From Streptomyces sp. NBC_01717 (GTDB lineage Bacteria; Actinomycetota; Actinomycetes; Streptomycetales; Streptomycetaceae), in assembly GCF_036248255.1 (NCBI RefSeq), contig NZ_CP109178.1, positions 6,970,001 through 7,034,000 on the forward strand: a stretch of 64,000 nucleotides of DNA, in the 5' to 3' direction. Shown here piece by piece: positions 1 through 64,000 of the stretch. The notes under the pieces were generated by a model. It saw only the letters and a list, made by a program, of their open reading frames with translations, made no database searches and was not told the origin of the DNA. The position numbers and the translations under genes are program-made. Position 1 is the stretch's first letter; each line of letters opens with the position of its first letter.

Positions 1-59
1 CGTTGGGCCTTACGTAGACTGGGGCATCTTCGAGCACCATCACGCAGGGAGTTACGACC

Positions 60-395
60 GTGGCAAGTGGCAACGCGATCCGGGGAAGCCGGGTCGGAGC
101 GGGGCCGATGGGGGAGGCCGAGCGGGGCGAGTCCGCGCCGCGCCTCCGCATCTCCTTCTGGTGCTCGAACGGGCACGAGACGCAGCCGAGCTTCGCCAGT
201 GACGCGCAGACACCGGAGACTTGGGACTGCCCGCGCTGTGGTTTCCCGGCCGGCCAGGACCGGGACAATCCGCCGGACCCGCCGCGCACCGAACCGTACA
301 AGACGCACCTCGCGTATGTACGCGAGCGGCGCAGCGATGCGGACGGCGAGGCCATCCTCGCCGAGGCCCTCGCAAAACTCCGGGGCGAAATCTAA
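60..395 (+). CDS. RbpA-family RNA polymerase-binding protein (probably the RbpB-type paralogue)
   Basis: A 111-residue protein with a zinc-ribbon-like centre (CSNGH followed about 20 residues later by CPRCG) and a basic/acidic helical C-terminus ([15 protein letters not shown]...), the layout of RbpA proteins that bind the RNA polymerase beta subunit and principal sigma factor in actinobacteria. The first GTG has AGGGAG eight bases upstream. The sequence differs clearly from the main Streptomyces RbpA as I remember it (here the N-terminus is [11 protein letters not shown] and the C-terminal tail is short), so I infer a paralogue rather than the housekeeping copy. A hairpin follows at 406-436. 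RbpA family is well supported; the paralogue assignment is inference. Confidence 0.85.
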
Positions 396-405
396 GAGTT
401 GTTCA

Positions 406-436
406 CCGGCCGGTCACCCCCAGGGTGCCCGGCCGG
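406..436 (+). terminator. Hairpin terminator after the rbpA-like gene
   Basis: CCGGCCGG arms at 406-413 and 429-436 enclose a second stem CACCC/GGGTG with a three-base loop. It starts 10 bases after the stop codon. There is no T-run, as is usual in Streptomyces. Confidence 0.6.
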
Positions 437-550
437 AGTGCATTTGTCGGCGCCGCAGCTCTCTGTCGCCTCGTCCACCCCTCTGATCAATTAAGTTGGA
501 GGGGCAGCGGGGCATGTGCAGGCACGAGAAGAAGTGGGCTGATATCCGGG

Positions 551-2221
551 ATGAACGCACAAAGCCGAACCAAGCTCAATCAGACGCCCGAATGGACCGC
601 TCTCGGCAAGCACCGTGAGCAGCTCGGCCAGACCCATCTGCGGCAGCTTTTCGCGGACGATCCCGAGCGCGGCACCGGATATACCCTCCGGGTCGGCGAT
701 CTGTATCTCGACTACTCCAAGCACCTGGTCACCGACGAGACGCTCCGGCTGCTGCGCGAGCTCGCCGATGCCACCGGTGTCGCCGGGCTGCGGGACGCCA
801 TGTTCCGTGGCGAGAAGATCAACACCACCGAGGACCGCGCCGTCCTGCACACCGCGCTGCGCGCCCCGCGCGACGCGGTCATCGAGGTCGACGGCGAGAA
901 CGTGGTGCCCGCCGTACACGCCGTGCTCGACAAGATGGCGGCTTTCGCCGACCGCATCAGGTCGGGGGAGTGGACCGGTCACACGGGTAAGCGGATCAAG
1001 AACGTCGTCAACATCGGCATCGGCGGCTCCGACCTCGGTCCCGCGATGGCGTACGAGGTGCTGCGCTCCTTCACGGACCGCTCGCTCACCGTCCGCTTCG
1101 TGTCCAACGTCGACGGCGCCGACCTGCACGAGGCCGTCCGTGACCTCGACCCGGCCGAGACGCTCTTCGTCATCGCGTCGAAGACGTTCACGACGATCGA
1201 GACCATCACCAACGCCACCTCCGCCCGCAACTGGCTGCTGACCGGACTGCGCGCCGACCAGGACGCCGTCGCGAAGCACTTCGTGGCACTGTCGACGAAC
1301 GCCGAGAAGGTCGCGGAGTTCGGCATCGACACCGCCAACATGTTCGAGTTCTGGGACTGGGTCGGCGGCCGCTACTCGTACGACTCCGCCATCGGCCTCT
1401 CGCTGATGATCGCCATCGGCCCGGACCGGTTCCGCGAGATGCTCGACGGCTTCCACCTCGTCGACGAACACTTCCGCACCGCCCCGCCGGAGGCCAACGC
1501 CCCGCTGCTGCTCGGCCTCCTGGGCGTCTGGTACGGCGCGTTCTTCGATGCCCAGTCGCACGCCGTGCTGCCGTACAGCCACTATCTGTCCAAGTTCACC
1601 GCCTACTTGCAGCAGCTGGACATGGAGTCCAACGGCAAGTCCGTGGACCGGGACGGCCAACCCGTCGAGTGGCAGACCGGGCCGGTCGTCTGGGGCACGC
1701 CCGGCACCAACGGGCAGCACGCCTACTACCAGCTGATCCACCAGGGCACCAAGATCATCCCGGCCGACTTCATCGGCTTCGCCGAGCCGGTCGCCGACCT
1801 GCTGCCCGGGCTGGTCGCCCAGCACGATCTGCTGATGGCCAACTTCTTCGCCCAGACCCAGGCGCTCGCCTTCGGCAAGACGCCGGACGAGGTCCGTGCG
1901 GAGGGCGTGGCCGAGGAGCTCGTGCCGCACAAGACGTTCCGGGGGAACCACCCCACGACCACGATCCTGGCCGACCGGCTGACACCGTCCGTCCTCGGCC
2001 AGCTGATCGCGCTGTACGAGCACAAGGTCTTCGTCCAGGGCGCCGTCTGGAACATCGACTCGTTCGACCAGTGGGGCGTCGAGCTCGGCAAGGTCCTCGC
2101 CAAGAAGATCGAACCGGTGCTGACCGGGACGGCGGCATCGGCCGCGGCGGGGGGCGGCGAGCAGCTGGACAGTTCGACCGCCGCGCTGGTCGCCGCGTAC
2201 CGCACGCGCAGGGGTCGCTGA
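551..2221 (+). CDS. pgi: Glucose-6-phosphate isomerase
   Basis: Interconverts glucose 6-phosphate and fructose 6-phosphate in the cytoplasm. The 556-residue length fits bacterial PGI. Visible signatures are GIGGSDLGP near residue 155 (sugar-phosphate binding), [16 protein letters not shown] near 270, and the C-terminal signature [18 protein letters not shown] near 496, which carries the catalytic Lys. The reading frame is open far upstream, but similarity begins at the ATG at 551 ([11 protein letters not shown]), which is the start chosen. Its product feeds zwf in the pentose phosphate operon that converges from the other side. Confidence 0.97.
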
Positions 2222-2478
2222 GCCGGACGACCCAGGGGGAGAGGGCGGGGCGGCTCCGGCCGCCGAACAGCACACCGGACCCGAGCGACGTCGGCCGGCG
2301 GCGGCCGGGAAGCCGCTGACCGCGGCGGCCCCGGGCGTGGCGTTGTGCCGTCCTCTTCCCCGTCGGCGGCTCGTACGGCGCCTGCGGGCCCCCAGAGGGG
2401 CATCGGCCTCGCCTGCGAGGCGGTACCAGGGCGCTGGAAACCTTCCCGGGGCGGCACCCGGCCGACCGCCCGACCAGG

Positions 2479-2838
2479 TCAGCCGTGCGTCGTGTCGATG
2501 ACGCAGAATCGGTTGCCCTCGGTGTCCGCGAGCACCACGAAGTCCGGGTCCTGCGGATACAGGTGCCAGTCGACCCGGGCCGCCCCGAGCGTGAGCAGCC
2601 GCTCCACCTCGGCGTCCTGTTCCTCGGTGTACAGATCCAGATGGACCCGGGGGACCTCCTGCACGGGGGACTCGCTCAGCCCCAGGGACAGCCCGACACC
2701 CTGCCCGTCGGCCGGCACCAGGACCACCCAGTCGTCCGTCGCCGGCTCACGCTCCACATGACCGAGCGCCGCCGTCCAGAAGGCGGCCGCCCGGCGGACG
2801 TCCGACGCACCCATCACCACGGTTCCGATACGCACCAT
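2479..2838 (-). CDS. VOC (glyoxalase/bleomycin-resistance fold) family protein
   Basis: 119 residues forming one vicinal-oxygen-chelate repeat pair: an N-terminal strand (IGTVVMGASDVRRAAAFW), a central PRVHLDLYTEE segment with a metal-ligand-like His, and the end motif VLADTEGNRFCVID. Such stand-alone proteins bind a metal or small ligand and may be lyases, dioxygenases or resistance proteins; nothing here fixes the substrate. It lies just downstream of the pgl terminator and reads in the same direction, so it probably has its own promoter. The VOC protein at 22027-22392 is related in fold but not a recent duplicate. Confidence 0.8.
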   Translation of the reverse strand: MVRIGTVVMGASDVRRAAAFWTAALGHVEREPATDDWVVLVPADGQGVGLSLGLSESPVQEVPRVHLDLYTEEQDAEVERLLTLGAARVDWHLYPQDPDFVVLADTEGNRFCVIDTTHG

Positions 2839-2860
2839 GGCCGGAGCCTTTCACGGCGAA

Positions 2861-2892
2861 GGCCCGGTCCGCTCCTGAGAGCGGACCGGGCC
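2861..2892 (-). terminator. Hairpin terminator of the pentose phosphate operon
   Basis: A perfect 14-bp stem (2861-2874 with 2879-2892) closed by a CTGA loop. It lies 26 bases beyond the pgl stop codon. Confidence 0.85.
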
Positions 2893-2918
2893 CGACGTAC
2901 AGCAGTGCTGACGACCGC

Positions 2919-3701
2919 TCAGGGAGAGGCCGGCGGATACAGTGCGCGCGGCAGCCGGGAGGCCGCCGCAGCATCCAGAAGCCACAGAGTGCGGCTGCGT
3001 CCATACGCGCCCGCCGCCGGGGCCTGGATCTCCCCGGCGCCCGACAGCGCGATCTCCGCGGCCTCCGCCTTGTCCTCGCCCGCCGCGAGCAGCCACACCT
3101 CGCGCGCCGCCCGGATCGCGGGCAGCGTGAGCGAGACCCGGGTGGGCGGCGGCTTGGGAGCCCCGTGCACACCGACGACGGTGCGCTCGGTCTCCCGTAC
3201 CGCGGGCAGCTCCGGGAAGAGTGACGCGACATGCGTGTCCGGGCCCACGCCCAGCATCAGCACATCGAACGTCGGCACCGGGCCGTGGTCCTCCGGACGG
3301 GCCGCGGCGGCCAGTTCGTCGGCGTACGCGGCCGCGGCGGCGTCGGCGTCGTTGCCGCAGGGGCCGTCCGACGCGGGCATCGCATGGACCAGGGACGGGT
3401 CCAGCGGCACCGAGTCCAGCAGAGCCTGGCGGGCCTGCGTGACATTGCGGTCCGGATCGCCCTCCGGCAGGAACCGCTCGTCGCCCCACCACAGTTCGAG
3501 TCGCGACCAGTCGATCGCGTCCCGGGCGGGTGCCTCGGCGAGAGCGGCCAGCAGGCCGTTGCCGTTGCGTCCGCCGGTGAGTACCACCGAGGCGTGACCG
3601 CGCGCGGCCTGGGCGTCCACGATCTTCGTGATCAGCCGGGCCGCGGCGGCCTGCGCCATCAGCTCCTTGTCGCGGTGCACGACAAGTTGAGGGGCGCTCA
3701 C
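2919..3701 (-). CDS. pgl: 6-phosphogluconolactonase
   Basis: Hydrolyses 6-phosphoglucono-lactone made by Zwf. The 260-residue protein shows the DevB/SOL family blocks GGRNGNGLL, LWWGDERFLP and LGVGPDTHVASLFPE. The GTG start at 3701 overlaps the opcA stop as GTGA, so the two are translationally coupled. It is the last gene of the tkt-tal-zwf-opcA-pgl operon and is followed by a strong hairpin. The reading frame runs upstream through opcA, but only from this GTG does it read as the family. Confidence 0.93.
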   Translation of the reverse strand: MSAPQLVVHRDKELMAQAAAARLITKIVDAQAARGHASVVLTGGRNGNGLLAALAEAPARDAIDWSRLELWWGDERFLPEGDPDRNVTQARQALLDSVPLDPSLVHAMPASDGPCGNDADAAAAAYADELAAAARPEDHGPVPTFDVLMLGVGPDTHVASLFPELPAVRETERTVVGVHGAPKPPPTRVSLTLPAIRAAREVWLLAAGEDKAEAAEIALSGAGEIQAPAAGAYGRSRTLWLLDAAAASRLPRALYPPASP

Positions 3702-4714
3702 TTCGCTGCCGCCTTCTTCGCCGCAGTCTTCTTCGCGGCTGCCGGTGCGGCGGCGGGCTTCTCCGGATCGGCTGGCTTCGGCTCCGCCGCGCCGCCGAGC
3801 CGGTCCACGCCGTACTTCACCGCGGACGCGTAGATGTTGTCCGGGTCGAGACGCCGCAGTTCCTCGGCGAGCAGCTCGGCGGTCTCCCGTCGCTTGAGCG
3901 CCACCGCACGGTTCGGCTGCCCCTCCATGCAGAGCGTGGCCAGCGAACCGTCGGGCCGGTCCAGGACGATGGTGCCGCCCTTGGTCTGCATCCGCACGGC
4001 CGTCAGACCGGGACCGTCGGAATTCGTACGCTCCACCGGCACGTCCAGCCGGTCCGCGAGCCACATGGCGAGCAGCTCACAGCTCGGGTTCTCGGACTCG
4101 CCCTCGACCGTGGCAGAGACGACATCCACGGGCTTCTGGTCGAGTGCGGCCGCGAGCATCGAGCGCCACGGCGTGATGCGGGTCCAGGACAGATCGGTGT
4201 CGCCCGGGGTGTACGACTTGGCGCGCACCGCGAGTTCGGCGCTCGGGTGCTCCGCCGAATACGCGTCCGTGATCCGGCGCTGGGCGAGTGCGCCCAGCGG
4301 ATCATTGGCCGGGTCCTCGGGCGCGCCCTCGGGCCACCACACCACGACCGGGGCGTCCGGCAGCAGCAGTGGCAGGACCACCGACTGGGCGTGGTTGGCA
4401 AGTTCACCGTGCAGTCGCAGCACGATGGTCTCGCCGGAGCCCGAGTCGGAACCGACCCGTACCTCGGCGTCGAGCCGTGCGTCGCGCCGGCTGCGCGGCG
4501 AGCGGCTGACCCGCTTGATCACCGCGATGATGCGCGAGGGGTGCTCGCGCGAGGAGTCGCCGGCCGACTTCAGAGCGTCGTACGCGTTCTCCTCGTCGGT
4601 GACGACCACCAGGGTCAGCACCATGCCGACAGCCGGGGAACCGGCGGCACGACGGGCCGACACCAGTGCCTGGTTGATCTTGCTGGAAGTGGTTTCCGTG
4701 AGATCGATCTTCAT
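3698..4714 (-). CDS. opcA: OpcA, glucose-6-phosphate dehydrogenase assembly/effector protein
   Basis: A 338-residue protein needed for full activity of actinobacterial and cyanobacterial G6PDH. It starts MKIDLTETTSSKINQAL, as OpcA proteins do, and has the central VVVWWPEGAPEDP and DLSWTRITPWR blocks. The C-terminus is a low-complexity Ala/Lys/Pro tail (AAKKTAAKKAAAK) of about 30 residues, likely flexible and highly basic. Its ATG overlaps the zwf stop codon (ATGA), consistent with equimolar production with the dehydrogenase it acts on. Confidence 0.95.
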   Translation of the reverse strand: MKIDLTETTSSKINQALVSARRAAGSPAVGMVLTLVVVTDEENAYDALKSAGDSSREHPSRIIAVIKRVSRSPRSRRDARLDAEVRVGSDSGSGETIVLRLHGELANHAQSVVLPLLLPDAPVVVWWPEGAPEDPANDPLGALAQRRITDAYSAEHPSAELAVRAKSYTPGDTDLSWTRITPWRSMLAAALDQKPVDVVSATVEGESENPSCELLAMWLADRLDVPVERTNSDGPGLTAVRMQTKGGTIVLDRPDGSLATLCMEGQPNRAVALKRRETAELLAEELRRLDPDNIYASAVKYGVDRLGGAAEPKPADPEKPAAAPAAAKKTAAKKAAAK

Positions 4715-6243
4715 GGCCGACGCCAGCTCCGTCCGTCTCGTGCGAGCATCTCGTCCGCCTCGGCCGGACCCCAGGTGCCCGCCGCGTACTGCGCGGGCTT
4801 GCCGTGCTTGTCCCAGTACTCCTCGATCGGGTCGAGGATGTTCCAGGAGAGTTCGACCTCCTGGTGGCGGGGGAAGAGGTTGGCGTCGCCGAGCAGCACA
4901 TCGAGGATGAGCCGCTCGTACGCCTCCGGGCTGGACTCCGTGAAGGACTCGCCGTAGGCGAAGTCCATCGTGACGTCCCGGACCTCCATCGAGGTGCCGG
5001 GGACCTTGGAGCCGAAGCGCACCGTGACACCCTCGTCCGGCTGCACCCGGATGACCAGGGCGTTGCCGCCCAGCTCCTCCGTCGCACCGGACTCGAAGGG
5101 CAGGTACGGCGCGCGCTTGAAGACGACCGCGATCTCGGTGACCCGGCGGCCGAGCCGCTTTCCGGTCCGCAGGTAGAACGGCACGCCCGCCCAGCGGCGG
5201 TTGTTGATCGTCAGTTTGATCGCGGCATAGGTGTCGGTCTTCGACTTGGGGTCGATACCGTCCTCCTCGAGGTAGCCGAGCACTTCCTCGCCGCCCTGCC
5301 ACGCGTGCGCGTACTGGCCGCGCACGGTGTGCTTGCCGAGGTCCTCCGGCAGCTCCACCGCCGTGAGCACCTTGAGCTTCTCGGTCACCAGGGCCTTCGG
5401 GTGGAAGGAGCCGGGCTCCTCCATCGCCGTCAGCGCCAGCAGCTGGAGCAGGTGGTTCTGGATGACGTCACGGGCTGCCCCGATGCCGTCGTAGTAGCCG
5501 GCCCGGCCTCCGATGCCGATGTCCTCGGCCATCGTGATCTGGACATGGTCGACGTACGACCGGTTCCAGATCGGCTCGAACATCGTGTTGGCGAAGCGCA
5601 GCGCCAGGATGTTCTGGACCGTCTCCTTGCCCAGGTAGTGGTCGATCCGGAAGACCTCGTTGGGCGGGAACACATCGTGCACGAGCTGGTTGAGCTCCTG
5701 CGCGCTGGCGAGGTCGTGGCCGAACGGCTTCTCGATGACGGCGCGCCGCCAGGACCCCTCCTTCTGGTCCGCCAGCCCGTGCTTCTTGAGCTGCTGGACG
5801 ACCTTCGGGAAGAACTTCGGCGGCACGGACAGGTAGAAGGCGAAGTTGCCGCCGGTGCCCTGTTCCTTGTCGAGGTCCTGGATGGTGGCCTTGAGGGTCT
5901 CGAAGGCATCGTCGTCGTCGAAGTTGCCCTGGACGAAGCGCATCCCCTGGATGAGTTGCTGCCAGACCTCCTCACGGAACGGCGTACGCGCGTGCTGCTT
6001 GACGGCGTCGTGGACCTCCTGCGCGAAGTCCTCGTCGTGCCACTCACGGCGCGCGAAGCCGATGAGCGAGAAGCCAGGTGGCAGCAGGCCGCGGTTGGCC
6101 AGGTCGTAGATGGCAGGCATCAGCTTTTTACGGGACAAATCGCCCGTGACGCCAAAGATGACCAGGCCCGACGGCCCCGCGATACGCGGGAGCCGGCGGT
6201 CCTGGGCGTCACGGAGCGGGTTGGCTCCGGGAACACCAGACAA
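4711..6243 (-). CDS. zwf: Glucose-6-phosphate 1-dehydrogenase
   Basis: Oxidises glucose 6-phosphate to the lactone with NADP+. The dinucleotide-binding GVTGDLSRKKL is near the N-terminus and the active-site RIDHYLGKE block lies near residue 190. I place the start at the TTG at 6243 (encoding MSGVPGANPLRD): a GGAGGG ribosome-binding site sits ten bases upstream and only 5 bases separate it from the tal stop. That gives 510 residues, normal for the family. The gene overlaps opcA by 4 bases. Confidence 0.95.
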   Translation of the reverse strand: MSGVPGANPLRDAQDRRLPRIAGPSGLVIFGVTGDLSRKKLMPAIYDLANRGLLPPGFSLIGFARREWHDEDFAQEVHDAVKQHARTPFREEVWQQLIQGMRFVQGNFDDDDAFETLKATIQDLDKEQGTGGNFAFYLSVPPKFFPKVVQQLKKHGLADQKEGSWRRAVIEKPFGHDLASAQELNQLVHDVFPPNEVFRIDHYLGKETVQNILALRFANTMFEPIWNRSYVDHVQITMAEDIGIGGRAGYYDGIGAARDVIQNHLLQLLALTAMEEPGSFHPKALVTEKLKVLTAVELPEDLGKHTVRGQYAHAWQGGEEVLGYLEEDGIDPKSKTDTYAAIKLTINNRRWAGVPFYLRTGKRLGRRVTEIAVVFKRAPYLPFESGATEELGGNALVIRVQPDEGVTVRFGSKVPGTSMEVRDVTMDFAYGESFTESSPEAYERLILDVLLGDANLFPRHQEVELSWNILDPIEEYWDKHGKPAQYAAGTWGPAEADEMLARDGRSWRRP

Positions 6244-6248
6244 AGTGG

Positions 6249-7367
6249 TCAGCCCTCCGAAGGGGCGAGGCGCTTGAGCTCCGCCTCGGTGGAGTTGAGC
6301 AGGTCGATCCAGGACGCCTCGAACTTCTCGACGCCCTCGTCCTCGAGGAGCTGTACGACGTCGTCGTAGGAGATCCCGAGCTTCGCGACCGCGTCGAGCT
6401 CGGCCCGCGCCTGGGCGTAGGTGCCGGCGATGGTGTTGCCGGTGACCTCCCCGTGGTCGGCCGTGGCCTCCAGGGTGGCCTCGGGCATGGTGTTCACCGT
6501 GCCGGGGGCGACCAGGTCGACGACGTACAGCGTGTCCTTGTACGCGGGGTCCTTCACGCCGGTGGAGGCCCACAGCGGACGCTGCCTGTTGGCCCGCACC
6601 TTGTCCAGGGCGGCCCAGCGGTCGGAGGAGAAGACCTCCTCGTACGCCTCGTAGGCCAGCCGGGCGTTGGCGAGCGCCGCCTTGCCCTTCAGCGCCTTGG
6701 CCTCGTCGGTGCCCACGGCGTCGAGCCGCTTGTCGATCTCGGAGTCCACGCGGGACACGAAGAACGAGGCCACCGAGTGGATCTTGGAGAGGTCCAGGCC
6801 CGCGGCCTTCGCCTTCTCCAGGCCGGCCAGGTAGGCGTCCATGACCTCGCGGTAGCGCTCCAGCGAGAAGATCAGCGTGACGTTGACGCTGATGCCCTTG
6901 CCGATGACCTCGGTGATGGCCGGCAGCCCGGCCTTCGTCGCCGGGATCTTGATGAGCGTGTTCGGCCGGTCCACCAGCCAGGCCAGCTGCTTGGCCTCGG
7001 CGATCGTGGCGTGGGTGCGGTGGGCCAGCCGCGGGTCGACCTCGATGGAGACCCGGCCGTCCTGGCCGTCCGTGGCGTCGAAGACCGGCCGCAGGATGTC
7101 GGCGGCGTCACGGACGTCCGCCGTCGTGATCATGCGGATCGCCTCGTCGACGGTGACCTTGCGGGTCGCGAGGTCGGTGAGCTGCTGCTCGTAACCGTCG
7201 CCGTGCGAGATGGCCTTCTGGAAGATCGACGGGTTGGTGGTGACGCCCACGACGTGCTGCTGGTCGATCAGTTCGGCGAGGTTGCCGGACGTGATCCGCT
7301 TGCGCGACAGGTCATCGAGCCAGATCGCCACGCCCTCGTCGGAGAGGCGCTTGAGTGCGTCTGTCAT
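6249..7367 (-). CDS. tal: Transaldolase
   Basis: Transfers dihydroxyacetone units between sugar phosphates in the non-oxidative pentose phosphate pathway. 372 residues, the size of the actinobacterial/cyanobacterial long form. The Schiff-base lysine lies in [12 protein letters not shown] and the substrate-binding segment is [14 protein letters not shown] near the N-terminus. The start is the ATG at 7367 with AGGAG eleven bases upstream. It sits between tkt (34-base gap) and zwf (5-base gap). Confidence 0.96.
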
Positions 7368-7401
7368 GAGAATTGCATCTCCTACTAGTCGTATAACGGC
7401 G

Positions 7402-9504
7402 TCAGCGCGTGACGTTGGCGAGCGATTCCCGCGCTTCGGCGGCCACGTGCTCGCCGGTGAAGCCGAACTCGCGGAAGAGGACCTTGGCATCGGCCGAGGC
7501 ACCGAAGTGCTCCAGCGACACGATCCGGCCGGCGTCTCCGACGTACCGGTACCAGGTCAGGCCGATGCCCGCCTCGACGGCGACGCGGGCCTTCACGGAC
7601 GGCGGCAGAACGCTGTCCTTGTACGCCTGGTCCTGCTCCTCGAACCACTCGACGGACGGCATCGACACGACCCGGGTCGGGATGCCGGCGGCCTGCAGCT
7701 CCTCGCGCGCCTCGACGGCGAGGTGCACCTCGGAACCGGTGCCGATCAGGAGGACCTGCGGCTCCGCGCTCTGCCCGTCGGCCCCTTCGGAGTCGAAGAG
7801 CACGTAGCCGCCCTTGGCCGCGTCCTCGTTCGCCTCGTACGTCGGCACGCCCTGGCGGGTCAGCGCCAGACCGTGCGGGGCGCCCTTGCCGAACACCTTG
7901 GTGTAGCGGCGCAGGATCTCGCGCCAGACGATGGAGGTCTCGTTGGCGTCGGCCGGGCGGACGATGTTGAGGCCCGGGATGGCGCGCAGAGAGGCCAGGT
8001 GCTCCACCGGCTGGTGGGTCGGGCCGTCCTCGCCGAGACCGATCGAGTCGTGCGTCCACACGTACGTCACCGGCAGGTGCATCAGCGCGGACAGACGCAC
8101 GGCGTTGCGCATGTAGTCGGAGAACACCAGGAAGGTGCCGCCGTAGATCCGGGTGTTGCCGTGCAGTGCGATGCCGTTCATGGCCGCGGCCATGGCGTGC
8201 TCGCGGATACCGAAGTGGATCGTTCGGCCGTACGGGTCCGCGCCCGGCAGCGGGTTGCCCGCCGGGAGGAACGACGACGTCTTGTCGATCGTGGTGTTGT
8301 TCGATCCGGCGAGGTCGGCGGAGCCGCCCCACAGCTCGGGGATGATCTCGCCGAGCGCCTGGAGCACCTTGCCGGAGGCGGCACGGGTGGCGATCGCCTT
8401 GCCCGGCTCGAAGACCGGAAGCTTGTCCTCCCAGCCCGCGGGCAGCTCGCCCGCCGAGATCCGGTCGAACTCGGCGGCGCGCTCCGGGTTGGCGGTGCGC
8501 CACGCGGCGAACTTCTTCTCCCACTCGGCCTTGGCCTCGCGGCCGCGGTCCAGCGCCTCACGGGTGTGCGAGATGACCTCGTCGGAGACCTCGAAGGTCT
8601 TCTCCGGGTCGAAGCCCAGCACCTTCTTGGTCGCGGCGACCTCGTCGTCGCCGAGCGCGGAGCCGTGCGACGCCTCGGTGTTCTGGGCGTGCGGGGCCGG
8701 CCAGGCGATGATGGAGCGGGCCGCGATGAACGACGGACGCTCGGTCTCGGCCTTGGCCGCCTGCAGCGCGTTGTACAGACCCACCGGGTCCAGGTCGCCG
8801 TTGGGCAGCTGGGCGACGCGCTGGACGTGCCAGCCGTACGCCTCGTACCGCTTCAGGGTGTCCTCGGAGACCGCGGTCTCCGTGTCGCCCTCGATGGAGA
8901 TGTGGTTGTCGTCCCAGAGCAGGACCAGGTTGCCGAGCTTCTGGTGTCCGGCCAGCGAGGACGCCTCCGCGGAGATGCCCTCCTGCAGGCAGCCGTCACC
9001 CGCGATGGCCCAGACCATGTGGTCGAACGGGGAGGTGCCGGGGGCCGCCTCCGGGTCGAACAGGCCGCGCTCGTAGCGGGCGGCCATCGCCATGCCCACG
9101 GCGTTGGCGACACCCTGGCCCAGCGGGCCCGTCGTCGTCTCGACACCGGTGGTGTGGCCGTACTCCGGGTGCCCGGGGGTCTTCGAACCCCAGGTGCGGA
9201 ACGCCTTGAGGTCATCGAGCTCCAGGCCGTACCCGGCCAGGTAGAGCTGGATGTACAGGGTCAGGCTGGTGTGGCCCGCCGAGAGCACGAACCGGTCGCG
9301 GCCCGTCCAGTCCGCGTCGGCGGGGTCGTGCCGCATCACCTTCTGGAAAAGGGTGTACGCGGCGGGAGCCAGGCTCATAGCCGTACCCGGGTGGCCGTTT
9401 CCGACCTTCTGTACGGCGTCGGCGGCAAGGACGCGGACAGTGTCCACGGCCCGCTGGTCCAATTCGGTCCACTGGAGGTCTGTGGTGGTCGGCTTGGTGC
9501 TCAC
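7402..9504 (-). CDS. tkt: Transketolase
   Basis: Thiamine-diphosphate enzyme moving two-carbon ketol units. 700 residues with the usual three domains: the ThDP motif begins at [10 protein letters not shown] and ends at [24 protein letters not shown] is the N-terminal signature; [13 protein letters not shown] lies in the pyrimidine domain. The start is GTG at 9504 ([12 protein letters not shown]). It is the first gene of the leftward pentose phosphate operon, so the operon promoter must lie in 9505-9910, the stretch that also holds the repeat array and the ctaB promoter. Confidence 0.96.
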
Positions 9505-9624
9505 CCTGAGTCAGGGCTCCTCTCCACTGTTGTAAACCGGTGACTGTGACCGCACCGGACATTGTCGAGCCTACCCCCGACGGAACCCGCAATTTCCGGG
9601 TGCTTTCCAGGGTGCAGGCGACCC

Positions 9625-9747
9625 GCGAAGTTCGCCTCCCGTATGAGCGGGAGGGCTCACTTCTGCGCTACTCCGATGAGCGCGACCGGCCACTTCTGCG
9701 CTACTCCGATGAGCGTCACTCCTTACTTATGCGCCTCTCCTGAGCGG
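9625..9747. repeat. Tandem 33-bp repeat array in the tkt-ctaB intergenic region
   Basis: Two identical 25-base copies at 9658-9682 and 9691-9715 (core TTCTGCGCTACTCCGATGAG) have a period of 33 bases. A third copy with a 2-base deletion lies at 9724-9747, exactly one period on. A degenerate fourth lies one period upstream, and a partial related unit (CACTTCTGTGCCACTCC) is at 9772. The 405-base gap between the divergent tkt and ctaB genes otherwise holds no convincing gene. Confidence 0.8.
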
Positions 9748-9910
9748 CCCGTCCGCGCCGCTCAGGCACAGCACTTCTGTGCCACTCCAACACGACCCCA
9801 CCCCCGCGAAGAACGGCCTGTCCCCAACGTCTACAGTGGTCTGGTTCGCGCAAGTCTTCACTGGGCCTTCATGCCCGGAGCTTGCTGGGATTTCTCTGTC
9901 AGGGGTGTGC

Positions 9911-10858
9911 GTGACGGCCGTCGAGTCCCGACCCGCAGGGGTCGCCTTGACTCCGAGCCCAGGGGGCCATCGCCCGTTCGGGGCCCGTGTCAAGGCATTC
10001 GTGGCGCTGACCAAGCCGCGGATCATCGAGCTGTTGCTTATCACCACTGTTCCGGTGATGTTCCTGGCCGCTCAAGGTGTGCCCGACCTGTGGCTCGTAC
10101 TCACCACCACCATCGGCGGATATCTTTCCGCGGGCGGTGCCAATGCGCTCAACATGTACATCGACCGGGACATCGACGCGTTGATGGACCGTACGTCGCA
10201 GCGCCCACTGGTGACGGGCATGGTGAGCCCGCGCGAGTGCCTGGCCTTCGGCATCGCCCTCGCGGTGGTCTCGACGGTCTGGTTCGGACTGCTGGTCAAC
10301 TGGCTGTCGGCCGCGCTGTCGCTCGGTGCGCTGCTCTTCTACGTCGTCGTCTACACGATGCTGCTGAAGCGCCGCACCGCACAGAACATCGTCTGGGGCG
10401 GCATCGCGGGCTGCATGCCGGTCCTCATCGGCTGGTCCGCCGTCACGAACTCGCTGTCGTGGGCCGCCGTCATCCTCTTCGCCGTCATCTTCTTCTGGAC
10501 GCCGCCGCACTACTGGCCGCTGTCGATGAAGGTGAAGGACGACTACGCCCGGGTCGGCGTCCCGATGCTTCCGGTCATTGCCTCCAACCGGGTGGTGGCC
10601 CGCCAGATCGTCATCTACAGCTGGGTGATGGTGGCCGTCTCGCTGCTGCTGACCCCGCTCGGCTACACCGGCTGGTTCTACACCTCGGTGGCGCTGTTGA
10701 CCGGCGGGTTCTGGCTCTGGGAGGCACACGGCCTGCAGAACCGGGCCAAGGCCGGCGTGTCCGGTGCCAAGCTCAAGGAGATGCGGCTGTTCCACTGGTC
10801 GATCACCTATGTTTCGCTGCTGTTCGTCGCCGTCGCGGTGGACCCCTTCCTGCGCTGA
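9911..10858 (+). CDS. ctaB: Protoheme IX farnesyltransferase (heme O synthase)
   Basis: Adds a farnesyl group to heme B for cytochrome aa3 oxidase. A 315-residue polytopic membrane protein of the UbiA prenyltransferase family. The first Asp-rich motif is [20 protein letters not shown], with about eight hydrophobic segments following. I chose the GTG at 9911 because AGGGG lies 5 bases upstream; a GTG two codons earlier overlaps that site. Followed by an exceptionally strong hairpin. Its partner ctaA is 2 kb away on the other strand. Confidence 0.94.
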
Positions 10859-10876
10859 CACCGCTTCCGCTCCTGC

Positions 10877-10920
10877 CGACGGGCGGGCGACGTGGCCCAT
10901 GCCACGTCGCCCGCCCGTCG
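10877..10920 (+). terminator. Strong hairpin terminator after ctaB
   Basis: A perfect 20-bp stem (10877-10896 with 10901-10920) with a four-base CCAT loop. It begins 18 bases after the ctaB stop. Confidence 0.9.
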
Positions 10921-10953
10921 CCAGTTGATCTACCCGTCGGTAGCATCCGTTGC

Positions 10954-11313
10954 ATGGCAGAGACGGCAGACACCCAGCAGGTTGACGACAGCAAGCAGGC
11001 CGCCCGCGCGGAGCGCAGGGCAGCCAGGCTCGCCAAGCAGATCGGCGCCTTCGCCAAGGCGCACGGCGGCGCCGAGGGGCAGCTCGCGTACATCGGGCAG
11101 ATGGGCACCCGCATCGTCCTGGTCGGCGGGGACGGCGGCTGGGGCGACCTCGTCGCACCGTCGTACGCGGTCGCCGAGAGCGCCACCGCGAAGGCCGGGA
11201 TCACGATGCACGAGTCCTTCGACGGCGAGTTCGCCGCCAAGGTCCGCACCGGCCCCTACGAGTGGACGCGGATGGCCGGGATCCAGGTCGGCGGCCCGTC
11301 CAACAAGGCCTGA
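10954..11313 (+). CDS. Conserved hypothetical protein, 119 residues
   Basis: Not a family I can name with confidence. The N-terminal 40 residues are charged and probably helical (KQAARAERRAARLAKQIGAFAKAHGG). The rest is a compact mixed segment (QLAYIGQMGTRIVLVGGDGGWGDLVAPSYAVA) ending EWTRMAGIQVGGPSNKA. No signal peptide or membrane segment. The ATG at 10954 is preceded by a short gap after the ctaB hairpin, so it has its own promoter. Codon use matches the neighbours. Confidence 0.75.
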   Translation: MAETADTQQVDDSKQAARAERRAARLAKQIGAFAKAHGGAEGQLAYIGQMGTRIVLVGGDGGWGDLVAPSYAVAESATAKAGITMHESFDGEFAAKVRTGPYEWTRMAGIQVGGPSNKA

Positions 11314-11563
11314 CCGGCCGCCCGGGCCGCATCCGACGGCGTGCGGGGCGCACCCCGGTGGCGCAGGAGCAACACCTGACACCGGGTTCACCCGTTAGGA
11401 CGTGTACACACACGTCGTCGCAGGGAGCCCCGGATGTCGCGTGGCATCGGTACGCGACCAAGCGCCGTCCGCCACCCAGCACCCGGCCGAGCGCATCGCG
11501 GAACTGCCGCGATGATCGCCTCCGGCAATGCGCGCAGGGTGTACGGGCTGGTGTGAAGGGCGG

Positions 11564-11986
11564 TCAGCCCTTGTCCTTGTCGGGGGCCTTCCCGTGGGCT
11601 TCGGCAGCCGGAGCGAAGCGGGCTCCCCGTTTCTCGGCCCAGCCGCGAAAACCGGACATGTGGGTGGGGGCCGAGAAATGACCCGGGTCCTCTCCCGTGC
11701 CCGTGCGCAGCAGTACGTACTGGCACCCCTGGCAGTGCTTGAGGTCCGGTCCCTGGGTACCCCCGGTCGCGTACACCCGATCCGCGAAGCGGGCTGCGCT
11801 GTCACGTTTTTGCATCGCGGTCCGGACCGAGGCGCGGGCGATCGTGGCCCCGAGCGGGATCAGGACGATCATCAACGCGAGTCGGCGCCACGAAAAGTTC
11901 GCGAACAGGACGATCAGACCGATGACGACGACCAGCGAGGGCAGCTCGGTTCCGACGCGGGGCAGCTCTGCCCGCGGGACGGGCAT
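11564..11986 (-). CDS. Small membrane protein of unknown function
   Basis: 140 residues if started at the ATG at 11986. Two closely spaced hydrophobic stretches (LVVVIGLIVLFANF and LALMIVLIPLGATIA) suggest a helical hairpin near the N-terminus. They are followed by a soluble tail containing a CxxC pair (KHCQGCQYVL) that might bind a metal. The reading frame is open further upstream, so the start is uncertain. It lies downstream of ctaA and could be cotranscribed with it. I do not recognise it. Confidence 0.5.
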   Translation of the reverse strand: MPVPRAELPRVGTELPSLVVVIGLIVLFANFSWRRLALMIVLIPLGATIARASVRTAMQKRDSAARFADRVYATGGTQGPDLKHCQGCQYVLLRTGTGEDPGHFSAPTHMSGFRGWAEKRGARFAPAAEAHGKAPDKDKG

Positions 11987-12195
11987 CTCGCACTTTCCGC
12001 TCTCCGCGAGCGAAAGACCACGGTGAAAGCACCGGACGCGGTCCTGTCCCGTACACGAACCCATGTCCCACCCCAGAGACCGGACGAACGATCTGTGACG
12101 GCCTTCATGGTGGGGCCGGAAGGCCGTGTTCCTTGAAACCGTGACGGGAAATGGCCGAAAGGGGAGGGGAAGCGAGCCGATCGCCGCCCTTGCGC

Positions 12196-13203
12196 TCAGC
12201 CGGCGGCCGCGGGCTCCGGCTGTTCGGCGGCGGGGACGGAGGCGACGGCCGAGGGGCGCTCGCGCAGCGACAGCAGGACCCGCAGGACCGCGATCCACAC
12301 CAGGCACGAGCCGAGCATGTGCAGCCCGACCAGGATCTCCGGGGTGTCGGTGAAGTACTGGACGTAACCGATCACGCCCTGCGCCATCAGCACCAGGAAG
12401 AGATCACGGGTGCGGCGCTGCGGCCCGGCCGGCGCGTCGACGGCCTTCAGTACGAACCAGAGCGCCACCGTCAGCGCCACCACGACCCACGCGAGATCGG
12501 CGTGCAGCTGCGCGATCATCTTCCAGTCGAGCGGGATGCGGTGGACGTCGCTGGAGTCGCCCGCGTGCCGTCCGGCACCCGTGACGACCGTGCCGACCGC
12601 GATCAGCAGACCGGCCGCGATCGTCAGCAGCCAGGTCAGCTGTGAGACCGCCTTGCCCACCAGCGGACGGGGCTCGGCGTCGCCCTCACGGACCCGCTGC
12701 CAGGTCAGCACGGCGACCGTGAGCAGCGCTGTGGAGAGCAGGAAGTGCGCCGCGACGGTGTACGGGTTGAGGCCGACCAGCACCACGATGCCGCCGAGAA
12801 CCGCATTGCCCATGACCACCCAGAACTGTGCCCAGCCGAGCCGGGTGAGGCTGCGCCGCCACGGCTTCGCCGAGCGGGCGGCGATGATCGTCCAGCCGAC
12901 CGCCGCGCACAGGACGTACGTGAGCATCCGGTTGCCGAACTCGATGGCGCCGTGGAAGCCCATCGCGCTGGTCGCGGTCAGGGACTCGTCGGTGCACTTG
13001 GGCCAGGTCGGGCAGCCGAGGCCGGAGCCGGTGAGCCGGACGGCGCCGCCGGTCACCACGATGAGCACGGCCATCACGACGGCCGACATCGCCGCCCGAC
13101 GGACCGTCCGGGGGGACGGAGTCCAGCGTTCGGCGATGCAGAGAAGCGGGTTCCGCGTGGCTTGAGCGACTGCGGCTCGGGTCAGCTTGGGCACGCGCAC
13201 CAT
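12196..13203 (-). CDS. ctaA: Heme A synthase (COX15/CtaA)
   Basis: Oxidises the methyl group of heme O to make heme A for cytochrome c oxidase. 335 residues with about eight membrane segments. The first loop carries the Cys-containing GSGLGCPTWPKC segment typical of actinobacterial CtaA, and haem-ligand histidines are visible in GFHGAIEFGNR, AAHFLLSTALL, AQLHADLAW and LVGLHMLGS. The start is placed at the ATG at 13203; a TTG seven codons earlier is possible. The tail is Ala/Pro/Glu rich. Confidence 0.93.
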   Translation of the reverse strand: MVRVPKLTRAAVAQATRNPLLCIAERWTPSPRTVRRAAMSAVVMAVLIVVTGGAVRLTGSGLGCPTWPKCTDESLTATSAMGFHGAIEFGNRMLTYVLCAAVGWTIIAARSAKPWRRSLTRLGWAQFWVVMGNAVLGGIVVLVGLNPYTVAAHFLLSTALLTVAVLTWQRVREGDAEPRPLVGKAVSQLTWLLTIAAGLLIAVGTVVTGAGRHAGDSSDVHRIPLDWKMIAQLHADLAWVVVALTVALWFVLKAVDAPAGPQRRTRDLFLVLMAQGVIGYVQYFTDTPEILVGLHMLGSCLVWIAVLRVLLSLRERPSAVASVPAAEQPEPAAAG

Positions 13204-13282
13204 CGTAAGCGGCGGCTTGTGCAAGCTTTCACGAGGGGGACGAGTTACCCCGAACCGTCGGGCCGGAGCGGTCCGTCCGCGG

Positions 13283-14050
13283 TCATTCCCAGCGGAAGAA
13301 CTTCGCCGCCGCGCCCAGCCCGAGCACCGCCCAGACCGCGAGGATCCCGAGATCCCGCCACGGCATCGAGGCGCCGTGCTGGAGCACGTCCCGCAGTCCG
13401 TCCGACAGGGCCGCGATCGGCAGCAGCCCGAGCGCCGACTGCACCGCGTCCGGGAACCTGTCCAGCGGCACGATGACCCCGCCGCCGACCAGCAGCAGCA
13501 GGAAGACGAGATTGGCGGCGGCGAGGGTCGCCTCCGCCTTCAGCGTTCCGGCCATCAGCAGCCCGAGCCCGGAGAAGGCCGCGGTGCCGAGTACGAGGAG
13601 CAGCAGGACGGCGAACGGGCTGCCGTGCGGTGACCAGCCGAGCGCGAACGCGATCGCGGTCAGCAGCACGACCTGCAGCACCTCGGTGACCAGCACGGAG
13701 AGGGTCTTGGCGGTCATCAGAGCCCAGCGGGGCAGCGGTGAGGCACCGAGCCGCTTGAGAACGCCGTAGCGCCGCTCGAAGCCGGTGCCGATCGCCTGGC
13801 CGGTGAAGGCGGTGGACATGACGGCGAGCGCGAGAATGCCGGGCGCCAGGAAGTCGACGGACCTGCCCGCGCCGGTGTCCACGATGTCGACCGCGCTGAA
13901 CAGCACCAGCAGCAGCGTCGGAATGATCACCGTCAGGAGCAGCTGCTCGCCGTTGCGCAGCAGCATCCGCGTCTCCAGCGCGGCCTGCGCACCGATCATG
14001 CGGGGCAGCGGGGCGGCACCGGGCCGCGGGGTGTACGTACCGGCGCTCAT
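13283..14050 (-). CDS. ABC-2 type transporter permease
   Basis: 255 residues with six hydrophobic segments in the ABC-2 membrane-domain arrangement (LLLTVIIPTLLLVLFSA, FLAPGILALAVMSTAFTG, then VLKRLGASPLPRWAL on the cytoplasmic side). It pairs with the ATPase gene immediately upstream, with which it overlaps by four bases (ATGA). Such two-gene systems are usually drug or lipid exporters; the substrate is not indicated. Chosen start is the overlapping ATG at 14050. Confidence 0.88.
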   Translation of the reverse strand: MSAGTYTPRPGAAPLPRMIGAQAALETRMLLRNGEQLLLTVIIPTLLLVLFSAVDIVDTGAGRSVDFLAPGILALAVMSTAFTGQAIGTGFERRYGVLKRLGASPLPRWALMTAKTLSVLVTEVLQVVLLTAIAFALGWSPHGSPFAVLLLLVLGTAAFSGLGLLMAGTLKAEATLAAANLVFLLLLVGGGVIVPLDRFPDAVQSALGLLPIAALSDGLRDVLQHGASMPWRDLGILAVWAVLGLGAAAKFFRWE

Positions 14051-14973
14051 GCGCGCAGCTCCTTGCCGGTCAGTTCCAGGAAGACGTCCTCCAGGGTGTG
14101 GCGCTCGACGGAGATGCCGTCCGGCATCACGCCGTGCTGCGCGCACCAGGAGGTGACGGTGGCCAGCAGCTGCGGGTCGACCTGGCCGCTGATGCGGTAT
14201 GCGCCGGTGGTGAGCTCGGCCGCCTGCGTGCCGTCGGGCAGCGCTTTCAGCAGCGAGCCGAGGTCGAGACCGGGGCGGCCGGTGAAGCGCAGGGTGTTCT
14301 CGGCGCCGCCGCGGCAGAGCGTCTCCGGGCTGCCCTGGGCGATGACCCGGCCCGCGTCGACGATGGCGACATCGTCGGCGAGCTCCGCGGCCTCGTCCAT
14401 GAAGTGGGTGGTGAGGACGACCGACACACCGTCGGAGCGCAGTTCCCGTACGAGATCCCAGGTGGAGCGGCGGGCCTGCGGGTCGAGGCCCGCGGTCGGC
14501 TCGTCCAGGAACACCAGCTCGGGGCGGCCGACGACGGCCATCGCCAGGGCGAGCCGCTGCTGCTGGCCGCCGGAGAGCCGCCGGTAGGTCGTACGGCCGC
14601 AGCTGCCGAGGCCGAGGCGCTCGATCAGGGCGTCGACGTCCAGCGGGTGGGCGTGGAGTTTCGCCATGTGGCGGAGCATCTCGTCGGCGCGTGCTCCGGA
14701 GTGGACACCACCCGACTGCAGCATCACGCCGATCCGGGGGCGGAGCGCGGCCGCGTCGGTGACGGGGTCGAGGCCGAGGACGCGGACGGTGCCCGCGTCG
14801 GGCCGGCGGTAGCCCTCGCAGGTCTCGATCGTGGTGGTCTTGCCGGCGCCGTTCGGGCCGAGGACGGCGGTGACCGTACCGGTGCGTATGCCCAGGTCGA
14901 GGCCGTCCACGGCGGTCTTGGTGCCGTACCGCTTCACCAGGCCACGGATCTGCACGACCGGCTCGTTCTTCAT
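14047..14973 (-). CDS. ABC transporter ATP-binding protein (DrrA-type)
   Basis: 308 residues. Walker A GPNGAGKTT at 39-47, signature LSGGQQQRL, Walker B LVFLDEPTAGLDP, and the switch His in VLTTHFMDEA. The extended C-terminal domain ends with HTLEDVFLELTGKELRA, the hallmark of the DrrA subfamily that powers ABC-2 exporters. Drives the permease encoded by the overlapping downstream gene. Divergent from sufR with about 65-135 bases between them. Confidence 0.92.
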   Translation of the reverse strand: MKNEPVVQIRGLVKRYGTKTAVDGLDLGIRTGTVTAVLGPNGAGKTTTIETCEGYRRPDAGTVRVLGLDPVTDAAALRPRIGVMLQSGGVHSGARADEMLRHMAKLHAHPLDVDALIERLGLGSCGRTTYRRLSGGQQQRLALAMAVVGRPELVFLDEPTAGLDPQARRSTWDLVRELRSDGVSVVLTTHFMDEAAELADDVAIVDAGRVIAQGSPETLCRGGAENTLRFTGRPGLDLGSLLKALPDGTQAAELTTGAYRISGQVDPQLLATVTSWCAQHGVMPDGISVERHTLEDVFLELTGKELRA

Positions 14974-15096
14974 GGCCGGTAAGTCTAGGCAGCGGCCCGG
15001 CGGGCGAGTCCCCCGGGGCCTGATTAGGTAACCCTAAGTGACGAACTCCACCATTGATCGTTTCGGACCGTGGTTGTCACGGCCGGAGGAATTACG

Positions 15097-15110
15097 CAAC
15101 AATGGCGTTG
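15097..15110 (+). promoter_or_regulatory. SufR operator
   Basis: The 14-bp palindrome CAAC-AATGGC-GTTG. From memory, CAAC-N6-GTTG is the site reported for SufR in Streptomyces avermitilis. Its last base is the first base of the sufR GTG start chosen here, so bound SufR would block transcription through the start region. Confidence 0.75.
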
Positions 15111-15850
15111 TGAAATACCAGGGCGAGGCTCCGCAGGAGGAACTCGCGACCGGCGAGCGCTCGACGCGCAACCGGGTCGCGCGCTCCATCCTGGACCACG
15201 GCCCGTCCACCGTCGCCGATCTGGCGAAGCGCCTGGGACTGACCCAGGCCGCCGTCCGCCGCCATCTGGACGCCCTCGTCTCCGACCGTGTCGTCGAGGC
15301 CCGCGAACAGCGGGTGTACGGGGCGCGGACCCGAGGCCGTCCGGCCAAGGTGTTCGCCCTGACCGACTGCGGCCGGGACGCCTTCGACCAGTCGTACGAC
15401 AAGCTTGCCGCCGACGCTCTTCGCTGGATCGCCGAGACCGCGGGCGACGAAGCGGTCGTTGCCTTCGTCCGCGCCAGGGCGGCTGCCCAGTCGGTGGCCT
15501 ACCGCAAGACGATCGACGCGGCAAACCCCGAGAAGCGCACAGAGGCGCTGGCCAAGGCCTTGTCGGCCGACGGGTACGCTGCTACGGCGCGAAGCGCGCC
15601 GGGCCCCCAGCAGGGCGAGCAGCTGTGCCAGCACCACTGCCCGGTCGCACATGTCGCCGAGCAGTTCCCGCAGCTGTGCGAGGCGGAGACGGAGATCTTC
15701 TCCAGCCTGCTCGGGACCCATGTGCAACGTCTGGCCACCATCGCCCACGGCGACGGGGTGTGCACGACGTTCGTACCGCGCGGCGGACCCGCAACCGCAC
15801 AGACCACCACATCAGCATCTGCAAGCACTGCCGGGAGGAACCCCGCATGA
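15110..15850 (+). CDS. sufR: SufR, iron-sulfur-cluster-sensing repressor of the suf operon
   Basis: A winged-helix regulator ([27 protein letters not shown]) with a C-terminal cluster-binding domain. Counting from the GTG at 15110, cysteines fall at 173, 177 and 190. That is the same spacing (4 and 13) I recall for the three cluster ligands of S. avermitilis SufR (178, 182, 195), and this supports a start near here, giving 246 residues. A GTG at 15038 would add 24 residues but would put the operator inside the gene. GGAGGA at 15085-15090 is 19 bases from the GTG and better placed for a 3-codon ATG-GCG-TTG-TGA that overlaps the start. The sufR stop overlaps sufB (ATGA). Confidence 0.88.
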
Positions 15851-17268
15851 CGCTCCCCACGGAGACTGCCCACCCTGAGCTCGAGGGTCTGGGTACGTAC
15901 GAATTCGGCTGGGCCGACTCCGACGCGGCAGGCGCGGCGGCCAAGCGCGGCCTCTCCGAGGCTGTCGTACGCGACATCTCGGCAAAGAAGAACGAGCCCG
16001 AGTGGATGCTGAAGCTCCGTCTCAAGGGGCTTCGCCTGTTCGACAAGAAGCCCATGCCGAACTGGGGCTCGGACCTGTCGGGCATCGACTTCGACAACAT
16101 CAAGTATTTCGTGCGGTCCACCGAGAAGCAGGCGGAGTCCTGGGAGGACCTGCCCGAGGACATCAAGAACACATACGACAAGCTCGGTATCCCGGAGGCG
16201 GAGAAGCAGCGCCTGGTCGCCGGTGTCGCCGCGCAGTACGAGTCCGAGGTCGTCTACCACCAGATCCGTGAGGACCTGGAGGAGCAGGGCGTCATCTTCC
16301 TCGACACGGACACCGCGCTGAAGGAGCACCCGGAGCTCTTCAAGGAGTACTTCGGCACCGTCATCCCGGTCGGCGACAACAAGTTCGCCTCGCTGAACTC
16401 GGCCGTGTGGTCCGGTGGCTCGTTCATCTACGTGCCGAAGGGTGTCCAGGTCGACATCCCGCTGCAGGCCTACTTCCGTATCAACACGGAGAACATGGGC
16501 CAGTTCGAGCGGACGCTGATCATCGTCGACGAGGACGCCTACGTCCACTACGTCGAGGGCTGCACCGCGCCGATCTACTCCTCGGACTCGCTGCACTCCG
16601 CCGTTGTCGAGATCATCGTGAAGAAGGGCGGCCGCTGCCGCTACACGACGATCCAGAACTGGTCGAACAACGTCTACAACCTGGTCACCAAGCGCGCCGT
16701 GGCGTACGAGGGCGCGACCATGGAGTGGGTCGACGGCAACATCGGCTCCAAGGTCACCATGAAGTACCCGGCCGTCTACCTGATGGGCGAGCACGCCAAG
16801 GGCGAGACGCTCTCCATCGCCTTCGCGGGCGAGGGCCAGCACCAGGACGCCGGATCCAAGATGGTCCACATGGCGCCGAACACCTCCTCCAACATCGTCT
16901 CCAAGTCGGTGGCGCGAGGCGGCGGCCGTACCTCGTACCGCGGTCTGGTCGAGATCGGCGAGGGCGCTGCGGGCTCCAAGTCCAACGTGCTGTGCGACGC
17001 GCTCCTGGTCGACACCATCTCCCGCTCCGACACGTACCCGTATGTGGACGTCCGCGAGGACGACGTGTCCATGGGTCACGAGGCCACCGTCTCCAAGGTC
17101 TCCGAGGACCAGCTCTTCTACCTGATGAGCCGCGGTCTGACCGAGTTCGAGGCCATGGCCATGATCGTGCGCGGCTTCGTCGAGCCGATCGCGCGCGAGC
17201 TGCCCATGGAGTACGCGCTCGAGCTCAACCGGCTGATCGAGCTGCAGATGGAGGGTTCGGTCGGCTAG
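15847..17268 (+). CDS. sufB: Fe-S cluster scaffold subunit SufB
   Basis: 473 residues. With SufC and SufD it forms the scaffold on which Fe-S clusters are assembled in the cytoplasm. Typical SufB blocks are [40 protein letters not shown] (with the cluster/sulfur-binding Cys), [15 protein letters not shown] and the C-terminal [20 protein letters not shown]. The start overlaps the sufR stop. Translation is thus coupled to its own repressor, as in other actinobacterial suf operons. Confidence 0.97.
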
Positions 17269-17327
17269 CACAGCCTGACGACCGAATACCCCGACTTTTG
17301 ACAGAGAAAGCGAGCACTACGACAGCC

Positions 17328-18509
17328 ATGGCTGAGGCTCAGAACATTCCGGCGGGGTCCACCACCACCGGGTCCATCGCGGTGGCCGCCGAGTCGACCG
17401 TCGCCACGCGCATGAGCGCGCCCCCGTCCTTCGACGTAGCGGACTTCCCGGTCCCGCACGGCCGCGAGGAGGAGTGGCGGTTCACGCCGCTGGAGCGGCT
17501 GCGCGGGCTGCACGACGGCACCGCCGTCGCGACCGGTGGCGCCGTCAAGGTCGCGGTGGAGGCCCCCGAGGGCGTCACCATCGAGACCGTCGGCCGTGAC
17601 GACGCCCGGCTCGGCCGGGCCGGCACGCCGGTGGACCGCGTCGCCGCCCAGGCGTACTCGTCCTTCGAGCAGGCCTCGGTCATCACGGTCGCCAAGGAGG
17701 CCGTGCTCTCCGAGCCGATCCGGATCGCCGTGCACGGCGAGGGCGGTGTGGCCTACGCCCACCAGGTCGTCGAGCTGGGAGCCTTCGCCGAGGCCGTCGT
17801 CGTCATCGACCACACCGGTGACGCGGTCGTCGCCGGCAACGTCGAGTACGTCCTCGGTGACGGCGCGAAGCTCACCGTCGTCTGCGTCCAGGACTGGGAC
17901 GACACCGCCGTCCACGTCGCCCAGCACAACGCGCTGATCGGCCGGGACGCCACCTTCAAGTCGATCGTCGTCACCTTCGGCGGTGACCTTGTCCGGCTCC
18001 ACCCGCGGGTCGCCTACGCGGGCACCGGTGGCGAGGCCGAGCTCTTCGGTCTGTACTTCACCGACAAGGGCCAGCACCAGGAGCACCGCCTCCTGGTCGA
18101 CCACAACACCCCGCACTGCAAGTCCAACGCCGTCTACAAGGGCGCGCTGCAGGGCCAGGACGCGCACGCCGTCTGGATCGGTGACGTCCTCATCCAGGCC
18201 AAGGCCGAGGGCACCGACACGTACGAGATGAACCGCAACCTGGTTCTCACGGACGGTGCGCGGGTCGACTCCGTGCCGAACCTGGAGATCGAGACCGGCG
18301 AGATCGTCGGCGCCGGTCACGCCTCCGCCACCGGCCGCTTCGACGACGAGCAGCTCTTCTACCTGATGTCCCGCGGCATCCCGGCCGAGGAGGCCCGCCG
18401 ACTCGTCGTGCGCGGTTTCTTCGCCGAGCTCGTCCAGCAGATCGGTCTGCCGGACGTCGAGGCCCGTCTGCTCGACAAGATCGAGGCCGAGCTGAAGGCT
18501 TCCGTCTGA
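17328..18509 (+). CDS. sufD: Fe-S cluster scaffold subunit SufD
   Basis: 393 residues and a paralogue of SufB. It has the beta-helix core with VDHNTPHCKSNAVYKGALQGQ, which carries the conserved His and Cys, and the shared C-terminal block [22 protein letters not shown]. The N-terminus (about 35 residues rich in Ala, Thr and Ser) is variable. The start is the ATG at 17328, 59 bases after sufB; only a weak purine-rich ribosome site is visible. The stop overlaps the next gene by one base (TGATG). Confidence 0.95.
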   Translation: MAEAQNIPAGSTTTGSIAVAAESTVATRMSAPPSFDVADFPVPHGREEEWRFTPLERLRGLHDGTAVATGGAVKVAVEAPEGVTIETVGRDDARLGRAGTPVDRVAAQAYSSFEQASVITVAKEAVLSEPIRIAVHGEGGVAYAHQVVELGAFAEAVVVIDHTGDAVVAGNVEYVLGDGAKLTVVCVQDWDDTAVHVAQHNALIGRDATFKSIVVTFGGDLVRLHPRVAYAGTGGEAELFGLYFTDKGQHQEHRLLVDHNTPHCKSNAVYKGALQGQDAHAVWIGDVLIQAKAEGTDTYEMNRNLVLTDGARVDSVPNLEIETGEIVGAGHASATGRFDDEQLFYLMSRGIPAEEARRLVVRGFFAELVQQIGLPDVEARLLDKIEAELKASV

Positions 18510-18826
18510 TGGCCTTCGTCAAAGTCTGTGCGCTGAGCGAGCTGGAGGAGGACACCCCGAAGCGGGTGGAGCTCGACGGTACGCCGGTCTCCCTGGTCCG
18601 CACCGAGGGCGAGGTGTTCGCGATCAACGACATCTGCTCGCACGCGAACGTCTCACTGTCCGAGGGAGAGGTCGAGGACTGCATGATCGAGTGCTGGCTG
18701 CACGGCTCCAGCTTCGACCTGCGCACCGGCAAGCCGTCCGGCCTTCCCGCGACGCGCCCCGTCCCCGTATACCCCGTCAAGATCGAAGGGGACGATGTGC
18801 TCGTCTCCGTCACCCAGGAGTCCTGA
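18509..18826 (+). CDS. Rieske [2Fe-2S] ferredoxin in the suf operon
   Basis: 105 residues of a small Rieske protein. The cluster ligands are CSH and, 18 residues after the first Cys, CWLHGSSFDL. It resembles the ferredoxin subunits of aromatic dioxygenases. Its place between sufD and sufC, with one-base overlap upstream and 7 bases to sufC, is characteristic of actinobacterial suf operons. I infer a role as electron donor or cluster acceptor during assembly rather than in ring hydroxylation. Confidence 0.9.
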   Translation: MAFVKVCALSELEEDTPKRVELDGTPVSLVRTEGEVFAINDICSHANVSLSEGEVEDCMIECWLHGSSFDLRTGKPSGLPATRPVPVYPVKIEGDDVLVSVTQES

Positions 18827-18833
18827 GTCACCC

Positions 18834-19598
18834 ATGGCAACGCTTGAAATCCGCGACCTGCACGTCTCCGTCGAGGCCGACAACGCCACGAAGGAGATCC
18901 TCAAGGGCGTCGACCTGATCGTGAAGCAGGGCGAGACCCACGCCATCATGGGCCCCAACGGGTCCGGCAAGTCGACCCTCGCGTACTCCCTCGCGGGTCA
19001 CCCCAAGTACACGATCACCAGCGGCACGGTGACCCTGGACGGCGAGGACGTCCTGGCGATGACCGTCGACGAGCGCGCCCGCGCCGGCCTCTTCCTGGCC
19101 ATGCAGTACCCGGTCGAGATCCCCGGTGTCTCGGTCTCCAACTTCCTGCGTACCTCCGCCACCGCCGTCCGCGGCGAGGCGCCCAAGCTGCGTACCTGGG
19201 TGAAGGAGGTCAAGGAGACGATGGCCGACCTCCAGATGGACCCGGCGTTCGCCGAGCGCAACGTCAACGAGGGCTTCTCCGGCGGTGAGAAGAAGCGCCA
19301 CGAGATCCTTCAGCTGGAGCTCCTCAAGCCGAAGGTCGCGATCCTCGACGAGACCGACTCCGGCCTGGACGTCGACGCCCTGCGCGTCGTCTCCGAGGGC
19401 GTCAACCGGGTCCGCGAGACCGGCGAGGTCGGCACACTGCTGATCACGCACTACACGCGGATCCTCCGTTACATCAAGCCCGACTTCGTACACGTCTTCG
19501 CCAACGGCCGTATTGCCGAGTCCGGCGGCGCCGAGCTCGCCGACAAGCTGGAGAACGAGGGCTACGAGGCATATGTGAAGGGTGGCGCTTCCGCGTGA
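18834..19598 (+). CDS. sufC: Fe-S assembly ATPase SufC
   Basis: 254 residues, soluble ABC-type ATPase of the SufBCD complex. Walker A GPNGSGKST at 40-48, signature GFSGGEKKRHEILQ, and the SufC-specific Walker B variant AILDETDSGLDVDAL. The ATG start at 18834 follows seven bases after the ferredoxin stop. The stop overlaps sufS as GTGA. Confidence 0.97.
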   Translation: MATLEIRDLHVSVEADNATKEILKGVDLIVKQGETHAIMGPNGSGKSTLAYSLAGHPKYTITSGTVTLDGEDVLAMTVDERARAGLFLAMQYPVEIPGVSVSNFLRTSATAVRGEAPKLRTWVKEVKETMADLQMDPAFAERNVNEGFSGGEKKRHEILQLELLKPKVAILDETDSGLDVDALRVVSEGVNRVRETGEVGTLLITHYTRILRYIKPDFVHVFANGRIAESGGAELADKLENEGYEAYVKGGASA

Positions 19599-20851
19599 CA
19601 CAGCTGCCGGGCCTCCTCGACACCGAGGCGATCCGCAAGGACTTCCCCCTGCTGGATCGTACGGTCCACGACGGGAAGAAGATCGTTTACCTGGACAGCG
19701 CGGCGACTTCGCAGAAGCCGCGCCAGGTGCTCGACGCTCTCAGTGAGTACTACGAGCGGCACAACGCCAACGTCCACCGAGGTGTGTACACGATCGCGGA
19801 GGAGGCCACGGCGCTGTACGAAGGCGCCCGTGACAAGGTCGCCGCGTTCATCAACGCGCCGAGCCGCAACGAGGTGATCTTCACCAAGAACGCCTCGGAG
19901 TCGCTCAACCTGGTGGCGAACATGCTCGGCTGGGCCGACGAGCCCTACCGGGTGGACCACGAGACCGAGATCGTCATCACGGAGATGGAGCACCACTCCA
20001 ACATCGTGCCGTGGCAGCTGCTCTCGCAGCGCACCGGCGCGAAGCTGAAGTGGTTCGGCATCACCGACGACGGCCGCCTCGACCTGTCCAACATCGACGA
20101 GATCATCACGGAGAAGACGAAGATCGTCTCCTTCACGCTGGTCTCCAACATCATGGGCACGATCAACCCGGTCGAGAAGATCATCCGCCGTGCCCAGCAG
20201 GTCGGCGCGCTGGTCTGCATCGACGCCTCGCAGGCCGCCCCGCACATGGTGCTCGACGTGCAGGCGCTGCAGGCCGACTTCGTGGCCTTCACCGGTCACA
20301 AGATGGTCGGTCCGACCGGCATCGGTGTGCTCTGGGGCCGCCACGAGCTGCTGGAGGACCTGCCGCCGTTCCTCGGTGGTGGCGAGATGATCGAGACCGT
20401 GTCGATGCACTCGTCGACATACGCCCCGGCACCGCACAAGTTCGAGGCGGGTACGCCCCCGATCGCGCAGGCCGTCGGCCTCGGCGCGGCCGTGGACTAC
20501 CTCTCGGCGATCGGCATGGACAAGATCTTCCAGCACGAGCACGCGATCACCGAGTACGCGGTGAAGCGTCTCCTGGAGGTCCCGGACCTCAAGATCATCG
20601 GTCCGGCCACCGCGGAGGACCGCGGCGCCACGATCTCGTTCACGCTCGGCGACATCCACCCGCACGACGTGGGCCAGGTCCTCGACGAGCAGGGCATCGC
20701 GGTCCGGGTCGGACACCACTGCGCACGGCCGGTCTGCCTGCGGTACGGAATTCCTGCGACGACGCGAGCGTCGTTCTATCTGTACTCCACGCCTGCCGAG
20801 GTCGACGCCCTGGTGGACGGTCTGGAGCATGTACGGAACTTCTTCGGCTGA
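19595..20851 (+). CDS. sufS: Cysteine desulfurase SufS
   Basis: 418 residues, PLP-dependent, supplies sulfur from L-cysteine. The PLP lysine lies in VAFTGHKMVGPTGIGVLWG. The catalytic cysteine lies in AVRVGHHCARPVCLRYG, the group II (SufS/CsdA) form. The GTG start at 19595 overlaps the sufC stop. The protein starts MTQLPGLLDTEAIRKDFP. The sulfur acceptor is encoded by the adjacent sufU. Confidence 0.97.
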   Translation: MTQLPGLLDTEAIRKDFPLLDRTVHDGKKIVYLDSAATSQKPRQVLDALSEYYERHNANVHRGVYTIAEEATALYEGARDKVAAFINAPSRNEVIFTKNASESLNLVANMLGWADEPYRVDHETEIVITEMEHHSNIVPWQLLSQRTGAKLKWFGITDDGRLDLSNIDEIITEKTKIVSFTLVSNIMGTINPVEKIIRRAQQVGALVCIDASQAAPHMVLDVQALQADFVAFTGHKMVGPTGIGVLWGRHELLEDLPPFLGGGEMIETVSMHSSTYAPAPHKFEAGTPPIAQAVGLGAAVDYLSAIGMDKIFQHEHAITEYAVKRLLEVPDLKIIGPATAEDRGATISFTLGDIHPHDVGQVLDEQGIAVRVGHHCARPVCLRYGIPATTRASFYLYSTPAEVDALVDGLEHVRNFFG

Positions 20852-20861
20852 GGGTTGACTG

Positions 20862-21317
20862 GTGAAGCTTGATTCGATGTACCAGGAAGTGATCCTGGAC
20901 CACTACAAGCACCCCCACGGGCGTGGCCTGCGGGACGGCGACGCCGAGGTGCACCACGTCAACCCGACGTGCGGCGACGAGATCACGCTCCGGGTGAGAT
21001 ACGACGGCGAGACCATCGCCGACGTGTCGTACGAGGGCCAGGGCTGCTCCATCAGCCAGGCCTCCGCCTCCGTGCTGAACGAGCTGCTGGTCGGCAAGGA
21101 GCTGGGCGACGCGCAGAAGATCCAGGAAACCTTCCTGGAGCTGATGCAGTCGAAGGGCCAGCTGGAGCCGGACGACGCGATGGAGGAGGTGCTGGAGGAC
21201 GCGGTCGCGTTCGCCGGCGTCTCGAAGTACCCGGCCCGGGTCAAGTGCGCGCTGCTGAGCTGGATGGCGTGGAAGGACGCGACGGCGCAGGCGCTGTCCG
21301 AAGGGAAGACGGCATGA
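20862..21317 (+). CDS. sufU: SufU, zinc-dependent sulfurtransferase partner of SufS
   Basis: 151 residues of the IscU-like SufU type. Three conserved cysteines are visible in VNPTCGDEI, EGQGCSISQAS and VKCALLSW, with the extra insertion that separates SufU from IscU. It accepts persulfide sulfur from SufS. GTG start at 20862, ten bases after sufS; stop overlaps sufT. Confidence 0.95.
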   Translation: MKLDSMYQEVILDHYKHPHGRGLRDGDAEVHHVNPTCGDEITLRVRYDGETIADVSYEGQGCSISQASASVLNELLVGKELGDAQKIQETFLELMQSKGQLEPDDAMEEVLEDAVAFAGVSKYPARVKCALLSWMAWKDATAQALSEGKTA

Positions 21318-21652
21318 GCGACAACGAGACTCTCACCACCAAGCCGGCCTCCGAGGAGGAGGTCCGCGAGGCCCTGTACGACGTCGTCGACCCCGAACTG
21401 GGCATCGACGTCGTCAACCTGGGCCTGATCTACGGCATCCACATCGACGACGCCAACATCGCCACCCTCGACATGACGCTGACGTCCGCGGCCTGCCCGC
21501 TGACCGATGTCATCGAGGACCAGGCGAAGTCCGCGACCGACGGCATCGTCAGTGAGCTGCGGATCAACTGGGTCTGGATGCCGCCGTGGGGCCCGGACAA
21601 GATCACGGACGACGGGCGCGAGCAGCTGCGTGCCCTCGGCTTCAACGTCTGA
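21314..21652 (+). CDS. sufT: SufT, MIP18/DUF59-family Fe-S maturation factor
   Basis: 112 residues containing the MIP18 core (EALYDVVDPELGIDVVNLGLIY) and the TSAACPLTDVI loop with its conserved Cys, ending RINWVWMPPWGPDKITDDG. Family members help load Fe-S clusters onto target proteins. It is the last gene of the suf operon, overlapping sufU by four bases, and is followed by a strong hairpin. Confidence 0.93.
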   Translation: MSDNETLTTKPASEEEVREALYDVVDPELGIDVVNLGLIYGIHIDDANIATLDMTLTSAACPLTDVIEDQAKSATDGIVSELRINWVWMPPWGPDKITDDGREQLRALGFNV

Positions 21653-21664
21653 GTCACATGCATG

Positions 21665-21702
21665 GCCGAACGGCCCCCGGCGGAAGCCGGGGGCCGTTCG
21701 GC
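21665..21702 (+). terminator. Terminator of the suf operon
   Basis: A perfect 17-bp stem (21665-21681 with 21686-21702) with a GGAA tetraloop, 12 bases after the sufT stop. Confidence 0.9.
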
Positions 21703-22026
21703 GTTGTTCGTCCGCCGTACGCATGGTGTGTGCCCGCCGTAGGCGCGGGAACCGGAGCGCCGCGTCCGCCGCCGTGCAGAACTCCGCCGACACGCGCTAC
21801 CTCACCGGGCCCTCGGACGCCTCGGCCGCCGTCGAGGAGAGGTAGGCGGCCGACAGAGGCGGTCATCGGCACGCCGATCGGGGGACGGTACGGAGGCGAA
21901 GGACCTCGACCACGCCGAGTGGAAGAAGTCCCGTTCCGTCTGGTTCACCGTCAGCAGCTGACGAACGGGCACGGCTTCGCGTTTTTTCATGGGAAACGGC
22001 CATGTCCACCGGGCAGACTGGTGGGC
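21703..22026. other. Gene-poor stretch with a possible DUF397 remnant
   Basis: No convincing intact gene. In one forward frame near 21890-21961 it reads TEAKDLDHAEWKKSRSVW followed by a stop, which resembles the start of a Streptomyces DUF397 protein (usual pattern DL..A.WRKS.YS) but lacks the rest. This may be a decayed gene or chance. The promoter of the VOC gene at 22027 should lie at the right end. Confidence 0.35.
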
Positions 22027-22392
22027 ATGGCCGTTTCCTTTTACTCCATCGTCGTCGACGCCCACGATCTGCCGTCGCAGGCCCGGTTCTGGTGCCGGGT
22101 GCTCGACTGGAAGATGCTCTTCGAAGCCGACGACGAAATCGTCATCGGCGCCGACAAGGACGCCGTGCCCGGTATCACTTTCGTCCCCGTACCGGAGGGG
22201 AAGGCGGTGAAGAACCGGCTGCACATCGATCTCGCCCCCGATGACCAGGCCGTGGAGGTCGCGCGGATCATCGGCCTCGGGGCCACCCGGGCGGACGTCG
22301 GCCAGCGCGCCGATGCGAGCTGGGTGGTGCTGGCAGACCCCGAGGGGAACGAATTCTGCGTGCTGAGCCCGAAGAACTCGCTCATCGACTGA
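22027..22392 (+). CDS. VOC family protein (glyoxalase-like domain)
   Basis: 121 residues. N-terminal MAVSFYSIVVDAHDLPSQARFWCRVLDWKM and the closing WVVLADPEGNEFCVLSP are the two beta-alpha-beta-beta-beta halves of a glyoxalase-like domain of the DUF4334/VOC type common in Streptomyces. HIDLAPDDQ supplies a His near the middle. Substrate unknown. The ATG at 22027 is preferred to a GTG two codons upstream. A strong shared hairpin follows. Confidence 0.8.
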   Translation: MAVSFYSIVVDAHDLPSQARFWCRVLDWKMLFEADDEIVIGADKDAVPGITFVPVPEGKAVKNRLHIDLAPDDQAVEVARIIGLGATRADVGQRADASWVVLADPEGNEFCVLSPKNSLID

Positions 22393-22412
22393 GAGCCGCC
22401 TGCACCCGAAAC

Positions 22413-22444
22413 CGGGTCGGGCCCGTGAGCGCGGGCCCGACCCG
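22413..22444. terminator. Bidirectional hairpin terminator
   Basis: A perfect 13-bp stem with arms at 22413-22425 and 22432-22444 and a TGAGCG loop. It lies between the converging VOC gene and membrane protein gene. Confidence 0.85.
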
Positions 22445-22447
22445 CGC

Positions 22448-23578
22448 TCACGGACCGAACTGCGGGGGTACGGCAGCGGCTTCGGCGAGCACCGGGCCCA
22501 GGTTCTCGTTGCGCATCCGGCGGTCGACGTACAGCAGACCGGTCACCAGCTGCGGGAACGTCGCCGAGACGAGCTGGCTGACCAGCTGTCCCAGCAGCGT
22601 CGCCACCAGGTAGCCGCTCATGGCGACAACGACCGCTGCCGCATTCGGGTCGGAGCCCAGGCTCTCCATGCCGATCACGCCGGGGAACATGCCGAGGATC
22701 GAGAACGGCAGCTGGATGATGTAGCTCGCCACGGCAGCCATGAGCATGGCCAGCAGCGAGATGCCGAAGATCCGCCACCAGTCACCGCGCACCAGCTGCG
22801 ACGAGCGGCGCAGCGCGGCGATCGGGCGCTGCCCCTCGAAGACCGCGGCCGCGGGGGCCAGCGAGAACTTCACCCAGAGCCAGATCGCCAACGGGGCGGT
22901 GGCCAGAGCGCCCAGGATGCCCAACGAGATCGCCACCCCGCTGCCGGATCCGCTGTCCAGGGTGATGAAGGCGATCATCATGGCGATGAAGGCGACCATC
23001 ATGAGCACCATCGGGATCACCGCGACCAGGGAGGTCAGGAGCACCGTGCCGATCACGGCCGGGACCCGCGCCCAGGCCCGGCGCCAGATGATGCCGAAGG
23101 TGGTCGGCCGGCCCAGAACCGCGTCCTGCAGAACCGCCGGAACCGTCGCATACATCATGGCCGTGGCGGTCATCAGCGCCAGGACGGCCACCAGCCAGAC
23201 GGCGCCGAAGGCGATCACCAGCGGAACGATGTCCTCCGTGCGCGGGCTCTCCTCCGAGGAGAGCTCTATGACCCGGTGCAGAGGGTCACTGACCGCGGAG
23301 TACGCGATCGCGACCGCCGCCCCGACCACGACCAGTGCCCCGCCGTACACGGCCGCGCCCACGCCGAACAGCTGCTTCCAGTAGCGGCCCATCGTGGAGA
23401 AGGCTCCACCGAGTATGTCCCCGAGGCCGAGGGGCCGAAGTGGTATCACCCCGGGCTTCGGCGGCGGCATCCAGCCGCCGCCCCATCCCGGTGGCCCGGG
23501 AGGCCCCCCGTACGGCGCTCCTCCGTACGGTGCGCCGCCCCCGGGCACACCGCCGCCCCACCCTGCGTCCTGCGCCAC
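22448..23578 (-). CDS. Polytopic membrane protein, glycerophosphoryl diester phosphodiesterase membrane-domain-like
   Basis: 376 residues. The first 60 are Gly/Pro/Tyr rich (GGGAPYGGAPYGGPPGPPGWGG), probably disordered and cytoplasmic, and are followed by KPGVIPLRPLGLGDILGGAF. That phrase and about six long hydrophobic segments are typical of a Streptomyces membrane family with a DUF7847/GDPD-membrane-like domain. The GTG at 23578 has GGAG at the right distance. Function unknown. It is divergent from the SMR-TetR operon with about 130 bases between, so the palindrome there could affect both. Confidence 0.8.
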   Translation of the reverse strand: MAQDAGWGGGVPGGGAPYGGAPYGGPPGPPGWGGGWMPPPKPGVIPLRPLGLGDILGGAFSTMGRYWKQLFGVGAAVYGGALVVVGAAVAIAYSAVSDPLHRVIELSSEESPRTEDIVPLVIAFGAVWLVAVLALMTATAMMYATVPAVLQDAVLGRPTTFGIIWRRAWARVPAVIGTVLLTSLVAVIPMVLMMVAFIAMMIAFITLDSGSGSGVAISLGILGALATAPLAIWLWVKFSLAPAAAVFEGQRPIAALRRSSQLVRGDWWRIFGISLLAMLMAAVASYIIQLPFSILGMFPGVIGMESLGSDPNAAAVVVAMSGYLVATLLGQLVSQLVSATFPQLVTGLLYVDRRMRNENLGPVLAEAAAVPPQFGP

Positions 23579-23706
23579 TGCTGCTCCGTCGTCTGTTGTC
23601 GTTGCTGTGTACCGGTCGGGACACCGTAGCGGTCCGGACCCGGGAGCGGGTCCCGGCCGGCGGCACAGGCCGCTGCGGGCCGGGCATTCCGGGTCGGGCC
23701 AATCGT

Positions 23707-23746
23707 TGTGTACAGATGTACGCAACGATGCGTACACTCGTACACA
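23707..23746. promoter_or_regulatory. 40-bp palindromic operator in front of the SMR-TetR operon
   Basis: Half-sites at 23707-23726 and 23727-23746 match at 16 of 20 positions as an inverted repeat. Each half contains TGTGTAC and TGTACGCA, so four GTAC cores are arranged symmetrically. The right edge is the A of the SMR start codon. The likely ligand-responsive binder is the TetR protein encoded by the second gene. Confidence 0.8.
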
Positions 23747-24066
23747 TGGGATACGGGCTGCTGGCCGCGGCCATCGCGGCGGAGGTGGCCGGGACGACGG
23801 CCATGAAGTACAGCGAGGGCTTCACCCGGCTGTGGCCCTCGCTCATCACCGTCGCCGGCTATCTGCTGGCCTTCTCGCTGCTCGCGCAGACACTCAAGAC
23901 ACTGTCCATGGGCACCGCGTATGCCATCTGGGCCGGGATCGGCACGGCCGCGGTCGCCACCATAGGCATCCTGTTCATGGGGGAGTCCGGCAACCCGGTC
24001 AAGGTGGCGGGCATCGCCCTGGTCATCGCCGGTGTGGTGGTGCTCAACCTGGGCGGAGCCCACTGA
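23746..24066 (+). CDS. Small multidrug resistance (SMR) efflux protein
   Basis: 106 residues, four transmembrane segments. The membrane-embedded glutamate lies in AAAIAAEVAGTTAMKYSEGF (the EmrE Glu14 equivalent) and the AYAIWAGIGTAAVATIGILFMGES block completes the family signature. Proton-coupled export of cationic drugs is the family function. The ATG at 23746 follows the operator with no visible ribosome site, so the mRNA may be leaderless; in-frame ATGs at 23728 and 23716 lie inside the palindrome and are less likely. It overlaps the TetR gene by one base. Confidence 0.9.
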   Translation: MGYGLLAAAIAAEVAGTTAMKYSEGFTRLWPSLITVAGYLLAFSLLAQTLKTLSMGTAYAIWAGIGTAAVATIGILFMGESGNPVKVAGIALVIAGVVVLNLGGAH

Positions 24067-24602
24067 TGGCCCGCCGCTACGACCCCGAGCGACGCGGTCG
24101 CATCATCGACGCGGCGATCCGGGTGGTGGGCGCCAAGGGCATCGCCGGGCTCAGCCACCGCTCCGTCGCCGCCGAGGCCGATGTGCCGCTCGGCTCGACG
24201 ACGTATCACTTCGCCTCGCTCGACGAGCTGCTGATCGCCGCGCTGCGCCGGTCGAACGAGAACTTCGCCCGCGCCATGCGGGAGAGCGAGGCGCTTCTCG
24301 CGCCGGACGCGGACCTCGCCGAGGAGCTGGCCCGGCTCCTGGGGGAGTGGTTCTCCGGCGGGCGTGGGCGACCGGAGCTGGAGTACGAGCTGTATCTTGC
24401 GGCGCTGCGCCGGCCCGCGCTGCGGCCCGTCGCCGCCGAGTGGACGGACGGTACCGCCGAGCTGCTCGGCGGACGCACCGACCCGGCCACCGCGCGGGCG
24501 TTGACAGCGCTGATGGACGGGATCTGTCTGCAGGTGCTGCTGACGGGCGGGACGTACGACGCGGCGTACGCGCGGGAGATGCTGGCCCGGATCATCGGCT
24601 GA
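24066..24602 (+). CDS. TetR family transcriptional regulator
   Basis: 178 residues. The N-terminal helix-turn-helix (GLSHRSVAAEADVPLGSTTYHFASLDELL) and the PERRGRIIDAAIRVVG lead are typical TetR. The C-terminal ligand domain resembles TetR_C type proteins often paired with efflux pumps. The ATG overlaps the SMR stop (TGATG), so regulator and pump are one operon. It most probably binds the 40-bp palindrome at 23707-23746 and represses itself and the pump. Confidence 0.9.
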   Translation: MARRYDPERRGRIIDAAIRVVGAKGIAGLSHRSVAAEADVPLGSTTYHFASLDELLIAALRRSNENFARAMRESEALLAPDADLAEELARLLGEWFSGGRGRPELEYELYLAALRRPALRPVAAEWTDGTAELLGGRTDPATARALTALMDGICLQVLLTGGTYDAAYAREMLARIIG

Positions 24603-24685
24603 CCCGGGCCGGCCAGGCAGGGCGGCTCCGAGGTGGGTGGGCGTCGGCGCATCGCTCATCGGCAGGCCGGGGGCGACCGGCCGGT

Positions 24686-25555
24686 TCAGCCGCCGACCGC
24701 CGTCAGTGCCGCCCGCACGCTCGCCTCGATGTCCGTGATCGGATACAGCGCCTCGCGGACCGTCCGGTCCCGGTCCACCACCAGCGTCAGCCGCTTCAGC
24801 CGGCTGACCCCGGCGACCCGGAACGTCGGCAGGCGCAGCGCTGCCGTCAGCTCCAGCTCCGCGTCGGACAGCAGCGGGAAGCGCAGCCCCTCCGCGTCCG
24901 CGAACGCCCGCTGCTCGTCCGGGCGTTGGGTGGAGACTCCGTGCACGCTCGCCCCCGCCGCCGTGAACTCGGCCAACTGGTCGCGGTACGTACAGGATTC
25001 GAGGGTGCAGCCGCGCGCGCCCGGGATCCCCGCCCAGCCGGGCGGATAGGCGTCCCGGCGGGCGTAAGCGCCCGGAAAGCAGTACAGGACGGTGTACGGG
25101 GTGTCGGCGACCGGGTCGCTCAACACGCCGTAGCTGTCGAGGAGTTCCAGCTCGGGCAGGCGTGTGCCCACCAGTGCGTGCACCCGCGCCGCCTCCCGGG
25201 ACGCCTCCGTGGTCGTCGCCATCGTCTCTCCGTCTCCCGTAACCCAGGTGTCGCCCCAGTCCTGGAGCGCGATCAGCACAGGCAGCAGTGCCCGACCGCG
25301 CGGGGTGAGCCGGTACTCGTACCGGGCCGGGCGGTCCTGGTACGGCTCCCGGGTCAGAACTCCCGCGTCGACCAGCAGGCGCAGCCGCTCGGCGAGCACC
25401 TTGCGGGACATGCCCAGCTCCTGCTGGAGCGCGTCGAAGCGGTGCACCCCGCGCGCGGTGTCCCGCACGATCAGCAGGGTCCACCAGTCGCCGACGACAT
25501 CGAGGGCCTGGGCGATCGCGCAGTCGGCGTCGGCCAGGCTGGTGCGCTGCGGCAT
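24686..25555 (-). CDS. HxlR-type winged-helix regulator fused to a PrxQ-like peroxiredoxin
   Basis: 289 residues with two domains. Residues 1-110 are an HxlR/MarR-like winged helix (CAIAQALDVVGDWWTLLIVRD, then RFDALQQELGMSRKVLAERLRLL). Residues about 130-289 are an AhpC/TSA fold: VLYCFPGAYARR followed by GARGCTLESCTYRDQL, in which Cys183 and Cys188 have the five-residue spacing of the peroxidatic and resolving cysteines of PrxQ/BCP enzymes. Domain order and motifs are seen directly. That peroxide oxidation controls DNA binding is inference. It is divergent from the MFS gene at 25655, its likely target. Confidence 0.85.
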   Translation of the reverse strand: MPQRTSLADADCAIAQALDVVGDWWTLLIVRDTARGVHRFDALQQELGMSRKVLAERLRLLVDAGVLTREPYQDRPARYEYRLTPRGRALLPVLIALQDWGDTWVTGDGETMATTTEASREAARVHALVGTRLPELELLDSYGVLSDPVADTPYTVLYCFPGAYARRDAYPPGWAGIPGARGCTLESCTYRDQLAEFTAAGASVHGVSTQRPDEQRAFADAEGLRFPLLSDAELELTAALRLPTFRVAGVSRLKRLTLVVDRDRTVREALYPITDIEASVRAALTAVGG

Positions 25556-25654
25556 TGCTTCGTCTTCTTCCGTTCTTTTCCCATGGATTGACCCGCGGTA
25601 AGCATGCTGCCATAGTCCGTTCCCAAGGGGAACTCACTGGGGAGGGTGCTGGGG

Positions 25655-26902
25655 ATGGGGATGCTGCGGAACGTGCCGCGGACGGTGCGGCTGTTGGCCT
25701 TCGGCGCCTTCCTCAACGGAGTCGTCAGCTTCACCTTCGTCTATCTCTTCGTCTATCTGACCGGACCGCGCGAACTGACCGTCCCGCAGGCAGGAGTGAT
25801 CGCGGGCATCGGCGGGGTCGGCCTGGTCGCAGGGAACTTCACCGGCGGCTGGTTCGGCGACCACTACGGCCACCGCCGGATGCTCCTCGCGGGCGCGCTG
25901 GTGAGCGGCGCGGCGCTCGTCACCCTGCCGCTCCTGCCGGTCGCTGCGATGTACGGGGTGCTGCCGCTCGCGCAGTACGCGGCCGGCGTCGTACGCGCCG
26001 CCAACTCCGCACTCGTCGCCGTCTCCGTGCCCGAGGGTGGCCGACGCCAGAGCTTCGCCGTGATGCGCGCCGGCAGCAACGCGGGCTTCACCGTCGGCCC
26101 ACCGCTCGGCGCGCTGATCGCCGCCCACTTCTCGTACGACTGTCTGTTCGTCGTCGACGGCCTCGGGACGCTGCTCTTCGCCGTGTACGCAGCGAAGGTG
26201 CTCCCGGCCCGCGGCAGCGTACACACCCGGCCGGCCCACAACCCCGACGCGCCCGGGCTCCTGCGGGAGCTGCGGGCAAGGCCGGCGGTGCCGGTGCTGC
26301 TCGCCGCGATCCTCTGCGTGGACCTCGTCTATCGGCAGCAGTACTCGACCCTGCCGGTCTTCCTCGCCGACCACGGCCGCAGCACCCAGTTCTACGGCTG
26401 GCTGCTCGCCATCAACGGCGGCGTCATCCTCTGCCTCGAACTCCCCGTGACGCACGCGCTGCGCCGACGGGCGCCGCTGAGCATCGTCGGCGTCGGTCTG
26501 TTGCTGGTGGGGCTGGGGTTCGCGGCACTGATCCCGGGGGCGGGGGTGCTGTTCGCCGTCACCATGATGGCGTCGGTGACCGCGGGCGAGATCCTCTACA
26601 AGACCACCGCCACGGCATACGTCGCCGACCAGGCACCCGCCCATGCGCAGGGCCGCTTCCAGAGTCTGTACGCGGGCGCCTCCATCAGCGGGCAGGTGCT
26701 GGCGCCACCGCTCGGCGGCGCGCTCTACGCCACCGCGCCGGAGCTGCTCTGGCCGGCCTGTGCGCTGCTGGCGGGCGGCGCGGGCCTCGCGGTGCTGGCG
26801 GCGCGGCGGCTGAGAGGGCCCCGGGCGGGAACCGCGCGGGGGCCGGTGCGCGACGCGCCTGCCGGGCAGGCGCCACCCGTACGGCAGGCACAGTCCGGGT
26901 GA
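25655..26902 (+). CDS. Major facilitator superfamily transporter
   Basis: 415 residues with about twelve hydrophobic segments. The MFS loop 2-3 motif reads [15 protein letters not shown], and the second half begins after a cytoplasmic loop near [17 protein letters not shown]. An ATG at 25655 has GGAGG nine bases upstream. The C-terminus is a 30-residue Arg/Pro/Ala tail. Probably a drug or metabolite exporter. It shares its promoter region with the divergently transcribed HxlR-peroxiredoxin fusion, which suggests redox-linked control. Confidence 0.88.
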
Positions 26903-26993
26903 CCGGATCGTGCGAGGGCGGCGGGGGCCGCGCGGTGACCGTCCGGCGAGACCGGTTGGCTCCGGCGGGGCCTCGCCGGTTAGGTTTCGTGTC

Positions 26994-27980
26994 ATGACCG
27001 ACACGACTTCTCGCACCACCGGCGCCGTCGCCGCCGGCCTCGCCACCATCGCCGGCGACGGTTCCGTTCTCGACACCTGGTACCCCGCCCCCGCGCTCAC
27101 CGCCGAGCCCGGCCCGGCCGGAACCGAGCGGCTCACCCCCGACCTCGCAGTGAACCTGCTCGGTGAGGGTGCGGCCAAGGCCATCGGCGTGGACGCCCGC
27201 CGCGGTGTCGAGATCGTCGCCGTCCGTACGGTCATCGCCTCGCTCGACGACAAGCCGCTCGATGCGCACGACGCGTACCTGCGCCTGCACCTCCTCTCGC
27301 ACCGCCTCGTCCAGCCGCACGGCCAGAACCTGGACGGCCTCTTCGGCCTCCTCACCAACGTCGCCTGGACGTCGCTGGGTCCGGTCGCCGTCGACGACCT
27401 GGAGCACGTGCGGCTGAACGCCCGCGCCGACGGCCTGCACCTCCAGGTCACCTCGGTCGACAAGTTCCCCCGGATGACGGACTACGTCGCACCGAAGGGC
27501 GTCCGGATCGCCGACGCCGACCGGGTCAGGCTCGGCGCGCACCTCGCCGCCGGTACGACCGTCATGCACGAGGGCTTCGTCAACTTCAACGCCGGCACGC
27601 TCGGCACGTCGATGGTCGAGGGCCGCATCTCCGCGGGCGTCGTCGTCGGCAACGGCTCCGACATCGGCGGCGGCGCCTCCACGATGGGCACCCTCTCCGG
27701 CGGCGGCAAGGAGCGCATCGTCATCGGCGAGCGCTGCCTGATCGGCGCCGAGGCCGGCGTCGGGATCGCGCTCGGCGACGAGTGCGTCGTCGAGGCCGGT
27801 CTGTACGTCACCGCCGGTACGCGCATCACGCTGCCGGACGGCCAGATCGTCAAGGCGCGCGAGCTCTCCGGCGCCTCGAACATCCTGTTCCGCCGCAACT
27901 CGGTCACCGGCGCCGTCGAGGCCCGCCCGAACAATGCGGTGTGGGACGGCCTGAACGACGTTCTGCACAACCACAACTAG
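26994..27980 (+). CDS. dapD: 2,3,4,5-tetrahydropyridine-2,6-dicarboxylate N-succinyltransferase
   Basis: Succinylates tetrahydrodipicolinate in lysine and diaminopimelate synthesis. 328 residues: an N-terminal domain special to actinobacterial DapD, then left-handed beta-helix hexapeptide repeats ([59 protein letters not shown]). The catalytic Glu lies in [10 protein letters not shown]. The start is the ATG at 26994. Its TAG stop interlocks with the TAG of the dapA-family gene on the other strand. Confidence 0.95.
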
Positions 27981-28861
27981 CGTGTAGCTGCCAGGAGTTC
28001 CTCGTACGCCCTCCGCAGCCCGTCGGTCGCCTCGCGCCCGGCGGGCTGCAGTGGTTCCCGGACCGGGCCCGCGTCGAGCAGCGCCTTGACCGTCACGGTG
28101 CCGGGCAGACCCGACGCCATCATCAGCTCGGCCAGGGGCGCAGTCAGCCGATTGAGCCGGGCGGCCGCCGCGGTGTCCCCGGCGTCGAACGCGTCCAGGA
28201 CCGCCCGCAGTTGCCGGGGCGCCACATTGGCGACCGTGCTGACATAGCCCGCCGCGCCCACCGCGTACAGCGGCAGGTTGAGCTCCTCGCAGCCCGAGTA
28301 GTACGCGAGCGAGGTCGCGCCCATCACCTTTGTCGAGCCGAGCAGGTCGTACGCGCAGTCCTTCACCGCCACGATGCGCGGGTGCTCGGCCAGCCGCAGC
28401 AGGGTCGCCGGCTCGATACGGGTGCCGGTGCGGCCGGGGATGTCGTACAGCATCAGCGGAATGCCGGTCGCGTCCGCGACGCGACCGAAGTGCGCCTCGA
28501 CGGCGGCCTGCGGGGGTCTGCTGTAGTACGGCGTCACGACCAACAGCCCGTCCGCGCCGGCCTGTTCGGCCTGTTGCGCCAGCTGCACGGTGTGTCGGGT
28601 GTCCGCACTGCCGACCCCCGCGACGAGCGGTACGCCGTCGCCGACGGCTTCCCGGACCGCGCGCAGCAGTGCGGTCTTCTCGGCGCCGGTGGTGGTCGGG
28701 GACTCGCCGGTGGTTCCGCTGAGCACCAGGCCGTCGCAGCCGTCGGCGACGAGGCCGGCGGCATGCTTCCCGGCTGTCTCCAGGTCCAGGTCGCCGTCGG
28801 CGGTGAACGGAGTGATCATGGCGCAGAGGGCGCGACCGAAGGGGGCTACGGATGCTGTCAT
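27977..28861 (-). CDS. dapA: 4-hydroxy-tetrahydrodipicolinate synthase (DapA family)
   Basis: 294 residues. DapA hallmarks are GTTGESPT (pyruvate carboxyl binding), [13 protein letters not shown] with the proton-relay Tyr, and the Schiff-base Lys in [10 protein letters not shown]. The residues fit a genuine DapA, and convergent placement beside dapD supports lysine/diaminopimelate synthesis. Streptomyces genomes usually hold several DapA homologues, so this may not be the main one. It overlaps dapD by four bases tail to tail (CTAG). Confidence 0.85.
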
Positions 28862-29011
28862 GTCCGAAGTGTCGGATGGCGGGACCGTAAAGGTCTACTT
28901 AGTTCTTCTTGGGGTGAAGGGGAAGGAGCGCTGAACAATGGTCGTACGAGCCCCGTCTGCGCTCTGGCATGATCGAACGCCTATGCGGCAGGCCGACACG
29001 GGGGCGGGTGC

Positions 29012-29704
29012 ATGAGCATGCAGGAAACGGCGAGTACGGGGAACGGGACGCGCAGAGCGGTGGCGGCCGTGTGCTTGGCCGGGGCATTGACCCTGTCGCT
29101 GTCGGGATGTGCCGGATTGTTCGTGCCGGCGGGCGAGGGGGAGCCGGTGCCGACGCCGAGCGTCTCGCAGACACCCGGCCGGATGCACGCGGAGAAGCTG
29201 CAGCCGGGTGACCTGTCCACCGCCCCGCCCGCCACCGGCGACGTGCCCAGCCCAGCCCCGCCGCCGAGCGCCGCCAGCCGGGCCGACTGCCCGTCCTCCG
29301 GCCTCGTCGTGGACATGGGAGAGGTGCAGGCCGCACTGGGCCACCGGGCTGTGGGACTCACCCTCACCAACTGCGGCAGCAAGCCGTACCGGGTCGACGG
29401 CTACCCGTCCGTCCGGGTCCTGGACGCCCAGGGCGAACCGCTGCCGGTCAAGGTGAACCCGGGCTCCTCGTACATGGGAACCGACCCGGGTCCGAAAGAG
29501 ATCATGCTGAAGCCGGGGAAGTCTCTGCACTCGCTGCTCGCCTGGGTCTCCACCGCGACCGGCGGCGACCTCATCGAGGGCGACGCGCTGGAGATCGCAC
29601 CCGCCCCGGGGCTGGAGGCGCGCACCTTCCCGTTGCAGGGGAGCGACGTACGGCTGCTCGACGAGCTGAACATGACCGCCTGGCGCACCGCCTCGCCCCA
29701 GTAG
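29012..29704 (+). CDS. DUF4232 domain lipoprotein
   Basis: 230 residues. A basic N-terminus (NGTRRAVAAV), a hydrophobic stretch and the lipobox LSLSGC make it a lipoprotein anchored outside the membrane at about residue 31. A Pro/Thr/Ala-rich linker follows. The exported DUF4232 domain (RADCPSSGLVVDMGEVQAAL through GLTLTNCGSKPYRVDGYPSV) has a likely disulfide between the two cysteines. Function unknown; the family is widespread in Streptomyces. Confidence 0.85.
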   Translation: MSMQETASTGNGTRRAVAAVCLAGALTLSLSGCAGLFVPAGEGEPVPTPSVSQTPGRMHAEKLQPGDLSTAPPATGDVPSPAPPPSAASRADCPSSGLVVDMGEVQAALGHRAVGLTLTNCGSKPYRVDGYPSVRVLDAQGEPLPVKVNPGSSYMGTDPGPKEIMLKPGKSLHSLLAWVSTATGGDLIEGDALEIAPAPGLEARTFPLQGSDVRLLDELNMTAWRTASPQ

Positions 29705-29719
29705 CGCCGCCGGGGCGGC

Positions 29720-30163
29720 TCAGAGGGCGAGCTTGAAACCTTCGTGGCTGCGGTCGAAGCCCAGCGACTCGTAGAACCGGTGCGCCTCGGCACGCCGCTT
29801 GCTGCTGGTCAGCTGCACCAGCGCGCACCCCCGCAGCCGGGCCCGGTCGACGACCTGCTTCATCAGCTCCCGCCCCAGCCCACCGCCCCGCCGGTCCGCC
29901 CTGATCCGCACCGCCTCGATCAGCGCCCGCTCCTCGCCGCGCTTCCCGAGCCCCGGTATGTACGTGGCCTGCAGACAGCCCAGCACGGTGTCGCCGTCCA
30001 CCAGCACGAGCATCTCGTTGCGCGGATCGCTCTCGATATCGGCGAAGGCTCTCTCGTACGCCTCGTCGACCACGACCGAGGCCGGCTCGACGACCCGGTT
30101 CTCGTCTGCGAGGAGCGCGAGGACGGCGGGCAGGTCGTCGCGGGTGGCGGTGCGAAGGATCAC
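29720..30163 (-). CDS. GNAT family N-acetyltransferase
   Basis: 147 residues. Acetyl-CoA binding motif A reads EAVRIRADRRGGGLGRELMKQVVDRARLRGC, followed by motif B AHRFYESLGFDRSHEGFKL. GTG start at 30163. The substrate cannot be told from the sequence. Converges on the lipoprotein gene with 15 bases between stops. Confidence 0.9.
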   Translation of the reverse strand: MILRTATRDDLPAVLALLADENRVVEPASVVVDEAYERAFADIESDPRNEMLVLVDGDTVLGCLQATYIPGLGKRGEERALIEAVRIRADRRGGGLGRELMKQVVDRARLRGCALVQLTSSKRRAEAHRFYESLGFDRSHEGFKLAL

Positions 30164-30327
30164 GCCCCGGAGTCTGGCACGGGCACCTGAGCGCTCAGCG
30201 GCCGGATACGGTCCGACCGCGCGGCCGGGCTCAAACGTGAAGCCGGTGGTTGACCTCGAGCGTGCTTGACGTATCAGGGTGTTCCTCAGCGGCGCACCGC
30301 AGGGGTGCCCCGGTGAGGAGGGCCGTC

Positions 30328-31035
30328 ATGAGCGTGCAGTTCGAGTCCCGTCCCGATGTCGCCCGGGGCGACGTGGGCCTCGTCAAGGCCGGCACCTGGG
30401 ACGTCGGCACCCCCGCGCGGCAGCGGCAGGCGGTCGAGGCCATCCGTGAGGCGTGGGGCAGCCGGGACTGGCCGCACCCGGGGCTGCTCTCCTACACCGT
30501 GCACGCCGGGGACGACGGGAAGACGCTGTTCCACTACTCGCAGTGGAGTGGTGAGGGCGCATATCAGGAGTTCTTCGCGAACGGACGGGATGCACGCAAC
30601 GCCGACATCGATGCCGCCGTGCCCGGGATCCGCCGGCTCGGGCCGCACACGTACGAGCTCTACCGCTCCACGGCACCGAGCGACGGCGACGCCCGTGCGC
30701 CAGGATGCGTCGTGATCGTCGACGTCGAGTTCGACGGGCCGGACAAGGCGCGTCAACGGGACTGGGTGGACACCGTGTTCGAGGCGCTCGGTACGGACCC
30801 GGCGCCCGCCCCCGGCGGCATCTCCGGGCACTTCCATGTGAGCGTCGACGGGACCCGCGTACTCAACTACGCGGAATGGGCGAGCGCGCAGGCGCACATC
30901 GACGCGCTCGCCGCTCCCGGTGACGGCGTCGGGTCGAGGACACCGCAGTGGGAGCGGGTGCAGTCCTACCCGGGGGTGAGCGGCGGCGGTGTGCACCGTT
31001 ACTCGCCGGCGCTCAGTCTGCGGGCGGCCGAGTAG
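30328..31035 (+). CDS. Antibiotic biosynthesis monooxygenase (ABM) fold protein
   Basis: 235 residues containing two ferredoxin-like ABM repeats (about residues 15-110 and 125-225). Each carries a His/Tyr/Trp strand pattern: LLSYTVHAGDDGKTLFHYSQWSGEGAYQEF and GHFHVSVDGTRVLNYAEWASAQAHIDAL. A GAGGAGGG ribosome site precedes the ATG at 30328. Family members oxidise polyketides without cofactors or degrade haem, but many have no known role. Confidence 0.8.
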   Translation: MSVQFESRPDVARGDVGLVKAGTWDVGTPARQRQAVEAIREAWGSRDWPHPGLLSYTVHAGDDGKTLFHYSQWSGEGAYQEFFANGRDARNADIDAAVPGIRRLGPHTYELYRSTAPSDGDARAPGCVVIVDVEFDGPDKARQRDWVDTVFEALGTDPAPAPGGISGHFHVSVDGTRVLNYAEWASAQAHIDALAAPGDGVGSRTPQWERVQSYPGVSGGGVHRYSPALSLRAAE

Positions 31036-31337
31036 CCGGCGAGGACCGGGGGCCACGGGCGCAAGCGCGACGCCTGCGGACCGGCGGTGGTTCGGGCGGA
31101 CGACGCGGGAGGCCGCACGGCCTCCGGGGAGCGCGGGAGGCGGATGAGGGGTGTCGGACGCGTCGATTCCCGGGCTGTGCAGGGCAGTTGTCGAGGTGCG
31201 CCGGGTGACCGGCCGCCGTCCGTCGTAGGGGCCGAGTGGCATGGGCGAAATGCGTCTACGCTTGGTCGGCCTGGGACCACCACCCCCTGCGGGTCGGTCC
31301 GAGCCCGTACCCCCGTACGTCCGAGGAGAACCACCTG
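31036..31337. other. 302-base intergenic region
   Basis: No gene or clear repeat is visible. It should hold the promoter of the gene at 31338, but I see no hexamer pair strong enough to name. Confidence 0.4.
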
Positions 31338-32795
31338 ATGTCCGCAGAGCGCCCATTCCTGCCACCGGTACGGCTGCACTCCGAGGCGGAGCTGGCCCGG
31401 GACGCGCTCGCCGCGCCGCTGCTCGCCCGGGCCGTCCGGCTCGCCCGCTGGGCGGGACCCGGGACCCGGGTCGGCGCCGGCGGCGAGCTCGTCGAGGCGC
31501 AGCTGCCCGCCGCGGCCGAGCACCTCGGCCTGGCGGCGGACGAGGACGGTGCCGCGGAGGCCAGTGAGGCGTGGCGCCTCGCGGTCGACACCGGACTCCT
31601 CGACGTCCACGACCCGGAGGGCGACGACGCCGGAGACGACGCCGAGGGGACCGTCAGCGCGGGCGAGAACCTGGGGCTGCTGACCGGCGGCTCCCCGCAG
31701 GACGTCCTCACGATCTGGCTCGACGGCCTGGAGGCCGTGCACGCCGACGCCACCGCACCCGTCTTCGACGATTTCGCCGATCTCGTCGGCGAGGACGGCT
31801 CGATCGACTTCGACTCCCTGGAGTGGGACCCGGAGGCGGAAGCCGAATTCCTCGACGGCGTGCTCGGCAACCTGTATCTGCTCACGGTCGGCGACGGCAG
31901 CGAGGGCGAGGCTGCCGTACCGCTGCCCGCGCTCGCCGCGTCGATGATCGTGCCCGACGAGATGGGCGAGCCCACCGACGACATCCTGGAACAGGTGTCG
32001 GAGGCGATGATGCGCCTCGACGACCAGTTCCGGCTTCTCGAACCGATCGGCATCGTCGCCTACCGGCCGGTGGACGAGACGCTGCTCGTCGAGGAGGGCG
32101 AGGAGGCCCAGCCGCCCGCCGACGACGAGGACGTCAGCCGGTACGGCATGGTGCGGCTGACCCCCCTCGGCCTGTACGGCATCCGGGCCCGGATGCTGGA
32201 GGCCGGCGTCGATGCCCCGGCGATCGGCGATCTCGCTGACAAGGGCGCGGACACGCTCCTCGGCGGCATCGCGTACTACCCGGAGACGGCGGCGCGCAGC
32301 GAGGTCGAGCAGTGGCTCGCCCGCCGCGGCGCGGACGGGGCCGCGGGCGAACTGCTGGACGCGGCACGCGGCGCGGACCAGCAGGCCCCGTTGCGCAGGC
32401 TGCACTGTCAGCAGGCGCTCGCCCTGGTCGGCGCGGAGGCCGAGCCCGCGGTCCGTGCGGTGCTCGACGATGCGGAGCTGGGTGGCCTCGCCCGGGTCTG
32501 GCTCGCCGAGCGCGGCGCGGCGGATGTACCCGCGCCGCCGGAGTCGATGATCTTCTGGCTCGCCATCGACACGATCGCCGCCCAGCTGGAGGCGGAGGGT
32601 GATCTGGACGAGCTCCAGGGGCTGGTCGAGGGGCTCTCCGGCCAGCACAGCGGGTTCTTCGACGAGGCGTGGCGGGTGGCGCACCCGGCGACGGCGGACG
32701 TCCTGGAGGCGATGGGGCGGCTGCACAGCGACAAGCAGCAGGCGAAGGAAGCGCGGAAGGCGGCGTTCAAGGCGCGGTCGCGTTCGGGCGGCTGA
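31338..32795 (+). CDS. Conserved actinobacterial hypothetical protein, 485 residues
   Basis: A soluble, strongly acidic, Ala/Leu/Asp/Glu-rich protein of mostly helical character. The GAGGAG ribosome site and ATG at 31338 give MSAERPFLPPVRLHSEAELARDALAAPLLARAV. A middle segment has VSRYGMVRLTPLGLYGIRARMLEAGVDAP, which looks like a winged-helix-like module. The C-terminus ends in a basic tail (KQQAKEARKAAFKARSRSGG). I recognise it only as a protein family common in Streptomyces, with no assigned function. Confidence 0.75.
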   Translation: MSAERPFLPPVRLHSEAELARDALAAPLLARAVRLARWAGPGTRVGAGGELVEAQLPAAAEHLGLAADEDGAAEASEAWRLAVDTGLLDVHDPEGDDAGDDAEGTVSAGENLGLLTGGSPQDVLTIWLDGLEAVHADATAPVFDDFADLVGEDGSIDFDSLEWDPEAEAEFLDGVLGNLYLLTVGDGSEGEAAVPLPALAASMIVPDEMGEPTDDILEQVSEAMMRLDDQFRLLEPIGIVAYRPVDETLLVEEGEEAQPPADDEDVSRYGMVRLTPLGLYGIRARMLEAGVDAPAIGDLADKGADTLLGGIAYYPETAARSEVEQWLARRGADGAAGELLDAARGADQQAPLRRLHCQQALALVGAEAEPAVRAVLDDAELGGLARVWLAERGAADVPAPPESMIFWLAIDTIAAQLEAEGDLDELQGLVEGLSGQHSGFFDEAWRVAHPATADVLEAMGRLHSDKQQAKEARKAAFKARSRSGG

Positions 32796-32824
32796 GCGGG
32801 GCGGCCGGGCGCCGAGCCGTCGAG

Positions 32825-32856
32825 TCGGGCAGTCGGGCAGTCGGGCAGTCGAGCGG
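32825..32856. repeat. 8-bp tandem repeat, three and a half copies
   Basis: TCGGGCAG repeated three times (32825-32848) followed by the variant TCGAGCGG. It lies between the stop at 32795 and the phosphatase gene. Such short arrays can change copy number by slippage. Confidence 0.8.
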
Positions 32857-32991
32857 AGGGCGGCGGTAGCGACTCTGTGAAGGTTCACAGGAAGGATGTC
32901 GCTCGAAGACGCCTGCAGTTCAACTGGTGTTGGTGCGGGGGCGGGAGCGTGAGCCCGCAAACACCCGTCCCAGCAGCTCCAGGAGTTCGTG

Positions 32992-34461
32992 ATGCCCTTC
33001 ACGCGCAGGGAATTCACCAAGCAGTCCGCCCTCACCGGCGCGGGCATCGCCCTGACCGGTACCGTCGCCGCACTGGCCACCGCGCCTGGTGCCCTCGCCG
33101 CGCAGGAGTCCGGTCACGACCACGACGACCACCACGGTCATGACCACGGACACGGTCACAGCCACGAGCCCGGCTACGGTCCGCTGGTCTCCGACCCGAA
33201 GGGCATACTCGCGCTGCCCGCCGGATTCTCGTACCGCATCGTCACCCACAGCGGTGTCACCAAGCTGGAATCCGGCGAGTACACCCCCTCCAACCACGAC
33301 GGCACAGCCGCCTTCGAGGGCCCGCGCGGCGTCACCCTGCTCGTCAACAACCACGAACTGAGCGGCACCCGGGCCGGCTGGGAGCACCCCGTCCCGCTCA
33401 CCGAGGGCCTCGTCTACGACCCGATCGCCGCCGGTGGCTGCACCGTCGTGGAGACCCGCCGCGACGGCCGCACCGCCGAGTGGGTCGGCATCGCCGGCAC
33501 GTCCACCAACTGTGCCGGTGGCGCCACCCCGTGGGGCACCTGGCTCACCTGCGAGGAGACCGAGGACAAGGCCGGCAAGAACGGTCTGCTCAAGGACCAC
33601 GGCTACGTTTTCGAGGTCGACCCGTACGACGAGCGCGCCAACCGCGACCCGCGCCCGATCAAGGCGTTCGGCCGGTACGCCCACGAAGCTGTCGTCATCG
33701 ACCCCAAGCTCGGCCACGCCTTCCTGACCGAGGACGCGGCCGGCCCCAACGGGCTGCTCTACCGCTGGGTTCCGCCGCACGGCTTCAAGCACGGCCGCGG
33801 CAAGCTGCGCACGCTCGCGGACGACGCCGGTGTCCTCCAGGCCACCAAGTGCTTCGACAAGAGCGGCAAGTTCGTCGACGACCTGTCCCGCGCCACGAAG
33901 ATCGGCACGGTGTACGGCGTGGACTGGGTGGACGTCGTCGACCGCGACGCCAAGACCGTCTCCGTGCGCAAGCAGTTCGGTGACCAGGACGTCACCCGCG
34001 CCCGCAAGCTCGAAGGCATGTGGTGGGGTGACGGCGGCGTCTACATCGTCTCCTCGTTCGCCCGCGAGGAGAGCCCCGTCCAGCACGACGGCCAGGTCTG
34101 GTTCTACGACCCGAAGCGCCGCACGCTGACGCTGAAGGTGCTTCTCGGCGTGAACGCGGACCCGTCGAAGGACGGCGCCTTCGACGGCCCGGACAACATC
34201 ACCGTCTCGCCGTACGGCGGTCTGGTCATCGCCGAGGACGGCGAGGGCGTCCAGCACCTCTTCGGGGCGACGGAGAGCGGCCGCACGTACCCGATCGCGC
34301 GCAACGACCTCAACGCGGGCACGGCCGAGGAGCCGGAGTACAGCGAGTTCACCGGCGTCACCTTCTCGCCCGACGGGAAGACGCTGTTCGCCAACATCCA
34401 GACGCCGGGCATCATGCTCGCCATCACCGGCCCGTGGAAGCGCCAGCCGAACCGGCACTGA
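32992..34461 (+). CDS. PhoX-type (DUF839) secreted alkaline phosphatase-like protein
   Basis: 489 residues. The N-terminus carries a Tat signal (TRREFTKQSALTGAGIALTG, cut near AQA-like GALAAQ). Right after the cleavage region is a metal-binding-like stretch, GHDHDDHHGHDHGHGHSHE. The DUF839/PhoX beta-propeller follows: PAGFSYRIVTHSG, GVTLLVNNHELSG, WGTWLTCEETED, FGRYAHEAVVID, TEDAAGPNGLLYRW, FDGPDNITVSPYGGLVIAEDG. PhoX enzymes are calcium/iron phosphomonoesterases exported folded. AGGAG lies six bases before the ATG at 32992. Confidence 0.85.
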   Translation: MPFTRREFTKQSALTGAGIALTGTVAALATAPGALAAQESGHDHDDHHGHDHGHGHSHEPGYGPLVSDPKGILALPAGFSYRIVTHSGVTKLESGEYTPSNHDGTAAFEGPRGVTLLVNNHELSGTRAGWEHPVPLTEGLVYDPIAAGGCTVVETRRDGRTAEWVGIAGTSTNCAGGATPWGTWLTCEETEDKAGKNGLLKDHGYVFEVDPYDERANRDPRPIKAFGRYAHEAVVIDPKLGHAFLTEDAAGPNGLLYRWVPPHGFKHGRGKLRTLADDAGVLQATKCFDKSGKFVDDLSRATKIGTVYGVDWVDVVDRDAKTVSVRKQFGDQDVTRARKLEGMWWGDGGVYIVSSFAREESPVQHDGQVWFYDPKRRTLTLKVLLGVNADPSKDGAFDGPDNITVSPYGGLVIAEDGEGVQHLFGATESGRTYPIARNDLNAGTAEEPEYSEFTGVTFSPDGKTLFANIQTPGIMLAITGPWKRQPNRH

Positions 34462-34469
34462 CGCACCGT

Positions 34470-34502
34470 CCGGACGCCCCGAAAAACCCTTCGCGCGTCC
34501 GG
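34470..34502 (+). terminator. Hairpin terminator after the phosphatase gene
   Basis: CCGGACGC at 34470-34477 pairs with GCGTCCGG at 34495-34502 around a 17-base loop, eight bases after the stop. It separates the phosphatase from the Y-RNA transcription unit, whose -10-like TAAGGT is at 34515-34520. Confidence 0.6.
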
Positions 34503-34527
34503 AGGCCGGTCTTCTAAGGTCCTGTCT

Positions 34528-34668
34528 GTGCCCAGGTGCGCAGGCAGGACCTACTTCCACTCTCAATGGGGATGTCGCGGGTTCGAGTCCCGTCATCGGC
34601 TTTCGAGCCGGTGTAGCTCAGGGGGTAGAGCACCTTCGTCGGTTCCGCCGACTGTGATCTCTGGGCAC
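34528..34668 (+). ncRNA. Y-RNA-like ncRNA 1 with tRNA-like module
   Basis: P1 stem: GTGCCCAG (34528-34535) pairs perfectly with CTGGGCAC (34661-34668). Next comes the conserved loop GUGCGCA opposite GACUGUGAUCU. Stem P2 is 34543-34550 with 34642-34649 (GGCAGGAC/GUUCCGCC, one A-C mismatch). Inside is a permuted tRNA: T-arm stem 34577-34581/34589-34593 with loop UUCGAGU; a 7-bp acceptor stem 34594-34600/34607-34613 closed by UUUCGA; UA; D-stem GCUC/GAGC 34616-34619/34628-34631 with loop AGGGGGUA. The variable loop is 5 bases. The outer architecture matches Ro-bound Y RNAs and bacterial YrlA. It sits directly upstream of rsr. Confidence 0.85.
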
Positions 34669-34693
34669 GTACAGCTTCAAGAAATTGCACGCA

Positions 34694-34764
34694 CCTCCCG
34701 GTGCGCAGGCTACGGCTACTTCTTCGAAACAAGTTCCGCCGTCGCCGACCTTGATCTCGGGAGG
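34694..34764 (+). ncRNA. Y-RNA-like ncRNA 2, minimal form without the tRNA-like module
   Basis: P1: CCTCCCG (34694-34700) pairs with CGGGAGG (34758-34764). The conserved loop is GUGCGCA/GACCUUGAUCU. P2: GGCUACGGC (34708-34716) pairs with GCCGUCGCC (34738-34746), one U-C mismatch. An apical ACUU/AAGU stem (34718-34721/34731-34734) closes the molecule at 71 bases. It keeps the Ro-binding-type trunk but has no T- or D-arm sequences. P1 has an unrelated sequence to P1 of copies 1 and 3, yet pairs perfectly. Confidence 0.8.
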
Positions 34765-34774
34765 CACAGCATCG

Positions 34775-34907
34775 GGTGCCCGGTGCGCAGGTGACGGATA
34801 CTTCTCGGATCTGACGGTTGCGGGTTCAAGTCCCGCCCGGCCACGGCCGGTAGCTCAATGGGCAGAGCATCAGGCAAGCCCGTCGCCGACTCCTGATCTC
34901 GGGCACC
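34775..34907 (+). ncRNA. Y-RNA-like ncRNA 3 with tRNA-like module
   Basis: P1: GGTGCCCG (34775-34782) pairs with CGGGCACC (34900-34907). The conserved loop is GUGCGCA/GACUCCUGAUCU. P2: GGUGACGG (34790-34797) pairs with CCGUCGCC (34880-34887). The tRNA-like part has a 5-bp anticodon-type stem 34810-34814/34870-34874, a 5-base variable loop, T-arm GCGGG-UUCAAGU-CCCGC (34820-34836), an acceptor stem CCGGC/GCCGG closed by CACG (34837-34850), UA, and D-arm GCUC-AAUGGGCA-GAGC (34853-34868). The Y-RNA trunk takes the place of the anticodon loop. Confidence 0.85.
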
Positions 34908-34920
34908 CATGCGCTGTGTC

Positions 34921-34943
34921 TTCCCCCAATGAATTCGGGGGAA
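34921..34943 (+). promoter_or_regulatory. Hairpin sequestering the rsr ribosome-binding site
   Basis: TTCCCCC (34921-34927) can pair with GGGGGAA (34937-34943) around a nine-base loop. The right arm is the only Shine-Dalgarno-like sequence for the rsr ATG at 34950. The hairpin could hide it, or act as a partial terminator between the Y RNAs and rsr. Confidence 0.55.
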
Positions 34944-34949
34944 TTCACC

Positions 34950-36530
34950 ATGGCACGCTTCAACGTCCGTACCACCAAGGCGAATACGGCTTCGCCCGTG
35001 AAATCGACCGGGCGCACCGCGCCCACCCGTCAGGGCGGTCGCGGATATCTCCGGGAAAACCGTTCCGAACTCTTTCTGCTTGCCGTGGCCAATTTCGTCT
35101 CGCAGCAGACCTTTTACGAGAATGCCGAGCAGCGCGACAGCCGATTCGCCACGCTGGTACGCATCCTTGCGGTGGGCGACCCCGACTGGACCGCCGGACT
35201 GCTGGGATGGCTGCGCCGCGACGGCGGGATGCGGACCGCGGCGATCGTCGGCGCCGCCGAGTACGTGAAGGCCCGGCTCGACGCGGGGGCCGAGGACGGG
35301 CCGTCCAACCGGCAGGTCGTCGACTCCGTCCTGCTGCGCGCCGACGAGCCCGGCGAGCTGCTGGGGTACTGGACCTCGCAGTACGGCCGTACCGTGCCCA
35401 AGCCCGTCAAGCGCGGGATCGCCGACGCCGTACGCCGCCTCTACAACGGCAAGTCGCTGCTGAAGTACGACACCGCGTCCAAGGGCTACCGCTTCGGCGA
35501 CATCCTGAACCTGGTGCATGCCGCGCCCGACCCGGAGAGGTCCTGGCAGGGCGAGCTGTTCCGCTATGCCCTCGACCGCCGGCATCACCCGGACGCGGCG
35601 GTTCCGCCCGCCTCGAACCGCACCCTCTCCGCCCACCGGGCGCTGATGGAGCTGCCGGTCGAGGAGCGGCGGGCCGTGATCACCGCGCCCGACGGGGCGG
35701 ACCGGCTGGCCGCGGCGGGCATGACCTGGGAGGCCCTCGCGGGCTGGCTGCAGGGACCGATGGACGCGGCGGCATGGGAGGCGGTCATTCCGTCGATGAG
35801 GGCGATGGCACTCGTCCGCAATCTGCGGAACTTCGACGAGGCGGGTGTCTCGGACGAGGTCGCCGCGCAGGTGGCGGCGAAGATCTCCGACCCGGGCGTG
35901 GTCGCTGCATCGCGGCAGTTCCCGTTCCGCTACCTCGCGGCGTACCGGCACGCTCCGTCGCTGCGCTGGGCGTACCCGCTGGAGCAGGCGCTCGGCCACT
36001 CCCTCGCGAACGTTCCGGCGCTGCGGGGGCGGACGCTGATCCTGGTCGACCGCTCGGGCTCGATGTGGTCGCCGCTCTCGGACCGGTCGCAGCTGAACCG
36101 GGCCGACGCCGCCGCGATCTTCGGTGCGGCGCTCGCGCTGCGGGCCACCGATGCCGATCTGGTGGAATTCGGTACGAACAGCGCACCGGTGACCTTTCGC
36201 AGGGGCGAGTCCGTGCTGAAGATCCTGGACCGGTTCGGTGATCTCGGTGGCACCAACACCGCGGAGGCGGTCCGCCGGCACTACCGCGGCCATGACCGGG
36301 TACTGATCGTCACGGACGAGCAGGCGTCGTTCACGTATCGCGGTGATGCCACCGAGGCCGTCCCGGCGAGTGTGCCCGTGTACACCTGGAATCTGGCCGG
36401 ATACCGGGTCGGGCACGCCCCGTCCGGAAGCGAGAACCGCCACACCTTCGGGGGTCTTTCGGACGCCGCATTCCGCATGGTGCCCCTGGTGGAGGCGGGG
36501 CGGGACGCCGACTGGCCCTGGAAACGCTGA
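34950..36530 (+). CDS. rsr: Ro60/Rsr homologue, TROVE-domain RNA-binding protein
   Basis: 526 residues. A basic N-terminus (ARFNVRTTKANTASPVKSTGRTAPTRQGGRGYLRE) leads into the helical-repeat TROVE ring (NFVSQQTFYENAEQRDSRFATLVR, then WTAGLLGWLRRDGGMRTAAIVGAAEYVKAR). A von Willebrand A-like domain follows, with the metal-site motif DRSGSMW at residue 367. Ro60 proteins bind Y RNAs on the outer ring surface and misfolded RNA in the channel; in Deinococcus, Rsr with Y RNA tethers PNPase. ATG 34950 is chosen over ATG 34929, which lies inside the hairpin loop. Three Y-RNA-like elements lie immediately upstream. Confidence 0.93.
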   Translation: MARFNVRTTKANTASPVKSTGRTAPTRQGGRGYLRENRSELFLLAVANFVSQQTFYENAEQRDSRFATLVRILAVGDPDWTAGLLGWLRRDGGMRTAAIVGAAEYVKARLDAGAEDGPSNRQVVDSVLLRADEPGELLGYWTSQYGRTVPKPVKRGIADAVRRLYNGKSLLKYDTASKGYRFGDILNLVHAAPDPERSWQGELFRYALDRRHHPDAAVPPASNRTLSAHRALMELPVEERRAVITAPDGADRLAAAGMTWEALAGWLQGPMDAAAWEAVIPSMRAMALVRNLRNFDEAGVSDEVAAQVAAKISDPGVVAASRQFPFRYLAAYRHAPSLRWAYPLEQALGHSLANVPALRGRTLILVDRSGSMWSPLSDRSQLNRADAAAIFGAALALRATDADLVEFGTNSAPVTFRRGESVLKILDRFGDLGGTNTAEAVRRHYRGHDRVLIVTDEQASFTYRGDATEAVPASVPVYTWNLAGYRVGHAPSGSENRHTFGGLSDAAFRMVPLVEAGRDADWPWKR

Positions 36531-36608
36531 TTACGAATACGGCATCAGTGGGCCCTCAGGAGCGGTCGGGCATGGCGTCGGGCGTCCCGGAGGCGCATAC
36601 TCAACGTA

Positions 36609-36839
36609 ATGAAACAGTCAGCCGGATCCCGGCGTCACCTGCCTTCCAGTCCCTTCAACCGCCCGGCCCAGGCGGCCCCACCGGTCGAATGCTTCGATGT
36701 GGGCGACAGGGTGTCGCATGACCAGTTCGGACTCGGTCGAGTCCTCGCTGTCGAGGGCGACAACGACGCAGTGCTCATCGACTTCTCGGGGCGACAGGGG
36801 AGGATCCTGAGCCCGTACTCCAAGCTGACCAAGCTCTGA
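36609..36839 (+). CDS. Small protein with a UvrD/PcrA C-terminal Tudor-like domain
   Basis: 76 residues. After a 25-residue basic lead, the segment VGDRVSHDQFGLGRVLAVEGDNDAVLIDFSGRQ matches the small beta-barrel at the C-terminus of UvrD/PcrA helicases (GDRVxHxxFGxGxV), which binds RNA polymerase or nucleic acid. No helicase domain is present. It lies 78 bases after rsr in the same direction and is followed by a strong hairpin, so cotranscription with rsr is possible but not shown. Confidence 0.75.
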   Translation: MKQSAGSRRHLPSSPFNRPAQAAPPVECFDVGDRVSHDQFGLGRVLAVEGDNDAVLIDFSGRQGRILSPYSKLTKL

Positions 36840-36879
36840 GAGGGACGACGAGCGTACGAAGCGTCCGTCCCGCACTCCC

Positions 36880-36917
36880 CTTCCGGGGCACCTGAGATCA
36901 AGCAGGTGCCCCGGAAG
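36880..36917. terminator. Bidirectional hairpin terminator
   Basis: A perfect 15-bp stem (36880-36894 with 36903-36917) with loop AGATCAAG. It serves the gene ending at 36839 and the TerD-family gene coming from the other side. Confidence 0.88.
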
Positions 36918-36959
36918 CCATTTCAGGTTGCGGGCTCCAGGAGCGCGCGCAGCGACCTT

Positions 36960-38153
36960 CTACAGCGCCTGTGCGGCGGGCTTGACCATGCCGCGGACCG
37001 TGCGCGACTTGACGAAGTCACCCATCGCCGTCATCTCCCACTCGCCGGAGAACTGCTTGATCAGCTTCGCCATCATCACGCCGGTCTGCGGTTCGGCGCC
37101 GGTCAGGTCGAAGCGGACCAGCTCCTCGCCGGACGTCGCGTCGATCAGCCGGCAGTAGGCCTTGGCGACCTCGGTGAACTTCTGGCCGGTGAACGAGTTG
37201 ACCGTGAAGACCAGCCCCGTCGCCTCCGGGGGGATCCGGCCCAAGTCCACGACGATCACCTCGTCGTCTCCCGCGCCCTCGCCCGTGAGGTTGTCGCCGG
37301 AGTGCTTGATCGCACCGTTCAGGATGGAGAGCTTGCCGAAGTAGCAGCTGTCCAGATGGTTCCGGTTGGGGCCGTAGGCGATCACCGAGGCGTCGAGGTC
37401 GATGTCCTTGCCACGGAACGCGGGTTCCCAGCCCAGCCCCATCTTGACCTGCGAGAGCAGCGGACGGCCGCCCTTGACCAGGGACACCGTCTGGTTCTTC
37501 TGGAGGTTGACCCGGCCCTTGTCGAGGTTGATCTTGCCGGAGCCGGCGGGCGCCGGAGCGGCGGCGGGCGGGGCCGCGGGAGCGGCGGTCCGCGGGTCCA
37601 CGGGGGCGGCGGCAGGCATCGGGGGTGCGACCGGGGCGGGCGGTGCGGCGGGCTCCTCGACCGAGACGCCGAAGTCCGTGGCGATGCCCGCCAGCCCGTT
37701 GGCGTACCCCTGGCCGACCGCTCGGGCCTTCCAGGCGCCGTTGCGCAGATAGACCTCGATGACCACGAGCGCCGTCTCGGCACCGAGACTGGGCGGGGTG
37801 AAGGTGGCGAGCACACTGCCGTCGTCCGCGTTGCGCACGGTGGCGGTGGGCTCGATGCCCTGGAATGTCTGCCCCGCCGCGTCCGGGCTCGCCGTGACGA
37901 CGATCTTCTCGATGCCGGGCGGCACCGCGGCGGTGTCCACCACGATCGCGTCCGGCGCCGTGCCGCCGCCGGAGCGGTAGGTCACGCCCGGGCCGGTGGG
38001 CTGGTTGTAGAAGATGAAGTCGTCGTCGGAACGCACCTTGCCGTCGGAGGTGAGCAGCAGGCCCGAGACGTCGAGCCGCACCGGGGCGGCGACGTCCACC
38101 GCCACGCGGGCGGTGGAGAGAGGGATGTTCGAGCCGGGGGTCATAGCGGTCAT
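36960..38153 (-). CDS. Double TerD-domain stress protein
   Basis: 397 residues with two TerD domains: residues 1-165 (GSNIPLSTARVAVDV, DFIFYNQPTGPGVTYRSGGG) and 215-397 ([61 protein letters not shown]). They are joined by a 45-residue Pro/Ala linker. The acidic DLDAS and [13 protein letters not shown] loops of the second domain are the calcium-binding sites of TerD proteins. The first domain lacks the exact loops and looks degenerate. The family is linked to tellurite resistance and general stress, often with phosphoribosyl-type biosynthesis genes that are absent here. Confidence 0.88.
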   Translation of the reverse strand: MTAMTPGSNIPLSTARVAVDVAAPVRLDVSGLLLTSDGKVRSDDDFIFYNQPTGPGVTYRSGGGTAPDAIVVDTAAVPPGIEKIVVTASPDAAGQTFQGIEPTATVRNADDGSVLATFTPPSLGAETALVVIEVYLRNGAWKARAVGQGYANGLAGIATDFGVSVEEPAAPPAPVAPPMPAAAPVDPRTAAPAAPPAAAPAPAGSGKINLDKGRVNLQKNQTVSLVKGGRPLLSQVKMGLGWEPAFRGKDIDLDASVIAYGPNRNHLDSCYFGKLSILNGAIKHSGDNLTGEGAGDDEVIVVDLGRIPPEATGLVFTVNSFTGQKFTEVAKAYCRLIDATSGEELVRFDLTGAEPQTGVMMAKLIKQFSGEWEMTAMGDFVKSRTVRGMVKPAAQAL

Positions 38154-38217
38154 GCCCGGGGTAACGAACGACCCGGCTTTGCCGTTCCCTTACCTTCGCG
38201 GGCTTGCTCCGTACAGA

Positions 38218-38451
38218 TCAGCGCCCGCCGCGTGCCCGGTTGCGGGGGTGGTCGCGGGCGGTGCGCTCGTTGCCGTGCTTGTACGCGCCCGTCCAGCGCG
38301 CCATGACGAGCTGGGCGTCGCCGGACACCACTTCGGCCAGGAACTTCTCCGCCCGGCTGCCGCGCAGGGTGCCTGCCGGGCGGCCGTGATGGGTGATCGT
38401 GACGCTCGCGTCGCCATATTGCTCGTACTGGAATCCGGAAGGCTTCGGCAT
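38218..38451 (-). CDS. Small conserved Streptomyces protein, 77 residues
   Basis: MPKPSGFQYEQYGDASVTITHHGR, then GTLRGSRAEKFLAEVVSGDAQLVMARWTGAYKHGNERTA and a basic tail. No membrane segment. I know it only as a recurring uncharacterised streptomycete protein; the composition suggests a small soluble fold with a positively charged C-terminus. It lies between the TerD gene and udh, all leftward. Confidence 0.7.
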   Translation of the reverse strand: MPKPSGFQYEQYGDASVTITHHGRPAGTLRGSRAEKFLAEVVSGDAQLVMARWTGAYKHGNERTARDHPRNRARGGR

Positions 38452-38500
38452 GGCCGTATGGTGCCCGCTCGCCCCGGATGCCGTCGCGCGAATTTTCGGA

Positions 38501-39310
38501 CTAGTACGGCCAGATCGGCGGATGGGTGACGAAGTGGCCGCCGAGGTGGGCGTGGTCCGGGTTGGCCGGGTCGAGTTCGCCCTGTTCCGCGACGAGCTTC
38601 TCCGCGTACTGCTCGGAGTCGTCCTGCGGCTCGTACCCGAGCGACCGGGCCGTGGTCAGATCCCACCACAGGCGGGTGTTGTCGGAGGAGCCGTAGACCA
38701 CCGTGTGCCCGACCTCGTCGGCGGTGAGTGCCGCGTGGAAGAGCCGGGCGCCGTCACCGGGGCTCATCCAGACCGACAGCATCCGTACGGACGTCGGTTC
38801 CATGAAGCAGGAGCCGATGCGCACGGAGACGGTCTCCAGGGCGTGCTTGTCCCAGTAGAGCTGGGCGAGATCCTCGCCGAACGACTTGGACAGGCCGTAG
38901 AAGGTGTCGGGGCGGCGCGGAGTGTCGATCGGGATCAGCGGGTCGCCGGGGAGCGGGCGGGGGGTGTGGCCGATGGCGTGGTTGGAGGAGGCGAACACGA
39001 TGCGCCGGACGCCTTCCTCGCGCGCGGCCTCGTACAGGTTGTACGTCCCCTCGATGTTGGCCCGCAGGATCTTGTCGAAGGAGGCTTCCAGTGAGATGCC
39101 CGCGAGGTGGATGATCGCGTCGACGCCGCGCACGGCCTCACGCAGCGCCTCCTTGTCGCCGAGGTCGGCCGTGATCGCCTCCGGCTCGCCCTCGATGGGG
39201 GTGACGTCGAAGAGGCGGAGTTCGTAGCCGTACGCGGGCAGCAGGCCCCGCATCAGGGTGCCGAGGCCGCCGGCGGCGCCGGTGAGCAGGACGGTGCGGG
39301 GAGCGGGCAT
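38501..39310 (-). CDS. udh: NAD-dependent uronate dehydrogenase (short-chain epimerase/dehydratase fold)
   Basis: 269 residues. N-terminal Rossmann motif LLTGAAGGLGTLMR, catalytic Tyr and Lys in DTFYGLSKSFGEDLA, the Ser block FASSNHAIGHTPR, and a C-terminal RSLGYEPQDDSEQYAEKL characteristic of uronate dehydrogenase. These enzymes oxidise D-galacturonate or D-glucuronate to the aldarolactone. GAGGAG precedes the ATG at 39310. It is divergent from kdgD, which acts later in the same pathway. Confidence 0.82.
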   Translation of the reverse strand: MPAPRTVLLTGAAGGLGTLMRGLLPAYGYELRLFDVTPIEGEPEAITADLGDKEALREAVRGVDAIIHLAGISLEASFDKILRANIEGTYNLYEAAREEGVRRIVFASSNHAIGHTPRPLPGDPLIPIDTPRRPDTFYGLSKSFGEDLAQLYWDKHALETVSVRIGSCFMEPTSVRMLSVWMSPGDGARLFHAALTADEVGHTVVYGSSDNTRLWWDLTTARSLGYEPQDDSEQYAEKLVAEQGELDPANPDHAHLGGHFVTHPPIWPY

Positions 39311-39573
39311 TCGCTGATCTCCTCGGTACATACGCGCGACACATCAAATCCATGGACGACATTCACATGCATGGACAAACTAAGAAGTGAGGGCGTGGCG
39401 CGTCAAGTGGTACGACCCTCCTGTGCGGGGGCGTCGGCTCTCGCCTCGACTCCGCCTCCGTGTCGCGAGTTCTCGTCTTGACCTGCCCCGCGTGGCTGCC
39501 TTAACTTGGTGGCGTTCATGAATATGGACGCCGATCAGAATTGTGCACGCCTGAATCCGCTCAGGGAGCGCCC

Positions 39574-40551
39574 GTGACCTCAGCCCCCCTTGCCGCCCGA
39601 CTCACCCATGTCGCCGGGCCGCTCTTCTTCCCCGTCACCGCCTACGGGCCGGACGGCGGTGTCGATCTCGATGCCTTCCGCGCGCATGTGCGCGCCGGCA
39701 TCGATGGCGGTGCGGCCGCCGTCTTCGCCTGCTGCGGCACGGGCGAGTTCCACGCGCTGACGCCGGAGGAGTTCCGTCTCGTCGTCGCCGCGGCGGTCGA
39801 GGAGACCGCCGGGGAGGTGCCCGTCGTCGCGGGCGCCGGGTACGGCACGGCCCTCGCGATCCAGTACGCGAAGCTCGCCGAGGAAGCGGGCGCGGACGGG
39901 CTCCTCGCCATGCCGCCGTACCTGGTCTTCGCCGACCAGGAAGGGCTGCTCGCCCACTACACGGCGCTGGCCGCGGCCACCTCTCTGGAGACGATCGTCT
40001 ACCAGCGTGACAACGCCGTCTTCACCCCGGAGACCGTCGTCGCCCTGGCCCGGACGCCAGGGGTCATCGGTCTCAAGGACGGCTACGGCGACCTCGATCT
40101 GATGCAGCGCATCGTCAGTGCCGTCCGTACCGAGCTGCCCGGTCAGGACTTCCTGTACTTCAACGGGCTGCCCACCGCCGAACTCACCGGGCTCGCCTAC
40201 CGTGGCATCGGCGTCACGCTCTACTCCTCCGCCGTGTTCGCCTTCGCGCCGGACATCGCCCTCGCCTTCCACCGGGCCCTGGACTCCGGTGACGACGAGT
40301 TCGCCAACGCACTGCTCGACCACTTCTACCGGCCGCTCGTCGAGCTGCGTGCCAAGGGCCGCGGCTACGCCGTCTCGCTGGTCAAGGCCGCCGTCCGGCT
40401 GGAGGGCCACGCGGTCGGCGAGGTCCGCACGCCGCTCACCGAGCCGCCCGCCGCGCACATCGAGGAGCTGGCCGGGATCATCGAGCGCGGCCGCGCCGTG
40501 CTGGAGAAGTACGGACAGGCCAGGACCGCGCCCGAGAAGCCCGCAGCATGA
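39574..40551 (+). CDS. kdgD: 5-dehydro-4-deoxyglucarate dehydratase
   Basis: Converts 5-dehydro-4-deoxyglucarate to alpha-ketoglutarate semialdehyde with loss of CO2 and water. A 325-residue DapA-superfamily barrel. KdgD blocks are LFFPVTAYGPDGGVDLDAF, ACCGTGEFHALTPEEF, VYQRDNAVFTPETV and the Schiff-base Lys in VIGLKDGYGDLDLMQRIV. The GTG start at 39574 has AGGGAG just upstream. The stop overlaps the next gene (ATGA). It links galactarate/glucarate breakdown to the semialdehyde dehydrogenase at the window's right edge. Confidence 0.92.
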   Translation: MTSAPLAARLTHVAGPLFFPVTAYGPDGGVDLDAFRAHVRAGIDGGAAAVFACCGTGEFHALTPEEFRLVVAAAVEETAGEVPVVAGAGYGTALAIQYAKLAEEAGADGLLAMPPYLVFADQEGLLAHYTALAAATSLETIVYQRDNAVFTPETVVALARTPGVIGLKDGYGDLDLMQRIVSAVRTELPGQDFLYFNGLPTAELTGLAYRGIGVTLYSSAVFAFAPDIALAFHRALDSGDDEFANALLDHFYRPLVELRAKGRGYAVSLVKAAVRLEGHAVGEVRTPLTEPPAAHIEELAGIIERGRAVLEKYGQARTAPEKPAA

Positions 40552-41729
40552 AGGCCTCCGCCTTCCTGTACCCGTGGGACATCGTCGGGGACCCGGACGC
40601 CGCCGCCCGTGTCGCGGACCTCGGCGTCGGGCAGGTGACGCTCGCCTCCGCGTACCACTCGACCCGGGCGCTGACCCCGCGTCATCCCGGCCGCCGGATC
40701 GTCACCGCCGAACACGCCGCGGTGCTGTACCCGGCGGACGCCGGTCGGTGGGCGGGGCGCGAACTGCGTCCGTACGCGCAGTCCTGGGTGGCCTCGGACG
40801 ATCCGTACGCCGAGGCCGCGCAGGCGCTGACGGATGCCGGTCTGGAGGTGCACAGCTGGGTGGTGCTCGCGCACAACTCCCGTCTGGGCGCCGACCATCC
40901 GGACACCTCGGTGGTCAACGCGTACGGCGACCGCTACCCGTGGGCGCCCTGCATCGCACAGCCCGCGGTCCGCGCGTACCTGGTGGAGCTGGCGGGCGAG
41001 GCGGCGGTGCGCGGCGGTACGCGCGGCACCGAGCTGGAGTCCTGCGGCTGGTACGGCTTCGCGCATCTGCACGCCCACGACAAGATCGCGGGCGTCGGCC
41101 TCGGGGACGCGGCCCAGTACCTGATGTCGCTCTGCTTCTGCCCCCACTGCCGGGCCGGATACGGCGAACACGGCGTGGACGCGGATGAGTTGAGCCGGGC
41201 CGTGTGCGCGGCCCTGGAACCGGTCTGGGCAGGGTCCGGTTCCTCGGAGGCCGGCTGGTCCGGCGTCGAGAAGCTACTCGGCGCCGATCTCGCCGCCGCC
41301 ACCCTGGAGTTCCGCGGCCAGGTCGCCCGCACGCTCCAGGAGTCCGCGGTCGCCGCTGTGCGGGCGGCGGCCGCGGAGAACTTCCAGGTGCTGCTGCACG
41401 CCGACCCCGCCACGTACCGCTCCGGTGCGAACGTGGGCGTCGACCCGCAGCACATCCTCTCCGTGGCCGACGGGGTGGTGCTGCCCTGCACCGGCGGTGA
41501 CGCGGCGCGCGAGACGGTCCTCGGACCGTTCACCGACCGGTCCGACCGGGTGATCGCCGCCAACTTCACCGTGGTCGGTGGCATGGGCGGCAGCCCCGCC
41601 ACGCTGGAGCGCGACGCCGCGCACGCGGCCTCGCTCGGCGCGAACCAACTGCGCCTGTATCACGCCGGGCTGGCTTCCGGCCCGGACCTGAGGACCGTCG
41701 CCGAAGCGCTGTCACGCCTCGGACGATGA
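40548..41729 (+). CDS. Uncharacterised barrel-like protein coupled to kdgD
   Basis: 393 residues, soluble. Starts MKASAFLYPWDIVGDPDAAARVADLGVGQVTLASAYHSTRALTPRHPGRR, then has LCFCPHCRAGYGEHGVD, a CxxC pair that may bind metal, and repeated beta-alpha units ending LYHAGLASGPDLRTVAEAL. The pattern suggests a TIM barrel of the glycoside-hydrolase-like kind (compare hypothetical GHL families). Four-base overlap with kdgD implies a role in acid-sugar or pectin catabolism. The product is unknown; its last 18 bases overlap the converging MFS gene. Confidence 0.7.
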   Translation: MKASAFLYPWDIVGDPDAAARVADLGVGQVTLASAYHSTRALTPRHPGRRIVTAEHAAVLYPADAGRWAGRELRPYAQSWVASDDPYAEAAQALTDAGLEVHSWVVLAHNSRLGADHPDTSVVNAYGDRYPWAPCIAQPAVRAYLVELAGEAAVRGGTRGTELESCGWYGFAHLHAHDKIAGVGLGDAAQYLMSLCFCPHCRAGYGEHGVDADELSRAVCAALEPVWAGSGSSEAGWSGVEKLLGADLAAATLEFRGQVARTLQESAVAAVRAAAAENFQVLLHADPATYRSGANVGVDPQHILSVADGVVLPCTGGDAARETVLGPFTDRSDRVIAANFTVVGGMGGSPATLERDAAHAASLGANQLRLYHAGLASGPDLRTVAEALSRLGR

Positions 41730-42944
41730 CGGAACCGGATCGGTGGGGACGGCCGACGGCCGTCCCCACCGATCCGTGATCAGCAGGGCCGCGGTCAGCA
41801 GCCCCGCCGCACCGATCAGCGGCAGCAGCACCCTGATGTCCAGCACCGCGATCAGCCCCGCGCCGAGCGCCAGCGCCACCGCGTTCGGCACCATCATCAG
41901 CGAGTTGGCGGTCGCTGTCGTACGGCCCAGCACGGCGTCCGGTGTCTCGCGCTGCAGCGCCGTCATCGCGGCGATCAGCACACACGGCAGACCCGCCCCG
42001 ATCGCGGCGCTCGCAACCAGGGCCACCGCGTCGTACGGCAGCGCCCGCACCCCGACCGCCGCCGCGAACAGCGCGATCCCGGCCGCGCTGAACACCCGCT
42101 CGGGCAGCCGCCGCAGCAACGGACCGGCCAGCAGCCCGATCGCGATGGACCCGGCGCCCTGCGCCGCGTACAGCACACCCGCGTACGTGGGGGAGTGCCC
42201 GAGCCCGTCGTCCACGAGGGCGTAGACCGCCGCCCCGCTGAGCCCGGCACAGAGCATCGTCGCCGAACCCGCCAGCACCAGTGGCCGCAGCGCCGGCGAG
42301 CGCCACACCTGCCGGATCCCCGCGGCCAGTTCGCCACGCCGGTCCGTGCGGACGGGCCGGGCCGGCTCGCTCACCCGCAGCAGCGCGCAGACCCCCGCGG
42401 CCAGCGCGAACGACGCCGCGTCGAGCAGCGCCACGGCGCCGCCCCCGAACCGGGCGTACAAGCCGGCGCCGGTCAGCGGCGCGAGGAGCTTCATGCCCTC
42501 GGCCGCGATCATCCGGAGTCCGTTGAAGTCGCCGAGCAGCCGGACGTCCACGGTGTGCGCGACGAGCGCCGTCTCGGCCGCGTCCATCACGACGCCACTC
42601 ACCCCGTAGAGCACGAGGACGGCGAAGAGGATCCAGATCCGTTCCGCCGAATCGACCGCGAGCAGCACGGTGAGCAGCCCCGCCATGGTGAGGTTCGCCC
42701 GGATCAGCAGCGGTTTGCGGCGCACCCGGTCGGCGAGCGTGCCGAGCGCGGGCCCGATCAGCGACGGAAGCCACATGGCGAACACGGCAAGCGCCGCCAG
42801 ACTGTCCGACCCGGTCAGGGACTTGACCCAGATCCCCGCCGTGAGCCACATCGCGGACGTCCCGAACCCCGTGATGACGACCGCCGCCAGATACAGCCCG
42901 GCGTTGCGGTCTCGCAGCACCCTGCCCGCCGCCGACCCTGCCAC
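41712..42944 (-). CDS. Major facilitator superfamily transporter (enterobactin-exporter-like)
   Basis: 410 residues, about twelve membrane segments. The loop 2-3 motif reads GTLADRVRRKPLLIRANL, and the family style (WLPSLIGPALGTLADRV, VMDAAETALVAHTVD) resembles MFS_3/enterobactin exporters. The GTG at 42944 has GGGAGG four bases upstream; the frame is open 25 codons further. A drug or siderophore exporter is more likely than a sugar importer, so it may be unrelated to the neighbouring catabolic genes. Confidence 0.83.
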   Translation of the reverse strand: MAGSAAGRVLRDRNAGLYLAAVVITGFGTSAMWLTAGIWVKSLTGSDSLAALAVFAMWLPSLIGPALGTLADRVRRKPLLIRANLTMAGLLTVLLAVDSAERIWILFAVLVLYGVSGVVMDAAETALVAHTVDVRLLGDFNGLRMIAAEGMKLLAPLTGAGLYARFGGGAVALLDAASFALAAGVCALLRVSEPARPVRTDRRGELAAGIRQVWRSPALRPLVLAGSATMLCAGLSGAAVYALVDDGLGHSPTYAGVLYAAQGAGSIAIGLLAGPLLRRLPERVFSAAGIALFAAAVGVRALPYDAVALVASAAIGAGLPCVLIAAMTALQRETPDAVLGRTTATANSLMMVPNAVALALGAGLIAVLDIRVLLPLIGAAGLLTAALLITDRWGRPSAVPTDPVPSSSEA

Positions 42945-43119
42945 AGCGCCTCCCGAACCCTGATGACCCGCACGTGTGTTGTGGGACTCATGCTGGCGAC
43001 TGAGGACGTATCCGGACATCGGGCAGATGCCTTACATCGAGTTGCCGGAAGTTCTTTCGTCAGAAGCGTTGACGAAACATTTGCACCGGCTCTAGCTTCA
43101 ACGCGTCGTACTTCGTACG

Positions 43120-43129
43120 TCATATATGA
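43120..43129. promoter_or_regulatory. Probable GntR operator
   Basis: A perfect palindrome TCATATATGA inside CGTC-N8-GACG, unusually AT-rich for this genome, 41 bases before the GntR start. Three imperfect CGATACG/CGAGATG units follow at 43133-43160. Confidence 0.55.
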
Positions 43130-43170
43130 GACGCGATACGCGATACGCGAGATGCGAGAGCCCTTCACTC

Positions 43171-43830
43171 ATGACCTTTGCGCCCACCCCGATTCCGTCC
43201 CGCACCCAGTACGTGCTGGAGGCGATCAAGCACGCGATCCTCACGGCGCAGCTGAGACCGGGGCAGGCCCTCGTCGAGACCGAACTCGCCGCACAGTTCG
43301 GGGTCTCCAAAACCCCGGTGCGTGAGGCACTCAAGACCCTTGCCGGTACCGGACTCGTCGTGATGAGCCAGTACAAGGGCGTCACCGTGCGGCTGGTCGA
43401 CGCGGCGATGGCCCGTGAGGTGTACGACGTACGGCTGCTCCTCGAGCCGGAGGCGCTGCGCCGCTCCATCACCCGCAGGGCCTCGCTCGACGCGGCCCAG
43501 GAAGCCCTGGAGCGGGCCGACTCGGCCGGTGACAAGGCCGACCGGTCGCTCGCCAACCGGGACTTCCACCGGGCGCTGTACCTGCCCTGCGGCAACCCGT
43601 TGCTGGCCCGGATGCTCGACGAGGTCCGCGACCAGGCCGCACTCGTGTCGACGGTCGCCTGGGCGACCATCCCGTCCTGGGAGCGGGAGGCGGCCGAGCA
43701 CCGGGAGATCCTGCGGCTCGCGCTCGCCGACGACGCTGACGCCGCGGCCGGCGCCCTGCACGACCACATCGCGTCGTTCGTCCGCCGCGCCTTCCCCGAG
43801 GGAGCACAGACCGAGGAGGGCGGGGCATGA
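43171..43830 (+). CDS. GntR (FadR/FCD subfamily) transcriptional regulator
   Basis: 219 residues. Winged helix VETELAAQFGVSKTPVREALKTLAGTGLV at about residues 35-65. The all-helical FCD domain contains EVYDVRLLLEPEALR, DFHRALYLPCGN and the metal-site HREILRLALADDADAAAGALHDH. Such regulators often sense sugar acids or other carboxylates. Start is the ATG at 43171, downstream of the palindrome. It overlaps the next gene by four bases, so it is the first gene of the catabolic operon it probably represses. Confidence 0.92.
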   Translation: MTFAPTPIPSRTQYVLEAIKHAILTAQLRPGQALVETELAAQFGVSKTPVREALKTLAGTGLVVMSQYKGVTVRLVDAAMAREVYDVRLLLEPEALRRSITRRASLDAAQEALERADSAGDKADRSLANRDFHRALYLPCGNPLLARMLDEVRDQAALVSTVAWATIPSWEREAAEHREILRLALADDADAAAGALHDHIASFVRRAFPEGAQTEEGGA

Positions 43831-44765
43831 ACCACCAGCACACCGACGAAAGGCCTGTCCGCATGGACCTCACACCGCTGAAGGCGGCCCTCGCAGATGT
43901 CGTGGCGATCCCGGTGACCCCGTTCGCCGCGGACGGGACCATCGACACGGCGGCTCACCGCGGACTGCTGCGGCGGCTCCTCGACGGCGGCGTACGCATC
44001 CTCACCCCGAACGGCAACACCGGGGAGTTCTACGCGCTCACTCCCGAGGAGCGGCGCACCGTCACCGAACTGACCATCGACGAGGTGGGCGGACGCGCCA
44101 CGGTCCTGGTCGGGGTCGGGCACGACGTGCCGACCGCCGTGGCCGCAGCCGAGCACGCACGCGACGCCGGCGCCGAGATGGTGATGGTCCACCAGCCCGT
44201 GCACCCGTACGTCTCGCAGGACGGCTGGGTCGACTACCACCGGACGATCGCGGAAGCCGTCCCCGGACTCGGCGTCGTGCCGTACATCCGCAACCCGCAG
44301 CTCGACGGGGAGCGTCTCGCCGCGCTCGCCGACAGCTGCCCCAATGTCATCGGTGTGAAGTACGCCGTCCCGGACGCCGCGCGGTTCGCGGCCTTCGCCC
44401 GGGACGCGGGCCTGGACCGGTTCGTCTGGATCGCCGGTCTCGCCGAGCTGTACGCCCCCGCCTACTTCTCCGCCGGGGCCACCGGCTTCACCTCCGGACT
44501 CGTCAACGTCGCACCCGGCGTCTCGCTCGCCATGCTGGAGGCACTGCGGGCCGGCGACCACCCGTCGGCGATGAAGGTCTGGGAGCAGATCCGCCGCTTC
44601 GAGGAGCTGCGTGCCGACCGCCAGTCCGCCAACAACGTGACGGTCGTCAAGGAGGCCCTCGCCTCGCTCGGCCTCTGCCGTCGCGATGTCCGCCCGCCCA
44701 GCCGGGTGCTGCCCGAGGAGCGGCGTGCCGAGGTCGCCGACGAGGTCGCCGGGTGGTCGATATGA
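43827..44765 (+). CDS. DapA-family lyase/dehydratase for a 2-keto-3-deoxy sugar acid
   Basis: 312 residues of the dihydrodipicolinate synthase superfamily. VVAIPVTPFAADGTIDTAAHRG, LTPNGNTGEFYALTPEE and the Schiff-base Lys in VIGVKYAVPDAARF are visible. GGAGG lies seven bases before the ATG at 43827; an ATG 12 codons later is possible. Sandwiched between a GntR regulator and an IlvD/Edd sugar-acid dehydratase with four-base overlaps on both sides, it probably acts on that dehydratase's product, as L-2-keto-3-deoxyarabonate dehydratase would. The exact substrate is inference. Confidence 0.8.
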   Translation: MNHQHTDERPVRMDLTPLKAALADVVAIPVTPFAADGTIDTAAHRGLLRRLLDGGVRILTPNGNTGEFYALTPEERRTVTELTIDEVGGRATVLVGVGHDVPTAVAAAEHARDAGAEMVMVHQPVHPYVSQDGWVDYHRTIAEAVPGLGVVPYIRNPQLDGERLAALADSCPNVIGVKYAVPDAARFAAFARDAGLDRFVWIAGLAELYAPAYFSAGATGFTSGLVNVAPGVSLAMLEALRAGDHPSAMKVWEQIRRFEELRADRQSANNVTVVKEALASLGLCRRDVRPPSRVLPEERRAEVADEVAGWSI

Positions 44766-46498
44766 CGCGCGAGGACGGAAGGATCAGTTCCGAGGAGCTG
44801 CGCAGTCACCAGTGGTACGGGACGGACGGGCTGCGGTCGTTCAGCCACCGGGCGCGCACCCGCCAGCTCGGCTACCTCCCCGAGGAACACCTCGGCAAGC
44901 CGGTCATCGCGATCCTCAACACCTGGTCCGACATCAACCCGTGCCACGTCCATCTGCGTGACCGTGCGCAGGCGGTCAAGCGGGGCGTCTGGCAGGCGGG
45001 CGGCTTCCCGCTCGAATTCCCGGTCTCCACCCTCTCGGAGACGTTCCAGAAGCCGACCCCGATGCTCTACCGCAACATGCTGGCGATGGAGACGGAGGAG
45101 CTGCTGCGCTCCTACCCGGTCGACGGCGCCGTGCTGCTGGGCGGCTGCGACAAGTCGACGCCCGCGCTGCTGATGGGTGCCGCATCGGTCGACCTGCCGA
45201 CCGTGTTCGTGCCGGCCGGGCCGATGCTGCCGGGGCACTGGCGCAACGAAGTCCTCGGCTCCGGCACCGACATGTGGAAGTACTGGGACGACAAGCGGGC
45301 CGGGCTCATCGGCGACTGCGAGATGGGTGAGCTGGAGAACGGGCTCGCGCGCTCGCCCGGCCACTGCATGACGATGGGAACGGCGTCCACCCTGACGGCC
45401 GCCGCCGAGGCGCTCGGTGTCACGGTGCCGGGAGCCTCGTCGATCCCGGCCGTGGACTCCGGGCACGACCGGATGGCGGCGCAGTCCGGACTCCGGATCG
45501 TCGAGCTGGTGTGGCAGCAGCGGAAGCTGTCGTCGATCCTCACCGCGGAGGCGTACGAGGACGCGGTCGCCACCGTTCTGGCGCTCGGCGGCTCCACCAA
45601 CGCCGTCATCCATCTGATCGCGATGGCGGGCCGCTCGGGAGTGAAGCTCACCCTCGACGACTTCGACCGGATCGCCCGCACCGTCCCCGTGCTCGCCAAT
45701 CTCCGCCCCGGCGGGAAGTACCTGATGGAGGACTTCCATTTCGCCGGCGGGCTGCCCGGGTTCCTGGCCGGGCTGACCGACGTACTGCACCTGGACAGGC
45801 CGACCGTCTCGTACGACACGCTCCGCGAGCAGCTCGACGGAGCGCTCGTGCACAACTCCGATGTCATCCGCGACCGCGACAACCCCCTCGCGGAGGAGGG
45901 CGGCGTGGCGGTCCTGCGCGGCAACCTCTGCCCGGACGGCGCGGTGATCAAGCACATCGCCGCCGAACCGGAACTGCTGCGGCACACCGGGCCGGCGGTC
46001 GTCTTCGAGAACTACCGGGAGATGCAGCACAGCATCAACGATCCGGCCCTGGCCCTCACGCCGGACCATGTGCTGGTGCTCCGCAACGCCGGACCCAAGG
46101 GCGGTCCCGGGATGCCCGAGTACGGGATGCTGCCGATCCCCGACTATCTGCTCAAGCAGGGTGTCCGGGACATGGTGCGGCTCTCCGACGCCCGGATGAG
46201 CGGCACCAGTTACGGGGCGTGCGTGCTGCACATCGCGCCCGAGTCGTACGTCGGCGGTCCGCTCGCCCTCGTCCGCACCGGTGACCTGATCACCCTGGAC
46301 GTCGAGGCGCGACTGCTTCATCTCGACGTGCCGGAACAGGAGTTGGCGAGGCGCCGGGCCGCGTGGACGCCGCCGCCCACCCGGTACGAGCGCGGTTACG
46401 GCGCGCTGTACCACGACCAGATCACCCAGGCCGACCAGGGCTGCGACTTCGCCTTCCTGGCCCGGCAGGGCGAGGTGCCCGACCCGTACGCGGGCTGA
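44762..46498 (+). CDS. IlvD/Edd family sugar-acid dehydratase (L-arabinonate dehydratase-like)
   Basis: 578 residues, the length of L-arabinonate/D-xylonate dehydratases rather than of IlvD (about 615) or Edd (about 600). Iron-sulfur and Mg site motifs are ILNTWSDINPCHVHLRDRAQ, LLGGCDKSTPALLMGAASV and GLIGDCEMGELENGLARSPGHC. The C-terminal domain carries SDARMSGTSYGACVLHIAPES. Family members remove water from aldonic acids to give 2-keto-3-deoxy acids. It overlaps the DapA-family gene upstream, completing a two-step route to alpha-ketoglutarate semialdehyde if the substrate is a pentonate. Confidence 0.85.
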   Translation: MTREDGRISSEELRSHQWYGTDGLRSFSHRARTRQLGYLPEEHLGKPVIAILNTWSDINPCHVHLRDRAQAVKRGVWQAGGFPLEFPVSTLSETFQKPTPMLYRNMLAMETEELLRSYPVDGAVLLGGCDKSTPALLMGAASVDLPTVFVPAGPMLPGHWRNEVLGSGTDMWKYWDDKRAGLIGDCEMGELENGLARSPGHCMTMGTASTLTAAAEALGVTVPGASSIPAVDSGHDRMAAQSGLRIVELVWQQRKLSSILTAEAYEDAVATVLALGGSTNAVIHLIAMAGRSGVKLTLDDFDRIARTVPVLANLRPGGKYLMEDFHFAGGLPGFLAGLTDVLHLDRPTVSYDTLREQLDGALVHNSDVIRDRDNPLAEEGGVAVLRGNLCPDGAVIKHIAAEPELLRHTGPAVVFENYREMQHSINDPALALTPDHVLVLRNAGPKGGPGMPEYGMLPIPDYLLKQGVRDMVRLSDARMSGTSYGACVLHIAPESYVGGPLALVRTGDLITLDVEARLLHLDVPEQELARRRAAWTPPPTRYERGYGALYHDQITQADQGCDFAFLARQGEVPDPYAG

Positions 46499-46528
46499 TC
46501 GCCCACCGAGAATTCCGGCGCACCGAGC

Positions 46529-46544
46529 GTTCGGCAGACCGAAC
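46529..46544. promoter_or_regulatory. Inverted repeat GTTCGG-CAGA-CCGAAC, candidate IclR operator
   Basis: A perfect 6-bp inverted repeat (7 bp with flanking C and G) with a 4-base spacer, in the 132-base gap before the ABC transporter operon. It matches the repeat at 63501-63516 next to iclR. It could also form a weak terminator hairpin for the dehydratase gene. Confidence 0.55.
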
Positions 46545-46552
46545 GGCATGCG

Positions 46553-46564
46553 GAAAGCGCTTGC
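46553..46564. promoter_or_regulatory. LacI-type operator core
   Basis: GAAAGCGCTTGC with palindromic centre AAGCGCTT, the usual core of LacI/GalR-family sites in actinobacterial sugar operons, 67 bases before the transporter start. No LacI gene is in this window. Confidence 0.5.
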
Positions 46565-46630
46565 GCAATACACGCACCACCAGCACTCGCACCACCGATA
46601 CCCGCACTTGCCAAAGAACGGAGACGTGTC

Positions 46631-47560
46631 ATGGCCCAAGCCGCCGCTGTGGCCACACCGCCCAAGGTGCCCCGGCGCCGCTCCGCGACCCCCCGCCGGC
46701 TGCCGTATCTGCTGGTCGCCCCCGCGGGGCTGCTGATGCTGGGCTTCATCGCCTACCCGATGATCAGCGTCTTCTACTACAGCCTGCAGAACTACAACGT
46801 CACCAAGCCGTGGCGGAACGGCTTCGCCGGCTTCGACAACTTCACCCGGATATTCACCGAGGACGACCAGTTCTGGTCGACGCTCGGCTTCAGCGCCCAG
46901 TGGGTCGTCACTCAGGTCGCGCTCCAGCTGACCCTGGGACTCGCGCTGGCCCTGATCGTCAATCAGACCTTCATCGGGCGGGGCATCTCCCGCGCCATGG
47001 TCTTCTCGCCCTGGGCCGTCTCCGGCGTACTGACCAGCACCATCTGGATTCTGCTCTACAACTCGTCGACCGGCTTCAGCCGCTACCTCGCGGACGCCGG
47101 GATCGGCGACTACGGCACCTCCGTGCTCTCCGACACCGGCACCGTCTTCTGGGCCGCGACCGTCGCCGAACTCTGGCGCGGGGTCCCCTTCTTCGCCATC
47201 CTCATCCTCGCCGACCTGCAGTCCGTCTCCAAGGAGCTGTACGAGGCGGCAGCGGTCGACGGCGCCGGGCGGCTGCGGCAGTTCTTCCACATCACGCTGC
47301 CGCACCTCAGGGACGCGATCATCCTCTCCACGCTGCTGCGCGGCGTCTGGGAGTTCAACAACGTCGACCTGCTCTACACCCTCACCGGTGGCGGACCGGC
47401 CGGCGAGACGACCACCCTGCCGCTCTATGTCGCCAACACAGGCATCGAGGGCCACGACTTCGGCTACGCCTCCGCACTCACCACCGTCGCCTTCGTGATC
47501 CTCCTCTTCTGCTCGATCGTCTATCTGCGCCTGAGCAAGTTCGGAGGCGACCACAAGTGA
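46631..47560 (+). CDS. Sugar ABC transporter permease (MalF/UgpA-type)
   Basis: 309 residues, six membrane segments. N-terminal LPYLLVAPAGLLMLGFIAYPMISVFYYSLQNYN is the family opening, and the cytoplasmic EAA loop reads ELYEAAAVDGAGRLRQFFHITLPHLRDAI. It forms a heterodimer with the next permease. No ATPase gene is present; Streptomyces CUT1 systems share MsiK. GTGA overlap with the next gene. Confidence 0.93.
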   Translation: MAQAAAVATPPKVPRRRSATPRRLPYLLVAPAGLLMLGFIAYPMISVFYYSLQNYNVTKPWRNGFAGFDNFTRIFTEDDQFWSTLGFSAQWVVTQVALQLTLGLALALIVNQTFIGRGISRAMVFSPWAVSGVLTSTIWILLYNSSTGFSRYLADAGIGDYGTSVLSDTGTVFWAATVAELWRGVPFFAILILADLQSVSKELYEAAAVDGAGRLRQFFHITLPHLRDAIILSTLLRGVWEFNNVDLLYTLTGGGPAGETTTLPLYVANTGIEGHDFGYASALTTVAFVILLFCSIVYLRLSKFGGDHK

Positions 47561-48468
47561 CTGCCGCACTCGCCGAGAAGCACACCGGAACCGTGCTGGA
47601 GCCCGTCCACAGCACCGAGCCGCCCACCGGGCACCTTCGCCGCGGGCGTGAGCGCGCCTTCGACGACGTACCGCGCTGGCAGATCTACGTACCACTCGGC
47701 ATCTATCTGCTCTTCACCCTCGTCCCGTTCTACTGGATGTTCCTCTTCGCCGTACGGCCCACCGGATCCACCTCGCTCCTGCCGTGGCCGATGACGGGGG
47801 AGCACTTCTCCAAGGTCTGGACCGAGCGGAGCTTCGCCGTCTTCTTCCAGAACAGCATGATCGTCGGCGTCTGCACCCTGGTCGCCACGACGCTCGTCGC
47901 CCTGTCCGGTGGCTACGCCCTCGCCCGGTTCGACTTCCGGATCAAGAACGGCTTCATGCTCGCGCTGCTCTGCTCGCAGTTCATCCCCGGCGCGCTGATG
48001 CTCGTACCGCTCTTCGAGATCTTCAAGAACCTGCAGATGATCAACTCCCTCGGGAGCGTCGTCATCGCCGAGACGGTGTTCCAGCTGCCGCTCTCCATCA
48101 TCTTGATCAGCGGCTTCATCAAGAACGTGCCGGTCAGTCTGGAAGAGGCCGCCTGGGTGGACGGCTGTTCGCGCTTCAGGGCCTTCTGCGCGGTGGTGCT
48201 GCCGCTGCTGCGCCCCGGACTGATCGCCGTCGGCTCCTTCGCCTTCGTGCACAGCTGGAACCACTTCCTGTTCGCCCTGATGTTCCTCAGCGAGCAGGAC
48301 AAGCAGACGATCCCGGTCGGCCTGAACACCCTCATCGGCGCGGACAGCGTCGACCTGGGGGCGCTCGCCGCGGGCGGTGTGATCGCCGCGATCCCCGTGG
48401 TGATCGTCTTCGCCTTCATCCAGAAGTGGCTGATCACCGGCTTCAGCGCCGGTGCCGTGAAGGGCTGA
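47557..48468 (+). CDS. Sugar ABC transporter permease (MalG/UgpE-type)
   Basis: 303 residues with six membrane segments after a 40-residue cytoplasmic lead. The EAA loop is SLEEAAWVDGCSRFRAFCAVVLPLLRPGL and the opening VPLGIYLLFTLVPFYWMFLFAVRP is typical of the MalG half. GTG start at 47557 overlapping the upstream permease stop. The matching binding protein is encoded at 52165. Confidence 0.93.
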   Translation: MTAALAEKHTGTVLEPVHSTEPPTGHLRRGRERAFDDVPRWQIYVPLGIYLLFTLVPFYWMFLFAVRPTGSTSLLPWPMTGEHFSKVWTERSFAVFFQNSMIVGVCTLVATTLVALSGGYALARFDFRIKNGFMLALLCSQFIPGALMLVPLFEIFKNLQMINSLGSVVIAETVFQLPLSIILISGFIKNVPVSLEEAAWVDGCSRFRAFCAVVLPLLRPGLIAVGSFAFVHSWNHFLFALMFLSEQDKQTIPVGLNTLIGADSVDLGALAAGGVIAAIPVVIVFAFIQKWLITGFSAGAVKG

Positions 48469-48532
48469 CAGCCGCCCCGTGACGCGCTCTCCCCACCCAC
48501 CCGCACGCCGCCCGGTCGAGGAGGACTCCACG

Positions 48533-48583
48533 ATGACCGCAACCCCACCCACACCCGCCGGACGCATGCGGAGGGCCGGATGA
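48533..48583 (+). CDS. 16-codon leader ORF ahead of the oxidoreductase gene
   Basis: Reads MTATPPTPAGRMRRAG. It has the best ribosome site in the region (GAGGAGG seven to eight bases before its ATG), and its TGA overlaps the ATG of the next gene as ATGA. It may serve only to bring ribosomes to that start; a functional peptide is not implied. Confidence 0.4.
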   Translation: MTATPPTPAGRMRRAG

Positions 48584-49755
48584 GCACGGTCCAGACGCCC
48601 GTCCCGGTCGTCCTCGCCGGCGCACGCGGCCACGGACGCTGGCACCTCGCCAACATCCGCCGCCTCCAGGACCAGGGCCTCGTCCGCCTTGCCGGCATCT
48701 GCGAGCTGACCCCGCTGACCGAGACCGAGCTCGCCCTCTTCGCCGGTGAACTCCCGTCCCAGTCAGCCGATTTCGGGGAACTCCTCGATTCCACCGGAGC
48801 TCGCGTCGCCGTCATCTGCACGCCGATCCAGACCCACACCGAACTGGCCCTGACCGCCGCCGCGCGCTCCGTCCACCTCCTGCTGGAGAAGCCGCCCGCC
48901 GCGACGTTCGCCGACTTCGAGCGGATGGTCACCGGCGTCCGGGCGGCCGGCATCGCCTGCCAGGTCGGCTTCCAGTCCTTCGGCTCGCACGCCGTGCCGG
49001 CCATCCGCGCACTCGTGGACTCCGGTGCCATCGGCGCCGTGCACGGCATCGGCGCCGCGGGTGCGTGGGTCCGCGACGACGCCTACTACCACCGGGCGCC
49101 CTGGGCCGGGCGGCGCAGGATCGGCACGGCCGACGTCGTCGACGGCGTCCTCACCAACCCCCTCGCCCACGCCGTCGCCACCGCGCTCGAACTCGCCGGC
49201 AGCGGGACGGCCGACGACGTGGCGTCCATCGAGACCGAGCTGTTCCGCGCCCATGACATCGAGGCCGACGACACCTCCTGCGTACGCATCACCACCACGC
49301 GCGGGCTGCCCGTCACCGCCGCCGTCACCCTGTGCGCCGAACAGGCCGGCGAGCCCTACGTCATCGTCCACGGCGACCGCGGCCGGATCACCTTCTGGTA
49401 CAAGCAGGACCGGGTCCTGATCCAGCGCGCCGGACACGGCCCCGAGGAGGCCGTGCACGGGCGGACCGACCTCCTGGAGAACCTCGTCGACCACCTCGCG
49501 GGCCGGGCCGCACTCCTCGTACCGCCGCAGCGCACCGGCGCGTTCATGCGGGTCGTCGAAGCCGTACGGACCGCCCCGGAGCCCGTCGCCCTGCCCTCCG
49601 ACGCCTGGCACACCGAACCCGCGACAGCCTCCACCGGGGCGCGCCGGGTGGTCCGCGGCATCGACGCCCTGGTCGCGGCGGGCGCCGACACCCTCACGCT
49701 CTTCTCCGAACTCGGCGCCCCGTGGGCGCTCCCCACCGAGGTGAGTTCATCGTGA
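48580..49755 (+). CDS. Gfo/Idh/MocA family oxidoreductase
   Basis: 391 residues. Rossmann N-terminus PVVLAGARGHGRWHLANIRRL, then the VICTPIQTHTELALTAA and HLLLEKPPAATFADFERMV blocks with the family's conserved EKP lysine. The C-terminal substrate domain follows. Members oxidise or epimerise sugars and cyclitols using NAD(P). Placement after the permeases and before a PmoA-like protein and a GH43 enzyme points to processing of an imported plant-wall sugar. Confidence 0.88.
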   Translation: MSTVQTPVPVVLAGARGHGRWHLANIRRLQDQGLVRLAGICELTPLTETELALFAGELPSQSADFGELLDSTGARVAVICTPIQTHTELALTAAARSVHLLLEKPPAATFADFERMVTGVRAAGIACQVGFQSFGSHAVPAIRALVDSGAIGAVHGIGAAGAWVRDDAYYHRAPWAGRRRIGTADVVDGVLTNPLAHAVATALELAGSGTADDVASIETELFRAHDIEADDTSCVRITTTRGLPVTAAVTLCAEQAGEPYVIVHGDRGRITFWYKQDRVLIQRAGHGPEEAVHGRTDLLENLVDHLAGRAALLVPPQRTGAFMRVVEAVRTAPEPVALPSDAWHTEPATASTGARRVVRGIDALVAAGADTLTLFSELGAPWALPTEVSSS

Positions 49756-50591
49756 CCGCATCGACCGCGTCATCCGCACTCCTGAGCTGCGCCGGACGCC
49801 CCGTCGGCCGCTACACCTACCTGCCCGCCACCGAGGGCCGTCCCTACTTCCACCCCGTCACCACCCTTGCGGGCGTCCCGGTCACCGAGGAGCGCCCGGC
49901 CGACCACCTCCACCACCTGGGCACCTCGATCGCCGTCCCGGACGTCGCCGGGCACAACTTCTGGGGCGGACGCACCTTCGTACCCGGGCAGGGCCCCACC
50001 GCACTCGACAACCACGGGATCCAGCGCCACCTCGGCTGGAAACTCCGCGACTCCGACGGCTTCGTGGAGGAGCTCAGCTGGGTGGCGGACGACACCGAGC
50101 TGCTGCGCGAGCACCGCACCGTCGCCGTCGCCGAACTCTCCGGCACCGCCTGGGCGCTGGACTTCTCCTTCTCGCTCACCAACCGCGGCACCGACGACCT
50201 CTCCATCGGCAGCCCCGCCACCAACGGCCGCCCCGGCGCCGGATACGGCGGCTTCTTCTGGCGCGCCCCGAAGGAACCCGCTGCGCCCGCCGTGTTCAGC
50301 GGAGTCGGCGACGGTGAGGAAGCGGTCCACGGAAGGGTCGCCGACTGGGTGGCCATGACGGGCGACGGCTGGACCCTCGTCTTCGCCGGCGCGACCGACG
50401 AGACCCGGCGCGACCCGTGGTTCGTCCGGACCACCCAGTACCCGGGCGTCGGTTCCTCCCTGGCCGCCGCCGAGCGGCTGCCGGTCCCGGCCGGTGCCAC
50501 CGTCGTACGCCGCGTGATCACCGTCATCGCCGACGGCCGGCTCGACCGGGCGACGGCCGCCGCATACGTCCGCCGGGCGGTGACCGCGTGA
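49752..50591 (+). CDS. PmoA-like (DUF6807) family protein
   Basis: 279 residues, soluble, beta-rich. TYLPATEGRPYFHPVTTLAGVPVTEERPADHLHHLG and the HNFWGGRTF block are characteristic of the DUF6807/PmoA family, which is regularly found beside Gfo/Idh oxidoreductases in carbohydrate operons. The biochemical role is unknown; histidines in DHLHHLG could bind metal. GTG start overlapping the oxidoreductase stop; its own stop overlaps the GH43 start (GTGA). Confidence 0.82.
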   Translation: MTASTASSALLSCAGRPVGRYTYLPATEGRPYFHPVTTLAGVPVTEERPADHLHHLGTSIAVPDVAGHNFWGGRTFVPGQGPTALDNHGIQRHLGWKLRDSDGFVEELSWVADDTELLREHRTVAVAELSGTAWALDFSFSLTNRGTDDLSIGSPATNGRPGAGYGGFFWRAPKEPAAPAVFSGVGDGEEAVHGRVADWVAMTGDGWTLVFAGATDETRRDPWFVRTTQYPGVGSSLAAAERLPVPAGATVVRRVITVIADGRLDRATAAAYVRRAVTA

Positions 50592-52168
50592 ACCGTCCCT
50601 GGACCGCCGACCTCGGCGACGGCACCTACCGCAACCCGGTCCTGAACGCCGACTGGTCCGACCCCGACGTCATCCGGGTCGGCGACGACTACTACCTCAC
50701 CGCGTCCAGCTTCGGCCGGGTCCCCGGACTGCCGCTGCTGCACTCCCGCGACCTGGTCAACTGGTCACTCGTCGGTCATGCCCTCGACCGCCTCGAACCC
50801 GCCGCGGACTTCGCCGTACCGCGCCACGACTGCGGGGTGTGGGCGCCGTCCATGCGGCACCACGCCGGCCGGTTCTGGATCTTCTGGGGCGATCCCGACC
50901 ACGGCATCCAGCAGATCAACGCCGAGTCGGTGCGCGGCCCGTGGAGCACCCCGCATCTCGTCAAGGCGGGAAAGGGACTCATCGACCCCTGCCCGCTGTG
51001 GGACGAGGAGACCGGCGAGGCCTACCTCGTGCACGCCTGGGCGAAGTCCCGCTCCGGCATCAAGAACCGGATCACCGGCCACCGGATGAGCCCCGACGGA
51101 CGCGAACTCCTCGACGAGGGCAAGACCCTGATCGACGCCGATCCGATCCCCGGCTGGTTCACCCTCGAAGGCCCCAAGCTCTACCGGCACGACGGCGAAT
51201 TCTGGATCTTCGCCCCGGCCGGCGGGGTGACCACCGGCTGGCAGGGGGCGTTCCGGTCGCGCGAGTTCTTCGGACCGTACGAGGAACGGGTCGTCCTCGC
51301 CCAGGGACGCACCGACGTCAACGGACCGCACCAGGGCGGCTGGGTCCGAACCGCGGCAGGTGAGGACTGGTTCCTGCACTTCCAGGAGCGTGGGGCGTAC
51401 GGGCGGGTGGTCCACCTCCAGCCGATGCGCTGGGGAGCGGACGGCTGGCCGGTCCTCGGCGACCACGGCGAACCCGTCCGCGTACACGCCAAGCCGGTCG
51501 CCCCCGAGCAGCCCGTCGAAGCCCCGGCGGCCGGCGACGAGTTCCCGGGCGGGCGGTACGGCAGGCAGTGGCAGTGGATGGCGAACCAGCGGCCCGGCTG
51601 GACCGTCGAGCACGCCGGGGACGGGCTGCGGCTCAGCTGCGTACGGACCGCGTACGCGCACGACCTGCGGGCCCTGCCCAACGTGCTGGTCCAGCGGCTG
51701 CCCGCCGAGACGTTCACCGTCGAGGTCGAAGTCGCCCTCGGCAGCGACGAGACCGGGGCCAAGGCGGGACTGGCCGTGCTCGGCGACGCCTTCAACTGGA
51801 TCGGCCTCGAACGCGCCGAGGACGGCGGGATCCGCCTCGTGCACCGGTACGCCGAGACCGTCGCCGAACACGAACGGGACGCCGAGCACAGCCGCCCGGC
51901 TCCCGACGGCCGGGCCCGGCTCCGGATCGAGGTCACCACGGGCGCCCGCTGCCGGTTCTTCGCCGACACCGGCGACGGGACCGGGTTCCGGACCTCGGGG
52001 CAGCCGTTCGCCGCGACTCCATGGCGCTGGGTCGGCGCACTGCTCGGCCTCTTCGCCACCGCACCGGCCGGAAAGGGACCGGCCGGGACGGCCGGCTTCA
52101 CCGGTTTCCGCATCACCGACCGAACCGCACCAGAACCGACAGAACCCAGAGAGAAGAGCCGACCATGA
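50588..52168 (+). CDS. Glycoside hydrolase family 43 protein (arabinofuranosidase/xylosidase type)
   Basis: 526 residues. An N-terminal five-bladed propeller carries the catalytic residues: base Asp in YRNPVLNADWSDPDVIRVGDDYYLTASS, middle Asp near GLIDPCPLWDEETG, acid Glu in GWFTLEGPKLYR. The C-terminal half (from about residue 320) is a concanavalin-like beta-sandwich. No signal peptide, so it probably acts in the cytoplasm on imported oligosaccharides. GTG start at 50588. Confidence 0.9.
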   Translation: MNRPWTADLGDGTYRNPVLNADWSDPDVIRVGDDYYLTASSFGRVPGLPLLHSRDLVNWSLVGHALDRLEPAADFAVPRHDCGVWAPSMRHHAGRFWIFWGDPDHGIQQINAESVRGPWSTPHLVKAGKGLIDPCPLWDEETGEAYLVHAWAKSRSGIKNRITGHRMSPDGRELLDEGKTLIDADPIPGWFTLEGPKLYRHDGEFWIFAPAGGVTTGWQGAFRSREFFGPYEERVVLAQGRTDVNGPHQGGWVRTAAGEDWFLHFQERGAYGRVVHLQPMRWGADGWPVLGDHGEPVRVHAKPVAPEQPVEAPAAGDEFPGGRYGRQWQWMANQRPGWTVEHAGDGLRLSCVRTAYAHDLRALPNVLVQRLPAETFTVEVEVALGSDETGAKAGLAVLGDAFNWIGLERAEDGGIRLVHRYAETVAEHERDAEHSRPAPDGRARLRIEVTTGARCRFFADTGDGTGFRTSGQPFAATPWRWVGALLGLFATAPAGKGPAGTAGFTGFRITDRTAPEPTEPREKSRP

Positions 52169-53508
52169 ACATCTCGAAGACACAGCAGGGACGTGTCGCG
52201 GCAGCGATGTCCCTCGCGACGGTGCTCGCCCTCACCGCCACCGCCTGTGGTGACGACGGCAGCGGGGCGGCGGGTGCCGAAGGCAGCGGCAAGGGTAAGA
52301 TCGTCTTCTGGGACAACAACGGCGGTGTCCGCACCGACATCTGGAAGGAGATCATCGCCGACTTCGAGAAGAAGTACCCGAAGATCGACGTCCAGTACGT
52401 CGGGGTGGCCGCCCCCGAGGCCCAGTCCAAGTACGACAACGCCATCCAGGGCGGCGGTCTGCCGGACGTCGGCGGCGTCGGCACGGCGATTCTCGCCGGG
52501 ATGGCCGCCCAGAACGCGCTGGAGCCGCTGGAGGACCGGGCCGCCAAGTCCTCCCTGGACGGCAAGCTGAACGAGAGCATGGTCGGGTCGGTGAAGGCGG
52601 CCGGCGGCTCCGACAAGCACATGTACAACATCCCGATCTCCGCCAACAACGGTGTGCTGTACTACCGCACAGACCTGTTCAAGAAGGCGGACCTGGCCGA
52701 GCCGACCACCTGGGACGCGTTCTACGCGGCCGCCGACAAGCTCACCGCGGCCAAGAAGAACGAGTTCGGCTACACCATCCGCGGCGGCGCCGGCTCCATC
52801 GCGCAGGCGATGGACGCGATGTACGGGCAGTCCGGCATCACCTCCTTCTGGGACCCGAGCGGTGAGAAGACCACGCTCAACGACCCGAAGAACGTAGAGG
52901 CGCTGGAGAAGTACGCGGCCCTCTTCAAGAAGGTCACCCCGTCCGCCGACCTCAACAACGACTTCATCAAGATGGTCGCCCAGTGGGACTCCGGCACCAT
53001 CGGCATGCTGAATCACAACCTGGGCTCCTACCAGGACCACGTGAAGGCCTTCGGCGTCGACAAGTTCCGCGGCATTCCGCAGCCCACCGGCCCCGGCGGC
53101 AAGCGGGTGCAGGTCTCCAACCCGGTCGACGGCCTCGGCCTCTTCAAGACCTCCAAGAACAAGGAGGCCGCCTGGAAGTTCATCGAGTTCGCCGCCTCCC
53201 ATGAGGCGAACTCGAAGTTCAACGAGACGGCGGGCCTCATCCCGGCGAACACGGAGGCCTCCAAGGACGCCTGGATCTCCGAGGCCGAGCCGACCAAGCT
53301 CGCGGCCCAGGCCCTCACCGACGGTTCCACCACCATCGTCCAGCTCCCGTACTACCTGCCCGACTGGAACACCGTCAGCAAGGCCGACAACGAGCCCGAG
53401 TTCCAGAAGGTGCTGCTCGGCAAGACCACTGCGAAGGCCTTTCTGGACAAGATGGCCGACGAGCTGAACAAGGCCCAGGCGGAGTGGAAGGAACAGGGCA
53501 AGAGCTGA
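52165..53508 (+). CDS. Sugar ABC transporter substrate-binding lipoprotein
   Basis: 447 residues. N-terminal signal with lipobox LTATAC (Cys28), then the extracellular solute-binding family 1 fold: IVFWDNNGGVRTDIWKEIIADFEKKYPKIDVQYV, NGVLYYRTDLFKKADL, TWDAFYAAADKL. Delivers the ligand to the two permeases encoded upstream. It is the last gene of the operon, overlapping the GH43 stop (ATGA), and is followed by a hairpin at 53556. Confidence 0.93.
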   Translation: MNISKTQQGRVAAAMSLATVLALTATACGDDGSGAAGAEGSGKGKIVFWDNNGGVRTDIWKEIIADFEKKYPKIDVQYVGVAAPEAQSKYDNAIQGGGLPDVGGVGTAILAGMAAQNALEPLEDRAAKSSLDGKLNESMVGSVKAAGGSDKHMYNIPISANNGVLYYRTDLFKKADLAEPTTWDAFYAAADKLTAAKKNEFGYTIRGGAGSIAQAMDAMYGQSGITSFWDPSGEKTTLNDPKNVEALEKYAALFKKVTPSADLNNDFIKMVAQWDSGTIGMLNHNLGSYQDHVKAFGVDKFRGIPQPTGPGGKRVQVSNPVDGLGLFKTSKNKEAAWKFIEFAASHEANSKFNETAGLIPANTEASKDAWISEAEPTKLAAQALTDGSTTIVQLPYYLPDWNTVSKADNEPEFQKVLLGKTTAKAFLDKMADELNKAQAEWKEQGKS

Positions 53509-53555
53509 CCCGGGACGACCGTTCACGCCACGGCCGACACCCCCGATGACCGGGG

Positions 53556-53588
53556 CCGGCGGCGGTCCGGGTCGCGCCCCGCCGCCGG
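53556..53588 (+). terminator. Terminator of the transporter operon
   Basis: A 10-bp perfect stem CCGGCGGCGG/CCGCCGCCGG (53556-53565 and 53579-53588) with a 13-base loop. Confidence 0.7.
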
Positions 53589-53720
53589 TTCCTCGCTCCC
53601 GCGCGTTCCCTCTCCGCACGGCTTCCTGCACATCTCCTCGCGCGTCCGCTCGCACCTCTGCCACGCGCTCCCTTCCGCACGCGCCACCTTCGCCATACGT
53701 CTACGACCGAAGGAATCGCC

Positions 53721-55043
53721 ATGCCCGTACGCACGTGTCATGCTCGCGCCATTGCCCTGGTGATGGGCTGCGCCTCGCTCGCCCTCGCCGTCTCCGTCCC
53801 CGCCCAGGCCGCCCCCCGTCACCAGGGCGTCGAGCGCGCCGTGCTCCCGGCCGGCGACGGCTGGGCCGCCTCGGACGGCTCCACCACGGGCGGCTCCCAG
53901 GCAACGCCCGACCACGTCTACACCGTCACCAACCGGGCCGAGCTCATCGCCGCCTTCGAGGACGCGGGCGACGCACCGAAGATCGTCAGGATCGCCGGGA
54001 CCATCCACGGCAACTCCGACGCCGAAGGCACGCCCATCGGCTGCGAGGACTACCGGACCGACGGCTACACCCTGGACAAGTACCTCGCCGCCTACGACCC
54101 CGCGACCTGGGGAAAGGCGCTCCCGTCCGGTCCGCTGGAGGATGCCCGCGCCGCCTCCGCCGCCCTGCAGAAGGCCGCGGTCGAGGTCCAGGTTCCGTCC
54201 AACACCACGCTCGTCGGCGTCGGCGAGGACGCCACCGTCATCGGCGCCAGCCTGCAGGTGAACAACGTCTCGAACGTCATCGTCCGCAACATCACCTTCG
54301 AGGACACCTACGACTGCTTCCCGCAGTGGGACCCCACCGACGGGGAGACCGGTGCCTGGAACTCCGAGTACGACAATCTCGTCGTCACCGGATCCAGCCA
54401 TGTCTGGGTCGACCACAACACCTTCAGCGACGGCGACCGGCCCGACGCCGACCAGCCGCGCTACTACGGCGAGCTGTTCCAGCAGCACGACGGCCTCTTC
54501 GACATCGTCCGCGGCTCCGACCTGGTCACCGTCTCCTGGAACATCCTGAAGAACCACGACAAGACCATGCTCATCGGCAACAGCGACAGCGCCGCCACCG
54601 CGGCGATCGACCGCGGAAAGCTCCGCGTCACCCTGCACCACAACCTCTTCCAGGACCTCAAGGAACGCGCACCCCGCGTCCGATTCGGCGCCGTCGACTC
54701 GTACAACAACCACTTCGTCGCCACGGCGGGTGCCGCCTACGGCTACAGCTACGGCGTGGGCATGGAGTCCCGGATCGTCGCCGAGCACAACGCCTTCACC
54801 CTCGCGTCGCAGGTCGACCCGGCGACCATCCTGAAGAAGTGGAAGGAGTCCCCGATCACCGCCGGGGACAACTACGTCAACGGCCGCAGAACCGACCTGA
54901 TCGCCGTCCACAACGCGGGAGTTCCCGCGGAGCAGCTCACCCCGGGCGCCGGCTGGACCCCGGTCCTGCGCACCAGGATCGACAACCCGCGCGCCGTCCC
55001 GGGGCTGGTCGACCGTGGTGCGGGCGCCGGAAAGACCTGCTGA
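53721..55043 (+). CDS. Secreted pectate lyase, polysaccharide lyase family 1
   Basis: 440 residues. Signal peptide of about 30 residues ending VSVPAQAA. The right-handed beta-helix carries PL1 motifs: NVIVRNITFEDTYDCFPQWDP, HVWVDHNTFSDGDRPDADQP (the vWiDH block with calcium-binding Asp residues) and the catalytic-Arg segment FQDLKERAPRVRFGAVDSYNNHF. Cleaves de-esterified homogalacturonan outside the cell. It has its own promoter region and is followed by a strong hairpin before the methylesterase. Confidence 0.94.
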   Translation: MPVRTCHARAIALVMGCASLALAVSVPAQAAPRHQGVERAVLPAGDGWAASDGSTTGGSQATPDHVYTVTNRAELIAAFEDAGDAPKIVRIAGTIHGNSDAEGTPIGCEDYRTDGYTLDKYLAAYDPATWGKALPSGPLEDARAASAALQKAAVEVQVPSNTTLVGVGEDATVIGASLQVNNVSNVIVRNITFEDTYDCFPQWDPTDGETGAWNSEYDNLVVTGSSHVWVDHNTFSDGDRPDADQPRYYGELFQQHDGLFDIVRGSDLVTVSWNILKNHDKTMLIGNSDSAATAAIDRGKLRVTLHHNLFQDLKERAPRVRFGAVDSYNNHFVATAGAAYGYSYGVGMESRIVAEHNAFTLASQVDPATILKKWKESPITAGDNYVNGRRTDLIAVHNAGVPAEQLTPGAGWTPVLRTRIDNPRAVPGLVDRGAGAGKTC

Positions 55044-55060
55044 CTCCCCTCTTCCGCACG

Positions 55061-55092
55061 GGGGCCGGGGCGCGCTATTCCGCTCCGGCCCC
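55061..55092 (+). terminator. Terminator after the PL1 pectate lyase
   Basis: A 12-bp stem with one G-U pair (55061-55072 with 55081-55092) and an 8-base loop. Confidence 0.75.
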
Positions 55093-55130
55093 GCCCTCTG
55101 TTCCTCGAGCGCAACGGAGGCACCTCCCGC

Positions 55131-56195
55131 ATGACTTCGCACCTCGCACGCCGGTCCGTCCTCAGCGGCGCCCTCGCCGCAACCGCCCTCGCCCTCGCCC
55201 CGCGGGCCTCCGCCGCCACTCGGCAGCAGATCCTGCACGTCGACCCGCGCGGCCGGGGCGACCACACCACCGTCCAGGCGGCGGTCAGTGCTGTCCGCTC
55301 GGACGGCTGGACGATCGTCCTCGCCCCCGGCGTCTACCGTGAGACCGTCCTCATCCCCCAAACCGCAACCAATCTCACCCTGCGCGGGACGACCCGCGAC
55401 CCACGCGACACCGTGATCGTGTACGACAACGCCGCGGGTACGGCGAAGCCGTCCGGCGGCACGTACGGGACGACGGGCTCGGCCACGACCACGGTCCAGG
55501 CCGACGGTTTCACCGCGCGCGACCTCACCTTCGCCAACGACTGGCTGCGCGCGGATCACCCCGACATCACCTCCGGGACACAGGCCGTCGCGATCAAGGT
55601 GCAGGGCGACCGCTCGGCGTTCCTCAACTGCCGGTTCCTGGGCCACCAGGACACGTTGTACGCCGACTCGATGGGCCTGGGGATCTTCGCCCGCCAGTAC
55701 TTCCGCGACTGCTACGTCGAAGGCGATGTCGACTTCGTCTTCGGCCGTGCCACCGCCGTCTACGAGCACTGCCACTTCCGCACCCTGGACCGTACCGACC
55801 TGACGGCCGCTCCCTACGGCTTTGTCTTCGCGCCCAGCACCGCGGTCGCGAACCCGCGCGGCTACCTGGTCCTGAACTCCCATGTCACCAGCGGCGCCCC
55901 GGTGGCCCACTACAAACTGGCGCGCCCATGGGTGCCGGGGTCGGACACCACGGCGAGACCGATGCTGACGGTCCGTGAGAGCGTCCTCGGCCCGGGCATC
56001 GACTCCGACGCCCCCTACATGAACATGCAAGACATCTATCCGTGGCAGGCCCAGCGCTTCGCCGAGTACCGGAACACGGGCCCGGGTGCGCGGATCAACG
56101 TCCCGGAGAACCGGCCCCAACTAACGGATGCCGACGCCCAGGTGCAGACCCGGTCCGCCTATCTGGGTGACTGGACGCCCTGGAAGGGGTGCTGA
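55131..56195 (+). CDS. Secreted pectin methylesterase, carbohydrate esterase family 8
   Basis: 354 residues. Tat-type signal (HLARRSVLSGALAATALAL, cleavage near ASAAT). Catalytic CE8 motifs: FLNCRFLGHQDTLYADS (first Asp), YVEGDVDFVFGRATAVYEHC (second Asp) and the Arg block YKLARPWVPG. Removes methyl groups from homogalacturonan so the pectate lyases can cut it. A truncated copy of its N-terminal region lies just downstream. Confidence 0.94.
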   Translation: MTSHLARRSVLSGALAATALALAPRASAATRQQILHVDPRGRGDHTTVQAAVSAVRSDGWTIVLAPGVYRETVLIPQTATNLTLRGTTRDPRDTVIVYDNAAGTAKPSGGTYGTTGSATTTVQADGFTARDLTFANDWLRADHPDITSGTQAVAIKVQGDRSAFLNCRFLGHQDTLYADSMGLGIFARQYFRDCYVEGDVDFVFGRATAVYEHCHFRTLDRTDLTAAPYGFVFAPSTAVANPRGYLVLNSHVTSGAPVAHYKLARPWVPGSDTTARPMLTVRESVLGPGIDSDAPYMNMQDIYPWQAQRFAEYRNTGPGARINVPENRPQLTDADAQVQTRSAYLGDWTPWKGC

Positions 56196-56225
56196 GACGC
56201 GCTGTCGCACTCTGCTGACAGGCTT

Positions 56226-56348
56226 GGCAGCGGGCTCGGCCAGTTCATCCAGGCGGCCGTGGACAACGTCTCCGGCGCGGACCGGACGGTCGTGCTCGAT
56301 CCGGGGACGTACCGGGAGACGGCGACTGTCCCTGTGTGGATGACGTAG
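56226..56348 (+). pseudogene. Truncated pectin methylesterase fragment
   Basis: One forward frame reads QFIQAAVDNVSGADRTVVLD then PGTYRETATVPV, the N-terminal part of a CE8 enzyme, aligning with the TVQAAVSAVRSDGWTIVLA then PGVYRETVLIPQ region of the intact gene upstream. It has no start codon, and similarity stops at about 56334 where it runs into inverted sequence. It is not a close duplicate of the intact gene, so it came from a second esterase gene. Confidence 0.75.
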
Positions 56349-56491
56349 TTCGAGCCGTCGTCGCTGTAGCCGAAGGCTGCGGACGCCGAGGACAGCAGGC
56401 CGGAACCGGTGGCTGTCGCGACGTCGACGGCGCCTGCGCCGAGGACCCGGCGGCGGGTGAGACGCCACTTGCGGGGAGGGGAGTGCTCCAG
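56336..56491 (-). pseudogene. N-terminal fragment of a secreted rhamnogalacturonan-lyase-like gene
   Basis: On the minus strand the sequence reads a Tat signal (RKWRLTRRRVLGAG, then LLSSASAAFGY) followed by SDDGSNYVIHTG. FGYxDDGxNYVIDTG is the mature N-terminus I associate with PL4 rhamnogalacturonan lyases. Everything downstream of about 50 residues is missing: at about 56336 the frame enters the methylesterase fragment in reverse. No start codon remains. Confidence 0.65.
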
Positions 56492-56549
56492 GTAGGTGGG
56501 GCGGTGCGGCGCGACCGGGGAAGCCCGGTCGCGCCGTACCTGGGAACGG

Positions 56550-57395
56550 CTACTGGTAGCTGATGTCCGAGGCGGAGTAGCGGCAGTACGTGCCGTCCGG
56601 GCCGCTGCCCGTCTCGGTCGGCTCGTCACCCGTGTTGTTGCCCGTGTAGCGGACACACGGCTTGATCTTCTTGCTGCTGTCGCCGTGGATACGTACCGAG
56701 CGAAGCGTCGCGGTGTCCCCGTAGTTGGTGTTGATGCCGGCGATGGCACTGCCAGGGGCCGTGACATCGACATTGTTGACGGTGATGGTGCGCTTGTACT
56801 GGGTCGAGCAGTTGCCGCAGGAGCGGACCAGCTTGCCGAAGTCGGAGACCTGGAACCCGCCGGTGATGGTCAGGCTGCCCGCGCCGTTGAACTGGAAGAC
56901 CTTGTCAGAGGCCTTCCGTGCGCCACCGCCGGTCACCGTGTACACGGCACTCGACGAGGTGCCCTTGAAGGACGCCGCGTCCTCGCCGACGTCCTCCCAC
57001 CACACGTTCTGAAGTGTGCAACTGCCCGAGCAGTGAATGCCGTCGGCAGCCGGCGAGCCCAGGATGACGTTCTTCAGAACCGCCCCGTTCGCCAGCTTGA
57101 AGATCGGATCCTGGTCCTCGTCCTGGCCTCCGGTGCCGAGATCCCCACTTCCATAGAAGCGCTTCAACCCGCCGTCGTACGTCCCCGAGACCGCGATGGT
57201 CGCAGAGACGGGCTGGGATCCGTTCGGGGTGGGCCAGGCGGCGACCGCGGTGGTCGCCGCGCCGGCCGGCTGGACCGTCAGGCTCGTGACGACGGCGGCG
57301 CCGGTGAGAGCCAGTGCGGCGGTCAGGGCGGCATACATGCGGCGCCGGCCGGTGCGCCGCCGACGGTGGTGGCGGAGTGCGGCTCGTTCCTTCAT
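56550..57395 (-). CDS. Secreted pectate lyase, polysaccharide lyase family 3
   Basis: 281 residues. A basic N-terminus (KERAALRHHRRRRTGRRRMYAAL) and long hydrophobic stretch end near PAGAATT. PL3 blocks follow: LKRFYGSGDLGTGGQDEDQDPIFKL, NVILGSPAADGIHCSGSCTLQNVWWEDVGEDAASFKG and KLVRSCGNCSTQYKRTITVNN with the paired cysteines. Cleaves polygalacturonate by beta-elimination with calcium. It is next to the recombination scar and transcribed toward it. Confidence 0.93.
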   Translation of the reverse strand: MKERAALRHHRRRRTGRRRMYAALTAALALTGAAVVTSLTVQPAGAATTAVAAWPTPNGSQPVSATIAVSGTYDGGLKRFYGSGDLGTGGQDEDQDPIFKLANGAVLKNVILGSPAADGIHCSGSCTLQNVWWEDVGEDAASFKGTSSSAVYTVTGGGARKASDKVFQFNGAGSLTITGGFQVSDFGKLVRSCGNCSTQYKRTITVNNVDVTAPGSAIAGINTNYGDTATLRSVRIHGDSSKKIKPCVRYTGNNTGDEPTETGSGPDGTYCRYSASDISYQ

Positions 57396-57488
57396 CTCGA
57401 TGTCCCGTTCCTCGGGGGTGGGGGAGCATTGCGCTCTCCGGTCGCCGCCGCCGGAGGAAGGGTTGCCGGGTCCGGGATTCTTTTCGGG

Positions 57489-58199
57489 TCAGTGGCCGGA
57501 CGTGAAGTCGTCGCCCACGGACACCTGCTGCCCGGTGGTGCGGGCGGCACTCGCGGTGAAGTAGTCGCCGTCCGCGCCCCGGTCGCCCTCCGCGTGGTTG
57601 TACTGACCGGCGAACATGTGCGTACCCACCGGCACCGTGCGCCCCGGCTTCAGCGTCCACCGGTAGACGAGGAAGCCGCCCTTCTCCTGCGCCGAGGCGG
57701 TGAAGTCCTGCTCAGGCAGGGAGCGCCAGGAGCCGGTGGTGTCGACGCCGCCGGTCTGAGCGATGCGCAGTTCGACGGTGAGCGAGGAGAGCGGCTGCGT
57801 CGTCCTGAGCGTCACATTGCTCTGCGCCCAGTACGCGTTGCTGTGCGGGTCGACGGCGCCGTCCGCCCACAGCGGCCCGTCCTCGGTACGCAGCTCGGGC
57901 ACGCGACCCGGCGCCGCCGGGGCCGAGACGGACGGGACCGGCGAAGCTGCCGGCTGACCGCCCCGCGTCTGCCCGCCGCCCGCCGAAGTGACGGCGTACG
58001 CCCCGGCGGTCAGCACGCCGCAGACCGCCGCCGTCGCCCCGACCACCCGCAGCCACGGCAGCGGGCCGCGCGGTGCGCGCGGAGTGCGGGCGGAAGGCGC
58101 CTCTGCCATTCCTCGTTCGAGCCGGGCCAGCATCCGCTCCCGGTCGGGGCGGTGCGCCTCGGCAGCCGTGCGCAGCCGCTCACGGAGCTTGTCGTCCAT
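57489..58199 (-). CDS. Single-pass membrane protein coupled to the SigE-type sigma factor
   Basis: 236 residues. A 50-residue cytoplasmic lead (MDDKLRERLRTAAEAHRPDRERMLARLERGM), one membrane segment (WLRVVGATAAVCGVLTAGAYAV), a Pro/Ser/Ala linker, and an extracytoplasmic beta-rich domain (AYWAQSNVTLRTTQPLSSLTVELRIAQTGG, VPVGTHMFAGQYNHAEG). The ATG overlaps the sigma factor stop (ATGA). The topology suits an anti-sigma factor or sensor, but no zinc-finger or known anti-sigma motif is visible. Confidence 0.75.
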   Translation of the reverse strand: MDDKLRERLRTAAEAHRPDRERMLARLERGMAEAPSARTPRAPRGPLPWLRVVGATAAVCGVLTAGAYAVTSAGGGQTRGGQPAASPVPSVSAPAAPGRVPELRTEDGPLWADGAVDPHSNAYWAQSNVTLRTTQPLSSLTVELRIAQTGGVDTTGSWRSLPEQDFTASAQEKGGFLVYRWTLKPGRTVPVGTHMFAGQYNHAEGDRGADGDYFTASAARTTGQQVSVGDDFTSGH

Positions 58200-58765
58200 C
58201 AGTGCCTTCCTCCGTCGCGCTGCGCCGCGACAGCCACCTGCACCTGCGCGGCGGGCGTGTCGGGACCGAGCAGCCGCTGCAGCTCCGCCACGGCGCGTGA
58301 GGTCTGGCTCTTCACCGTGCCCACCGATATGCCCAGCACCAGCGAGGTGTCCCGCTCCGACAGGTCGAAGGCGTGCCGCAGCACCACGCACGCCCGCTTG
58401 CGGAACGGCAGTCTGCGCAGCGCCCCCTGGACGTCGACTATCGTCGACACATCCGGGTCGTCGACCGCGTATCCGCCCCCGCGCGGCGCCCAGAACAGGG
58501 CGATCCTGCGGCGCTCGCGCACGGCGCTGCGGATCCGGGTCCGGGCGAGGTTCGCGACGATGCCGCGCGCGTAGGCGACGGGATGGTCGGCGTTCCTGAC
58601 CCGGTCCCAGCGGTGCCAGAGCGCCAGCAGCGCATCGGCCGCCAGATCGTCCGCGGCGTCGGCCTCACCGGTCAGCAGATGGGCGAGCCGGGCGAGTTCG
58701 GCGTAATGGGCCTCGAAGAACTCATGGAACTCGGCGGCAGCGGCATCGTCGACGACTGTGCCCAC
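58199..58765 (-). CDS. SigE-family ECF RNA polymerase sigma factor
   Basis: 188 residues. Region 2 (FEAHYAELARLAHLLTGEADAADDLAADALLALWHRW) and region 4 (ALRRLPFRKRACVVLRHAFDLSERDTSLVLGISVGTVKSQTSRAVAEL) are separated by a short linker, the layout of streptomycete SigE-type (ECF41/42-unlike) factors. AGAGG five bases upstream favours the GTG at 58765; a GTG at 58783 is possible. Cotranscribed with the membrane protein that follows. Confidence 0.9.
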   Translation of the reverse strand: MGTVVDDAAAAEFHEFFEAHYAELARLAHLLTGEADAADDLAADALLALWHRWDRVRNADHPVAYARGIVANLARTRIRSAVRERRRIALFWAPRGGGYAVDDPDVSTIVDVQGALRRLPFRKRACVVLRHAFDLSERDTSLVLGISVGTVKSQTSRAVAELQRLLGPDTPAAQVQVAVAAQRDGGRH

Positions 58766-58998
58766 GGGTACCTCTCTGTGCACTCGATTCCCTGTACGCG
58801 CGTTGTCCCGCTGTGTACGTTCCCCGGTACCGCCCGCCGGGTGCGGACGGGGCGCGAGCGTACCAGCGCACCCCGGAAGCGCTTCGACTCGGGTGCGTGA
58901 CCCCAGTAAGGCGTAACACAGCGAAAACCTGAAGACCCGGTGTCCGAAGGAACAATCCAGCTACCCACCGAGGGACCTTCAAGCACCCAGGAGCGCCC

Positions 58999-60423
58999 AT
59001 GCCGGAAAGCACCGTGCAACGCAACGCCGTCGACCGCTACTTCGCCATCAGTGATCGCGGCTCGACCTTCGGACGCGAGATACGCGGCGGCTTCGCCACC
59101 TTCTTCACCATGGCCTACATCCTGGTCCTCAACCCGATCATCCTCGGCTCGGCCGAGGACAAGTTCGGCGCCCATCTCTCAGGTCCCCAACTCGTCACCG
59201 CCACCGCCCTGGTGGCCGCCGTGATGACCGCGATCATGGGGCTCGGCGGCAATCTGCCGCTCGCCATCGCCGCGGGACTCGGACTCAACGCCGTCGTCGC
59301 GTTCCAGATCGCACCGCTGATGAGCTGGCCCGACGCGATGGGCCTGATCGTCATCGAGGGGTTGCTGATCTGCGTCCTGGTCGTCACCGGGCTGCGCGAG
59401 GCCGTCATGCAGGCCATCCCGCCCGCCCTCAAGCAGGCGATCAGCGTCGGCATCGGTCTCTTCATCGCGTTCATCGGCTTCATCGACGCGGGCTTCGCCA
59501 CCCGCATCCCCGGCGACACCGGTTCCGTACCCGTCCAGCTCGGTGGCACGGGGCAGCTCTCCGGCTGGCCGGTCCTGGTCTTCTGCCTCGGTGTGCTGCT
59601 GACCGTCGCACTGCTGGCCCGCAAGGTGAAGGGCGCCATCCTCATCAGCATCGTCGTGATGACCGTCGTCGCGATCGTCATCAACGAGATCGCCGACATC
59701 GCCCCGGCCGCCTGGGGCCTGACGGTTCCGTCCCTCCCCGGCGACGTCGTGGCCGCCCCGGACTTCGGCCTCATCGGCTCCTTCAGCCTCTTCGGGGCGT
59801 TCCAGCAGGTGGGCGTCGTCACCATCGTCCTGCTGGTCTTCACCCTGATCCTCAGCGACTTCTTCGACACGATGGGCACCGTCGTCGGCGTCTCCAACGA
59901 GGCCGGACTCCTCGACGAGCAGGGCAAGGTCCCGAACCTCGGCCGGGTCCTGCTCATCGACGGCGTCGCGGCCGTGGCGGGCGGCGCGGCCTCCGCCTCC
60001 TCCAACACGTCCTACATCGAGTCCGCGGCCGGCGTCGGCGAGGGCGCCCGCACCGGCTTCGCCTCCCTGGTCACCGGCGCGCTGTTCGCCGTCGCCCTGT
60101 TCCTCACCCCGCTCGCCACGGTCGTCCCGGCCCAGGCCGCCGCACCTGCCCTGATCGCCGTCGGCTTCCTGCTGATGGCGCAGGTCCGCCACATCGACTG
60201 GGAGCGCTACGAGGTCGCCATCCCGGCCTTTCTCACGATCGCCGTGATGCCCTTCACGTACTCGATCACCAACGGCATCGGTGCGGGCTTCCTCGCGTAC
60301 GTCGTCATCAAGACCGTCCTTGGCAAGGCGCGCGAGGTGCACTGGCTGCTCTGGGGCACCTCGGCGCTGTTCGCGGTGTACTTCGCGATCGACCCGATCG
60401 AGCAGCTGCTCGGCGTGAAGTAG
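58999..60423 (+). CDS. NCS2 family purine permease (AzgA-like)
   Basis: 474 residues, about twelve to fourteen membrane segments. The opening DRYFAISDRGSTFGREIRGGFATFFTMAYILVLNP, the substrate-site GLGLNAVVAFQ and LSDFFDTMGTVVGVSNEAGL, and the SSNTSYIESAAGVGEGARTG loop are diagnostic for the AzgA branch, which imports adenine, guanine or hypoxanthine with protons. ATG start at 58999; a GGAG lies upstream. Confidence 0.93.
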   Translation: MPESTVQRNAVDRYFAISDRGSTFGREIRGGFATFFTMAYILVLNPIILGSAEDKFGAHLSGPQLVTATALVAAVMTAIMGLGGNLPLAIAAGLGLNAVVAFQIAPLMSWPDAMGLIVIEGLLICVLVVTGLREAVMQAIPPALKQAISVGIGLFIAFIGFIDAGFATRIPGDTGSVPVQLGGTGQLSGWPVLVFCLGVLLTVALLARKVKGAILISIVVMTVVAIVINEIADIAPAAWGLTVPSLPGDVVAAPDFGLIGSFSLFGAFQQVGVVTIVLLVFTLILSDFFDTMGTVVGVSNEAGLLDEQGKVPNLGRVLLIDGVAAVAGGAASASSNTSYIESAAGVGEGARTGFASLVTGALFAVALFLTPLATVVPAQAAAPALIAVGFLLMAQVRHIDWERYEVAIPAFLTIAVMPFTYSITNGIGAGFLAYVVIKTVLGKAREVHWLLWGTSALFAVYFAIDPIEQLLGVK

Positions 60424-60499
60424 CGGCTGCGGCGGGGCGATCCGGCCGGTCGGCACCGAAGCCGCACAACGCGGCCGGTGCCGCCCCGCACAGCCCGTC

Positions 60500-60540
60500 G
60501 TCCGTCCGGCACGGGGCCCCGGCCGCCGAGCCGGACGGAC
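60500..60540. terminator. Hairpin terminator between the permease and the PBP gene
   Basis: An 11-bp perfect stem (60500-60510 with 60530-60540) around a 19-base GC-rich loop, seven bases beyond the pbp stop on the minus strand. It may serve both converging genes. Confidence 0.75.
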
Positions 60541-60546
60541 GCTTCC

Positions 60547-61998
60547 TCACCTCTTGAGCGCCGCCTTCATCATCTTCTGCGCGATCGGCGCCGCCAGTCC
60601 GTTGCCGCTGACCTCGGAGCGCGCCGAGCCCGAGTCCTCGACGACCACGGCGACCGCGACCTCCTTGCCGGTGGATCTGTCCTTCGCGTACGAGGTGAAC
60701 CAGGCGTACGGGGTGTTGCTGTTGCCCACTCCGTTCTGCGCGGTGCCCGTCTTGCCGCCGACCTCCGCCCCGTCGATCCGGGCGTTGGTGCCGGTGCCCT
60801 GCTCGACGACGGTGACCATCGCGCTGCGCAGCTGCTCGGCGGTCGAGGCGGAGACGACCCGCTTCGTGTCACCGTCCGCGAACTTCTGCAGGGCGTTGCC
60901 GTCCGAGTCCGTCACCTCGGACACCATGTGCGGCGCCGCCAGCTCCCCGCCGTTGGCGAGGGCCGCGGAGACCATCGCCATCTGCATCGGGGTGGCGGTG
61001 ACCTCGAACTGGCCGATGCCGGTCAGCGCCGTCGACGACTTGTCCATGCCGGACGGATAGACGCTCTTCGAGGCGCGCACCGGGACATCCAGCTTCTCCG
61101 TGTTGAAGCCGAACTTCTCCGCCATCGCCCTCACCTTGTCCTCGCCGAGATCGGCGGCGACCTTCGCGAAGACGTTGTTGCAGGAGTACTGGAGCGCCGT
61201 GCGCAGGGTCGCGTTCTCGCAGGGGGCGGAGGCGCTCTCGTTCTTCAGGACCGTGGAGGTGCCGGGCAGCGTGTACGGGTCGGGGCTGTCCGTGCGCTCG
61301 TCGACCGAGCTGTAGAGGCCGTTCTCCAGTGCCGCCGACGCCACCACCAGTTTGAACGTCGAGCCGGGTGCCAGCGGCTGCCGCAGCGCCCGGTTGACCA
61401 GCGGCTTGTCCGGGTCGGAGAGCAGCTCCTGCCAGGTGTCGCCGTCCGACGTCCCGCTGATCTTCGACGGGTCGTACGAGGGGGTGGAGACCATTCCCAG
61501 GATCTGTCCGGTCCCGGGGTCGATCGCGACGGCCGCGCCCTTGTCGTCGCCGAGCGCGTCGTACGCCGCCTTCTGCACATCCGGGTCGATCGTCGTCAGC
61601 ACACTGCCGGGCGCCGCCTGCTTGCCGGTCACCACGTCGAGGGGGTTCTTCAGGCGGTCGTCGGTGCCGTCGAGCACATGGCTGTAGATCCCTTCGAGCT
61701 GGGTGGCGCCGTACGCCTGCGAGCTGTACCCGGTGACGGCGGCATAGAGCTCGCCCTGTGTGTATGTGCGCTTGTACGCGAGATCGCCGGCCTGGGTCCC
61801 CTTCGATCCGGTGACCGGTGATCCGGCCACGAGGATGTCGCCGAGCGGCTGCGCGTACTGCGCGATGGTCTTCCGCCGGTTATGGTCGTCGTCCGCGAGG
61901 GCTCGGGCCTGGTACGCCTGCACCCAGGTCGCCCGCCCCAGCAGGGCGAGGACCAGCAGCAGACAGAAGACCGAAGCACGCCTGATTGTTCTGTTCAT
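60547..61998 (-). CDS. Class B penicillin-binding protein (transpeptidase)
   Basis: 483 residues. One N-terminal membrane anchor (ASVFCLLLVLALLGRATWVQAY), a PBP dimerisation region, and a C-terminal transpeptidase domain with active-site SxxK (LAPGSTFKLVVA, Ser near 214), SxN (LQYSCNNVFAKVA) and KTG (EVGGKTGTAQNG). Related to PbpA of actinobacteria. It stands alone here, without a FtsW/RodA or kinase gene, so it is one of the extra streptomycete PBPs rather than the divisional pbpA. Start at the ATG 61998 (MNRTIRRAS). Confidence 0.9.
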   Translation of the reverse strand: MNRTIRRASVFCLLLVLALLGRATWVQAYQARALADDDHNRRKTIAQYAQPLGDILVAGSPVTGSKGTQAGDLAYKRTYTQGELYAAVTGYSSQAYGATQLEGIYSHVLDGTDDRLKNPLDVVTGKQAAPGSVLTTIDPDVQKAAYDALGDDKGAAVAIDPGTGQILGMVSTPSYDPSKISGTSDGDTWQELLSDPDKPLVNRALRQPLAPGSTFKLVVASAALENGLYSSVDERTDSPDPYTLPGTSTVLKNESASAPCENATLRTALQYSCNNVFAKVAADLGEDKVRAMAEKFGFNTEKLDVPVRASKSVYPSGMDKSSTALTGIGQFEVTATPMQMAMVSAALANGGELAAPHMVSEVTDSDGNALQKFADGDTKRVVSASTAEQLRSAMVTVVEQGTGTNARIDGAEVGGKTGTAQNGVGNSNTPYAWFTSYAKDRSTGKEVAVAVVVEDSGSARSEVSGNGLAAPIAQKMMKAALKR

Positions 61999-62103
61999 CC
62001 CGCTGGAGGGACGAGCGGGGCGGTCCGGCGCGTTCCCGTCCGTGCCGCTTCTCACCGATTTTTCAGACTGCCCGACCGGCCGCGGCCGGTCGGCGCGGAC
62101 CCG

Positions 62104-62625
62104 TCACCGGGTCGCGGAGCGCCCTTCGTCCGTCCGGCCGGCCGGGGGCGCCAGGGTGAAGAGCAGCTCGTCGGTCAGCTCGCCGCGGGCGTGCGCGAAG
62201 CCCCGGTCCTCGCCCGTGACGGTGAAGCCGCACTTCTCCAGCACCCGGCGCGAACCGGTGTTGTCGGCCGCCGCCCGGGCGTGCAGCGGACGTTCGGGCA
62301 CGGCGTCCAGCAGCGCCCGCAGCGCGGCGGTAGCGAGCCCGCGGCCCCAGTGCGCCCGGTCGATCCAGTAGGTGACCTGGCGGTCGCCCTCGGGCCCGTA
62401 CACCCCGGCGTTGCCGACCACCGCGCCGTCGGCGAGCACCGTCCGCATCACGATCGTCCGGTCGGCCAGGAGCCGCCTCCAGTGGGCGTCGAACGCGGCC
62501 CGGTCGGTGGGGTCCTCGCTGGTGAACGCGGCCGTGCGGACGGACTCCGGATCGCACATGTACGCGTAGAACAGCGGCAGATCGCTGCCGCGCACCTCGC
62601 GCAGGGTCACCTCGGCCGCGCTCAT
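62104..62625 (-). CDS. GNAT family N-acetyltransferase (RimJ/RimL type)
   Basis: 173 residues. VTLREVRGSDLPLFYAYMCDPE, then VTYWIDRAHWGRGLATAALRALLD (motif A with the acetyl-CoA loop) and NTGSRRVLEKCGF are the Acetyltransf_3 pattern. The target is unknown. Its start lies 3 bases downstream of the iclR stop, so it is probably cotranscribed with iclR. Confidence 0.9.
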   Translation of the reverse strand: MSAAEVTLREVRGSDLPLFYAYMCDPESVRTAAFTSEDPTDRAAFDAHWRRLLADRTIVMRTVLADGAVVGNAGVYGPEGDRQVTYWIDRAHWGRGLATAALRALLDAVPERPLHARAAADNTGSRRVLEKCGFTVTGEDRGFAHARGELTDELLFTLAPPAGRTDEGRSATR

Positions 62626-62628
62626 CGG

Positions 62629-63399
62629 TCAGAGCCTCCGGGTGGCCAGCGTCAGACGGTCCCGCGCGTCGAAGAGCGCGTCCTTGACCATCTGCTCGTG
62701 CGCGGGAGTGAGCCGGGCGACCGGCACCGAGCAGCTGATCGCGTCGCGCGCCGGAGTCCGGTACGGGATCGCGATCCCGAAGCACCGCAGCCCCAGGGTG
62801 TTCTCCTCGCGGTCCACCGCATACCCCTGCTCGCGGATGACGTGCAGCTCCTCGATGAGCTTCTCGCGGTCGGTGAGGGTGTGCTCGGTCAGCGCGGGCA
62901 GCGTCTCCGGCAGCATCTTGCGGACCTGCTCGTCGCTGTGGGTGGCCAGCAGCGCCTTGCCGAGCGAGGTGGAGTGGGCGGGCAGCCGGCGGCCGACGCG
63001 GGTGAAGGGACGCAGATAGTGCTGGGACTGCCGGGTGGCGAGATAGACCACGTTCGTACCGTCGAGGCGGGCCAGGTGGATGGTCTCCGTGGTGTCGTCG
63101 GAGAGCCTGTCCAGCGTCGGCCTGGCGGCCGCGACGACCTCGTCGCCGTCGATGTACGAGGTGCCGACCAGTAGCGCCCGCACGCCGATGCCGTACCGCG
63201 TCCCCGTCGCGTCGGTCTCCACCCAGCCCAGCTCGACCAGGGTGCGCAGCAGCATGTAGAGGCTCGACTTGGGATAGCCCACGGCTTCCTGCACGGCCGC
63301 CAGCGAATGCATACCGGGCCGCCCGGCGAAGTACTCGAGCAGCTCCACCGTCCGTACCGCGGACTTGACCTGTGCCCCACCTGACTCGGCAACCGACAT
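62629..63399 (-). CDS. IclR family transcriptional regulator
   Basis: 256 residues. The N-terminal winged helix (VKSAVRTVELLEYFAGRPGMHSLAAVQEAVGYPKSSLYMLLRTL) and effector domain (AHSTSLGKALLATHSDEQVRKMLP, GYAVDREENTLGLRCFGIAIPYR, ISCSVPVARLTP) are typical. It is divergent from a semialdehyde dehydrogenase gene with an inverted repeat between them, and the same repeat recurs before the sugar transporter operon. I infer that it controls acid-sugar catabolism and senses a pathway intermediate. Confidence 0.93.
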   Translation of the reverse strand: MSVAESGGAQVKSAVRTVELLEYFAGRPGMHSLAAVQEAVGYPKSSLYMLLRTLVELGWVETDATGTRYGIGVRALLVGTSYIDGDEVVAAARPTLDRLSDDTTETIHLARLDGTNVVYLATRQSQHYLRPFTRVGRRLPAHSTSLGKALLATHSDEQVRKMLPETLPALTEHTLTDREKLIEELHVIREQGYAVDREENTLGLRCFGIAIPYRTPARDAISCSVPVARLTPAHEQMVKDALFDARDRLTLATRRL

Positions 63400-63500
63400 C
63401 GCCCTACGCCCCTTCCAGCCCACTTGCGAAACCCTGCGACTTCTTGCCAACACGGAACGCCCGGAAATAGAGTCCCTACATATTCACGATCAGGAACTCT

Positions 63501-63516
63501 GTTCAGAATACCGAAC
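63501..63516. promoter_or_regulatory. Inverted repeat GTTCAG-AATA-CCGAAC, candidate IclR operator
   Basis: Five of six arm positions match, with flanking T and A extending the symmetry. It lies in the 155-base gap between divergent iclR and the dehydrogenase gene, 39 bases before the latter's start. IclR proteins commonly bind such sites in their own divergent promoters. Confidence 0.65.
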
Positions 63517-63554
63517 AACTTCTGATGTGTGGCAGTGGAGCGGAAGGAAACACG

Positions 63555-64000
63555 GTGGCAGCAGCACCAGTCTGGAGCGTCGACCCCCGCACCGGGAACC
63601 CGCGTGAGCAGGTTGCGGTGGAGGCTACAGCGGAGGAGGTCGACCGTGCCGTCAGGGCGGCACATGCCGTACGGGACTCGCTGGCCGACCGCACCGTACG
63701 CGCCGCCTTCCTGCGTACCGCGGCCGATCTGCTCGCCGAGGCCGGTGAGCACGTGATCGAGGCCGCCGACGCGGAGACCGCACTCGGCCCGGCCCGGCTC
63801 ACCGGTGAGCTCGCCCGCACCGCAGCCCAGTTGCGGGCCTTCGCCGAGGTCGTCGACGAGGGCGCCTTCCTCGACATCCACATCGACCACGCGGACGCCA
63901 CCCGGACCCCGCCGTGGCCCGACCTGCGCCGCTACAAGATCCCGCTCGGCGTCGTCGCCGTCTACGCGGCCAGCAACTTCCCGCTCGCCTTCTCCGTACC
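63555..64000 (+). CDS. Aldehyde dehydrogenase, alpha-ketoglutarate semialdehyde dehydrogenase type (cut by window end)
   Basis: The first 148 codons only. AAAPVWSVDPRTGNPREQVA, EEVDRAVRAAHAVRDSLADRTVRAAFLRTAADLL and RRYKIPLGVVAVYAASNFPLAFSV match the NADP-linked branch that oxidises alpha-ketoglutarate semialdehyde (the ASNFPLAF block replaces the usual WNFP). GTG start at 63555 with GGAAGGA upstream. It would take the semialdehyde made by kdgD and by the DapA-family enzyme into the citric acid cycle. Confidence 0.85.
   Translation, partial: MAAAPVWSVDPRTGNPREQVAVEATAEEVDRAVRAAHAVRDSLADRTVRAAFLRTAADLLAEAGEHVIEAADAETALGPARLTGELARTAAQLRAFAEVVDEGAFLDIHIDHADATRTPPWPDLRRYKIPLGVVAVYAASNFPLAFSV

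Follow-up and report, generated by a model that had tools for sequence, protein, structure and literature searches.

Y RNAs encoded near rsr, the gene for the bacterial Ro60/TROVE protein Rsr, were reportedly found by Chen in 2014 in more than 250 species, each having one or more tRNA-like Y RNAs. The published passages on YrlA describe its head as a tRNA mimic that is modified by tRNA enzymes and that amounts to a circular permutation of a tRNA. In the corresponding passages on Deinococcus, a Y RNA tethers Rsr to PNPase and gates Rsr. Here we present three tandem units that precede rsr in Streptomyces sp. NBC_01717, in a window of 64,000 nucleotides, which is the whole stretch of DNA that was analysed. 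The locus is of a known kind, that of Y RNAs near rsr with tRNA-like heads. The tRNA heads of units 1 and 3, which the original prediction had missed, are its more interesting feature.

The three units are probably Y RNA genes in front of rsr, each comprising a basal stem and a conserved internal loop that is the presumed Rsr site. Unit 1 (also A; 34528..34668) carries what appears to be a full, circularly permuted tRNA head; unit 2 (B; 34694..34764) is a minimal Y RNA without a tRNA head; and unit 3 (C; 34774..34908) is a YrlA-type Y RNA with a tRNA head open in the anticodon loop, all on the + strand. A pattern scan found them at 34528-34668, 34694-34764 and 34775-34907, as had been predicted from the window, and the predicted sequence and pairing also held: GTGCGCAGG and TGATCT are common to all three units, the outer arms pair in each, and so do the inner helices, though not perfectly. 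In unit 1, the outer stem is formed by 34528..34535 and 34661-34668, and UGAUCU, the conserved 3′ strand of the presumed Ro site, lies at 34655..34660 (+). The inner helices of unit 1 (34543..34551 with 34641-34649; GGCAGGACC/GGUUCCGCC) and unit 2 (GGCUACGGC/GCCGUCGCC) are each paired at 8 of 9 positions, and that of unit 3 (GGUGACGG/CCGUCGCC) has 8 pairs, one of which is U-G. Taken as single sequences, units 1, 2 and 3 fold mildly better than shuffles (z −2.2, −2.1 and −1.8); the reverse strands of units 1 and 3 fold equally well (z −2.7 and −2.6). A bulged C in the Ro stem is a feature of bacterial Y RNA in the published passages; the unpaired column 136 that RNAalifold leaves in the outer stem of unit 1 is U, not C (alignment A1, comprising all 55 unit 1 copies described below).

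The gene after the array was predicted to encode a TROVE protein, and this is confirmed by a Pfam TROVE match of 43.8 bits and by matches to solved TROVE proteins (E 8e-28). It encodes 526 amino acids (34950..36527, stop codon to 36530, +) and was found in one copy in the 10.2 Mb genome. A TerD-domain gene lies downstream of rsr (36963-38153, −) and a PhoX-type phosphatase gene upstream of the array (32989-34461). Some Streptomyces have a second, diverged rsr (56-71% identity) with its own Y RNAs (six loci).

We compared the window with the best 80 of 276 rsr relatives, all 80 from Streptomyces. Using patterns that tolerate mismatches, and for which a miss is no proof of absence, we detected unit 1 in 55 of the 81 loci (leaving 26 in which it was undetected), unit 2 in 79 and unit 3 in 73. 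All three units are present in 47 loci, units 2 and 3 in 26, units 1 and 2 in 6, and unit 1 alone in 2; because 47 of 81 loci match all three patterns, the three-unit array is not unique to this strain. These homologous loci indicate that the shared architecture did not arise by chance. They uphold the prediction of tandem Y RNA genes 5′ of a TROVE gene, in long and minimal forms and with covarying stems, and they contain the compensatory changes whose absence had been named in advance as its refutation. In unit 1, 14 of 37 pairs change on both sides, compared with 5.8 in shuffles (0 of 500 reach this value; alignment A1), and one pair of the inner helix switches from GC (46 copies) to AU (8 copies). 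The fold as a whole is 96.0% paired and contains 50 double-change cells, against at most 5 in any slid version.

Unit 2 is the most constant of the three. An alignment of 46 of its 79 copies (A2; thinned by hand, with six minimal copies of 31-32 nt excluded) has changes on both sides in 5 of 16 pairs, compared with 2.5 in shuffles (3 of 500 reach this value); by one measure, the number of pair types, it does no better than shuffles (9 versus 10.7). The compensatory changes sit in the inner helix, and the basal stem is nearly invariant. In the six loci with minimal copies, unit 2 has shrunk to a hairpin of 31-32 nt, a trait with 4 changes on the rsr tree. The outer stem and the GUGCG...GA(U/A)CU loop are retained, suggesting that there is value in preserving the basal stem by itself. 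In the outer stem of unit 2 (34694-34700, 34758-34764), 5 of 7 pairs never vary, though pairing would permit change, and its sequence, CCUCCC/GGGAGG, looks like an anti-SD/SD sequence.

The head of unit 1 appears to be a four-arm tRNA, circularly permuted and open between positions 26 and 27, that is, between the D arm and the anticodon arm. On the + strand, the anticodon arm UUCCA-CUCUCAA-UGGGG (34555..34571, loop 34560-34566) is followed by the variable loop AUGUC, which includes C48 (34572..34576), the T arm (34577..34593), the acceptor stem closed as a hairpin (34594..34613; 3′ strand first, with a 6-nt loop at 34601-34606), U8 and A9 (34614-34615) and the D arm (34616..34631). The 3′ half therefore comes before the 5′ half, as in circularly permuted tRNA genes. 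A 5-bp stem with a 7-nt loop is present at the 5′ part of the head in 53 of 55 copies, its strands being UUCCA/UGGGG or a compensated version (UUCGA/UCGGG in 8, UUCCG/CGGGG in 2). The variable loop is 5 nt long in 52 of 55 copies, a T arm with UUCRA is found in all 55, and U8-A9 with a D arm of standard kind in 54. Since our parser requires U54, U55, C56, R57 and A58 in the T loop and A14, GG and A21 in the D loop, only U8 and positions 15, 48, 53 and 61 are free observations; U8 and G15 occur in every one of the 54 D regions that could be parsed, and C48, G53 and C61 in all 55 copies.

RNAalifold recovers the four arms of unit 1 unaided. Once rotated to tRNA order, the heads are called as tRNA by ARAGORN in 54 of 55 copies and in 0 of 550 shuffles; in native order, the corresponding numbers are 1 of 55 for unit 1 and 0 of 73 for unit 3. 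The tRNA-Glu(ctc) that ARAGORN reports at 34524-34601 was rejected as a miscall; it covers the 5′ half of unit 1, and the tRNA finder here took a Y RNA gene for a tRNA, a pitfall for annotation. We also hand-picked 30 diverse relatives of unit 1, some of them stand-alone copies or from other genera. In this set both sides change in 26 of 37 pairs, and covariation is 0.518 versus 0.177. Because the rows of alignment A4 were chosen for having an anticodon arm, its score for the anticodon helix is biased.

By calculated energy, unit 1 would instead form a rod (−59.6 versus −47.4 kcal/mol for the cloverleaf). The anticodon arm is formed at minimum energy in 0 of 53 unit 1 heads (mean pair probability 0.06) versus 53 of 67 real tRNAs taken from two of these genomes. 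The rod as a whole exceeds shuffles (covariation 0.302 versus 0.148 in the diverse set), but most of its support comes from the two helices, outer and inner, that both folds have in common. The helices of the rod head are paired at 81.6 and 81.5% in 54 distinct copies and at 70.7 and 77.7% in the diverse set; the cloverleaf anticodon helix is 100% paired, including in the diverse set, whose rows were chosen for it. The rod also fails where the cloverleaf covaries: its pair 41-93 is lost in the 8 rows in which pair 31-41 flips from CG to GC. We therefore rejected the rod and, giving evolutionary evidence preference over folding energy, consider that unit 1 would adopt the cloverleaf.

The loop of the anticodon arm is conserved around the anticodon, with C32 in 53, U33 in 54, U36 in 51, A37 in 48 and A38 in 54 of 55 copies. 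We mapped unit 1 onto an rsr DNA tree of 80 loci (one locus was excluded; two copies with loops of other length were kept on the tree and excluded from a separate set of loop counts and from the folding comparison). It has undergone 368 changes over 138 columns, 70 of which are unchanged. Position 34 is the fastest column (19 changes) and position 35 is tied third (16 changes), followed in the loop by 37 (7), 36 (2) and 32 (1); positions 33 and 38 have zero changes. By these counts, unit 1 has an anticodon loop with its frame held and its anticodon free or driven. Read in rotated order, the anticodon switches among Met (16), Ile (13), Lys (11), Asn (6), Ser (3), Arg (2), Glu (1, the window), Asp (1) and Trp (1) in related species. 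A working tRNA would therefore miscode, and it is highly improbable that unit 1 is a permuted tRNA gene processed to a working tRNA, even though its rotated form is a canonical tRNA and circularly permuted tRNA genes are, in the published passages, a described class (PMC3978253).

The same pattern of change bears on a second alternative, in which unit 1 would show a whole tRNA to anticodon nucleases or to loop-modifying enzymes, its anticodon drifting or being driven by conflict. The rapid turnover of positions 34 and 35, next to positions 33 and 38 that do not change, would suit such a bait or sensor, but it may mean only that these positions are free. A t6A element, C32-N-N-N-U36-A37-A38, given in passages of a study of human mitochondrial enzymes (PMC7102964), fits 46 of 55 unit 1 loops, which counts in favour of this alternative. 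As a strict rule it was rejected, and t6A cannot be the whole reason, because U36 is missing from the window's own loop, CUCUCAA, and from the CUGUCAA loop of some stand-alone copies, so that neither fits. The passages of Hughes et al. 2020 raise the possibility that YrlA inhibits an anticodon nuclease by competition, but also state that Salmonella YrlA itself is uncut by the nuclease. With unit 1 also undetected in 26 of 81 loci, we regard the bait or sensor as doubtful. A displayed anticodon that differs between species is a testable sign of drift or conflict.

Unit 3, as judged from its sequence, is a tRNA opened in the anticodon loop, like the published YrlA. Its anticodon stem (3′ strand 34810..34814, 5′ strand 34870-34874, +) encloses the T arm, the acceptor hairpin and the D arm (34820..34868, +). 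Among 73 copies, the T arm could be parsed in 69, 47 of which have a standard D loop. In these 47 copies, the anticodon stem is paired in 221 of 235 cells (shuffled mean 166, maximum 183), and the tertiary pair 15-48, which we take to be the Levitt pair, is A-U in 34 and G-C in 13, without exception. This argues for an L shape of the unit 3 head, with only 5 changes of the pair on the tree. In a test of its independence, 3 independent pairs had support and each pointed the expected way, but this number is too small for significance. The head itself switches among standard, Leu-like and fMet-like types, the type of D arm changing 13 times on the rsr tree. A D arm like that of tRNA-Leu is found in 16 of 69 heads, and one like that of fMet in three. 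In 15 of the 16 Leu-like heads, 20-28 nt precede the T arm (versus 13-17 nt in 49 standard heads), and in 13 of the 16 a variable-arm hairpin of 4-7 pairs adjoins the T stem.

To place unit 1 in a wider context, we compared by eye the lists of rsr and of matches to a unit 1 model (R1) in 121 Streptomyces genomes. Of the 69 genomes that have rsr, 60 contain a match at E ≤ 1e-13; of the 52 that lack rsr, none does. Nine genomes with rsr have no match at this threshold; one of these has a weaker match beside rsr (5.5e-12), and two others (G006 and G067) have partial rsr matches only. R1 matches over model positions 27-104 near E 1e-12 were taken as tandem tRNAs and left uncounted, an assignment read directly in the window's genome alone; tallies at E 0.001 (387/392 and 348/396) were set aside because tandem tRNAs and controls also match. 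In 13 of the 60 genomes there is a match away from any rsr, one of them uncertain owing to a fragmented assembly. Among 20 loci hand-picked from the R1 matches and fetched, 11 have no rsr within the 7 kb. Of these 11 stand-alone loci, only one pair (L244 and L246) has a common long flank, with a few weaker ORF similarities besides. Ten of the 11 have a TAnnnT element no more than 16 nt before the stem, and 10 have, at most 70 nt downstream, a perfect hairpin whose 11-15 pairs may include G-U; only long hairpins carry weight here, because hairpins of at least 7 pairs arise in 67% of shuffles. The stand-alone copies thus look like independent small-RNA genes acting in trans with Rsr.

Outside the genus, 22 genomes had rsr, and in each of the 15 rsr loci examined, from other genera of Actinomycetes, the unit 1 model finds between 1 and 4 matches; tandem arrays are therefore not special to Streptomyces. 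Six of these 15 loci were flagged for a 5-bp anticodon arm with a 7-nt CUNNNAA loop; all six belong to one family (f89), which contributed 9 loci, and the 6 loci from other families gave none. When 396 genomes were drawn evenly from the phylum, the unit 1 model scored at most 49.9 bits outside the genus, and the four-arm form is thus sparse outside Streptomyces.

The switching heads of unit 3 and the stand-alone copies of unit 1 could be accommodated in a broader form of the sensor hypothesis, in which the Ro60 ribonucleoprotein would present a whole tRNA with its anticodon arm as a decoy or sensor for enzymes that cleave or modify anticodons, the anticodon would be under conflict, heads would be re-modelled time and again on different tRNAs, and stand-alone copies would extend the repertoire in trans. 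We consider this possible, with the odds well against it, and prefer a role of the array as a set of adaptors for Rsr, which is set out below.

Transcription probably begins at the 5′ end of unit 1. A −10-like element, TAAGGT (34515..34520, +), lies 7 nt upstream of unit 1, and TAnnnT precedes the stem in 55 of 55 copies at 5-7 nt, exactly 7 nt in 53, which would place the primary 5′ end at the stem. A sigma-70 scan with strict settings found nothing, and on the coding strand no promoter or terminator was seen between units. Unit 2 follows unit 1 after 25 nt and unit 3 follows unit 2 after 9 nt; because these spacers leave little room for promoters, we infer that the transcript is processed, and one transcript would be cut into stable RNAs.

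A single promoter-like element for the array, together with the gap of about 42 nt between the end of unit 3 and the rsr start codon, would also suit a cis-acting leader, in which Rsr binds its own mRNA leader and controls rsr translation, no free RNAs being made. In the window, a hairpin could cover the rsr ribosome site; such a hairpin can form in 77 of 81 loci, but also in 51% of shuffles, and it was dropped as too weak. The ribosome site itself (34930-34950) lies within GAATTCGGGGGAATTC, which is identical in 58 of 81 loci. A leader would need no tRNA tertiary residues, and the stand-alone copies lie far from rsr and have a promoter-like element and a hairpin of their own. We therefore judge the cis-acting leader to be an unlikely explanation, somewhat more so than the decoy or sensor.

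Our preferred reading, to which we assign a probability of roughly 0.6, is that the Y RNAs are held by Rsr and act as adaptors, with their tRNA heads docking partners that bind tRNA. Rsr would hold each RNA by its basal stem. The tRNA heads would dock partners on the Rsr ring, either PNPase, as in the Deinococcus Rsr/Y RNA/PNPase complex (RYPER), or else tRNA-modifying or tRNA-cleaving enzymes. The headless unit 2 would occupy or gate Rsr and recruit no partner. Three Y RNAs could in this way provide three states of Rsr: headless, with a tRNA-like body only, and with a whole tRNA. Such a series at one locus (no head, a head without the anticodon arm, a head with it) makes it possible to ask which part of the tRNA matters, and for which partner.

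How does the array compare with these known systems? The Rfam YrlA model (RF02553) matches unit 3 over the whole model (50.5 bits) and unit 1 in part (34.8 bits), against a cut-off of 69, and gives no match above the cut-off in the window or in the 8 homologous loci tried; Streptomyces Y RNAs are therefore probably under-annotated. The 34.8-bit score of unit 1 proves little alone, because the YrlA model also matches 7 of 14 control genomes; a 38.4-bit YrlA match at 6315622 of the window's genome (G000) proved to be two tandem tRNA-Asn genes. In the titles, opening parts of abstracts and passages searched, we found no paper that deals with Y RNAs of Streptomyces or describes an anticodon arm in any Y RNA.

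Like YrlA (RF02553; Salmonella YrlA, PDB 6CU1), units 1 and 3, but not unit 2, combine linkage to rsr and a basal stem with permuted T, acceptor-hairpin and D arms. According to the published passages, the YrlA head has D, T and acceptor arms and no anticodon arm. Unit 3 resembles it in this respect, whereas unit 1 has a closed anticodon arm and opens at 26/27, and unit 2 differs from YrlA in having no head. Leu-type unit 3 heads depart from YrlA by their long variable arm, and one such head (L060) gives no YrlA match at E 0.1. By its name in the published passages, the Salmonella rsr-yrlBA-rtcBA operon combines rsr with two Y RNA genes, and its order is unlike that of Streptomyces, in which A, B and C lie upstream of rsr. 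RYPER, as described in passages of the literature, likewise joins Rsr to a Y RNA with an adaptor head; here, three unlike Y RNAs come from one locus. Circularly permuted tRNA genes differ from unit 1, which is embedded in a Y stem, opened at 26/27 and variable in its anticodon. Set against the published passages, the four-arm head opened at 26/27, the class-II, tRNA-Leu-like head and the stand-alone copies are apparently new, though the 2014 survey may hold parts of them.
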